The position numbers and the translations under genes were made by a program. From assembly GCA_018710835.1 (NCBI GenBank), contig DVJC01000022.1, positions 1 to 34,449 on the forward strand: a stretch of 34,449 nt of DNA. The letters are read 5' to 3'. Shown piece after piece: positions 1 through 34,449 of this stretch. The number at the start of each line of letters is the position of its first letter. The stretch's first letter is position 1. The notes beneath the pieces were generated by a model, which ran no database searches, had not been told where the DNA came from, and was given only the letters and a program-made list of their open reading frames with translations. The DNA comes from Candidatus Limadaptatus stercoravium. GTDB lineage: Bacteria > Bacillota > Clostridia > Christensenellales > CAG-917.

Positions 1-32
1 AATTTTTGCCCGGGGACCCCGAAATGTACAAC

Positions 33-108
33 GGGGACCCCGTCGCAAAATCTTTGATTTTGTGATGGGGCTTCATTGGGGTCCCCGCCGAAAGTATTTT
101 CGGTGGGG
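33..108. repeat. Two adjacent GGGG-frame hairpins at the left window edge
   Basis: 38-70 CCCCGTCGCAAAATC-TTT-GATTTTGTGATGGGG (15-bp stem with G.T wobbles); 83-108 CCCCGCCGAAA-GTAT-TTTCGGTGGGG. Confidence 0.85.
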
Positions 109-326
109 TAAAAGGAGCAGCCGTGCGACAGATGAGCGGTGGCACTCTGCGCCTCCGCGTTAGGCAAGCACGCGCTGCGACGCAGTGGGGGAGGAAAGCC
201 CGAAGGGAAGGAGGGGGATTAATATTCCCAGCGGGACGTGAAGTTAATTCAGTATGAATTATACTTTTCTTAGGTAGCGAAAGAACGTCTAGCATTTTCG
301 CGACGCGCAAAGGAGCATCAAGGCAT

Positions 327-358
327 AAAAGCAACAGCCGCCGAAAATTCGGCGGCTG
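327..358 (-). terminator. Intrinsic terminator downstream of the ABC transporter
   Basis: CAGCCGCCGAAAATTCGGCGGCTG hairpin; on minus strand followed by TTGCTTTT. Confidence 0.65.
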
Positions 359-382
359 CGGGCATATTGCCTTGTTGCGACG

Positions 383-3300
383 CTATCCGCTCGCTCTCAG
401 CGCCTTCACAGGATCTTTCTTTGCCGCCGCTATTGCGGGAATGAGTCCGGAGAGCACGGTGAGGAAGATACTGAGCGCTACGAGGAGCAGCGCATGCAGA
501 GGATTGAGCACCGCAAAATCAGACGGCGCCTGTGTCGCAAGAGTGGAGATCCAGTAGTTGATGGGGAAGTCGAGTATCCATGCGATGAATACGCCGAGCA
601 CACCCGCGGTCGCGCCGATGATCGCCGTCTCGGCATTGAAGAGGTTGCTGATGTCGAGTTTGCGCGCGCCTATCGAGCGCAGCACGCCTATCTCCGTCGT
701 GCGTTCGAGCACGGAAACGTAGGTGATGATCGCTATCATGACGCTGGACACCACGAGGGAAATCGCGGCAAAAGCGATGAGGATGTAGGATACGATGTCC
801 ACCACCATCGAGAGCAGCGTGGAGATGGTGCCGGCGTAGTCGGTGTAGGTGACCGCGGCGGAGGGATTGGCATCGTTCCAGGAGTCGAGGAAGGCGCAGA
901 TCGTGTCCTTGGTGTCGAATGTGGTGGGGTATATGTAGATGCCCGTGGGCATGTGGAAGCCTTCGTCGTCCGCGCCGCCGAGCTCCTGCAAGGCGGTCTC
1001 GTAGCCGCTGTTGAGCAGCGTCATGATGGAGTCGGCGCTGAGAGAAGTGCCGAGCATGTCGTTCATCATGCCGACAAGGATCTCCAGCATGTATTCCACG
1101 ACGGCGAACTTGTCCAGCTCGTCCGGGCTTATATCGAAGTGGTTGGCTATCACCGTCTTGAGCATTCTTGCGCCGGTCGAGTCGGAGGTGAGGAGCCAGT
1201 CCGTGAGCACGTCGAACAGTTCGTTGACGGTCGCGCATTCGGAGAGCGCCGCCATAACGTCGTCGCCGAGAATAGCGGAGAAGTCGATGTCTACTCCGGG
1301 GATCTTTTCTTCACCCGTGAGATAGGGGAGGATCAGACCGAGCAAGGCGTTGTCGGAAACGCCGAGCGAGCTGGTCAGCGCGCTGAAATCGAGGTCGAAC
1401 GCTTCTCCCGTGAGGACGTCGATGCCGTTGTACTGTTTCTGCAGTTCCACCACGGCGGAAGTTTCCGCATTCTTGAGGCAGAGCCCGGTGAGCTCCTGCG
1501 TGTAGGCGACGCCGTTTTGCAGCAGGGGCGCGAGGATGTCGCTCTGCATGCGGAGCACGCCCACGATGTAGACTTTGACGTTGTCCCCGCTGTCGTAATA
1601 TGACGCGTAATCCGTATTGACGGTGACGGTCTGGAACTGGTCGTCCTCGTTCTTGACGCCGTCGCCGTTGGTGTCCGCGGTGTAGCCCGCATTTGCGGTA
1701 TTGTAGTAGTTGTCGTTGGAGGCGATGACGATCTCCCTGCCGATGATGTCGTCGAAATCGACGGGCAGATAGTCGCCGCTTTCGTCCCGTTCGAGCTGCA
1801 TGCCGAGGGTGGTGAGTATCTCGTAGTTGATGGTATTGTAGCTGCTGATGACGAGCACGGCCTGTCTTGCCTTGACCTCGTCGGCGGAGTAGGAGTCATA
1901 GGCGGCTCCCTCGTGCTCGGCAACGGTGGCGTTGGCGGTTGCGGTGCCGGGATATCCGCCTGCCAGCACGTCGAACTGGTCGAGCATGAACTCGTCCCAC
2001 AGCAGTTCCTGCCAGCCGAGAGGATTGCTCAGCAGCGTGGTGGTGACCTGCGACACCCTGCCGCTCGCGCTCTTGACGAGTATTGGCATGTTGTAAGAGT
2101 AGTCGTACCGTATCGCGTTGAAAAGGTCGGAATGCTCTTCGGCGTAATTGCTTATTGCCCGGATATATTCCTTGGTCAGCACGTTCGCGCCGAAAGTTAT
2201 GCCGCTGATGAGTCCGTCCGGCTCGTAAGGAGTGACGAAGTCGCTGTCGGGGAAGGGATCGCCGCTGCCGCCGGTCTGGATCTCCATGTTCATCAGCTCG
2301 TCCACGTCGATGTCGATCGCCATGCTGTTCACGGTGAGCGGCATGCTGGAAAGGATGCTGCCTTCGAGTTCGTTCATATAGAGGTCGAAACCGTTGGACA
2401 GACTCAGCACCAACGCGATGCCGATGATGCCTATACTTCCTGCGAATGCGGTGAGGAAAGTCCTGGTGCGCTTTGCGATGAGGTTGCGCGCCGAAAGCGA
2501 AAGCGCGGTGAAAAAGGACATGGAAGTGCGTTCCTTCTTCTCGCGCTTGGGTTTGCCGCTGTGCTTGCGCACCTTGACGGGTTTCTCCGGCGAAACGACC
2601 GCCACGAATTTCTCGTCGTAAGCGTCGCCGTTCTCCGTATGCGCGCCGTCCGCAGTCGTTTTCTCCGCGTCCTCCGTGGTCGCGGTGGCGTCCTCGACGC
2701 TTTCTGCGGAAGCGTTTTCGGCGGGCTCCGTCTCCGCCGGCGCGGAGCCGTCCGCGACTTCTCCGCCGCTTTTCGCGATGTATTCCTCAAGGGGAGTCAC
2801 GTCGTCGTCCGTCAGCGCGGAAACGGGAGAAAGCACGGTGGGCATGCCGTCGTAAGGATTGCTGTCGGCGATGACTTCGCCGTCGGTAAGTTCGATGATT
2901 CGGGTGGAGTAGCGCTGGGCAAGCTCCGGGTTGTGCGTGACCATGATGACGAGCCTGTCGTCCGCGATCTCCTGCAGGAGATCCATGACCTGCTCCGAAG
3001 TCTTGGTGTCAAGCGCGCCGGTAGGTTCGTCCGCGAGAATGATCTCCGGATTGTTGACGATGGCGCGCGCTATCGCCACGCGCTGCATCTGTCCGCCGGA
3101 CATCTGGTTGGGTTTCTTCCTGAGCTGACCGCCGAGCCCCACGCGTTCGAGCGCGTCGACGGCGAGCTTCCTCTTTTTCTTGCGCGATACGCCGGAGATG
3201 GTGAGGGCAAGTTCGACGTTTTGCAGCACGTTGAGGTGCGGGATGAGGTTGTAGGACTGAAAAATGAACCCTATCGAACGGTTGCGGTAGGCGTCCCAGT

Positions 3301-3526
3301 CACGCGATTTGAACTCTTTGGTGGATTTGTCGTTGATTATGAGGTCGCCGTCCGTGTACTGGTCAAGACCGCCGATGATGTTGAGCAGTGTGGTCTTGCC
3401 GCAGCCGGAGGGACCGAGAATTGAAACGAATTCGCTTTTGCGGAAATTCAGGCTGACGCCCTTGACCGCATGGACGACGGAATCCGCCATGCGGTAATCT
3501 TTGATAATGTTGACGAGTTTAAGCAT
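383..3526 (-). CDS. ABC transporter, N-terminal ATPase fused to FtsX/MacB-type permease with large extracytoplasmic domain
   Basis: 1047-aa ORF; Walker A GPSGCGKTT, signature MSGGQMQRVAIARA, Walker B ILADEPTGALD; C-terminal FtsX-like region (VLERTTEIGVLRSIGARKLDI ... AAAKKDPVKALRASG). Confidence 0.93.
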   Translation of the reverse strand: MLKLVNIIKDYRMADSVVHAVKGVSLNFRKSEFVSILGPSGCGKTTLLNIIGGLDQYTDGDLIINDKSTKEFKSRDWDAYRNRSIGFIFQSYNLIPHLNVLQNVELALTISGVSRKKKRKLAVDALERVGLGGQLRKKPNQMSGGQMQRVAIARAIVNNPEIILADEPTGALDTKTSEQVMDLLQEIADDRLVIMVTHNPELAQRYSTRIIELTDGEVIADSNPYDGMPTVLSPVSALTDDDVTPLEEYIAKSGGEVADGSAPAETEPAENASAESVEDATATTEDAEKTTADGAHTENGDAYDEKFVAVVSPEKPVKVRKHSGKPKREKKERTSMSFFTALSLSARNLIAKRTRTFLTAFAGSIGIIGIALVLSLSNGFDLYMNELEGSILSSMPLTVNSMAIDIDVDELMNMEIQTGGSGDPFPDSDFVTPYEPDGLISGITFGANVLTKEYIRAISNYAEEHSDLFNAIRYDYSYNMPILVKSASGRVSQVTTTLLSNPLGWQELLWDEFMLDQFDVLAGGYPGTATANATVAEHEGAAYDSYSADEVKARQAVLVISSYNTINYEILTTLGMQLERDESGDYLPVDFDDIIGREIVIASNDNYYNTANAGYTADTNGDGVKNEDDQFQTVTVNTDYASYYDSGDNVKVYIVGVLRMQSDILAPLLQNGVAYTQELTGLCLKNAETSAVVELQKQYNGIDVLTGEAFDLDFSALTSSLGVSDNALLGLILPYLTGEEKIPGVDIDFSAILGDDVMAALSECATVNELFDVLTDWLLTSDSTGARMLKTVIANHFDISPDELDKFAVVEYMLEILVGMMNDMLGTSLSADSIMTLLNSGYETALQELGGADDEGFHMPTGIYIYPTTFDTKDTICAFLDSWNDANPSAAVTYTDYAGTISTLLSMVVDIVSYILIAFAAISLVVSSVMIAIITYVSVLERTTEIGVLRSIGARKLDISNLFNAETAIIGATAGVLGVFIAWILDFPINYWISTLATQAPSDFAVLNPLHALLLVALSIFLTVLSGLIPAIAAAKKDPVKALRASG

Positions 3527-3593
3527 ACGACATCAAGTTGCGCCCTCTCCCGGACGTTCTGCCCCCACAGATGATTTCCGCGATACGATACGG

Positions 3594-3642
3594 TTGACAC
3601 AAAATACACAATCATTATACTGTGCGCCCGCCCGTATGTCAA
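3594..3642. promoter_or_regulatory. Overlapping divergent promoters sharing the -10 region
   Basis: Plus: TTGACA (3594-3599)-16 bp-TATACT (3616-3621). Minus: TTGACA (3642-3637)-17 bp-TATAAT (3619-3614). Confidence 0.85.
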
Positions 3643-3818
3643 CGTGCGCGCGTTATGCTTAAAGGACTTTTTTCGATCGGGACGGGCGGCAAAAAGCATC
3701 GTCGGGGACGCGCTCCACGGTTGAAAAAACGGAAGAAAAGTGGTAGAATTCCTAAAAACGCGCTTACGCCGTGCGGAACCGCGGAAGCGGACGGCGGCGG
3801 AGCGGAGGAGCATGGCAT

Positions 3819-4526
3819 TTGGACGATTTGAGAGAAGAGTTCCGTTCACGCACGGAAGCGCTCGTGGGCGCCGAAGGAATCGCCGCGCTAAAAGAAGCGG
3901 CTGTGCTCGTGTGCGGACTGGGCGGCGTGGGAGGATACGTCGTCGAGGCTCTGGCGCGCGCCGGAGTGGGGAGGATAGGACTGCTGGACGGGGACGTCGT
4001 TGCGCCGTCAAATCTCAACCGGCAGATCCTCGCGCTTACGGACACCGTGGGGATGAAAAAGACGGAAGCCGCGGCGCGGCGCATCGCTCTGATCAACCCT
4101 GACTGTCGTACGGACGTGTACGATATGTTCTACCTCCCGGACACCGCGGACAGCGTGCCGCTTGCGGAGTACGACTGGGTGGCGGACGCGGTGGACACCG
4201 TCGCCGCCAAGGCGGAACTCATCTGCCGCGCAAAGGCGGCAAATGTCGGAATCGTGAGTTCAATGGGCACAGGCAACAAGTTAAACACCTCTTTCGAGAT
4301 ATGCGACATGTCGGAGACGTCGGTATGTCCGCTTGCGCGCGCCGTCCGGAAACAGCTGCGCGACAGGGGGATAGAACGCGGAGTGGACGTGCTGTATTCG
4401 CGCGAAGAACCGTTGACGCACGGCAGCCGAGTCCCTGCCAGCATATCCTATGTGCCTGCGGCGGCGGGACTCATGATCGCGGGACACATCATAAAAAGCA
4501 TTATCGGCGGAGCGCGCAAGGTATGA
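3819..4526 (+). CDS. tcdA: tRNA threonylcarbamoyladenosine dehydratase, TcdA/ThiF/HesA family
   Basis: VLVCGLGGVGGYVVEALARAGVGRIGLLDGDVVAPSNLNRQ nucleotide-binding motif. Probable TTG start at 3819 with GGAGGAG 8 nt upstream; the listed ORF from 3771 is probably over-extended. Confidence 0.85.
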   Translation: MDDLREEFRSRTEALVGAEGIAALKEAAVLVCGLGGVGGYVVEALARAGVGRIGLLDGDVVAPSNLNRQILALTDTVGMKKTEAAARRIALINPDCRTDVYDMFYLPDTADSVPLAEYDWVADAVDTVAAKAELICRAKAANVGIVSSMGTGNKLNTSFEICDMSETSVCPLARAVRKQLRDRGIERGVDVLYSREEPLTHGSRVPASISYVPAAAGLMIAGHIIKSIIGGARKV

Positions 4527-5740
4527 GCATATTCGACGGCGGGATGAAGATCCGCGTGTCCGCGGCGAGCGGCGTCGAGGCGGTGCTGAAACGCGAACTT
4601 GCCGCGCTGGGGTATTCTCCCGGAGGTGCGGACAGGGGCAGGATAGATTTTGAGGGAACGATGCGCGACGTCGCGCGCGCAAACATTTTTCTGCGTACTG
4701 CCGGAAGGGTGCGCGTGGTGCTTGCGGAGTTTCCAGCCCGCACTTTCGACGAGCTGTACGACGGGGTGCGCGCCCTGCGCTGGAAAGAGATAATACCGCC
4801 GGACGGCGCGGTCGCGGTGAGCGCGAAAAGTTTCGCCAGCAGACTTTTTTCGCTCCGCGATATACAAAAGACCGTCAAGAAAGCCGTCGCGGACTCCTAT
4901 GCCGCGGAGCACGGAGGCGCGCGTATGCCGGAGAGCGGAGAAAGATACGACGTGGAAGCGTGCGTGTCTTCCGACGTCGTTTCGCTGACGCTGGATACGT
5001 CCGGCGCGGGACTGCACAAGCGCGGCTACCGCGTGAAACTCGGCGAAGCTCCCATACGCGAAACTCTTGCGGCGGCAATGCTGCAGCTTTCAGTATGGCG
5101 CGCGGACAGACCTTTTCTCGATCCGTTCTGCGGTTCGGGGACGATGGCGGTGGAGGCGGCGCTGATCGGCACGCGCACCGCGCCGGGACTCGGCAGGACG
5201 TTCGCGTTCGAGCGGTTCGCGCTCGCACCGCCCGTCGCGGACGGCGTGCGCGCGGAGGCGGAGGAACTCGTCGACCGTTCCGTCGTGCTGCGCATCAGGG
5301 GGAGCGACATCGATCCCGCGGCTGTGAGACTCGCGCGCGAACATGCCGAACGCGCAGGCATGGGCGCACACATACATTTCCAGGTGCAGGACGCCGCCGA
5401 CATCTCCTCGCGCTTCGCGCACGGCGTCATCGTCACCAATCCGCCTTACGGGGAAAGGCTCATGAAAGGCGCGGACCTCAGAGAAACTTACGCCGCGTTC
5501 GGACGCGCATTCTCGCGCCTGGACGAGTGGAGTGCGTACGTCATCACCTCCTGCCGCTCCTTCGAGAAGGATTTCGGCAGAAAAGCGGACAGAGTGCGTA
5601 CGCTGTACAATTCGGAACTCGAATGCAGGTTCTACCGGTTCCTCGGCGCGCCGCCGGCGGGACGGAGGACGGACTCGGCGAAGGCGCCGCGCGGCGGTGA
5701 GAACGGAGCGGCGGACAACAATACGGAGGACGGAGAATGA
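4523..5740 (+). CDS. THUMP-domain class I SAM-dependent RNA methyltransferase (RlmL/YpsC-like)
   Basis: DPFCGSGTMAVEAALIG and VIVTNPPYGERL motifs (N6-G/N6-A MTase type) with THUMP-like N-terminus; ATGA overlap with tcdA fixes start at 4523. Confidence 0.88.
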   Translation: MSIFDGGMKIRVSAASGVEAVLKRELAALGYSPGGADRGRIDFEGTMRDVARANIFLRTAGRVRVVLAEFPARTFDELYDGVRALRWKEIIPPDGAVAVSAKSFASRLFSLRDIQKTVKKAVADSYAAEHGGARMPESGERYDVEACVSSDVVSLTLDTSGAGLHKRGYRVKLGEAPIRETLAAAMLQLSVWRADRPFLDPFCGSGTMAVEAALIGTRTAPGLGRTFAFERFALAPPVADGVRAEAEELVDRSVVLRIRGSDIDPAAVRLAREHAERAGMGAHIHFQVQDAADISSRFAHGVIVTNPPYGERLMKGADLRETYAAFGRAFSRLDEWSAYVITSCRSFEKDFGRKADRVRTLYNSELECRFYRFLGAPPAGRRTDSAKAPRGGENGAADNNTEDGE

Positions 5741-6180
5741 GAGCTGTCATACAAAGGACGTTCAGGGCTTCGCTGTCGGTGGACGGCGAAACGAAAGGCG
5801 AGATAAAGTCGGGGCTGACGGTATTCCTCGCGGTGTGCCGCGGTGACACGGAAGAGCAGGCGGATTATTTCGCGCGCAAACTCGTGCGGCTGCGCGTGTT
5901 CCGCGACGGGGACGGCAAGATGAACCGCAGCATTCTGGACGCGGGCGGCGAGATACTGCTCGTTTCCCAGTTCTCGCTTGCCGGCAAACTCGGCAAAGGA
6001 CACGGCAACCGTCCCGATTTCGGGAATGCCGAGGAGCCGGAGCGCGCGAGGGAACTTTACGAACGCGTGGTCGGAAAGGTGCGCGAAGAGGGCGTGACCG
6101 TCGCAACCGGAGTGTTCGGGGCGCATATGTTCATCGAACAGGAGCAGGACGGACCGCTCACTTTCGTGTTCGAATGCTGA
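5737..6180 (+). CDS. dtd: D-aminoacyl-tRNA deacylase
   Basis: 147 aa; MRAVIQRTFRASLSVDGE, LLVSQFSLAG and GNRPDFGNA match the Dtd family; ATGA overlap with upstream gene. Confidence 0.93.
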   Translation: MRAVIQRTFRASLSVDGETKGEIKSGLTVFLAVCRGDTEEQADYFARKLVRLRVFRDGDGKMNRSILDAGGEILLVSQFSLAGKLGKGHGNRPDFGNAEEPERARELYERVVGKVREEGVTVATGVFGAHMFIEQEQDGPLTFVFEC

Positions 6181-6221
6181 GCGCCGCACGCTTGACGGCG
6201 CGGCGGTATTGACGGCAGGGA

Positions 6222-6250
6222 TTGACTTGCCGCCCGATGTAGGATAAAAT
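6222..6250 (+). promoter_or_regulatory. Candidate sigma-A promoter of the nitroreductase gene
   Basis: TTGACT (6222-6227), 17-bp spacer, TAAAAT (6245-6250). Confidence 0.5.
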
Positions 6251-6290
6251 AGCCGTAGTTTTCCCGCAGCAGCCGGGAACAGGGAGCAGT

Positions 6291-6833
6291 ATGGATTTTC
6301 TCGAACTTTGCAAAATAAGGCAGAGCTGCCGGAGTTTTACGGGGGAGCCCGTTGACGACGGCGCGCTCCGCGGGATAGTGGAAGCAGGACGGCTCGCGCC
6401 TTCCGCGTGTAATTCCCAGCCGTGGAAGTTCTACGTCGTAGAGAGCGGCGGCGCGCGCATGGAACAGATGCGCGAGGCGTGCCAGATCGCCGGCAACAAC
6501 AAGTTCGCGGCGAAAGCGTCCGCGTTCATCGTCGTTTTCCGCGAGAAGCCCAACTATTCCGAGAGGATAGGTCAGGTGCTGTTCGGCAGGGAGTTTTCCG
6601 CAATAGACATCGGGCTTGCGGTGGAGAACATGGTGCTCGCCGCCGCCGAAAAGGGGCTGGGCACCTGCATACTCGGCATGTTCACCGAAAGCGCGGTCAA
6701 GGAGTGCATAGGACTCGGCAGGCGCGACAGACGCAAGGTGGAGCTGGTCATCGCGGTAGGCGTGCCGGTATCCGCACAGCCGCGCCCCAAGAAGCGCAAG
6801 GCGGAAGAGGAAGTCGCGGTGTATCTCAAATGA
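6291..6833 (+). CDS. nitroreductase family protein
   Basis: IRQSCRSFTGEPVDDGALRGIVEAGRLAPSACNSQPWKFYVV; KGLGTCILGMF FMN-binding signatures. Confidence 0.9.
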   Translation: MDFLELCKIRQSCRSFTGEPVDDGALRGIVEAGRLAPSACNSQPWKFYVVESGGARMEQMREACQIAGNNKFAAKASAFIVVFREKPNYSERIGQVLFGREFSAIDIGLAVENMVLAAAEKGLGTCILGMFTESAVKECIGLGRRDRRKVELVIAVGVPVSAQPRPKKRKAEEEVAVYLK

Positions 6834-7330
6834 GCCCGCGGCGCAGCGCGCCTCCGCGCCGTATAATGTTCGTGTGTTTCGGCAACATATGCCGCTCGCC
6901 CTTGGCGGAGATGGTGTTCCGCCATCTCGCGGACGAGGCGGGCGCGGGGGAAGCGTTCGAAGTTTCGTCCGCGGCGACGGCGTGCGAAGAGGGCAGACCG
7001 GTGCATCCGGGGACGCTGGACGTACTGCGCCGCCACGGAGTGCCGGCATATACGCGCCGTTCGGTCCTGCTCCTTCCCGAGGACGCGGACAGATACGATC
7101 TTTTCGTGGGCATGGACGCCCGCAACGCAAGGGCAATGCGCCGCATACTCGGGGAAGGTGCGGCGGAAAAGATATGCCTGCTGCTCGATTTCACGGACGA
7201 GCCGCGCGACATCGCAGACCCGTGGTATACGGGGGATTTCGAGGCGGCGTACCGCGACGTGTCCGCAGGGGCGGCGGCGTTACTTCAAAGACTCATCGGG
7301 GAAGAGAACAATGAAGCAGAAGATCAATAA
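6830..7330 (+). CDS. low molecular weight protein-tyrosine-phosphatase
   Basis: IMFVCFGNICRSPLAEMVF (CX5R P-loop) and DPWYTGDFEAAY; ATGA overlap with nitroreductase. ORF listed from 6422 is over-extended. Confidence 0.9.
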   Translation: MSPRRSAPPRRIMFVCFGNICRSPLAEMVFRHLADEAGAGEAFEVSSAATACEEGRPVHPGTLDVLRRHGVPAYTRRSVLLLPEDADRYDLFVGMDARNARAMRRILGEGAAEKICLLLDFTDEPRDIADPWYTGDFEAAYRDVSAGAAALLQRLIGEENNEAEDQ

Positions 7331-7700
7331 GAAAAGCAACACTGTTATGGCGGTAGTCTGTCTGCTCATCGGGCTTGCGCTGCTTGCGACGGGCATATAT
7401 CTGCTCGTGACGGGCGGCGACAGGGTGACTGGCGGAGTCATCGTGGGACTCGGCGCACTCATAGTCGCGCTGTTCGGCTGCACTATGTATCTCATCTTCA
7501 ATTTCGAGAAACTGCAGCAGAAGGCGGAGGACAAGGCGGCGCTCGAAGCGGAGAGAAGGCGTGCGGAACGCCGCCGGGAAGCGGACCGCATGCGTGCGGA
7601 GCGGATCGCCGCGCCGTCCGCGGCGGTCGGAAAAGCGGAGTCGGCGCATGGCGCGGACAGCGGCAGCGACGGAGAGAGAGCCGGCGAAAACGCTGTTTGA
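7311..7700 (+). CDS. small membrane protein with two predicted TM helices and an Arg/Glu-rich charged tail
   Basis: MKQKINKKSNTVMAVVCLLIGLALLATGIYLLVTGG ... EAERRRAERRREADRMRAERI; overlaps the end of the LMW-PTP gene. Confidence 0.6.
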   Translation: MKQKINKKSNTVMAVVCLLIGLALLATGIYLLVTGGDRVTGGVIVGLGALIVALFGCTMYLIFNFEKLQQKAEDKAALEAERRRAERRREADRMRAERIAAPSAAVGKAESAHGADSGSDGERAGENAV

Positions 7701-7749
7701 ATATGCAAAAAAACACGTTTAACACCGTTTTTGTGTTTGAATAAGAGAT

Positions 7750-8442
7750 ATGAATGTTGCGGAAGAGCTTGAAAGACTTGCGGACGCGGGGTACCGTTCT
7801 TTTCATCTGAAGCTCGTGCCCGGCATAGACGCGGCAAGAGTGCTCGGCGTGCGTATTCCTTTGATACGCGCGTTGGCAAAGCGTATGGACGCGGCGGAGA
7901 AAGACGCGTTTCTGACCGTGCTTCCCCATTATTATTACGAAGAAAACGTCCTGCACGCCGTGATCGTGAGCGGGCTTAAAGACGCAGACAGAGCGGCGGC
8001 GGAAGTCGCACGTTTTCTGCCTTACGTCGACAACTGGGCGGTGTGCGACGCGATCTCGCCGAAGTGTTTCGGCAGGAAGGAGAATGCGGAGCGCGTGCGC
8101 GTTCTCGCATACGGGTGGTGCGACAGTCCGCACCTGTACACGGCGCGTTACGGCGTGAACTGCCTCAGAGATAATTTTCTGGACGGAAACTACGTCCCCG
8201 ACGTGCTGCGCAAAGTCGCCGGGACGGGCGGCGGCTACTATCTCGATATGGCGGCGGCGTGGTTTTTCTGCGACGCGCTGATAAAGAGGTGGGACGACGC
8301 GGTAGCGTATCTCGAAAAGGGAAATCTTTCTCCCGAAGTGCACCGCAAAGCCGTGCGCAAGGCGTGCGACAGCTTCCGCATCACCTCCGAGCGCAAAGCG
8401 TATCTGAAGTCGCTCCCCGTGCCGCCGGCGCGTGATTTTTAG
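7750..8442 (+). CDS. AlkD-like DNA alkylation repair (HEAT-like) protein
   Basis: 230 aa; GVRIPLIRALAKRM, YYEENVLHAVIVSGLKD, YVDNWAVCDAISPK resemble the AlkD family. Confidence 0.85.
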   Translation: MNVAEELERLADAGYRSFHLKLVPGIDAARVLGVRIPLIRALAKRMDAAEKDAFLTVLPHYYYEENVLHAVIVSGLKDADRAAAEVARFLPYVDNWAVCDAISPKCFGRKENAERVRVLAYGWCDSPHLYTARYGVNCLRDNFLDGNYVPDVLRKVAGTGGGYYLDMAAAWFFCDALIKRWDDAVAYLEKGNLSPEVHRKAVRKACDSFRITSERKAYLKSLPVPPARDF

Positions 8443-8493
8443 GCTTTTTGCCGCATATTACGGGGCTTTCGGCAGTGTGCTAAAAATTTAATG

Positions 8494-8522
8494 TTGAACT
8501 ATTTCCGTTTGTGGAGTATAAT
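8494..8522 (+). promoter_or_regulatory. Sigma-A-type promoter upstream of the epimerase gene
   Basis: TTGAAC (8494-8499), 17-bp spacer, TATAAT (8517-8522). Confidence 0.75.
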
Positions 8523-8557
8523 GTAGTCGGCGGCATCTCCGCCATGCGAGGAAAATT

Positions 8558-9436
8558 ATGAATTATACTATTTTCAACGATCTCATCGAAGTCACCGTTT
8601 CCGACGTCGGCGCGGAGCTGATGTCGATCAAGTCCAGGAAGGACGGTACGGAATATCTCTGGCAGGGGGATCCGGCGTTCTGGGCGGGCAGGGCGTACAA
8701 CCTTTTCCCCATTTGCGGCAGACTCACGGAGGGCAAGTACACCTTCCGCGGCGAAACGTACGAGATGAACCTGCACGGATTCGTGCGCAAGAGCACGCTC
8801 GACGCGACGGTGCTGGCGCGCGACAAGATAGATTTCGGTCTGCGCTCGGACGAGAGGACGCTCAAGATGTATCCTTTCGATTTCGAATACCACATCTGCT
8901 ATTCTCTCGTCGGCAGCACGGTGAAGATGGAGATATCCGTAGTCAACCACACCGAGAGCACGATGCCTTTCGCGCTCGGCGGGCACCCCGGTTTCAACGT
9001 GCCGCTCGGCGGTGGGAAATTCGAGGACTGGTATCTTGAGTTCTGTCCCGAATGCGCTCCCGTGCAGGTGGTGTTCTCCGACGCGTGCCTGACTACGGAC
9101 GAGAGGGCGGAGTTCCCTCTTGAAGACGGCAGACGGCTCAGGCTCAGGCACGACCTGTTCGACCGCGACGCGATCGTACTCTGCGGAGCGTCGCACCGCG
9201 TGAGCCTGAAGAGCGACTCCGATCCGCACAGCGTGACGGTGGAAGTGCCGGACGCGATGAAGTATCTCGGCATATGGCACGCGCCGAAAAAGGAAGCCCC
9301 GTACGTCTGCATAGAGCCCTGGACGAGCCTTCCGGCGTATGACGGAGTGGTGGACGACCTTGCTTCCAAGCGCGATATGTTCGAGCTGTCGCCGCTTGCG
9401 TCCTACGAACTCATCTGGACGATCACCGTGGAGTGA
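8558..9436 (+). CDS. aldose 1-epimerase family protein
   Basis: GAELMSIKSRKDGTEYLWQGDPAFWAGRAYNLFPICGRL, FALGGHPGFNVPL, IEPWTSLPAYDG. Confidence 0.9.
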   Translation: MNYTIFNDLIEVTVSDVGAELMSIKSRKDGTEYLWQGDPAFWAGRAYNLFPICGRLTEGKYTFRGETYEMNLHGFVRKSTLDATVLARDKIDFGLRSDERTLKMYPFDFEYHICYSLVGSTVKMEISVVNHTESTMPFALGGHPGFNVPLGGGKFEDWYLEFCPECAPVQVVFSDACLTTDERAEFPLEDGRRLRLRHDLFDRDAIVLCGASHRVSLKSDSDPHSVTVEVPDAMKYLGIWHAPKKEAPYVCIEPWTSLPAYDGVVDDLASKRDMFELSPLASYELIWTITVE

Positions 9437-9457
9437 ATGCGGTAGGGTCAATGGACG

Positions 9458-9486
9458 AAAAAAACGCCGTTTATACGGCGTTTTTT
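9458..9486. terminator. Bidirectional intrinsic terminator between convergent genes
   Basis: AAAAAAACGCCGT-TTAT-ACGGCGTTTTTT hairpin with A/T tracts on both sides. Confidence 0.85.
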
Positions 9487-9517
9487 GTATGCTGAAACGG
9501 CATTTTCGGTGCTTTGA

Positions 9518-10873
9518 TTAAAATTCGATACGGAATGTCGTACCCTCGCCGAGAGTGCTGCGTACGGTGAGTTTCCAACCGGCGCGGTCGCACAGCTTTT
9601 TGACTACGGAAAGTCCGAGTCCGAAGCCGCCGTGTTTGCCGCTGTGGGATTTGTCCACCGTGAAGAAGCGCGCGAACACGCGCTTGAGGTTCTCCTCCGA
9701 GATGCCCACGCCTGTGTCGGACACTTCCGCATACGGCGAGCGGCCGGCTTTCACCACTACGGAGATGGAGCCGTTCTCCTTGTTGTACTTTGTGGCGTTG
9801 CGGATGAGGTTGCCGAAGATCTCCGCCAGCCTTTCCGGGCGCGACGGGACTATGAGCGGTTCGTCTGCGTCGACGGTCAGAGTCAGGCCGCGCTGTTCGA
9901 TGTCGGCACGCAGCGATTCCGCCGTTTCGCGCGCGGCGAGCGCGACGTCGCAGTCGTAGCAGGGGAGTTCGTCGTTGTCGAGTTCGTTGAAGTTGATAAT
10001 GCTCGAGATCAGCCCGGACAGCCTGTCCGCCTGGGATTTGATGATGCGGTATGCCTTTTTCTTGGTTTCCTCGTCCAGGTCGCCGTGTTCGAGCAGTTCG
10101 GCGAACCCTTTTATGCTGGTGAGTGGAGTGTTCATCTCGTGCGATATGTTGGAGATGAACTCGTTCTTGGACTCCTGCGCGCGTGTCACGCGCTGCTGCT
10201 CCTCGCCTATGACGTTCAGCTGATTGCGGATCTCCTCGTTCTTTTTGTTGAGTATCTCCGTGATGGGATACAGTTCGCGGTATTTTGTGGAAAGAGGGGC
10301 TGTGCCGCGCGACTGCCGTGCGAGCTCCTCGACAGGTTTCAGCGCATAGTTGGTGGCAAAGTAAGAGAAAACGAGGCACACGACGATGTCCAGCGCGATG
10401 AAACCGGCGAGCGTGGGCAGAGTGTCCACCACCGCGTCCCACTGCGATTCCGTGGCGATGCCCAGACGGACGAGAGAGCCGTCCTCCATCCTTCTGCAGA
10501 CGTAGAGCATGTCGGTGCCCGTCGAATCGGAGCGGCGTGTCGAACTTCCCGTCCCGGACTCCATCGCCGCGGCGACTTCCTCGCGGTCCGCGCGGGATTC
10601 CCCCGCCGCCACGCCGAAACTGTCGCCCGTGACCGCGCCGTCCGCGTCCATGAAAGTCACTCTCAGCCCGCCCAGTTTCACGGACAGCGCGTCCGCAGCC
10701 GCTTTGTCCGCGGCGCCCGTGTCCTCCGCGTCCAGAGCTCTTATCTGCGCCGTGACTATGCCGCGCGTGTTGTCGATGAGGGTGCGGTAGGAAACGTTGG
10801 CCGTGACGAGCGCGAAGATGACAAGGCCGAGCAGAGTGACGACGAGAGTTGTAACGAGCACGCGCCTTCTCAT
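9518..10873 (-). CDS. two-component sensor histidine kinase (PhoR-like layout)
   Basis: HAMP-like region; H-box FISNISHEMNTPLTSIKGFAELL; N-box LAEIFGNLIRNATKYN; G-box GFGLGLSVVKKL. Confidence 0.93.
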   Translation of the reverse strand: MRRRVLVTTLVVTLLGLVIFALVTANVSYRTLIDNTRGIVTAQIRALDAEDTGAADKAAADALSVKLGGLRVTFMDADGAVTGDSFGVAAGESRADREEVAAAMESGTGSSTRRSDSTGTDMLYVCRRMEDGSLVRLGIATESQWDAVVDTLPTLAGFIALDIVVCLVFSYFATNYALKPVEELARQSRGTAPLSTKYRELYPITEILNKKNEEIRNQLNVIGEEQQRVTRAQESKNEFISNISHEMNTPLTSIKGFAELLEHGDLDEETKKKAYRIIKSQADRLSGLISSIINFNELDNDELPCYDCDVALAARETAESLRADIEQRGLTLTVDADEPLIVPSRPERLAEIFGNLIRNATKYNKENGSISVVVKAGRSPYAEVSDTGVGISEENLKRVFARFFTVDKSHSGKHGGFGLGLSVVKKLCDRAGWKLTVRSTLGEGTTFRIEF

Positions 10874-11523
10874 TTCGCCCTGTATTTATAGCCTACGCCG
10901 AATACGGTTTCGTAGTTGAAGCCGAGTTTTCTGAGATGGCTGACGTAATTGTCTATTGTGCGCGTTTCGCCGCCTTCGTAGCCCCAGACGTTGGAGAGAA
11001 GTTCGTCGCGCGTGAGCACTTTGTCGGGATTTTCCAGAGAATACTGCAGCAGCTTGAATTCCTTGCCGGAAAGGCTCACGTCGCGTCCCGCGAGAGTGAC
11101 GGTCATCTTCTCGCAGTCCATGGTGACGTCCCCCACCGTGAGCACCGCCGGCTTTTTCTTTATCCTGCGGAACACAGCCGCGATTTTTGCCGAAAATTCG
11201 AGTATGCCGAAAGGCTTTGCGATGTAATCGTCCGCGCCGAGGTTCAGCCCCGTCACTTTGTCCGACTCCTTGCCGAGGGCGGAGAGCATGATGCAGTACA
11301 CCTCCGGGTGTCTGCTCTTGACGCGCGTCAGCACGTCCAGACCGTTGCCGTCCGGCAGCATTATGTCCAGCACGGCGATGGCGGGCACCTTTTCCGCAAC
11401 GGCGTCCTCAAAGGCTCTCACCGTGCCGAAAGTGCTGCATTCGATGTCGCTGAGCAGCAGAGTGCATCTGACGAGGTCGCATATGCCGTCGTCGTCCTCC
11501 AGCAGATAAACGCTTTTTTCCAT
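10870..11523 (-). CDS. OmpR/PhoB-family response regulator
   Basis: Receiver domain (VLDIMLPDGNGLDVL) plus winged-helix C-terminus (VWGYEGGETRTIDNYVSHLRKLG); 4-bp overlap with kinase gene. Confidence 0.93.
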   Translation of the reverse strand: MEKSVYLLEDDDGICDLVRCTLLLSDIECSTFGTVRAFEDAVAEKVPAIAVLDIMLPDGNGLDVLTRVKSRHPEVYCIMLSALGKESDKVTGLNLGADDYIAKPFGILEFSAKIAAVFRRIKKKPAVLTVGDVTMDCEKMTVTLAGRDVSLSGKEFKLLQYSLENPDKVLTRDELLSNVWGYEGGETRTIDNYVSHLRKLGFNYETVFGVGYKYRAK

Positions 11524-11535
11524 ATATGCCTCCCG

Positions 11536-13257
11536 TCAGTTGGCTTCGGAAGAATGTGCTATATAGTTGAGGTGGTCGCCGACGCGTTCGAGATTGCACA
11601 CGAGGTTGACGAAGACGCTGCTGCTTTCGGGGCGGCATTCTCCGCTGCCCAGACGCTGGACGTGTTCCTTGATGAGTCGTTTGCGGCGCGCGTCGATCTC
11701 GTTCTCGATGGCGTCTATCTCCGCCAGCCCGTCCGTCGAGCCGGAGGTCAGGATCTCTCCCGCTTTTGCGGACATCTTTTCGAGCAGGGCGTACATGTCG
11801 TTGATGTCGTCCTTGACCTTGGGAGAGAAGTAAAGGCTGTCCTTCTCCGTGCGGCGGGTGTATTTGGTGACGTTCTGCGCAAGTTCCCCGACGCGGTGTA
11901 TGTCGCCCAGGCAGGAGTGCAGCGCGGCGATGCGCTTCTCGGTGTCGAGGGTGGAGTCGTATGCCGACACCTGCACGAGATAGGAGTCTATCCTGCCAAG
12001 ACATTCGTCCACTTCCTCGTTCGCCTTGACGACGGCCTCCGTCTTTGCCGTATCCTGGGTGACGAAGCCGTCCACAGCGGTTTTCAGGCTGCCGACCGCC
12101 TTCGCCAGAGCCGCCGCCGCCTCTTCGGTCGCTCCGTCTACCGCGAGCGCGGGAGTGGGGAGCAGACGTTTGTCAAGCCGCGACGGTACGCCGTTCTCTC
12201 CGGATTCGTCCGCTTTCTTTCTGGGGCGGACGAGGATCTCCGAGAGTTTCACGAGTCCGTTGGTGAAAGGCAGGAACAGGATCGTGCTTATCACGTTGAA
12301 GAATGTGTGGAACATCGCGATCTGCGTGCCGGGGTTGTCCGGGAACCACGCTTCGAAAGTGTTTGCGTTCATCTCCGGCCAGCACACCATGATGATGAAG
12401 AAGATGATCGAGCCTATGACGTTGAAGAGCAGATGTATCACCGCGGCGCGCTTTGCGTTGATGTTGGTGCCGATGGACGAGAGCAATGCGGTGACGCAGG
12501 TGCCGATGTTGGTGCCGAGCACGACGTAAAGCACCGCGTTGCCGCCTCCGCCGATGAGTATGCCGCTTTCCGCCATGGCTATGAGGATGACCGTGAGAGC
12601 GGAGGAACTCTGGATTATCGCCGTGATCGCTATGCCCAGGAAGAAGAGCAGGAACGGGTTGGTTATGCTGGCGAACAGATCGACTATGACCTGGCTTTCC
12701 TGGAAGAAGTCCATGGAGGCGTCCATGACGTCCAGACCTACGAACACCAGTCCAAGTCCCGCCACGGCGTAGCATACCGTCTGCACCTTTTCCTTCTTGG
12801 TGGCGTATGCGACGAGTATGCCTATGCCCGTCAGTCCCATCGCGAACACGGCGAAGTCGAATGCGGAGAGCGCCGCTATCTGCGCCGTGATCGTCGTGCC
12901 GATGTTCGCGCCCATGGTGATGGTGGTCGCCTGCGTGAGAGTCATGACTCCCGCGTTGACGAGTCCGACGACCATGACCGTCGTCAGCGACGAGCTTTGA
13001 ATGACAGCCGTCGTCGCCGTGCCTATCCCGACTCCGGCAAGGTTGGCGGACCATTCTTTCAGCTTCGCCCGCACCTTCTCCTTGCGGGTGGCGGCTTCGG
13101 GAAGTTCGGTCTTCCCGGACGCGCGGTGGAAGAGCGTGCGCATCTTCCCGGTGGCGAGCTTTTCCATGTTGTCGGAAAGCATTTTGACGCCGATCAGAAA
13201 GGCGCCGAGTCCCGCCAACAGTTCGAATATGGCGGCAGCGATGTCGTAAGCACTCAT
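11536..13257 (-). CDS. Na/Pi cotransporter family protein with C-terminal PhoU-like domain
   Basis: Duplicated QSSS motifs (TTAVIQSSSLTTVMVVGLVNAG, ITAIIQSSSALTVILIAMAESG) and PhoU-like helical C-terminus. Confidence 0.92.
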   Translation of the reverse strand: MSAYDIAAAIFELLAGLGAFLIGVKMLSDNMEKLATGKMRTLFHRASGKTELPEAATRKEKVRAKLKEWSANLAGVGIGTATTAVIQSSSLTTVMVVGLVNAGVMTLTQATTITMGANIGTTITAQIAALSAFDFAVFAMGLTGIGILVAYATKKEKVQTVCYAVAGLGLVFVGLDVMDASMDFFQESQVIVDLFASITNPFLLFFLGIAITAIIQSSSALTVILIAMAESGILIGGGGNAVLYVVLGTNIGTCVTALLSSIGTNINAKRAAVIHLLFNVIGSIIFFIIMVCWPEMNANTFEAWFPDNPGTQIAMFHTFFNVISTILFLPFTNGLVKLSEILVRPRKKADESGENGVPSRLDKRLLPTPALAVDGATEEAAAALAKAVGSLKTAVDGFVTQDTAKTEAVVKANEEVDECLGRIDSYLVQVSAYDSTLDTEKRIAALHSCLGDIHRVGELAQNVTKYTRRTEKDSLYFSPKVKDDINDMYALLEKMSAKAGEILTSGSTDGLAEIDAIENEIDARRKRLIKEHVQRLGSGECRPESSSVFVNLVCNLERVGDHLNYIAHSSEAN

Positions 13258-13370
13258 TTGGTTCCGTTATCCCTCTCAGTTATTGCCCGGGACGGAGCCG
13301 CCCCGTATCGCGTGCGCCCGCATCGGCACGCCGTTTGTCATACAGCTTAGTTCAAGTCTAACATGGAATA

Positions 13371-13398
13371 TGTCATTTAGTTGTCACAAAAATGTAAA
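13371..13398 (-). promoter_or_regulatory. Pho-box-like direct repeat array upstream of the Na/Pi-RR-HK operon
   Basis: Gene-sense strand: TTTACA-TTTTT-GTGACA-ACTAA-ATGACA, hexamers at exact 11-bp period (on + strand TGTCA at 13371 and 13382, TGTAA at 13393). Confidence 0.55.
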
Positions 13399-13572
13399 AA
13401 GTGCCGGATAGCTTTTTTCCAAATATTCCGCAAGGGGTGCAATTCGATAGCCAAACGACACGTGTTGTGTTAATATGAGGAATGTCAACGAAAAATATAT
13501 CTGTTGTAATGCGATATATTATTATAATATACAAAAAAACTGCATGCGCGCCGGGCGCGCACAAGGTGAAAA

Positions 13573-16374
<2,802 letters not shown>

Positions 16375-16425
16375 AACCGGTTCAGGCTGCGTCCGCTGTC
16401 GCAGCGGAACGAATCGCGTCAGCAG

Positions 16426-16457
16426 AAACTCTCCGTCGCACAGGCGGGGAGTTTTTG
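16426..16457 (+). terminator. Intrinsic terminator downstream of ABC transporter
   Basis: AAACTCTCC ... GGGGAGTTTTTGT imperfect stem followed by T-run. Confidence 0.6.
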
Positions 16458-16487
16458 TAAAAAATCCGCATAATTCGGTTCCGGGTG

Positions 16488-16516
16488 TTGAAAATAAAAT
16501 TGACATATTATATAAT
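16488..16516 (+). promoter_or_regulatory. Sigma-A-type promoter
   Basis: TTGAAA (16488-16493), 17-bp spacer, TATAAT (16511-16516); an overlapping TTGACA lies at 16500-16505. Confidence 0.7.
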
Positions 16517-16571
16517 ATGCCGTGATAAAATAAGGCGGAAAGGAGATTTTTTCCGCGAACGAGGTGATCAT

Positions 16572-17093
16572 ATGGCAAAGAAAGTTCAATCTACGGTCAG
16601 CGTGAAGGACAACAGCGTCATGCTGTGCCTGCTGTTCATCGTGCTCGGCGTGCTGCTGGTGTGGAAAGAGAATGCGATCGTTGACATCGCAATGATGACA
16701 ATCGGCGTGATCGCCACGGTGCTCGGTCTTTTCGAACTCTTCCATCAGAACTGGATCATGGGAGTGATCGAAGTGATTGTAGGCGTGGCTCTGATTCTGA
16801 TCGCGGCACTTGCGTCGGATATCGTCGTGCTGATCCTCGGCATCGCGATCCTGTTGTTTGCGGTGCTTGTGTGCGTCATGGGCATCAAGAGTTTCAAAGG
16901 CATGGCGGCAGCGTCCAAAGTGCTGTTTATACTGACCATCGTGCTTGCGCTCGTGGTCGGTATCCTTCTCATCGTCGCATACGCGACCGGCGGAGAGTCC
17001 GCGCTCTACATTGCCACCGGCGCGATCAGCCTTGCCGTCGGCGTGGTGATGTTGGTGAAGGCGGCGCTCACCAGCGGCAGAAAAGCCGTCTAA
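16572..17093 (+). CDS. multi-pass membrane protein, DUF308/HdeD-like
   Basis: Repeated hydrophobic helices from MAKKVQSTVSVKDNSVMLCLLFIVLGVLLVWKENAIVDIAMMTIGVIATVLGLFELF; GAGGTGATC RBS region upstream. Confidence 0.65.
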   Translation: MAKKVQSTVSVKDNSVMLCLLFIVLGVLLVWKENAIVDIAMMTIGVIATVLGLFELFHQNWIMGVIEVIVGVALILIAALASDIVVLILGIAILLFAVLVCVMGIKSFKGMAAASKVLFILTIVLALVVGILLIVAYATGGESALYIATGAISLAVGVVMLVKAALTSGRKAV

Positions 17094-17122
17094 AACCGCG
17101 CTATTTGGCGTGATACTGCGTC

Positions 17123-17185
17123 AAAGCCCCTTCCGCAATGCGGTCACGTACGACTTAGTACACTCCCTTTTGCGGAAGGGGTTTT
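17123..17185. repeat. Stem-loop element 1 with conserved loop motif GTCACGTACGACTTAGTACACTCC
   Basis: Arms AAAGCCCCTTCCGCAA (17123-17138) and TTGCGGAAGGGGTTTT (17170-17185); loop motif 17143-17166. Confidence 0.8.
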
Positions 17186-17199
17186 CCTTGTCTGACGCT

Positions 17200-17215
17200 C
17201 AAATATCGCGGTTTT
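17200..17215. repeat. Short repeat CAAATATCGCGGTTTT, copy 1
   Basis: Identical 16-mer at 17502-17517. Confidence 0.75.
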
Positions 17216-17242
17216 ACGAACGACAGTTAAATAATCCGGGGT

Positions 17243-17276
17243 CCCCGCGGAAAATCCGTAAGGATTTTTCGTGGGG
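17243..17276. repeat. GGGGTCCCC-frame hairpin, copy a
   Basis: CCCCGCGGAAAATCC-GTAA-GGATTTTTCGTGGGG, preceded by CGGGGT. Confidence 0.85.
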
Positions 17277-17289
17277 TATAAACCGGGGT

Positions 17290-17315
17290 CCCCGCAAAAT
17301 GAACATTTTGTGGGG
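17290..17315. repeat. GGGGTCCCC-frame hairpin, copy b
   Basis: CCCCGCAAAATG-AA-CATTTTGTGGGG, preceded by CGGGGT, followed by ATAAA. Confidence 0.85.
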
Positions 17316-17329
17316 TATAAATCCGGGGT

Positions 17330-17363
17330 CCCCGCAACAATTTCCGTAGGAAATTTTGTGGGG
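17330..17363. repeat. GGGGTCCCC-frame hairpin, copy c
   Basis: CCCCGCAACAATTTCC-GTA-GGAAATTTTGTGGGG, preceded by CGGGGT. Confidence 0.85.
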
Positions 17364-17385
17364 TAGATTGGCGAATTGCTTTGTC

Positions 17386-17450
17386 AAGCGCCTGCGGTCT
17401 GAACAGTCACGTACGGTTTAGTACGCTCCTGTCCATCCGCAGGCGCTTTT
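17386..17450. repeat. Stem-loop element 2 with conserved loop motif GTCACGTACGGTTTAGTACGCTCC
   Basis: Arms AAGCGCCTGCGG (17386-17397) and CCGCAGGCGCTT (17437-17448); loop motif 17406-17429 matches element 1 at 21/24 positions while stems differ. Confidence 0.8.
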
Positions 17451-17463
17451 CGCGTCTTGGGGC

Positions 17464-17489
17464 CCCCACCGAAAGCATTTTCGGTGGGG
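17464..17489. repeat. GGGG-frame hairpin, copy d
   Basis: CCCCACCGAAA-GCAT-TTTCGGTGGGG. Confidence 0.8.
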
Positions 17490-17501
17490 CAAAACTTCAT
17501 C

Positions 17502-17517
17502 CAAATATCGCGGTTTT
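17502..17517. repeat. Short repeat CAAATATCGCGGTTTT, copy 2
   Basis: Identical 16-mer at 17200-17215. Confidence 0.75.
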
Positions 17518-17608
17518 TACACACGCTCGGTCGAAGACGGAATAAAAGCCTTTTGTCTTAACGCTCATTTATTCGAAGACGGAGCTACGCGCCGCTCAGC
17601 CAAAGGAG

Positions 17609-17640
17609 CCCCACAAAAATTCAAAGACTTTTTGTGGGGA
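17609..17640. repeat. GGGG-frame hairpin, inverted copy e
   Basis: CCCCACAAAAA...CTTTTTGTGGGGACCCCGG; on the reverse strand it reads CCGGGGTCCCCACAAAAAG... Confidence 0.8.
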
Positions 17641-17646
17641 CCCCGG

Positions 17647-17680
17647 ACTTGCACAGGCGGTGTAACCGCCTCTTGCAAGT
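17647..17680. repeat. Two-part nested hairpin with GTA loop
   Basis: ACTTGCA-c-AGGCGGT-GTA-ACCGCCT-ct-TGCAAGT. Confidence 0.7.
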
Positions 17681-17695
17681 CGCGGCGCGCAAAGT

Positions 17696-17801
17696 GAGTG
17701 CCGAACCGAAGGTCCAGCGATTGTTACGTGCGTTGCGCGTCAATCGCGTCGCACTAGACGTAACACTAAGTAGGCACGGGCGTAAATGTGCGAGTGCCGA
17801 A
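17696..17801. repeat. Structured segment flanked by 10-bp direct repeats GAGTGCCGAA
   Basis: GAGTGCCGAA at 17696-17705 and 17792-17801; internal GCGATTG/CAATCGC and TTACGT/ACGTAA pairings interleave. Confidence 0.55.
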
Positions 17802-17812
17802 TTCCTCCCCTC

Positions 17813-17844
17813 GGGGTCCCCGCCGAAAGTATTTTCGGCGGGGT
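17813..17844. repeat. GGGGTCCCC-frame hairpin, copy f
   Basis: GGGGTCCCCGCCGAAA-GTAT-TTTCGGCGGGGT, near-identical to the copy at 78-109. Confidence 0.85.
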
Positions 17845-18029
17845 GAATCGTGCAGGGATTTCAGTCAGTACCGTTCTCCACTTAATTATATAAGCGCGAT
17901 ATTAAAAGTTTTTGTAGAGGGAAAAAGTTAGTCCCGCATTTTGGGAGTGCGGTAGCTTATTCTGCACGGGGGAGGAAAGCCCGTAGGGAAGGCGGGGGTA
18001 ACAACATTCCCCACGGGACGCGAAGTAAT

Positions 18030-18113
18030 ATTTTCGCGACGCGCAGAGTGAGAGGAAGGCATAAATGCAAGAAACCCACGGTGATACCGTGGGTTTTGAG
18101 CGAAAATTGCCTT
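18030..18113. repeat. 84-bp repeat, copy 1, contains terminator-like hairpin
   Basis: ATTTTCGCGACGCGCAGAGTGAGAGGAAGGCATAAATGCAAGAAACCCACGGTGATACCGTGGGTTTTGAGCGAAAATTGCCTT; 81/84 identical to copy 2. Confidence 0.95.
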
Positions 18114-18217
18114 GCGGAAAGCAGCGGCGGCGGAAGCCGCCTCCGCGGAGCAAAAATGAGTGAACGAGCGATAGTTTTGCAGCGGAGCGAAAAACGAGGA
18201 GAGAGTGAACGTCCTGC

Positions 18218-18301
18218 ATTTTCGCGACGCGCAGAGTGAGAGGAAGGCATAAGTGCAAAAAACCCACGGTGATACCGTGGGTTTTGAGCGAAAAGTGCCT
18301 T
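18218..18301. repeat. 84-bp repeat, copy 2, contains the galT terminator
   Basis: Direct repeat of 18030-18113. Confidence 0.95.
18257..18285 (-). terminator. Intrinsic terminator of galT
   Basis: AACCCACGGT-GAT-ACCGTGGGTT stem; T6 on the minus strand after the stem. Confidence 0.75.
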
Positions 18302-18305
18302 CCTC

Positions 18306-19856
18306 TCACTCCGTGACGCTGCGTATAAACCTGTCGAACCTGTCCTGACCGTCCTCGGTGTTCTTGAACACGGCGGTGGTGTCGAGGATCTTTTCGCAGG
18401 CGGTGTTGATGTAGTCGGTGATGGCGCGTTCCGCCGCTTCCTCGGACATATTCGTTCCGCCGTCGGCGACGAGCTGGGCGATCATGCCGAGATGTTTGTT
18501 GAGGGGATGTCCTTCCTTGGCTATCTCCTTGAAGTCGAGCGGAGTCTTGCCGGTGAGCAAGTCGCGGATCTGCTCGGATTCCCTTTGCAGTCTGCCGGGG
18601 AGGATGAACAGCCCCTGCACTTCGATGATGCCGATGGCTTCCTGTTTGATGTTGTGCAGTTCCTCGGCAGGGTGGAAGATGCCGTAGGGATGCTTTTCGT
18701 CCGTGCGGTTGTTGCGCAGGATGAGGTTGATCTGATACTCTCCGTCGTCGTTGAAGCAGGCGGTGGGAGTGATCGCGTTGTGGGGGGTGGAAGTGCCGTC
18801 CGCATTCTCGGTGCGGCAGATTATGTTCGCGCCTTCGTCGGAGTAGCCGCTCCATGCGCTGCGGAACCTTTCCGCCGCCTCAAGGATCTGGGCGCGGTTC
18901 TTGCTCTCCAGCCGTATTACGGAATTGTACCAGTCCGCGACGGAGACGTTCACGTCGGGGAAGTCCTTCATGAGGTAACGCTTGCGCGCGCCGGCGGCGA
19001 AGATGGGCAGCACTTTTTTACCGCCCTGATAGTGGTCGTGCGCGAGTATGGATCCGCCCACTATGGGCAGCGCGGCGTTGGAGCCGATGAAGTAGCCGGG
19101 GAAGAGATCCACAAAGTCGAGCATACGGCGGAATGTCGCGGCGGTCACGTTCATGGGGCGGTGTTCGCGCGCGACGGCAATGACGTGCTGTTCGAAGTAG
19201 ACGTAGGGAGAGAATTGCATGAACCACTTCTCGCCGTCCAGCTCGAAGGGTATGGTGCGCAGCGTCTGACGCGCGGGATGCGCCGCATTGCCCGCAAAGC
19301 CCACGTTCTCGGCGCAGAGCATGCACTTGGGATAGCCTGTCTTTGCCTCTTTTGCGCGCCTGACCTCTTCAGGCGTTTTTTCGGGCTTGGCGAGATTGAT
19401 TGTGATAATGATCTTGCCGCGCGGGTTGTCGTACTCCCACTGCACGTTGCGGTCGATGTCGGGACGGCGGATATACGCCGATTTTTCGGAAAGATCTTCG
19501 AGCCATTCGGCGGCTTTCATACTGCCGTCGTGCGCGGCGATGTTGTCGAAGGTCTCTATCACTTTGGAAGGAGCCGGCGTGAGCGCGCCCATAATGCGCG
19601 TCTCGAACAGCTGACGGTCGCTCTCTTCGCACAGGTTTTTCCGCACCGCGTATTCGGACAGCGCGGCGAGAGAGGAGTAGAAGTCGTACTTGTCCGCCGG
19701 CGCGTCCGCCGGTTCGGTAAGTCCGAGCATGTCAAGCAGCGTGTTGGTGGCGTAAACCACGTCCGCTTCGTCCATATGCAGGTTGTCGACAGCATAGTCG
19801 ACAAGGTTGGCGACATTGATCCTGGCTAGTTCTTCAAACGATTTGCGCGGAGACAT
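18306..19856 (-). CDS. galT: UDP-glucose--hexose-1-phosphate uridylyltransferase (class II GalT)
   Basis: GGSILAHDHYQGGKKVLPI, HPYGIFHPAEELHNIKQEAIGIIEVQGLFILPGRL. Start taken at MSPRKSFEEL (19856); ORF extends to 19877. Confidence 0.92.
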   Translation of the reverse strand: MSPRKSFEELARINVANLVDYAVDNLHMDEADVVYATNTLLDMLGLTEPADAPADKYDFYSSLAALSEYAVRKNLCEESDRQLFETRIMGALTPAPSKVIETFDNIAAHDGSMKAAEWLEDLSEKSAYIRRPDIDRNVQWEYDNPRGKIIITINLAKPEKTPEEVRRAKEAKTGYPKCMLCAENVGFAGNAAHPARQTLRTIPFELDGEKWFMQFSPYVYFEQHVIAVAREHRPMNVTAATFRRMLDFVDLFPGYFIGSNAALPIVGGSILAHDHYQGGKKVLPIFAAGARKRYLMKDFPDVNVSVADWYNSVIRLESKNRAQILEAAERFRSAWSGYSDEGANIICRTENADGTSTPHNAITPTACFNDDGEYQINLILRNNRTDEKHPYGIFHPAEELHNIKQEAIGIIEVQGLFILPGRLQRESEQIRDLLTGKTPLDFKEIAKEGHPLNKHLGMIAQLVADGGTNMSEEAAERAITDYINTACEKILDTTAVFKNTEDGQDRFDRFIRSVTE

Positions 19857-19949
19857 AAAACCCCTTAACACCCGCATTTCCCTTGCAAACGGAATAATGC
19901 TGTGCTATCATTAAAAATACTGTTTATATTATATATGGAGAAACAGACA

Positions 19950-21221
19950 ATGGCAACGATTTCGACGGATAATTTTGAAAAGAATGCCCCCGCGGCCGGC
20001 GTCCTGCGCGCTCTTTACGGCGATAAGGCGGAAAAGCACGCGCCCCGTTTCGGCAAACTCGCCGCGCGCCACGCCGAGACTTTCGGCATCGGGTGCACGG
20101 ACTTTTTTTCCTCTCCCGGCCGCATAGAGATAGTGGGCAACCACACCGACCACAACGCCGGCAAAGTGCTTGCCGCGGCGATCACCGTGGACACTCTGGC
20201 GGCGGTCCGTCCGCGCGAAGACGGGCTTATCGAAGTCAAGTCCGAGAACTATCCCATGCTCCGTGTGTCGCTCGACGACCTTGCCTTCAGACAGTCTGAG
20301 CTGGGCACGTCCGTCGCGCTCATCAAGGGCGTCGCGGAATATTTCATCCGTGCCGGCAAAAGAGCGGGCGGTTTCACCGCGTGCATGGACTCCTGCGTGC
20401 CCAAGGGCAGCGGCGTGTCATCGTCGAGTTCGTTCGAACTTATCATTGCCGAGATATTCAATTACTATTACAACGACGGACGGCTTTCACCGATATTCAT
20501 GGCGAAAGCGTCGCAATATGCCGAGAACGTCTATTTCGGCAAGCCGAGCGGACTCATGGACCAGAGTGCGATCGCTCTCGGCGGCGTGAACATGATCGAT
20601 TTCCGCAGCTTCGACGATCCGGAAGTGGTGGGAGCCAGGTGGGACTTCGACGACCTCGACATTTACGTCGTGGCGACGGGGGGCGACCACAGCGACCTCA
20701 CCGACGACTACGCGGCGATCCCCGCCGAGATGAAAGCGGTGGCGGAGGCGCTGGGCGGCAAAGTCCTGCGCGATATACCCGCCGACAAGTTCTACGCCGC
20801 GGAGGACGGACTGCGCGGCACGCTCCCTCCGAGGGCATTGCTCAGGGCGGAGCACTTCTATGAGGAAAATCTCCGCGTCGAACGCGCGCTGAAAGCGGTG
20901 GGCGACGGCGACGAGCAGGCGTTCCTGAAGGAAGTCAACGCGTCGGGCGAAAGCTCGGCTGTCAAACTGCAGAATCTTTACTCCGAGCGCGGCGACCGCT
21001 CGATCGAGGAAGCGCTCGAAAAAGCCTCGCACATCGACGGCGTGCTCGCAAAGCGCGTGCACGGCGGCGGATTTGCCGGGACGATACTGCTTTTTGTCGC
21101 AAAAGACCGTTCAGACGCCGTAAACGAGGTGCTCAACGCCGAATTCGGCGCGGATAACGTATTCCGACTCTTTATACGCGAATCCGGCGCGTGCCGCGTT
21201 CCGTTCACGGAGGAGAAATGA
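19950..21221 (+). CDS. galK: galactokinase
   Basis: SSPGRIEIVGNHTDHNAGKVLAAAI, CVPKGSGVSSSSSFELI, RVHGGGFAGTILLFV. Start with GGAG 9 nt upstream. Confidence 0.93.
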   Translation: MATISTDNFEKNAPAAGVLRALYGDKAEKHAPRFGKLAARHAETFGIGCTDFFSSPGRIEIVGNHTDHNAGKVLAAAITVDTLAAVRPREDGLIEVKSENYPMLRVSLDDLAFRQSELGTSVALIKGVAEYFIRAGKRAGGFTACMDSCVPKGSGVSSSSSFELIIAEIFNYYYNDGRLSPIFMAKASQYAENVYFGKPSGLMDQSAIALGGVNMIDFRSFDDPEVVGARWDFDDLDIYVVATGGDHSDLTDDYAAIPAEMKAVAEALGGKVLRDIPADKFYAAEDGLRGTLPPRALLRAEHFYEENLRVERALKAVGDGDEQAFLKEVNASGESSAVKLQNLYSERGDRSIEEALEKASHIDGVLAKRVHGGGFAGTILLFVAKDRSDAVNEVLNAEFGADNVFRLFIRESGACRVPFTEEK

Positions 21222-22306
21222 ATCTGCTGTCGGCAATCAACAAGATAGCCTTCACCATAGGCAATCTCGAAGTCGCGTGGTACGGCATCATCATCGTGAT
21301 CGGCATGATCGCGGGGCTTACCATCATCTGCTTCGAGTGCAAGCGCGTCAATCTCAACGTCGACGACGCGGTGGAACTGTTCCTGTGGGTGATCCCGCTT
21401 GCGGTGGTGTTCTGCCGCGTGTTCTACGTCGGCGCGCGCCCCGACGTCTATTTCCCCGTCGAGAGCTGGAGCGATTTCGTGGATCTCATCGCGATATGGG
21501 ACGGCGGCATCACCATCATCGGCGGACTTGTCGGAGGTCTCATCGGCGCAAGCATATTCGCGTACCGTATGCGCAGGAAGTGCAATTTCGGCAACGTGGT
21601 AGACCTCATCGTGGTGCCGCTTCTCACAGGGCAGATAATAGGCAGACTCGGCAATTTCGTCAATCAGGAGGCGTTCGGCATTCCGATCACCGATCCGCGC
21701 CTCCAGACATTCCCGTTCGCGGTGTGGATAGACCAGCCGCAGGGGGTGGAGCCGGAGTATCACGACCTCGTCTATTCCAACGTGCCGGGGTGGTTCGCCG
21801 CCACGTTCTTCTACGAGATGGTGTGGAACTTCATCGGCGCGTGCATCTTCTTTGCGATATGGCGCAAAAACAAGCGTTTTCCCGGCATACTCGGCTTCTG
21901 CTACTTCTTCTGGTATTTTCTGGGCAGAGCGTGGCTGGAGTCGCTGCGCATAGACGCGGTGCCCGTCACGCAGGTCGCGTGCATAGTCGTCGTGCCCGTG
22001 GCGCTGCTGCTCGGCGCGGCGTACATCCTCGTCTGCATGTCGCGGCAGAGTTTCAGAAAAGTAAACAACGCCGTGAAAGACGGCAGACTCGGCATCACGG
22101 AGCTTGACAGCTTCGACGTGGCTAATTACAAGTTCGCCTTGCGCCGCATAGCCAAGGGCGGCGCGTTCTTCCGCCGGTTCTACGAAGCGGACGACGTACC
22201 CGTGGCGAAACTCGACGACGGGGATTACATCAAAAAGGTGCGCGTCGCGTGGAAACTTCCGAAATACCCCGCGGAAAAGATCTCGTCTGAGGAGAAGAAA
22301 CAATGA
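21218..22306 (+). CDS. lgt: prolipoprotein diacylglyceryl transferase
   Basis: WYGIIIVIGMIAG, GQIIGRLGNFVNQEAFG, FFYEMVWNFIGACIFF, FWYFLGRAWLESLR; ATGA overlap with galK, RBS GGAGGAG-type. Confidence 0.93.
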   Translation: MNLLSAINKIAFTIGNLEVAWYGIIIVIGMIAGLTIICFECKRVNLNVDDAVELFLWVIPLAVVFCRVFYVGARPDVYFPVESWSDFVDLIAIWDGGITIIGGLVGGLIGASIFAYRMRRKCNFGNVVDLIVVPLLTGQIIGRLGNFVNQEAFGIPITDPRLQTFPFAVWIDQPQGVEPEYHDLVYSNVPGWFAATFFYEMVWNFIGACIFFAIWRKNKRFPGILGFCYFFWYFLGRAWLESLRIDAVPVTQVACIVVVPVALLLGAAYILVCMSRQSFRKVNNAVKDGRLGITELDSFDVANYKFALRRIAKGGAFFRRFYEADDVPVAKLDDGDYIKKVRVAWKLPKYPAEKISSEEKKQ

Positions 22307-23757
22307 CAACACCTCTTTCGGCGGAACGCAATCTGACCATGCTCATCGACCTCTATCAGCTCACGATGGCCAACGGCTATCTGCAGAAGGGACTGAGCGA
22401 AAAGAGGGCGGTTTTCGACCTGTTCTACCGCGGGAGCGGCGGCTATTCGTACGCCGTGGCGGCGGGACTGGAGCAGGCGGTGCAGTATCTTAAGGATCTG
22501 CGTTTCGAGGAAAAAGACCTTGCGTACCTCCGCTCCCTCGGCATATTCCCCGACAACTTTCTGGAAAGGCTGAAAAACTTCCGTTTTACGGGGGATGTCC
22601 GCGCCTTGCCGGAGGGGACGGTGTTTTTCCCTTCCGAGCCTATCCTGACGGTATCCGCGCCGATATTCGAGGCTCAGCTCGTCGAAACGGCGCTGCTCAC
22701 CATCATCAACCATCAGACGCTCATTGCGACTACGGCGGCAAGGCTGTGCGCATGTACCGACGCGAAGATACTGGAATTCGGTCTGCGCCGCGCGCAGGGA
22801 CCCGACGCGGGCACTTACGGGGCGCGCGCCGCGTATATCGGCGGCTGCCGCTCCACGTCCAACGTGCTGGCGGGGGAGATGTTCGGCATAGCGGTCGCCG
22901 GCACGCATTCGCACAGCTGGGTGATGACTTTTCCCACCGAGCTGGAAGCCTTCGAAGCGTATGCGGAGATATATCCCGACAACTGTCTGTTGCTCGTGGA
23001 CACTTACGACACGCTGAAGAGCGGCGTGCCCAACGCGATCAAAGTGTTCGACCGGCTGAAAGCCGAGGGGCACAAGCCCGTCGGCATACGCCTCGACAGC
23101 GGCGACCTTGCGTACATCAGCCGCGAAGCGCGCAAAATGCTGGACGCGGCGGGGCACTCCGACTGCAAGATATTCGCCTCCAACGACATCGACGAAAACG
23201 TTCTGCTCGCGCTCAACTCGCAGGACGCCAAGATCGACGTGTACGGCATAGGGACGAAGCTCATCACGAGCTTCTCCAACGCGTCCCTCGGCGGCGTTTA
23301 CAAGCTGTGCGCGATCGAAGAGGGCGGCGTGCTCGTGCCCAAGATCAAGGTGTCGGACAGCCATGACAAGACTACGGACCCCGGCGTGAAAAAGACGGTG
23401 CGCATATATCGCGGCGGAATGGCGGCGGCGGACCTCATCTGCCTTGCGGACGAGAAGATAGACACTTCGCGTCCCCTCACGATATTCCACCCCGAACAGA
23501 CGTGGAAGCGCACCACGTTCAAGGACTTTACGGTGAAGGAGCTCATGACCGACGTCATAAAGGACGGCGAACTTGTCTGCAAACTCCCGACGCTGGAGGA
23601 GATAGGCGAACACCACGACCGCTCGAAGGAGGAATTTTTCCCGGAATACAAGCGCGTCGTCAACACGCAATATTACAAGGTGGACCTCAGCGAGAAGCTG
23701 TGGAAACTCAAGCACGACCTGCTCAACACCGTGCCTTATCAGAATGCCGCCGACTAG
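22303..23757 (+). CDS. pncB: nicotinate phosphoribosyltransferase
   Basis: LLIDLYQLTMANGYLQKG, EFGLRRAQGPDAG, GTHSHSWVM, IRLDSGDLAY, IFASNDIDE; ATGA overlap with lgt. Confidence 0.94.
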   Translation: MTTPLSAERNLTMLIDLYQLTMANGYLQKGLSEKRAVFDLFYRGSGGYSYAVAAGLEQAVQYLKDLRFEEKDLAYLRSLGIFPDNFLERLKNFRFTGDVRALPEGTVFFPSEPILTVSAPIFEAQLVETALLTIINHQTLIATTAARLCACTDAKILEFGLRRAQGPDAGTYGARAAYIGGCRSTSNVLAGEMFGIAVAGTHSHSWVMTFPTELEAFEAYAEIYPDNCLLLVDTYDTLKSGVPNAIKVFDRLKAEGHKPVGIRLDSGDLAYISREARKMLDAAGHSDCKIFASNDIDENVLLALNSQDAKIDVYGIGTKLITSFSNASLGGVYKLCAIEEGGVLVPKIKVSDSHDKTTDPGVKKTVRIYRGGMAAADLICLADEKIDTSRPLTIFHPEQTWKRTTFKDFTVKELMTDVIKDGELVCKLPTLEEIGEHHDRSKEEFFPEYKRVVNTQYYKVDLSEKLWKLKHDLLNTVPYQNAAD

Positions 23758-23784
23758 CCTGCGGCGCAAACGGACGTAAAAACA

Positions 23785-23814
23785 AAAACGCGGCTTTACC
23801 GCCGCGTTTTTTTG
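23785..23814 (+). terminator. Intrinsic terminator after pncB
   Basis: AAAACGCGGC-TTTA-CCGCCGCGTTTTTTT. Confidence 0.8.
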
Positions 23815-23929
23815 TATAAACGCCGCGGAAGCGCATATGACGGCGAAAGACAAGCTTCGCGGTTTTTCGTGCGCGACGGAAGTTCCGCGCCGCGCGCGCA
23901 AGGGTATAATCGCATGTAAAGGAGCGGTT

Positions 23930-24661
23930 ATGAAGAAAAAGAACAAGATGCAGCCGCGTTTCGCGTTGGTGCGGCGCGGTTATGACGTGGATTCCGTAGA
24001 GGCGTACATCAGTCTTGAACGCGAGAAGGCGGACAGGGCGGGGCTTGAACAGAAAGAGCGCATACGCGTCCTTAAGGCGCAGTGCGACAGGCTGAACGAG
24101 GAGCTTTCGGTGTACCGCGACAGGGAGGAGCAGATCAAAGGCGCGCTGCTGGCAGCCGGCGAACAGGCGGAAAAGACCGTGCTGGACATCAAGCTGCGCT
24201 ATGCGATGGAGCTGGAGCGGCTCAAACTTTTCCGCGCGAAGTGGACGGGCGCGTACGAAGAGATAAAGAAGAGGTACAACTTCTCCAAGGACGCGCTCAA
24301 TATGGAGAGCGTCGCGGTGTCCGTCAAGCTGGAACTGGAGCGTTTTCTCGCGCAGGACTTTTCGCTGGACCGCGGAGGCTCGGCGGGAGAAGAGGAGGAG
24401 GCCTTCAAGGCTGAAGCGGAGCGGCTCTCCGAAGAGGACGGACAGGTGAAGGAGCTGAAACGGCAGCTGCTGAGAGCCGCCGAACGGAAAGACAAGGAGG
24501 AGAAGCTCGAAGCCGCAAGAAAGAGTGCGGCGACTTCCGCGCCTTCCGCCGGGGCGGAGGGAGGAGAGGTGCAGCCCGCGGCGGCGTTTTCGCTGGAAGA
24601 GGCGAGGCACCCCACCGAAAGTCTTGCGGAGATATGCCGCTATCTCGGCCTCGGCAAATAA
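23930..24661 (+). CDS. DivIVA-domain-like coiled-coil protein
   Basis: RFALVRRGYDVDSVEAYISLEREKADRAGLEQKERIRVLKAQCDRLNEEL; AGGAG RBS; TATAAT at 23905-23910. Confidence 0.65.
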   Translation: MKKKNKMQPRFALVRRGYDVDSVEAYISLEREKADRAGLEQKERIRVLKAQCDRLNEELSVYRDREEQIKGALLAAGEQAEKTVLDIKLRYAMELERLKLFRAKWTGAYEEIKKRYNFSKDALNMESVAVSVKLELERFLAQDFSLDRGGSAGEEEEAFKAEAERLSEEDGQVKELKRQLLRAAERKDKEEKLEAARKSAATSAPSAGAEGGEVQPAAAFSLEEARHPTESLAEICRYLGLGK

Positions 24662-24687
24662 GACGGCAAAGCCGCGCCATACCGCGC

Positions 24688-24721
24688 AAAAGACCTCCGG
24701 GAATGTACCCGGAGGTCTTTT
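24688..24721. terminator. Bidirectional terminator between convergent genes
   Basis: AAAAGACCTCCGGG-AATGTA-CCCGGAGGTCTTTT. Confidence 0.85.
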
Positions 24722-24790
24722 CGGCGCAATATGTTTTTCGCCGCCGCGCTCCGCGCGCGGGACGGCGGCGGACGGGGCTTATTCGCCCGG

Positions 24791-25798
24791 TCAGATCAGG
24801 GAAATGCCGCTGAGGGTATAGGTCACCGACTGTGCGTTGCCGTCGGCGTCGTTGTACGGTTCGACTATACGCACGAGCACGTGGGGCAGCTCCCACCATC
24901 CGTTGTCGTAGGTGCTGAGGAGCGTTTCGGTGCGGTCGTCGGATATGGCGGCATATACGGGACGCACGGAATAGTACAGACTCTGCGACGCACCCGACAC
25001 CGTCGTGGCGCGGGAAAGCGACGCGCGGTAGCATTCGACGGAAGTGGTTTCGGAGGAGATTTCCGCACCGTTTTCGTCCTGTCCCACGGAGGGGAACGCC
25101 AGCCCTTCTATGTTTTCGGTGCCGCTGACGGACAGCGTGAGCGAGGCGGAAGTCTGTTCCGTCGCGTTGATCACCGCCGTGCTGAACGAGAATGAGAACG
25201 AAGTGCCGAATGTGGACACGCCGCGCAGACTCTGGTGGAATTCGTTGTTGTCGTAAAACACCGATCCGAGCCCGACCGAGCCGGTCTTTGCTTCGCCGCC
25301 GTTGACGACGAGGGTGTACGAGAGGGTATTGCCGCTGTAGGTGCCGTTCATGCGGAGCGCTTCCGTGTCGTTCACGGTTTCGCTGCGGAAAGTCGCGGTG
25401 GGCAGGAGATAGTTCGCTCCGTCCGTGAGAGAGAAGTAGCATTCCGTGACGTATACATACGCCGTGCCGTCGAGAGTGGCGTTGAGAGTGCTGCGGATGA
25501 GGTAACCTTCGCGCTGTTCTATCGTAGTGTCGCCCACGGTGACTTTGTAGGGGTTGTAATACGGGCTGTTCTCGTCGCCGTTGTAGGCGGCGTGATAGAA
25601 TATCTCGCTCACATAAGTGCCTTCCGTGCCTTCGGACGCGCTGTCGTCCACGACATAGGTGTACTTTTCGTACGGACGGCCTTCTTTCCATGCGTCGACC
25701 AGCTGCCCCTGCGTGGTGGCGTTGTTGCATGCGGCGAGCGTGAATGCAAGCGCGGAGATCACTATAACGAGTATCAACAAAGATGCTGTCTTTTTCAT
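24791..25798 (-). CDS. predicted lipoprotein of unknown function
   Basis: MKKTASLLILVIVISALAFTLAACNN signal peptide with lipobox LAAC; no recognised domain. Confidence 0.8.
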   Translation of the reverse strand: MKKTASLLILVIVISALAFTLAACNNATTQGQLVDAWKEGRPYEKYTYVVDDSASEGTEGTYVSEIFYHAAYNGDENSPYYNPYKVTVGDTTIEQREGYLIRSTLNATLDGTAYVYVTECYFSLTDGANYLLPTATFRSETVNDTEALRMNGTYSGNTLSYTLVVNGGEAKTGSVGLGSVFYDNNEFHQSLRGVSTFGTSFSFSFSTAVINATEQTSASLTLSVSGTENIEGLAFPSVGQDENGAEISSETTSVECYRASLSRATTVSGASQSLYYSVRPVYAAISDDRTETLLSTYDNGWWELPHVLVRIVEPYNDADGNAQSVTYTLSGISLI

Positions 25799-25807
25799 AA
25801 TATCGAA

Positions 25808-25836
25808 ATTATAACCCAAATACGCGCGCGTCGCAA
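25808..25836 (-). promoter_or_regulatory. Sigma-A-type promoter of the lipoprotein gene
   Basis: Minus strand TTGCGA, 17-bp spacer, TATAAT (25813-25808). Confidence 0.65.
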
Positions 25837-25932
25837 CGGATTTGCCGCAAATGCGGAAATTAAGCGGCCGCAGCGCGCGCTCCGCCGGGGAAAGTTTCTC
25901 CGCGCCGCTGCGGCGGCATTCGGGCAATGTCC

Positions 25933-25961
25933 TTGAAAAAGGACATGAGCGGTGTTATACT
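25933..25961 (+). promoter_or_regulatory. Sigma-A-type promoter of the addAB operon
   Basis: TTGAAA (25933-25938), 17-bp spacer, TATACT (25956-25961). Confidence 0.65.
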
Positions 25962-25967
25962 GCATTT

Positions 25968-28900
25968 ATGAAAATTATTCTGTCCAATACGGCGCACGAC
26001 GCCTACCACCGCGTGCTGAGCGAGCTGAAAGGACGGCTCGCGGACGGAGGGGAGCACGTCGTCATAGTCCCCGACAAGTTCACCGCTTCTTCCGAGCGCG
26101 GAGTCATCGCCACGCTGGGGCTTGACGCGGTGTTCAACGTGAGCGTGACTTCCTTCACGCGGCTTGCGGAAAAGACGATAGGCAGGCGCATCAGGAAGTG
26201 TCTGACTCCGCAGGGCTCGGTGCTGCTGCTGGCGAAAGTGATAGACGAAAACCGCGGCGCGCTGCGCTATTATGCCCGCGCGGCGCGGTCCACGGGATTT
26301 GCCGAAGAGTTCTACGCCGCGCTCACCGCGGTGCGCAACAGCGGCGTGACTGCGGCACAGCTCCGTGCGGCTGCGGTGCGCGCTCCCGAAAACGTCAAAG
26401 GCAAGTTCGAGGATATGGCGCTCATTTACGAGTGCTATCTCGCCGCTCTCGGCGACCGCCGCAGCGACTCTTCCACACGCCTGGAAGCCTTCGCCGCATA
26501 TCTCGCTTCGGGAGAGGTGAAAATGCCGGCGCATTTCTATGTCGTGGATTTTTACGACTTCAAATCCCCGGAGCTCGACATTCTCTGCGGACTGGCTTCA
26601 TCCGCGCTCTCCCTCACCGTGGGCATGGTGGGCGGGGAAGGCAATCCGAACGAGCGGATATACTGCGACGGCGCGGCGCGCAGGCTTCTCGCCGCATGCG
26701 GCGGCGGAGAGGTGGTACGAAGCCGCGAGCGGCTGCACCCGGCGGCGGAGGAGATCTCGCGCAGGCTGTTTTCCTACGATCCGCCTGAGCGCAGGACGGA
26801 GTGCGGCGGAAAAGTACGGCTCTTTGCCGCGCGCAGCCGCACCGAGGAGATCAATTTCCTCATGCGCGAAATAACGGGCAAGGTCGCGGCGGGCGCACGC
26901 TACCGCGACTTCGAGGTCGTGCTATCCGATGTGGACGGTTACAAGGCGGAACTCAAAAGCGCGTTCCTGCGCAGCGGCATACCTTTCTTCATCGACACGC
27001 GCGAGATGCTCTCCGAGCAGACCAAGACGAGATTTCTGCTGTCCGCGCTCGCGTCCGTGAGAAGCGGACTGCGCCTTGCCGAAGTGGCGGAATTCGTCAA
27101 GAATCCTCTTTTCAATTACGGCGTGGAGGACGGCGTCGACGCGGCGTTCAGATTTGAAAACTACTGCCTGAAATACAATGCCGACCGCTCCAGGCTCACC
27201 GAGCCGTTCACCATCGGGAGCGGGAGGGAGATCGCGGCGGCGGAAAGCGTGCGCGTAAGGCTGTGCAAGGCGCTCGAACCGCTCGTGTTCAGGGGCAGCA
27301 TCGGTACGGAGCAATTTGCGGAAAGGGTGCGCGCCTTCCTCGGCAGCTTTGACGGGGCATGGAAGGCCCACACCGCCAAACTGACCGAAACGAGCCTTTA
27401 TTACGCAAAATGCGCTGATCAAGTAGACGAAAAGATAGATTCGCTTCTCGACGAGATGCAGGATACGTTGAGTGCGGAAGGTGACGTCGCCTATTTCGAA
27501 CGCATGTTCAAGGCGGCTGTGCAGACTGTGAGGATCGCGCTTGTGCCCACGTGGCTGGACTCCGTGTACGTCGGCGGTACGGACAGCCGCTACCTCGGAG
27601 GCGGCGACGTATACGTGCTGGGCGCAAATGTGGGCAAGCTCCCCGCGGGAGCGGACGGCGGCGCGGTCATATCGCCGCGCGACGAGGATCTGCTCGCCGC
27701 GCTCGACGTGAAGATATCTCCCACCGTAACGCAGCGGATATATTCCGAGCTGATGTCCGTGACCGAGATCATGAAGCGTCCCAAGGGGACTCTCACGGTG
27801 TGTTATCCCGAGGGCGATCCGGCAGGCGAACTCCGTCCGTCCGCAGTGATAGCGGAACTGCGCGGAATGCTTTCCGAGGATGGTGCGCCGCTCCCCGTGA
27901 AAAGGGCGGAACTGCCGCCTTTGTCCGAACTCTCCGCAGACGCCCGCCGCGCCGCGGTGCGCACGGTGTGTCCCACTCCGAGGGCGTGTCTGCACGAGGT
28001 GCTGGGAGGGCTGTCGCAGCCTGCGGCGGGGTATCTCGCCGCGGCGGAACTCTCCCTGCCGGAGGAGGACAGGAACAGGCTCGACGTGCTGCGTTCGCGC
28101 GTGCGCCCGACGGAAAGGCTTGCCGCGGACGCCGCGGCAGAGGCGGAGAAAGCCTCCGGCGGCAGGACGAGTCCGAGCAGGCTCGAAAGCTATTTCACCT
28201 GTCCGTACATGCAGTATTTTTCGTATGTGCTGCGCCTGAGGGAAAGAAAAAAAGCCGAGCCGGAAAGCAAGGATTACGGCGTGATACTGCACGCGGTGCT
28301 TGAGAAGTTCTTCGGCATATACAAAGAGAACGGTATCGCCGCCGAAGACGCGCGCAAGACCGCGGAGGAGGTCTTTGACGAATGCGTGCAGGAGGATCCG
28401 GGCTTTTCGGCGGCGGCAGCCGAGCCGCGGGTGAAGAGGGTGCTGGCAAGGCTCCGAAGAGAAGCCGCAGAGGTGTGCGCCGTGCTCCTGAAAGGGGCGG
28501 AAAGGTCGCAGTACAAGCCCATCTACGTCGAACAGTACATAGGCGGAGGAGAGATACCCGCGCTCACCGTGTCCGCAAGAGGGCAGAGCGTTGAGCTGCG
28601 CGGAAGGATAGACCGTGTGGACATGTCGGACGGCAAATTTTTCGTGGTGGACTACAAGACGTACAAGAGCGCGGATTTTACCTTGAGCGACATCTATACC
28701 GGCAGGAAGATACAGCTGTATCTTTACCTTTCCGCGATAGCGGCGGCGAAAGGCTGGAAGCCGGTCGGCGCGTTCTATCTGCCCGTGTCTTACGACTTTT
28801 CGCAGGAGGAATGGACGCTGTGCTACCGCGGCAACATGACGGACGACATCGCGGAGGCGCGGCGCATAGAGCCGCTTCTGGACTCGGAAGGCAGTCTTTA

Positions 28901-29213
28901 CCGCGGGGCGGACGGCAAGGGAAAATATGCGCCGCCGCACTTCGTTTCCGACGGGGATTTCGATTCGATCGCGGCATACGTCAGGCGTCTTGCGGGCGGG
29001 GGCGCGGCGGATATTGCGGAAGGCCGCATACTCGCCGAACCGCTGAAAGGCGCGTGCAAACGCTGCGACTATGCCTCCGCATGCGCGTGGTCGGGAACTC
29101 TCAAAGGTCTGTCGCCGCAGGGCGGAGTAAAGGTCACGGATTTTGCCGACGACCTGGTGTGCCCCAGGAGAAAACTTTGTCCGGAAAACTCCGAATCGGA
29201 GGATGAAGAATGA
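25968..29213 (+). CDS. addB: AddB-like helicase-nuclease subunit B
   Basis: SYFTCPYMQYFSYVLRL, GRIDRVDMSDGKFFVVDYKTYKS nuclease motif and CKRCDYASAC Fe-S cysteine pattern; immediately upstream of addA. Confidence 0.85.
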   Translation: MKIILSNTAHDAYHRVLSELKGRLADGGEHVVIVPDKFTASSERGVIATLGLDAVFNVSVTSFTRLAEKTIGRRIRKCLTPQGSVLLLAKVIDENRGALRYYARAARSTGFAEEFYAALTAVRNSGVTAAQLRAAAVRAPENVKGKFEDMALIYECYLAALGDRRSDSSTRLEAFAAYLASGEVKMPAHFYVVDFYDFKSPELDILCGLASSALSLTVGMVGGEGNPNERIYCDGAARRLLAACGGGEVVRSRERLHPAAEEISRRLFSYDPPERRTECGGKVRLFAARSRTEEINFLMREITGKVAAGARYRDFEVVLSDVDGYKAELKSAFLRSGIPFFIDTREMLSEQTKTRFLLSALASVRSGLRLAEVAEFVKNPLFNYGVEDGVDAAFRFENYCLKYNADRSRLTEPFTIGSGREIAAAESVRVRLCKALEPLVFRGSIGTEQFAERVRAFLGSFDGAWKAHTAKLTETSLYYAKCADQVDEKIDSLLDEMQDTLSAEGDVAYFERMFKAAVQTVRIALVPTWLDSVYVGGTDSRYLGGGDVYVLGANVGKLPAGADGGAVISPRDEDLLAALDVKISPTVTQRIYSELMSVTEIMKRPKGTLTVCYPEGDPAGELRPSAVIAELRGMLSEDGAPLPVKRAELPPLSELSADARRAAVRTVCPTPRACLHEVLGGLSQPAAGYLAAAELSLPEEDRNRLDVLRSRVRPTERLAADAAAEAEKASGGRTSPSRLESYFTCPYMQYFSYVLRLRERKKAEPESKDYGVILHAVLEKFFGIYKENGIAAEDARKTAEEVFDECVQEDPGFSAAAAEPRVKRVLARLRREAAEVCAVLLKGAERSQYKPIYVEQYIGGGEIPALTVSARGQSVELRGRIDRVDMSDGKFFVVDYKTYKSADFTLSDIYTGRKIQLYLYLSAIAAAKGWKPVGAFYLPVSYDFSQEEWTLCYRGNMTDDIAEARRIEPLLDSEGSLYRGADGKGKYAPPHFVSDGDFDSIAAYVRRLAGGGAADIAEGRILAEPLKGACKRCDYASACAWSGTLKGLSPQGGVKVTDFADDLVCPRRKLCPENSESEDEE

Positions 29214-32200
29214 AAATTGACGAGAAAACAGCCGTTTCGGTTGAAAATACGACGAAAAAATCAGGTCCCGTGTTCACCGACGAGCAGCGCGACGCGATAA
29301 GGGCGGACGGCGAAGTGCTGGTGTCCGCGTCCGCAGGCAGCGGCAAGACCACCACTATGGTGAAAAAGATACTCGTTGCGATGGAGTCGGGAGTGCCGCT
29401 TTCGCAGATGCTCGTTCTGGTGTTCAACGAGGCGGCCGCGTCCGAACTGAAAGACCGGCTCCAGTCCGCGCTTTACGAGGCGGCGTGCGCGTCCGACGGC
29501 GCGGCGCGGAAGATGTTCCGCGACAGTCTGGACGGGCTGTCGTCGGCAAGGATAAGCACCATACACGCGTTCTGCCGCGCGCTCATTAAGGAGAATTTCG
29601 AGAAGATAGGCGTGTCCCCGTCTTTCGACGTGCTCTCCGACGGAGAGGAGAAGCGTTACGAGAGCGAGGCGATGGACGCCGTGTTCCGCCGCTGTTACGA
29701 CGAGGGCGACGAAACGTTCATGCAGCTTGCCGACGTGCTTACCTCCGCAAGGAGGGAGGATCTTCTGCGCAAGGTGGTGGACAGGATACGCTCCGTCATA
29801 GCCATTCAGCCGGACAGGGCGGAGTTTACGCGGAAAGTCAGGGAGAGCTTCGGCGGAGCGGACGGTGGAGAATATGCGGAGGCGGCGGTCAGGCTCATAC
29901 GCCGCGACGCCGCAAGACTGCGCGGGGGGATGGAGCTCGTGATCCCGGAGTTCGCCGCCGGCGGTCAGACGTCGTATGTCGACAAACTGACGCGTATGTG
30001 CGAGATCTGCCGCGCCGCAGAGAGCGCGGATCTTCACGGCGTCACTGCCGCGGCTGTCGCCGCCAAGGAGGTTGCCTCCATGCGCGCGCAGAAGAAGCGG
30101 AACAGCGAATTCGACGAAACGCTGCTGGGTTACGGCAAAGACCTGCTCGGCAGAGCGGCGGATATGTTCGGCGGATGGCGCGACGTTTTCGCAGACGCGG
30201 ACGCGGCGAAGGAGAGGCATGCGCAGAACGCCGCATTTGCCTGCAAACTCATCGAGCTTGCGGAACGCACGGAGGAGGAGCTTGCTCTCGCCAAGCGCGC
30301 CGACGACGTCATGAGCTACTCGGATCTGGAGTATTATGCGGCGGAACTCGTGCGCGGAGGAGAGTTCAGGGGCAGGTTCTCGCAGGTGTTCGTGGACGAG
30401 TATCAGGATGTGAACCCCGTGCAGGACTTCATCATCCGCTCCGTGTCGGGGGACAACGTGTTCATGGTGGGCGACGTGAAGCAGAGCATCTACGGCTTCC
30501 GCCTTTCAGACCCCGAGATATTCCTTGCGCGCAAGCGCCGCTACGAGAGCGGCGAGAAAGGCACGAGCCTGGAGTTCAATGCCAATTTCCGCAGCGTGAA
30601 CGCGGTGCTCGAGTTCGTCAACAGCGTGTTCGACGACATCATGACGGAGCCGTCCTGCGGAGTGAATTACGCCGAAGAAGGACATTTCAGGATAGGCAAA
30701 GACAAGAAAAACGCCGCGGACGAGCCGCTCGAAGGCGGCGTCGAAGTGCACGTATTTCCGTATGCCGGGCAGTCGAAATCGCCCGGCGTCTACGCGACGG
30801 CGCGCTTCATAGCGGCAAAGATACGCGAACTGTGTGCCTCCGCACGCACGGAGGAGGGCAGACCGGTGCGTTACGGCGACTGCGCCGTGCTCATACGCAG
30901 CAGGTCGGGCAGCGCCGAAAAACTCGCGGAATATCTCGCGGCGGAAGGATTGCCGGTGGACGCCGGTACTTTTGCGGACAAGTCCACGAGGGGCGAACGG
31001 CAGCTGATAGATTTCCTCACCGTACTGGACAATCCGCGGCAGGATATACCTCTCGCTTCCTTCATGCTGTCGCCTTTCTGCTGTTTCGACGAGTCCGAAC
31101 TCGCGCGGATCGCCGCGTTGCGTCCCGAGGAGGGTGACTTCTACGACGCGGTGCTCGCCGCGGCGAAGGAGGATACCGCCGTCGGTAAAAAAACCGCGCG
31201 GATGCTGGAAATGCTCGATTCCTACCGTCTGAAAGCCAGTTTCAAAAGCGTGCCGGAACTGCTGCAGAGCATAGTGTCCGACTTCGACTACGACGCTCTC
31301 GTCGCAGGTACGGAGGAAGGCACTGCGGAAAACGTGATGTCCTTCGTCACCGCGCACGCGGGCAAAGAGTCGTACGAGGGGATAGGCAAATTCCTCGCCG
31401 CGTATGCCGAGCGTTCGGACGAAACGGGAAAAGCGCGCCCCGCGGGCGGCGACAAGGTGCGCATCGCCACATACCACTCCTATAAAGGGCTGGAATCTCC
31501 CGTTGTATTCGTGGTGAATTTCGGTCCCGGAAAGGGGGGCGGAGGCGACAGCGGCGACGTCATCATCGAGAACAAGGGACACATCGGGCTGCGCTTTTTC
31601 GATTTCACCGGCAGGAAAAAGTGCGACACGCTTTCGCTGTATGCCGTAAAACGCATGCGCGAGGAGCGCGAGCGGCAGGAGGAGATGAGACTATATTACG
31701 TCGCTCTCACGCGCGCGAAACAATATTTATATATTACAGGCACGCTGTCAAAGACTCCGACGGCGATGTACGGACGTTATCCCTGCGTGAAAGAACCGTC
31801 CGATCTGATGCAGTATTTTTCCGACCTGCAGTACCGCGGCAGGATCCATACCGTAATGCACGAAACGGCGGAGGAGGCGCCGGGCACGACGCAGTCGCGC
31901 ACATTCCCGTCCCTCGGTGAGGCTAACGAGGAGGACGTCGCCGCAATACGCGAGGCGGCGGACTTCGTCTATCCTTACCGCGAGGCGACGGAGCTTGCCA
32001 TGAAGTACAGCGTTTCCGCGCTGGACGGCGGCGGCGACGAGCTGACGCTGGGAGTGTTTGCCGACCGTGCGGACGAGGGCATCGTCTATCACAAGATCAT
32101 GGAGCATATAGATTTCCGCGCGGAAGGCAGGGCGGGAGTCGAGGCGGAGATGGACGCCATGGTCGCGGAGGGCATCCTCACCGCGGAGGAACGAGCACAG

Positions 32201-32566
32201 GCGGACGCTGCCGCGATAGCGGAGTGTCTTGCCAGCCCGGTAATGCAAACGGCGCGCAAAAGCACCTGCTACCGCGAGAAATCTTTCCTGATGTACGTCC
32301 CGGCCAACCGCGTCGGCGGCGGAGGATCCGGGGACAAAGTGCTGGTACAGGGAGTGATAGATCTGCTCATCGACGGCGACGAGCGCATCATCGTGGACTT
32401 CAAAAATTCTTATCTGCGCAGCGCCGAAGCGCTCGAAAAGTATAAAAAACAACTTAATCTGTACAAAAAGGCGGTTGAAAGCTCGTTTTTGGGAAAAGTT
32501 GACAAGATCCTGCTTTATTCTTTCAAAACAGGGCGCACCGTGGAACTGGAAAAAGACGACGACTGA
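29210..32566 (+). CDS. addA: AddA-like UvrD-family helicase-nuclease subunit A
   Basis: VSASAGSGKTTTMVKKIL, VFVDEYQDVNPVQ, MVGDVKQSIYGFR, YYVALTRAKQYLYITG, C-terminal VQGVIDLLIDGDERIIVDFKN nuclease motif; ATGA overlap with addB. Confidence 0.92.
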   Translation: MKIDEKTAVSVENTTKKSGPVFTDEQRDAIRADGEVLVSASAGSGKTTTMVKKILVAMESGVPLSQMLVLVFNEAAASELKDRLQSALYEAACASDGAARKMFRDSLDGLSSARISTIHAFCRALIKENFEKIGVSPSFDVLSDGEEKRYESEAMDAVFRRCYDEGDETFMQLADVLTSARREDLLRKVVDRIRSVIAIQPDRAEFTRKVRESFGGADGGEYAEAAVRLIRRDAARLRGGMELVIPEFAAGGQTSYVDKLTRMCEICRAAESADLHGVTAAAVAAKEVASMRAQKKRNSEFDETLLGYGKDLLGRAADMFGGWRDVFADADAAKERHAQNAAFACKLIELAERTEEELALAKRADDVMSYSDLEYYAAELVRGGEFRGRFSQVFVDEYQDVNPVQDFIIRSVSGDNVFMVGDVKQSIYGFRLSDPEIFLARKRRYESGEKGTSLEFNANFRSVNAVLEFVNSVFDDIMTEPSCGVNYAEEGHFRIGKDKKNAADEPLEGGVEVHVFPYAGQSKSPGVYATARFIAAKIRELCASARTEEGRPVRYGDCAVLIRSRSGSAEKLAEYLAAEGLPVDAGTFADKSTRGERQLIDFLTVLDNPRQDIPLASFMLSPFCCFDESELARIAALRPEEGDFYDAVLAAAKEDTAVGKKTARMLEMLDSYRLKASFKSVPELLQSIVSDFDYDALVAGTEEGTAENVMSFVTAHAGKESYEGIGKFLAAYAERSDETGKARPAGGDKVRIATYHSYKGLESPVVFVVNFGPGKGGGGDSGDVIIENKGHIGLRFFDFTGRKKCDTLSLYAVKRMREERERQEEMRLYYVALTRAKQYLYITGTLSKTPTAMYGRYPCVKEPSDLMQYFSDLQYRGRIHTVMHETAEEAPGTTQSRTFPSLGEANEEDVAAIREAADFVYPYREATELAMKYSVSALDGGGDELTLGVFADRADEGIVYHKIMEHIDFRAEGRAGVEAEMDAMVAEGILTAEERAQADAAAIAECLASPVMQTARKSTCYREKSFLMYVPANRVGGGGSGDKVLVQGVIDLLIDGDERIIVDFKNSYLRSAEALEKYKKQLNLYKKAVESSFLGKVDKILLYSFKTGRTVELEKDDD

Positions 32567-32724
32567 CGCGGCGCACGTTCCGCGCCGTTTCCCTTCCGTC
32601 CGTCCTCAGGCGCGTGCGCGCCGGGAGCGCGGCGCGTATGCCGCATGCCGTTCGGCGTGCGGTTCCGCACGCGGGAAAAGGAACGGACGATTTCAATATT
32701 ACGCCTTTAATGTGGCGAAAATCC

Positions 32725-32752
32725 TTGCTTTTTAGCGCGCGTGTGGTATAAT
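32725..32752 (+). promoter_or_regulatory. Extended -10 promoter upstream of the final ORF
   Basis: TTGCTT (32725-32730), 16-bp spacer, TGG-TATAAT (32744-32752). Confidence 0.6.
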
Positions 32753-32797
32753 TACCATAACATTTGTAGTGCTATATACGGAGGCATCGGCGGCAAG

Positions 32798-34449
32798 ATG
32801 GACTTTTTCAACGCTATATTCGACGGGCTGGTCGGTTTGTCGGAAAAGCTCCCGGCTATCGGAATCGATTCGTTCTATATCGTAGTTGCGGTGGCGCTGG
32901 GGGGCGTTGCAATAGTCGTCGGGCTCACCTTTTTCGCCTCCGAGGCGTATAAGATGAAGCGTGCCGCCGGAAAGGTGCTGTCTTATCTGGAAAACGAGGA
33001 CGTCATCAACGACGACAACGTCGCGGAGTTCACCTCCTCGTGCTTCGGGACGAAGGCACCGGCGGTCATGCGCGACGCATGGGTGAGCTATCTCAGCGTG
33101 CGTTTCGGCTATCCCAGCGAGATAGTGTCGGAATCCGCCGTATTCGACAAGCAGGTCAAGCGTCCCGATTCCGTGCGTGCCAACGTGTTCATCGCGGTCG
33201 CGCTCGTGCTCACGGCGCTGTTCGCGTTCTGGGGACTGGGCGCAATGGGGACGGCGGAAGTAGGCGTCGTGCTGTGTCTGGGGTTGCTCATAGGCGCGGC
33301 GGGCTATCTCGTGCTGTGGCTCGTGGCGCGCAGCGAATATGCGGCGGCAAGGAAGAAATTCGCCGCCATGCAGGACGAGCTTGACGCCAAAGTGAACCTT
33401 CAGGCCGAGCGTGACTACGCCACCGACGCGTCGCCGCTCATGCAGGTCGCGGCGATCATGGACGGCATCGTGGCGCGCAACACCGCAAAGCCTGCACCCA
33501 CAGAGGAAGAGGTGAGGGCCGCCGCGGAGGCGAAGCAGGCGGCCGCGCACGCGGGAGACGAGGACGGAACAGCCGCGCCCGCAGAGGCGGCGGAAGAGAA
33601 GGAGCAGGAGAAGGAAGAGTTCGTACCCGCCGAAGAGAGCACGGAGGAACAGCCTGCCGAAGAGCCTGCGGAGGAACCGGACTCAGCCGCGGAAGAGACG
33701 GACGGAGATACGGACGGGGAGTCTCTCGCGGATGACGCGGAAACGGCGGAGCCGGCAAAGACTCCGACAAGTGCAGAGGAAGCGGAGGAGGCGGCGGAAA
33801 AAGAGCCCTTTCGCACAGAGGAAGGAAACGAGGGCCGCGGCGAAGTCGCGGAGGATATAGAAAATAACGATGAGGATGAGGAAAATATGTTTGGAAGAAA
33901 GAAAAAGAAACTCCAAAACGAAGAGCTGACCGCACGCGGTTACGAAAATCTCGTCGTCGATTCGGAATTGCTCCCCGATGACGACGGCGACGGCGCCGAG
34001 ATGGCGCAGCTCGTTGCCGCTCCTGCGTCCGCGCCTGCGCCCGTGCAACCGTACGCGCAGCAGCCGGCAATGGCACGCGGCTCGATGCCCGAATCTCTCG
34101 AAGGGCTCAACATAGCGGCCCGTCCGACGGCGGATGCTTCCGTGACGGTTTCGCTCGAACCCGAGGTCATCTACGTCGAGGAGGATCTGGACGAGGGCGA
34201 CGAGGACGTCAAGCCCCCCAGACTTGCCAAACTTCCGCATCTTGTGGACTATGTTCTGACGATGAACATTTCGCGCAGCATGAAGCTCCGCGTCGCGATG
34301 CTCATGCTCCAGGCGTACAACGTGTTCAAGAACAGTCCCGAGAACAAAGCCATAGTCATTCAGTGCCTGACCAAGGTCATGAAGGTTCTTATGGCGGAGC
34401 ATGCGGCGGCGCAGGCGGCACGCGCGGCGGCAGCGCAACAGGAAGCGGC
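32798..34449 (+). CDS. membrane protein with hydrophobic N-terminal half, long acidic low-complexity linker and C-terminal domain; truncated by window end
   Basis: Uninterrupted frame from ATG 32798 (MDFFNAIFDGLVGLSEKLPAIGIDSFYIVVAVALGGVAIVVGLTFFASEAYKMKR...) to the last base; absent from the ORF track because it has no stop in the window. Confidence 0.8.
   Translation, partial: MDFFNAIFDGLVGLSEKLPAIGIDSFYIVVAVALGGVAIVVGLTFFASEAYKMKRAAGKVLSYLENEDVINDDNVAEFTSSCFGTKAPAVMRDAWVSYLSVRFGYPSEIVSESAVFDKQVKRPDSVRANVFIAVALVLTALFAFWGLGAMGTAEVGVVLCLGLLIGAAGYLVLWLVARSEYAAARKKFAAMQDELDAKVNLQAERDYATDASPLMQVAAIMDGIVARNTAKPAPTEEEVRAAAEAKQAAAHAGDEDGTAAPAEAAEEKEQEKEEFVPAEESTEEQPAEEPAEEPDSAAEETDGDTDGESLADDAETAEPAKTPTSAEEAEEAAEKEPFRTEEGNEGRGEVAEDIENNDEDEENMFGRKKKKLQNEELTARGYENLVVDSELLPDDDGDGAEMAQLVAAPASAPAPVQPYAQQPAMARGSMPESLEGLNIAARPTADASVTVSLEPEVIYVEEDLDEGDEDVKPPRLAKLPHLVDYVLTMNISRSMKLRVAMLMLQAYNVFKNSPENKAIVIQCLTKVMKVLMAEHAAAQAARAAAAQQEA

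Follow-up and report, generated by a model that had tools for sequence, protein, structure and literature searches.

The attC sites of integrons lie directly after the stop codon of a gene, and combine variable stems with conserved elements and retained mismatches. REP sequences with RAYT are, on the other hand, palindromes of 20-40 nt that carry a GTAG or CGTC tag (PMC3733652), and like BIMEs and REPINs they are dispersed between genes, frequently close to gene 3' ends, are present in tens to hundreds of copies and may be mobile (PMC3733652, PMC3116915, PMC2817692). Palindromic and mostly terminator-like candidate structured RNAs have also been described from human microbiomes (PMC8040213).

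The DNA analysed here (the window) is a stretch of 34,449 nucleotides from Candidatus Limadaptatus stercoravium (contig DVJC01000022.1), in which the original prediction, made from the sequence alone, pointed to two stem-loops with a conserved 24-nt loop and unrelated stems. The two loops are the tips of a larger element of ~125 nt, built as a nested hairpin. The family of this element is large, structured, anchored to stop codons and previously unnamed, and its structure, its placement and its exchange between gene ends are strongly supported. The element resembles REP, BIME and REPIN sequences in its dispersal, copy number, frequent position near gene 3' ends and possible mobility, but it has four nested helices in ~125 nt instead of 20-40 nt, lacks a short hairpin tagged with GTAG or CGTC, is not tied to RAYT and has its base built on the stop codon. 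With intrinsic (Rho-independent) terminators it shares the 3' position, an A-tract, a GC-rich stem (P2) and, in many copies, a T-run, whereas its conserved core and boxes, the second helix around the terminator-like part and a T-run that is not kept in diverged copies set it apart. The element is thus somewhat like a REP sequence or an elaborate terminator, without fully qualifying as either. It also resembles the candidate RNAs of PMC8040213, which are palindromic, mostly terminator-like and from gut bacteria; the main text of that paper, to which the comparison extends, does not describe such a motif, and an overlap with its supplementary tables is possible. Dozens of unrelated housekeeping genes in a large group of mostly uncultured gut bacteria share this folded end with the stop codon in its base, which would mean either an undescribed way of finishing genes or mRNAs, or a mobile element whose exact habitat is the stop codon. 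Because closely related species exchange it rapidly, nature itself offers an experiment on the movement of structured repeats with their pairing kept.

Anatomy of the element and its two copies in the window

The features of the window are collected in Table 1. The gene upstream of the first copy matches Pfam DUF308 with an E-value of 8.8e-05, below the curated cut-off. The two cores are identical at 21 of 24 positions, with no match expected in shuffled sequences, and the arms around them are fully complementary (12/12) in both copies, being CCCCTTCCGCAA/TTGCGGAAGGGG in the first and AAGCGCCTGCGG/CCGCAGGCGCTT in the second, as had been predicted. The predicted inner CGTAC-N6-GTAC(G) hairpin is also present, its outermost pair in copy 1 being C.A (GTACA). 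The observation is thus confirmed; most of the element had been missed, including the outer helix at the stop codon (17092-17108 / 17199-17216 in copy 1). Copy 2 is without its outer P1 5' arm, which has been lost or replaced, and an inserted hairpin breaks up its 3' side; its 3' arm at 17501-17517 can pair with the gene-end arm at 17092-17108 (inverted repeat I7). The RNA fold of 17088-17219 has an energy of -61.9 kcal/mol (z = -8.3 versus shuffles), and an equally good fold is obtained from the complementary strand (z = -9.1).

Table 1. Positions of the upstream gene and of the parts of both element copies in the window
Feature	Positions	Strand	Basis or remark
Upstream gene	16572-17093	+	173 aa ORF; stop TAA 17091-17093; weak DUF308 similarity
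Element copy 1, complete	17088-17219	+	covariance model R1, 110.7 bits, E 6e-27
Copy 1 P1 5' arm, begins at stop TAA 17091-17093	17091-17108	+	inverted repeat I6; fold; stop-codon tests
Copy 1 P1b 5' arm	17110-17116	+	A1 and pair counts
Copy 1 5' box TGCGTCA	17117-17123	+	near-invariant A1 columns
Copy 1 P2 5' arm	17123-17138	+	inverted repeat I12
Copy 1 core with P3 (17147-17151 / 17158-17162)	17143-17166	+	core match; P3 pairing
Copy 1 P2 3' arm, then T-run	17170-17185	+	inverted repeat I12
Copy 1 3' box TTTCCTTG	17183-17190	+	A1
Copy 1 P1b 3' arm	17190-17196	+	A1 and pair counts
Copy 1 P1 3' arm, ends TTTTA, complement of the gene's TAA region	17199-17216	+	I6, fold, stop test
Element copy 2, disrupted	17351-17517	+	R1 match 17351-17476, 65 bits, E 6.3e-15
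Copy 2 P1b 5' arm and box TTTGTCA	17370-17386	+	sequence compared with A1
Copy 2 P2 5' arm	17386-17397	+	inverted repeat I17
Copy 2 core	17406-17429	+	core match
Copy 2 P2 3' arm, then box TTTCGCG	17437-17448	+	inverted repeat I17
Hairpin of second repeat family inside 3' side of copy 2	17458-17490	+	repeat family D2; sequence

An alignment of 40 copies (A1), which includes copy 1 of the window and is the basis of the covariance model R1, gives the order of the parts as P1, P1b, the 5' box, P2, the core with a small helix P3, the 3' box and the returning arms. P1 is the basal helix of 17 bp, and P1b has seven pairs with a retained pyrimidine mismatch. The 5' box, formed by near-invariant columns, reads either TTTGTCA or TGYGTCA, and the 3' box either TTTCGCG or TTTCCTTG; TGYGTCA goes with TTTCCTTG, and TTTGTCA with TTTCGCG.

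Across copies the sequence of the core and of the inner boxes is conserved, whereas that of the helices varies with the pairing retained. In A1, 89.6% of the pair cells hold standard pairs versus 35-47% when the partner is slid, two-sided changes occur at 34 of the 41 pairs, and double-changed cells number 333 versus 93 in shuffles. As A1 was chosen partly for the presence of the P1 helix, the P1 pairing in it is not independent, whereas P2 and P3 were no selection criterion. In 149 more diverged copies, which were fitted by the model and so lean towards the structure, 83% of the cells are paired versus 32-45% in the controls. P3 is paired in 99.7% of its cells there, being almost invariant with some two-sided changes. 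The loop that flanks P3 covaries as a module: TCA occurs with CTC 133 times and TTA with CGC 22 times, but TTA with CTC only three times. This strong covariation, in A1 and in the diverged copies alike, bears out the selection on structure that had been proposed, and the original interpretation is supported by the analysis.

The original prediction had recognised no named family, and a search of Rfam 15 agrees with it, returning no match in the window and nothing meaningful up to an E-value of 10 in 16900-18300; a literature search found no description of the motif. That the copies are ordinary intrinsic terminators, alike by chance or through local duplication, would fit their position at gene ends, the A-tract and T-run that flank P2, the terminator-like match inside copy 1 and the plain terminator found after one ortholog (see below). 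However, a 24-nt core, two boxes and a fixed distance between core and stop codon are needless for termination, no core match is expected by chance, and the conservation of the core across genera also disfavours this explanation, which we consider very improbable.

Other repeats lie close to the element. A second family of ~33-46 nt, made of GGGGTCCCCGC...AAAAT...ATTTT...GCGGGG hairpins, is seen in the window at 17233-17365, 17458-17490, 17609-17645 and 17812-17844, and also at L002, L003, L012 and L015; some of its copies sit inside the P2 arm of an element or between the arms. A direct repeat of 84 nt (18030-18113 and 18218-18301, 96% identical) contains a AAACCCACGGT/ACCGTGGGTTT hairpin, and CGCCGCTCAGCCAAACTTGCACAG..GCGGCGCG and GGGGGAGGAAAGCCCGTAGGGAAGG sequences mark an intergenic repeat of larger size, which is found at ~17520-18110 of the window and at L242-L256, and recurs downstream of elements in several species.

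The base of the element and the stop codon

Usually, the stop codon of a protein-coding gene marks the start of the element's base. We looked for stops of same-strand reading frames of at least 75 codons around the first copies in the fetched DNA, and 72% of the 166 copies have one 40-62 nt upstream of the core, most often at 50-52 nt, versus 6.0% at random nearby positions and 6.6% on the opposite strand. When another core lies just upstream, 13% of the copies have a stop at that distance. The commonest start of P1 is the stop codon or the base that precedes it; several sites in two relatives (G029 and G033) start 20-30 nt past the stop with CCGA, not with a stop codon.

Furthermore, the 3' arm of many elements is complementary to the very stop codon used by the gene. 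With the P1 register set from the bases after the stop only, the stop codon itself being left out, the P1 3' arm complements the gene's own stop fully in 34 of 70 copies (17 TAA, 14 TGA and three TAG), with a single cross-match between TAA and TGA, and the remaining copies fail to match all three bases. Over the last sense codon the pairing fades, to 0.47, 0.41 and 0.40 at positions -1, -2 and -3, versus 0.26-0.28 when shuffled. The genes upstream are varied and of ordinary housekeeping kind, with 132 Pfam families among 91 proteins, e.g. FtsZ, argininosuccinate synthase, Fe-hydrogenase, HPr kinase and UPRTase. A dedicated class of upstream genes was considered and rejected, as none dominates, the largest being the ABC/SMC-type ATPases (8 of 91).

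Spread of the element and exchange between gene ends

Further genomic copies, for which the original prediction had proposed a search, are numerous both in the own genome and in relatives. The 1.31-Mb assembly of the own genome (96 contigs, ~80% complete) has 23 core matches with at most three mismatches, versus none for a reversed control pattern, and a relative (G029) has 24 copies in 397 kb, or ~60 per Mb. In the family, the strict core pattern is found in 17 of 43 genomes and covariance-model matches (E <= 1e-3) in 32 of 43, with up to at least 74 copies per genome, from 79 scored candidates per genome at most; in the order, the model is positive in 77 of 248 genomes and 32 of 115 genera. 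The named records with a core include Borkfalkia, Gallimonas, Coproplasma and Scatosoma, and the carriers are presumably Borkfalkiaceae-type Clostridia, a family name that we take from those of the genera. A few core-bearing records are labelled Alphaproteobacteria, Alistipes, Lysobacterales or Streptomyces, and may be misbinned, chance or true matches; box-like sequences are seen at L107 and L108. Outside the order, model matches that score below ~55 bits may come from other kinds of long hairpin, and among the low-scoring ones inspected, L258 and L259 have a recognisable core and boxes, while L260 has not. Carriage by phages was rejected, as no viral contig searched contained the core. In a genome of the G014 type, tandem arrays of the element with a spacing of ~100-130 nt occur at L097, L103 and L159, and several contigs stop within or next to a copy, which suggests that these repeats break the assembly.

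Ten genomes of the genus were searched for the gene upstream of copy 1, and nine of them, the own genome counted, have an ortholog. After the stop codon of the ortholog, four relatives (G027, G029, G033 and G032) also carry the element, with a different P1 and P2, and another (G031) has a plain terminator without the element at the same place. For the gene ends of G029 there are 16 matching places in the close species G033, and in the 13 measurable pairs the coding ends are 76-96% identical. In 11 of these 13 orthologous pairs the elements are only 62-81% identical, which is no closer than random pairs (mean 73%); in the other two they are 95% and 98% identical. Within one genome, conversely, P2-core bodies that are 94-100% identical are found in P1 helices of down to 47% identity that are still paired. 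Some counterparts keep only the 5' half with a simple hairpin, several 3' halves, apparently of older elements, stand in a row downstream of one site (L250), and at another locus (L254) the stop codon changes together with the element variant. A count of lone 3' halves by a loose pattern proved to be noise for the most part and was discarded. No pair of a filled and an empty site with clean junctions was found among the orthologous loci compared.

The socket formed by P1 hence differs from gene to gene, and the near-identical bodies in different sockets, together with the differing variants at orthologous ends, show that bodies are copied between gene ends, by insertion, replacement or ectopic conversion. 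The prediction that stems vary with pairing retained holds in this light; slow compensatory change is not the sole route, given the bodies in different P1 sockets and the variants at orthologous ends.

Two known kinds of mobile DNA have to be weighed here. An attC-like site, i.e. a single-stranded DNA hairpin that a tyrosine recombinase recombines and that is placed after genes as in integron cassettes, would agree with the position after the stop codon, the variable stems with kept mismatches and conserved unpaired features, and the tandem copies. However, the conserved part of the element is at its tip and that of attC at its base, where the attC core motifs RYYYAAC or GTTRRRY occur in none of 97 copies; the integron integrase (TIGR02249) is above cut-off in none of 43 genomes, its weaker matches being general tyrosine recombinases; and here it is the element that changes next to a gene that keeps its place, opposite to what happens when cassettes are exchanged. 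Membership among integron attC sites is largely refuted, and we regard such an origin as improbable.

A selfish DNA palindrome of the REP or MITE type is a genuine, if doubtful, possibility. The folded single DNA strand would then be the substrate of a putative transposase or recombinase, insertion at gene ends would be harmless, and the stop codon would be carried in the terminal inverted repeat. The change of stop codon with the variant at L254, the high copy number, the near-identical bodies at different loci, the swapped variants and stacked 3' halves, the weak excess of G-U pairs (see below) and the folding of both strands all speak for it. P1 is a terminal inverted repeat as in a MITE, but one that changes with the gene. 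Yet a transposase is blind to stop codons, and the placement is exact and one-stranded; a clean pair of filled and empty sites was not found among the loci compared, nor was a partner enzyme among the candidates considered. RAYT was rejected as such a partner: matches to Y1_Tnp seemed to track copy number in the genus, but four high-copy genomes (G005, G002, G030 and G035) are without one, G005 and G002 having ~70 copies each. We dropped the link because of these genomes and because the RAYT-like genes carry palindromes of their own (GGGGACGGG), not the element, which leaves the REP-like character originally proposed as a loose analogy. Every one of the RAYT-like Y1 transposase genes at L175, L176, L177, L179 and L180 has a palindrome of the GGGGACGGGG(C) type on its flanks; together with this palindrome, which recurs elsewhere in the genomes, they look like a separate REP/RAYT system. 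An RVT_1 retroelement was likewise rejected, with no match in G000, G027, G029, G032, G033, G002, G005 and G016, so that it is absent in most carriers.

Probable form and function

In our best reading, to which we give a probability of about one half, the element is a new structural element of gene 3' ends, either mobile or converting, and the form under selection would be the sense-strand RNA at the 3' end of the mRNA. An RNA form is supported by the sense orientation, by the inclusion of the stop codon in a helix, by the covariation of the internal loop, and by the A-tract and T-run on either side of P2, and we lean to RNA over DNA by about 3 to 2. The wobble cells number 51 G-U versus 23 A-C in 80 copies, and 25 versus 21 in A1; this weak excess is less than expected from selection on the sense RNA only, and like the equally good folding of both strands it speaks against an RNA form. 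The low count of imperfect pairs could be explained by recent copying.

If the sense RNA is the selected form, the hairpin made of A-tract, P2 and U-run may end transcription or block 3' exonucleases in many copies, and a host factor may recognise the core and the boxes, as the conservation of both suggests. P1 could close only without a terminating ribosome, because its 17 bp from the stop codon correspond roughly to the stretch that a ribosome covers downstream. A further-reaching and rather unlikely possibility is a system of two layers, in which a P1 socket, specific to the gene and built on its stop codon, would receive an exchangeable body of P2 and core that is copied from gene to gene by a host process, and in which the folded RNA would read whether a ribosome is terminating and decide, at many genes, what becomes of the 3' end of the mRNA.

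A T-run of at least four follows P2 in 56 of 97 copies, and is often missing from the more diverged copies outside the genus, which argues against termination as a general function. Hybrids of the 5' half of the element and a terminator-like hairpin, e.g. CCCCCGTCTTCGGACGGGGG, were also observed at L243, L253, L256, L257, L222:18807, L225:2236 and L237:6737, in forms that have neither the core nor the P1 3' arm.

Follow-up and report, generated by a model that had tools for sequence, protein, structure and literature searches.

Between a DUF308-like gene (16485-17093) and a galactose-1-phosphate uridylyltransferase gene on the opposite strand (18306-19877), and therefore in a convergent gap, a contig of Candidatus Limadaptatus stercoravium carries three short palindromes in a row that begin 145 bp downstream of the DUF308-like gene. 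The question that this locus raises is what kind of element they are and how they came to lie side by side. In the window, by which we mean the whole stretch of 34,449 nucleotides that was analyzed, the exact units and their common frame were located (Table 1). As the original prediction had claimed, there are three tandem hairpins with different inner stems, each matched by its own partner (with one bulged A in unit 3); every unit reads GGGGTCCCCGC-(own stem)-GTGGGGTA in identical orientation, successive units start 47 and 40 bp apart, the AT-rich linkers measure 8-9 bp, and the array ends at 17365 when the TA of unit 3 is included. Folded as single-stranded DNA, units 1, 2 and 3 each formed a single hairpin (-13.8, -9.4 and -11.6 kcal/mol; z-scores of -4.8, -3.3 and -4.3, respectively), and 0 of 200 shuffles folded equally well. 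Two further proposals were not supported by folding: the leading GGGG, suggested to let each unit switch between two folds, was unpaired in both the minimum-energy and the centroid folds of the isolated units, and the centroid of the whole array consisted of three separate hairpins rather than units chained with their neighbors. The shared orientation and a G.T pair in the foot CCCCGC/GTGGGG of all 3 units had been overlooked. Because this foot reads G.T on the top strand and A.C on the bottom strand, the top strand is predicted to fold 2.2-4.3 kcal/mol better. Searching the window against Rfam gave no match, and a tRNA search of the window found none.

Table 1. Frame hairpins and linkers of the window, and the frame hairpin found in a prophage. 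Positions are those of the window unless a locus is named.
Feature	Position	Strand	Description
Divergent unit	33..70	+	GGGGACCCCGTCGC...GTGATGGGG; head-to-tail with unit at 78..110
Single full-frame unit	78..110	+	CCGAAAGTATTTTCGG stem; near contig start
Hairpin unit 1	17238..17278	+	GGGGT tag, CCCCGC/GTGGGG foot, inner stem GGAAAATCC/GGATTTTTC, TA tail
AT-rich linker, units 1/2	17277..17284	+	TATAAACC, counted from unit 1 GGGG
Hairpin unit 2	17285..17317	+	frame as unit 1, inner stem AAAATG/CATTTT
AT-rich linker, units 2/3	17316..17324	+	TATAAATCC, counted from unit 2 GGGG
Hairpin unit 3	17325..17365	+	frame as unit 1, inner stem AACAATTTCC/GGAAATTTT, one bulged A
Unit with GGGGCCCCC tag	17459..17489	+	in 3' arm of element-B palindrome; empty counterpart L045
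Reverse-strand unit	17609..17644	-	inside larger intergenic repeat; empty counterparts L033, L035
Unit with foot repaired to G-C	17813..17843	+	CCGAAAGTATTTTCGG stem; inside another larger repeat; empty counterparts L035, L019
Prophage frame hairpin	L067 4285; L071 5012; L224-L226		

The array is not the only occurrence in the window, where the motif GGGGTCCCC[AG]N8-36[TC]GGGG matched 7 times in a scan of both strands, compared with 0 matches in 40 Markov shuffles. Other repeats lie around these units. Element B, at window 17091-17217 and 17366-17517, is a composite palindrome of 120-150 bp that directly follows stop codons; its outer and inner stems are variable yet paired, and its apex, C/TACGTACGnn(nn)AGTACG, is conserved. 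A regular expression for element B gave 29 matches (a few are not true copies), it occurs also in another genus (L158), a search against Rfam gave no match, and it resembles a structured 3'-end element or a terminator in its own right. At least 3 further dispersed intergenic repeat families (cores CGCGCCGCTCAGCCAAACTTGCAC, CTAGACGTAACATTAAGTAGACACGG and GTCCCGCATTTTGGGAG), seen at window 17590-17700 and 17740-17860, host frame hairpins.

Copies of the unit are dispersed over the genome, as expected by the original prediction, and are not confined to the array locus: in the 1.31 Mb metagenome-assembled genome (MAG), the strict pattern GGGGTCCCCGC-N3-30-GTGGGGTA gave 28 matches and a looser pattern 108, with 0 and 8 matches, respectively, for the reversed-pattern controls. 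Certain stem cassettes recur (CCGAAAGTATTTTCGG, AAAATGTACATTTT, GGAAAATCCGTAAGGATTTTTC, AACAATTTCCGTAGGAAATTTT and others) and are mixed inside arrays. Among close neighbors (within 20 bp), 66 of 69 pairs are head-to-tail, with linkers mostly of 7-10 bp and of the type TA-W-rich-TC, alike in Clostridia and WOR-3 arrays. Since adjacent units usually differ in stem, simple tandem duplication does not explain the arrays. Only 9 of 110 units fall inside called genes (the gene calls being uncurated), and the intergenic gaps that hold units are convergent in 26 cases, co-directional in 31 and divergent in 1. Relative to the upstream gene, 18 units have the same and 29 the opposite orientation, which is no clear bias, and this mixture argues against an RNA switch. 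Altogether, a DNA-level element fits the arrays and the gene context better than an RNA element does. Units or arrays were also seen less than ~500 bp from the starts of contigs C2, C6, C16, C26, C50, C79, C83, C87 and C89 and from the ends of C24, C59, C69 and C93. The MAGs are incomplete and many arrays lie at contig ends; the assembly is therefore probably broken by the repeats, and there are probably more copies than were counted.

We then analyzed which parts of the unit are constant. When the step after CCCC was left unspecified, GC/GT was found in 49 of 72 copies in this genome, AC/GT in 4 and GC/GC in 2; the G.T mismatch is therefore conserved and does not come from the way the pattern was written. 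In a WOR-3/Stahlbacteria genome (G106), stems were compared among 96 distinct 38-mers with at most 1 frame mismatch. The 23 inner bases were only 49% shared on average, and stem positions 11-18 formed Watson-Crick pairs in 67-97% of the copies, compared with 27-53% when partners were shuffled. Directly above CCCC/GGGG, the first pair was G.T in 69%, A-T in 25% and G-C in 4%, and the loop was mostly CGAAG-like. Pairing was likewise retained in other copies: with 4-nt arms, own partners scored 3.30 and swapped arms 2.58 in the window genome, and 3.52 and 1.94, respectively, at other loci. An invariant frame below a variable but paired upper stem argues that the frame is read as sequence and the upper stem as structure. 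The fixed ends and stem base suggest, as far as the sequences go, an enzyme that would read the foot of the hairpin only.

The same frame was found in 26 of 100 relatives, with 1 to 92 copies each and 0 in the controls; stems differ between species, and members of the family range from 0 to 92 copies. Class-wide it was present in 5 of 391 genomes. Scanning 84,980 species genomes gave at least 110 stretches with the frame, nearly all with self-complementary arms, and among the matches listed were Clostridia, Stahlbacteria/WOR-3, Gemmatimonadota, Chloroflexi, Acidobacteria, Actinomycetota, Thermus and Sphingomonas. Single matches in five GC-rich genomes (L069, L113, L118, L119 and L148), the arms of which are not well paired, were set aside as chance. 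With the inner bases free, 51 and 38 copies were found in two WOR-3 genomes (G102 and G106), 21 in a member of the Gemmatimonadota (G103) and 22 in one of the Oscillospiraceae (G129), with controls of 0-1; with the length fixed at 38 and at most 2 mismatches, G106 gave 137 and G102 169 matches (controls 9 and 7, respectively). In the Stahlbacteria genome, one loose frame is found per ~16 kb. A 48-mer of this Clostridia MAG (G000:C59:33565-33612) is identical at 47 of 48 positions to one in a Propionibacteriaceae MAG (G107:C16:161520-161567), a similarity that suggests horizontal transfer. In addition, a frame hairpin lies at a constant position in a prophage common to Thermoanaerobacter, Thermoanaerobacterium and three viral contigs.

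To look for sites with and without the unit, the flanks of each copy or array were joined and searched by BLAST in the own genome and in genus-mates. A match spanning the junction (for example AACG^CTTGGG) was obtained for 40 flank-joined sites, and most of these matches are hairpin-free counterparts. Clean cases are CCTTCCGCA[CA-hairpin-GTAAAA]ATGCGGTC, the empty form of which reads CCTTCCGCA^ATGCGGTC; TTTTCGCG[TCTT-hairpin-CAAA]ACTTCATCC at window 17459; and CTGTGAACG-CTT[hairpin-CTCC]CTT-GGG. The net gain at filled sites is ~37-44 bp, near the array period of 40-47 bp, and the hairpins interrupt at least 4 larger intergenic repeat families at differing positions. Target duplication is inconsistent, one pair fitting a 3-bp CTT and others replacing 1-4 bases. 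Set against the symmetric terminal inverted repeats and constant target duplication of a MITE moved by a DDE transposase, most units are asymmetric (5' GGGGT, 3' TA), a few are symmetric, and one site may carry a CTT duplication. Where the window has its triple array after the DUF308 gene, the orthologous locus of another genome (G004) consists of a bare element B with no unit, and that of a further one (G008) carries a single unit next to a second element B. By parsimony, we infer that the filled sites are probably insertions and not losses at the empty ones.

These observations bear on the possibility that the hairpins are host-functional sites (for protein binding, replication or the nucleoid, RNA processing or termination) that are selected copy by copy. 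Such selection would agree with the WOR-3 copies, each of which has its own stem but the same frame, length and loop, and with the location of the units mostly between genes and in convergent gaps. However, the frame is patchy to absent in sister species, units sit inside other repeats, and the one orthologous locus examined varies from an array here to one unit in G008 and none in G004. The hairpin is not followed by a T-run and shows no clear preference for one orientation with respect to the upstream gene, and on these grounds a terminator was rejected. We consider host function an unlikely explanation of the family.

An inserted element would raise the question of the enzyme that moves it. 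The original prediction had proposed looking for a cognate RAYT/TnpA-like transposase, and PF01797 searches of the own genome, relatives and 30 frame-bearing genomes, together with a scan of the flanks of Y1 loci, found none. REPtron-like flanking, with the frame on both sides, occurred at 0 of the ~40 Y1 loci scanned, and RAYT was rejected as the cognate enzyme on the basis of these searches. At two Y1 loci (L194 and L202) a single frame lies 0.4-0.5 kb away; both cases were judged chance, there being no second copy and loose frames being common. Beyond household genes, no protein recurred beside frames across genomes. The sole Y1_Tnp gene of this genome (L010 8759-9520) encodes a TIRYT-like protein of 253 aa with a C-terminal helix-turn-helix. 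At its locus (L010 8625-9600, contig C92 of this MAG) the flanking hairpins have outer arms that differ by species, and the gene adjoins an acyl-CoA synthetase-like gene here and apparently also in several genus-mates.

Could the frame be the REP/TIR substrate of this resident TIRYT-type Y1 transposase, as in REPtrons and TIRtrons? In the genus of the window, no genome with 13 or more copies lacks a TIRYT-type gene; family-wide, a Y1 match goes with at least 5 frame copies (9/19 versus 3/24, p = 0.017, uncorrected for phylogeny); and GGGGAC is common to the TIRYT repeats and the bottom strand of the frame. GGGGWSAS repeats are a known trait of subclass 2.1/TIRYT (PMC6006769, PMC3733652), and the frame resembles these in its G-run motif, its palindromic copies and its presence in the same genome. 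In contrast, the hairpins on either side of the TIRYT gene are GGGGACGGGG inverted double hairpins of its own and the frame is not near it, orthologues in the genus have related GGGGACG hairpins, and the frame, which reads GGGGTCCC, does not fit the A of WSAS. Moreover, the PF01797 search gave no Y1 match in 10 of 19 frame-rich family members, including G024 (99% complete, 44 copies) and G035 (92 copies). That this enzyme moves the frame is thus quite improbable.

Template switching can yield compensatory changes without selection. The least probable account is that no dedicated enzyme exists and that the hairpins arise and stay perfect through replication template switching or a triplex instability like that of BoxC/PIT repeats, which are likewise widespread, GC-rich, intergenic and without known transposase (PMC4666352); the GGGG of an array hairpin and that of the next unit could in principle stack antiparallel, but this account leaves unexplained both the same 19-base frame and G.T foot in several phyla and the unit-length, insertion-like junctions. 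BoxC, moreover, consists of three homopurine/pyrimidine tracts (CCCTCNCCC N3-6 GGGNGAGGG N3 GGGNGAGGG; PMC4666352), a pattern that fits none of the frame copies examined, in which the upper stem is free and stands on a single G4/C4 foot.

Among known systems, the frame is closest in kind to REP, REPIN and BIME repeats with TnpA-REP (RAYT) and their GTAG and CGTC super-families (PMC3733652, PMC8266576), which are likewise short intergenic palindromes in high copy number. It has the form of a REP (a 20-65 nt palindrome, many copies, extragenic) and shares with REPs the unpaired 5' tag, the stem mismatch, the tolerance of upper-stem changes and the enrichment at the 3' sides of genes. It is set apart within the REP kind because its tag in the window genome and in other phyla is GGGGT instead of GTAG/GTGG or CGTC, because no RAYT flanked by the repeat was found among the Y1 loci scanned, and because its copies form head-to-tail tandems (66/69) and not the alternating or head-to-head dimers of REPIN/BIME. 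As a rule, a REP family holds its stem constant, and the families differ from species to species; the stems of the frame are far more variable, and one frame is common to several phyla. attC sites and IS200/IS605 ends are also folded single-strand substrates with constant ends and a variable interior, but the frame lacks attC core motifs, gene cassettes and a TnpA flanked by frame ends. Among the relevant papers listed, none prints GGGGTCCCC, and no REP class that matches the frame turned up.

What was observed, namely a constant frame with a G.T foot, upper stems that vary but still pair, copies scattered over the genome and patchy among relatives, sites with and without the unit, and arrays, is best explained, with a probability that we put at about 60%, by a short mobile element of the REP kind that is non-autonomous, is folded from a single strand, carries a GGGGT tag and a hairpin foot, and is moved in trans. 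TnpA-REP requires a tag on the 5' side, portions of the lower stem and a region of mispairing, but accepts changes in the upper stem (PMC8266576), and by analogy with this recognition pattern the element probably works like a REP. We infer single-stranded recognition and a candidate recombinase. One DNA strand of an element of ~31-48 nt, plus ~8 nt of flank, would fold into a hairpin, and a trans-acting recombinase would recognize the unpaired 5' GGGGT, the foot CCCC-R/T-GGGG with its G.T mismatch and the 3' T-purine tail, irrespective of which bases make up the loop and the upper stem. Fresh copies would go into intergenic DNA and other repeats, in many cases right next to one already present and in the same orientation, which would give rise to head-to-tail arrays with 7-10 bp AT-rich linkers. 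More tentatively, and at somewhat less than even odds, the element may belong to a third class of REP-like tag (GGGGT; foot-only recognition with a G.T mismatch; head-to-tail accretion) that a single-strand recombinase outside the known Y1_Tnp family has carried into several phyla.

One tag and foot are thus common to several phyla, and nearly every copy in one genome has its own paired stem. These variable stems amount to a natural experiment on binding specificity, separating the bases that an enzyme must read from those it ignores. Since the frame is short and specific, co-occurrence can be used to look for the missing enzyme, and the element offers a direct test of whether REP-like repeats spread without a RAYT.
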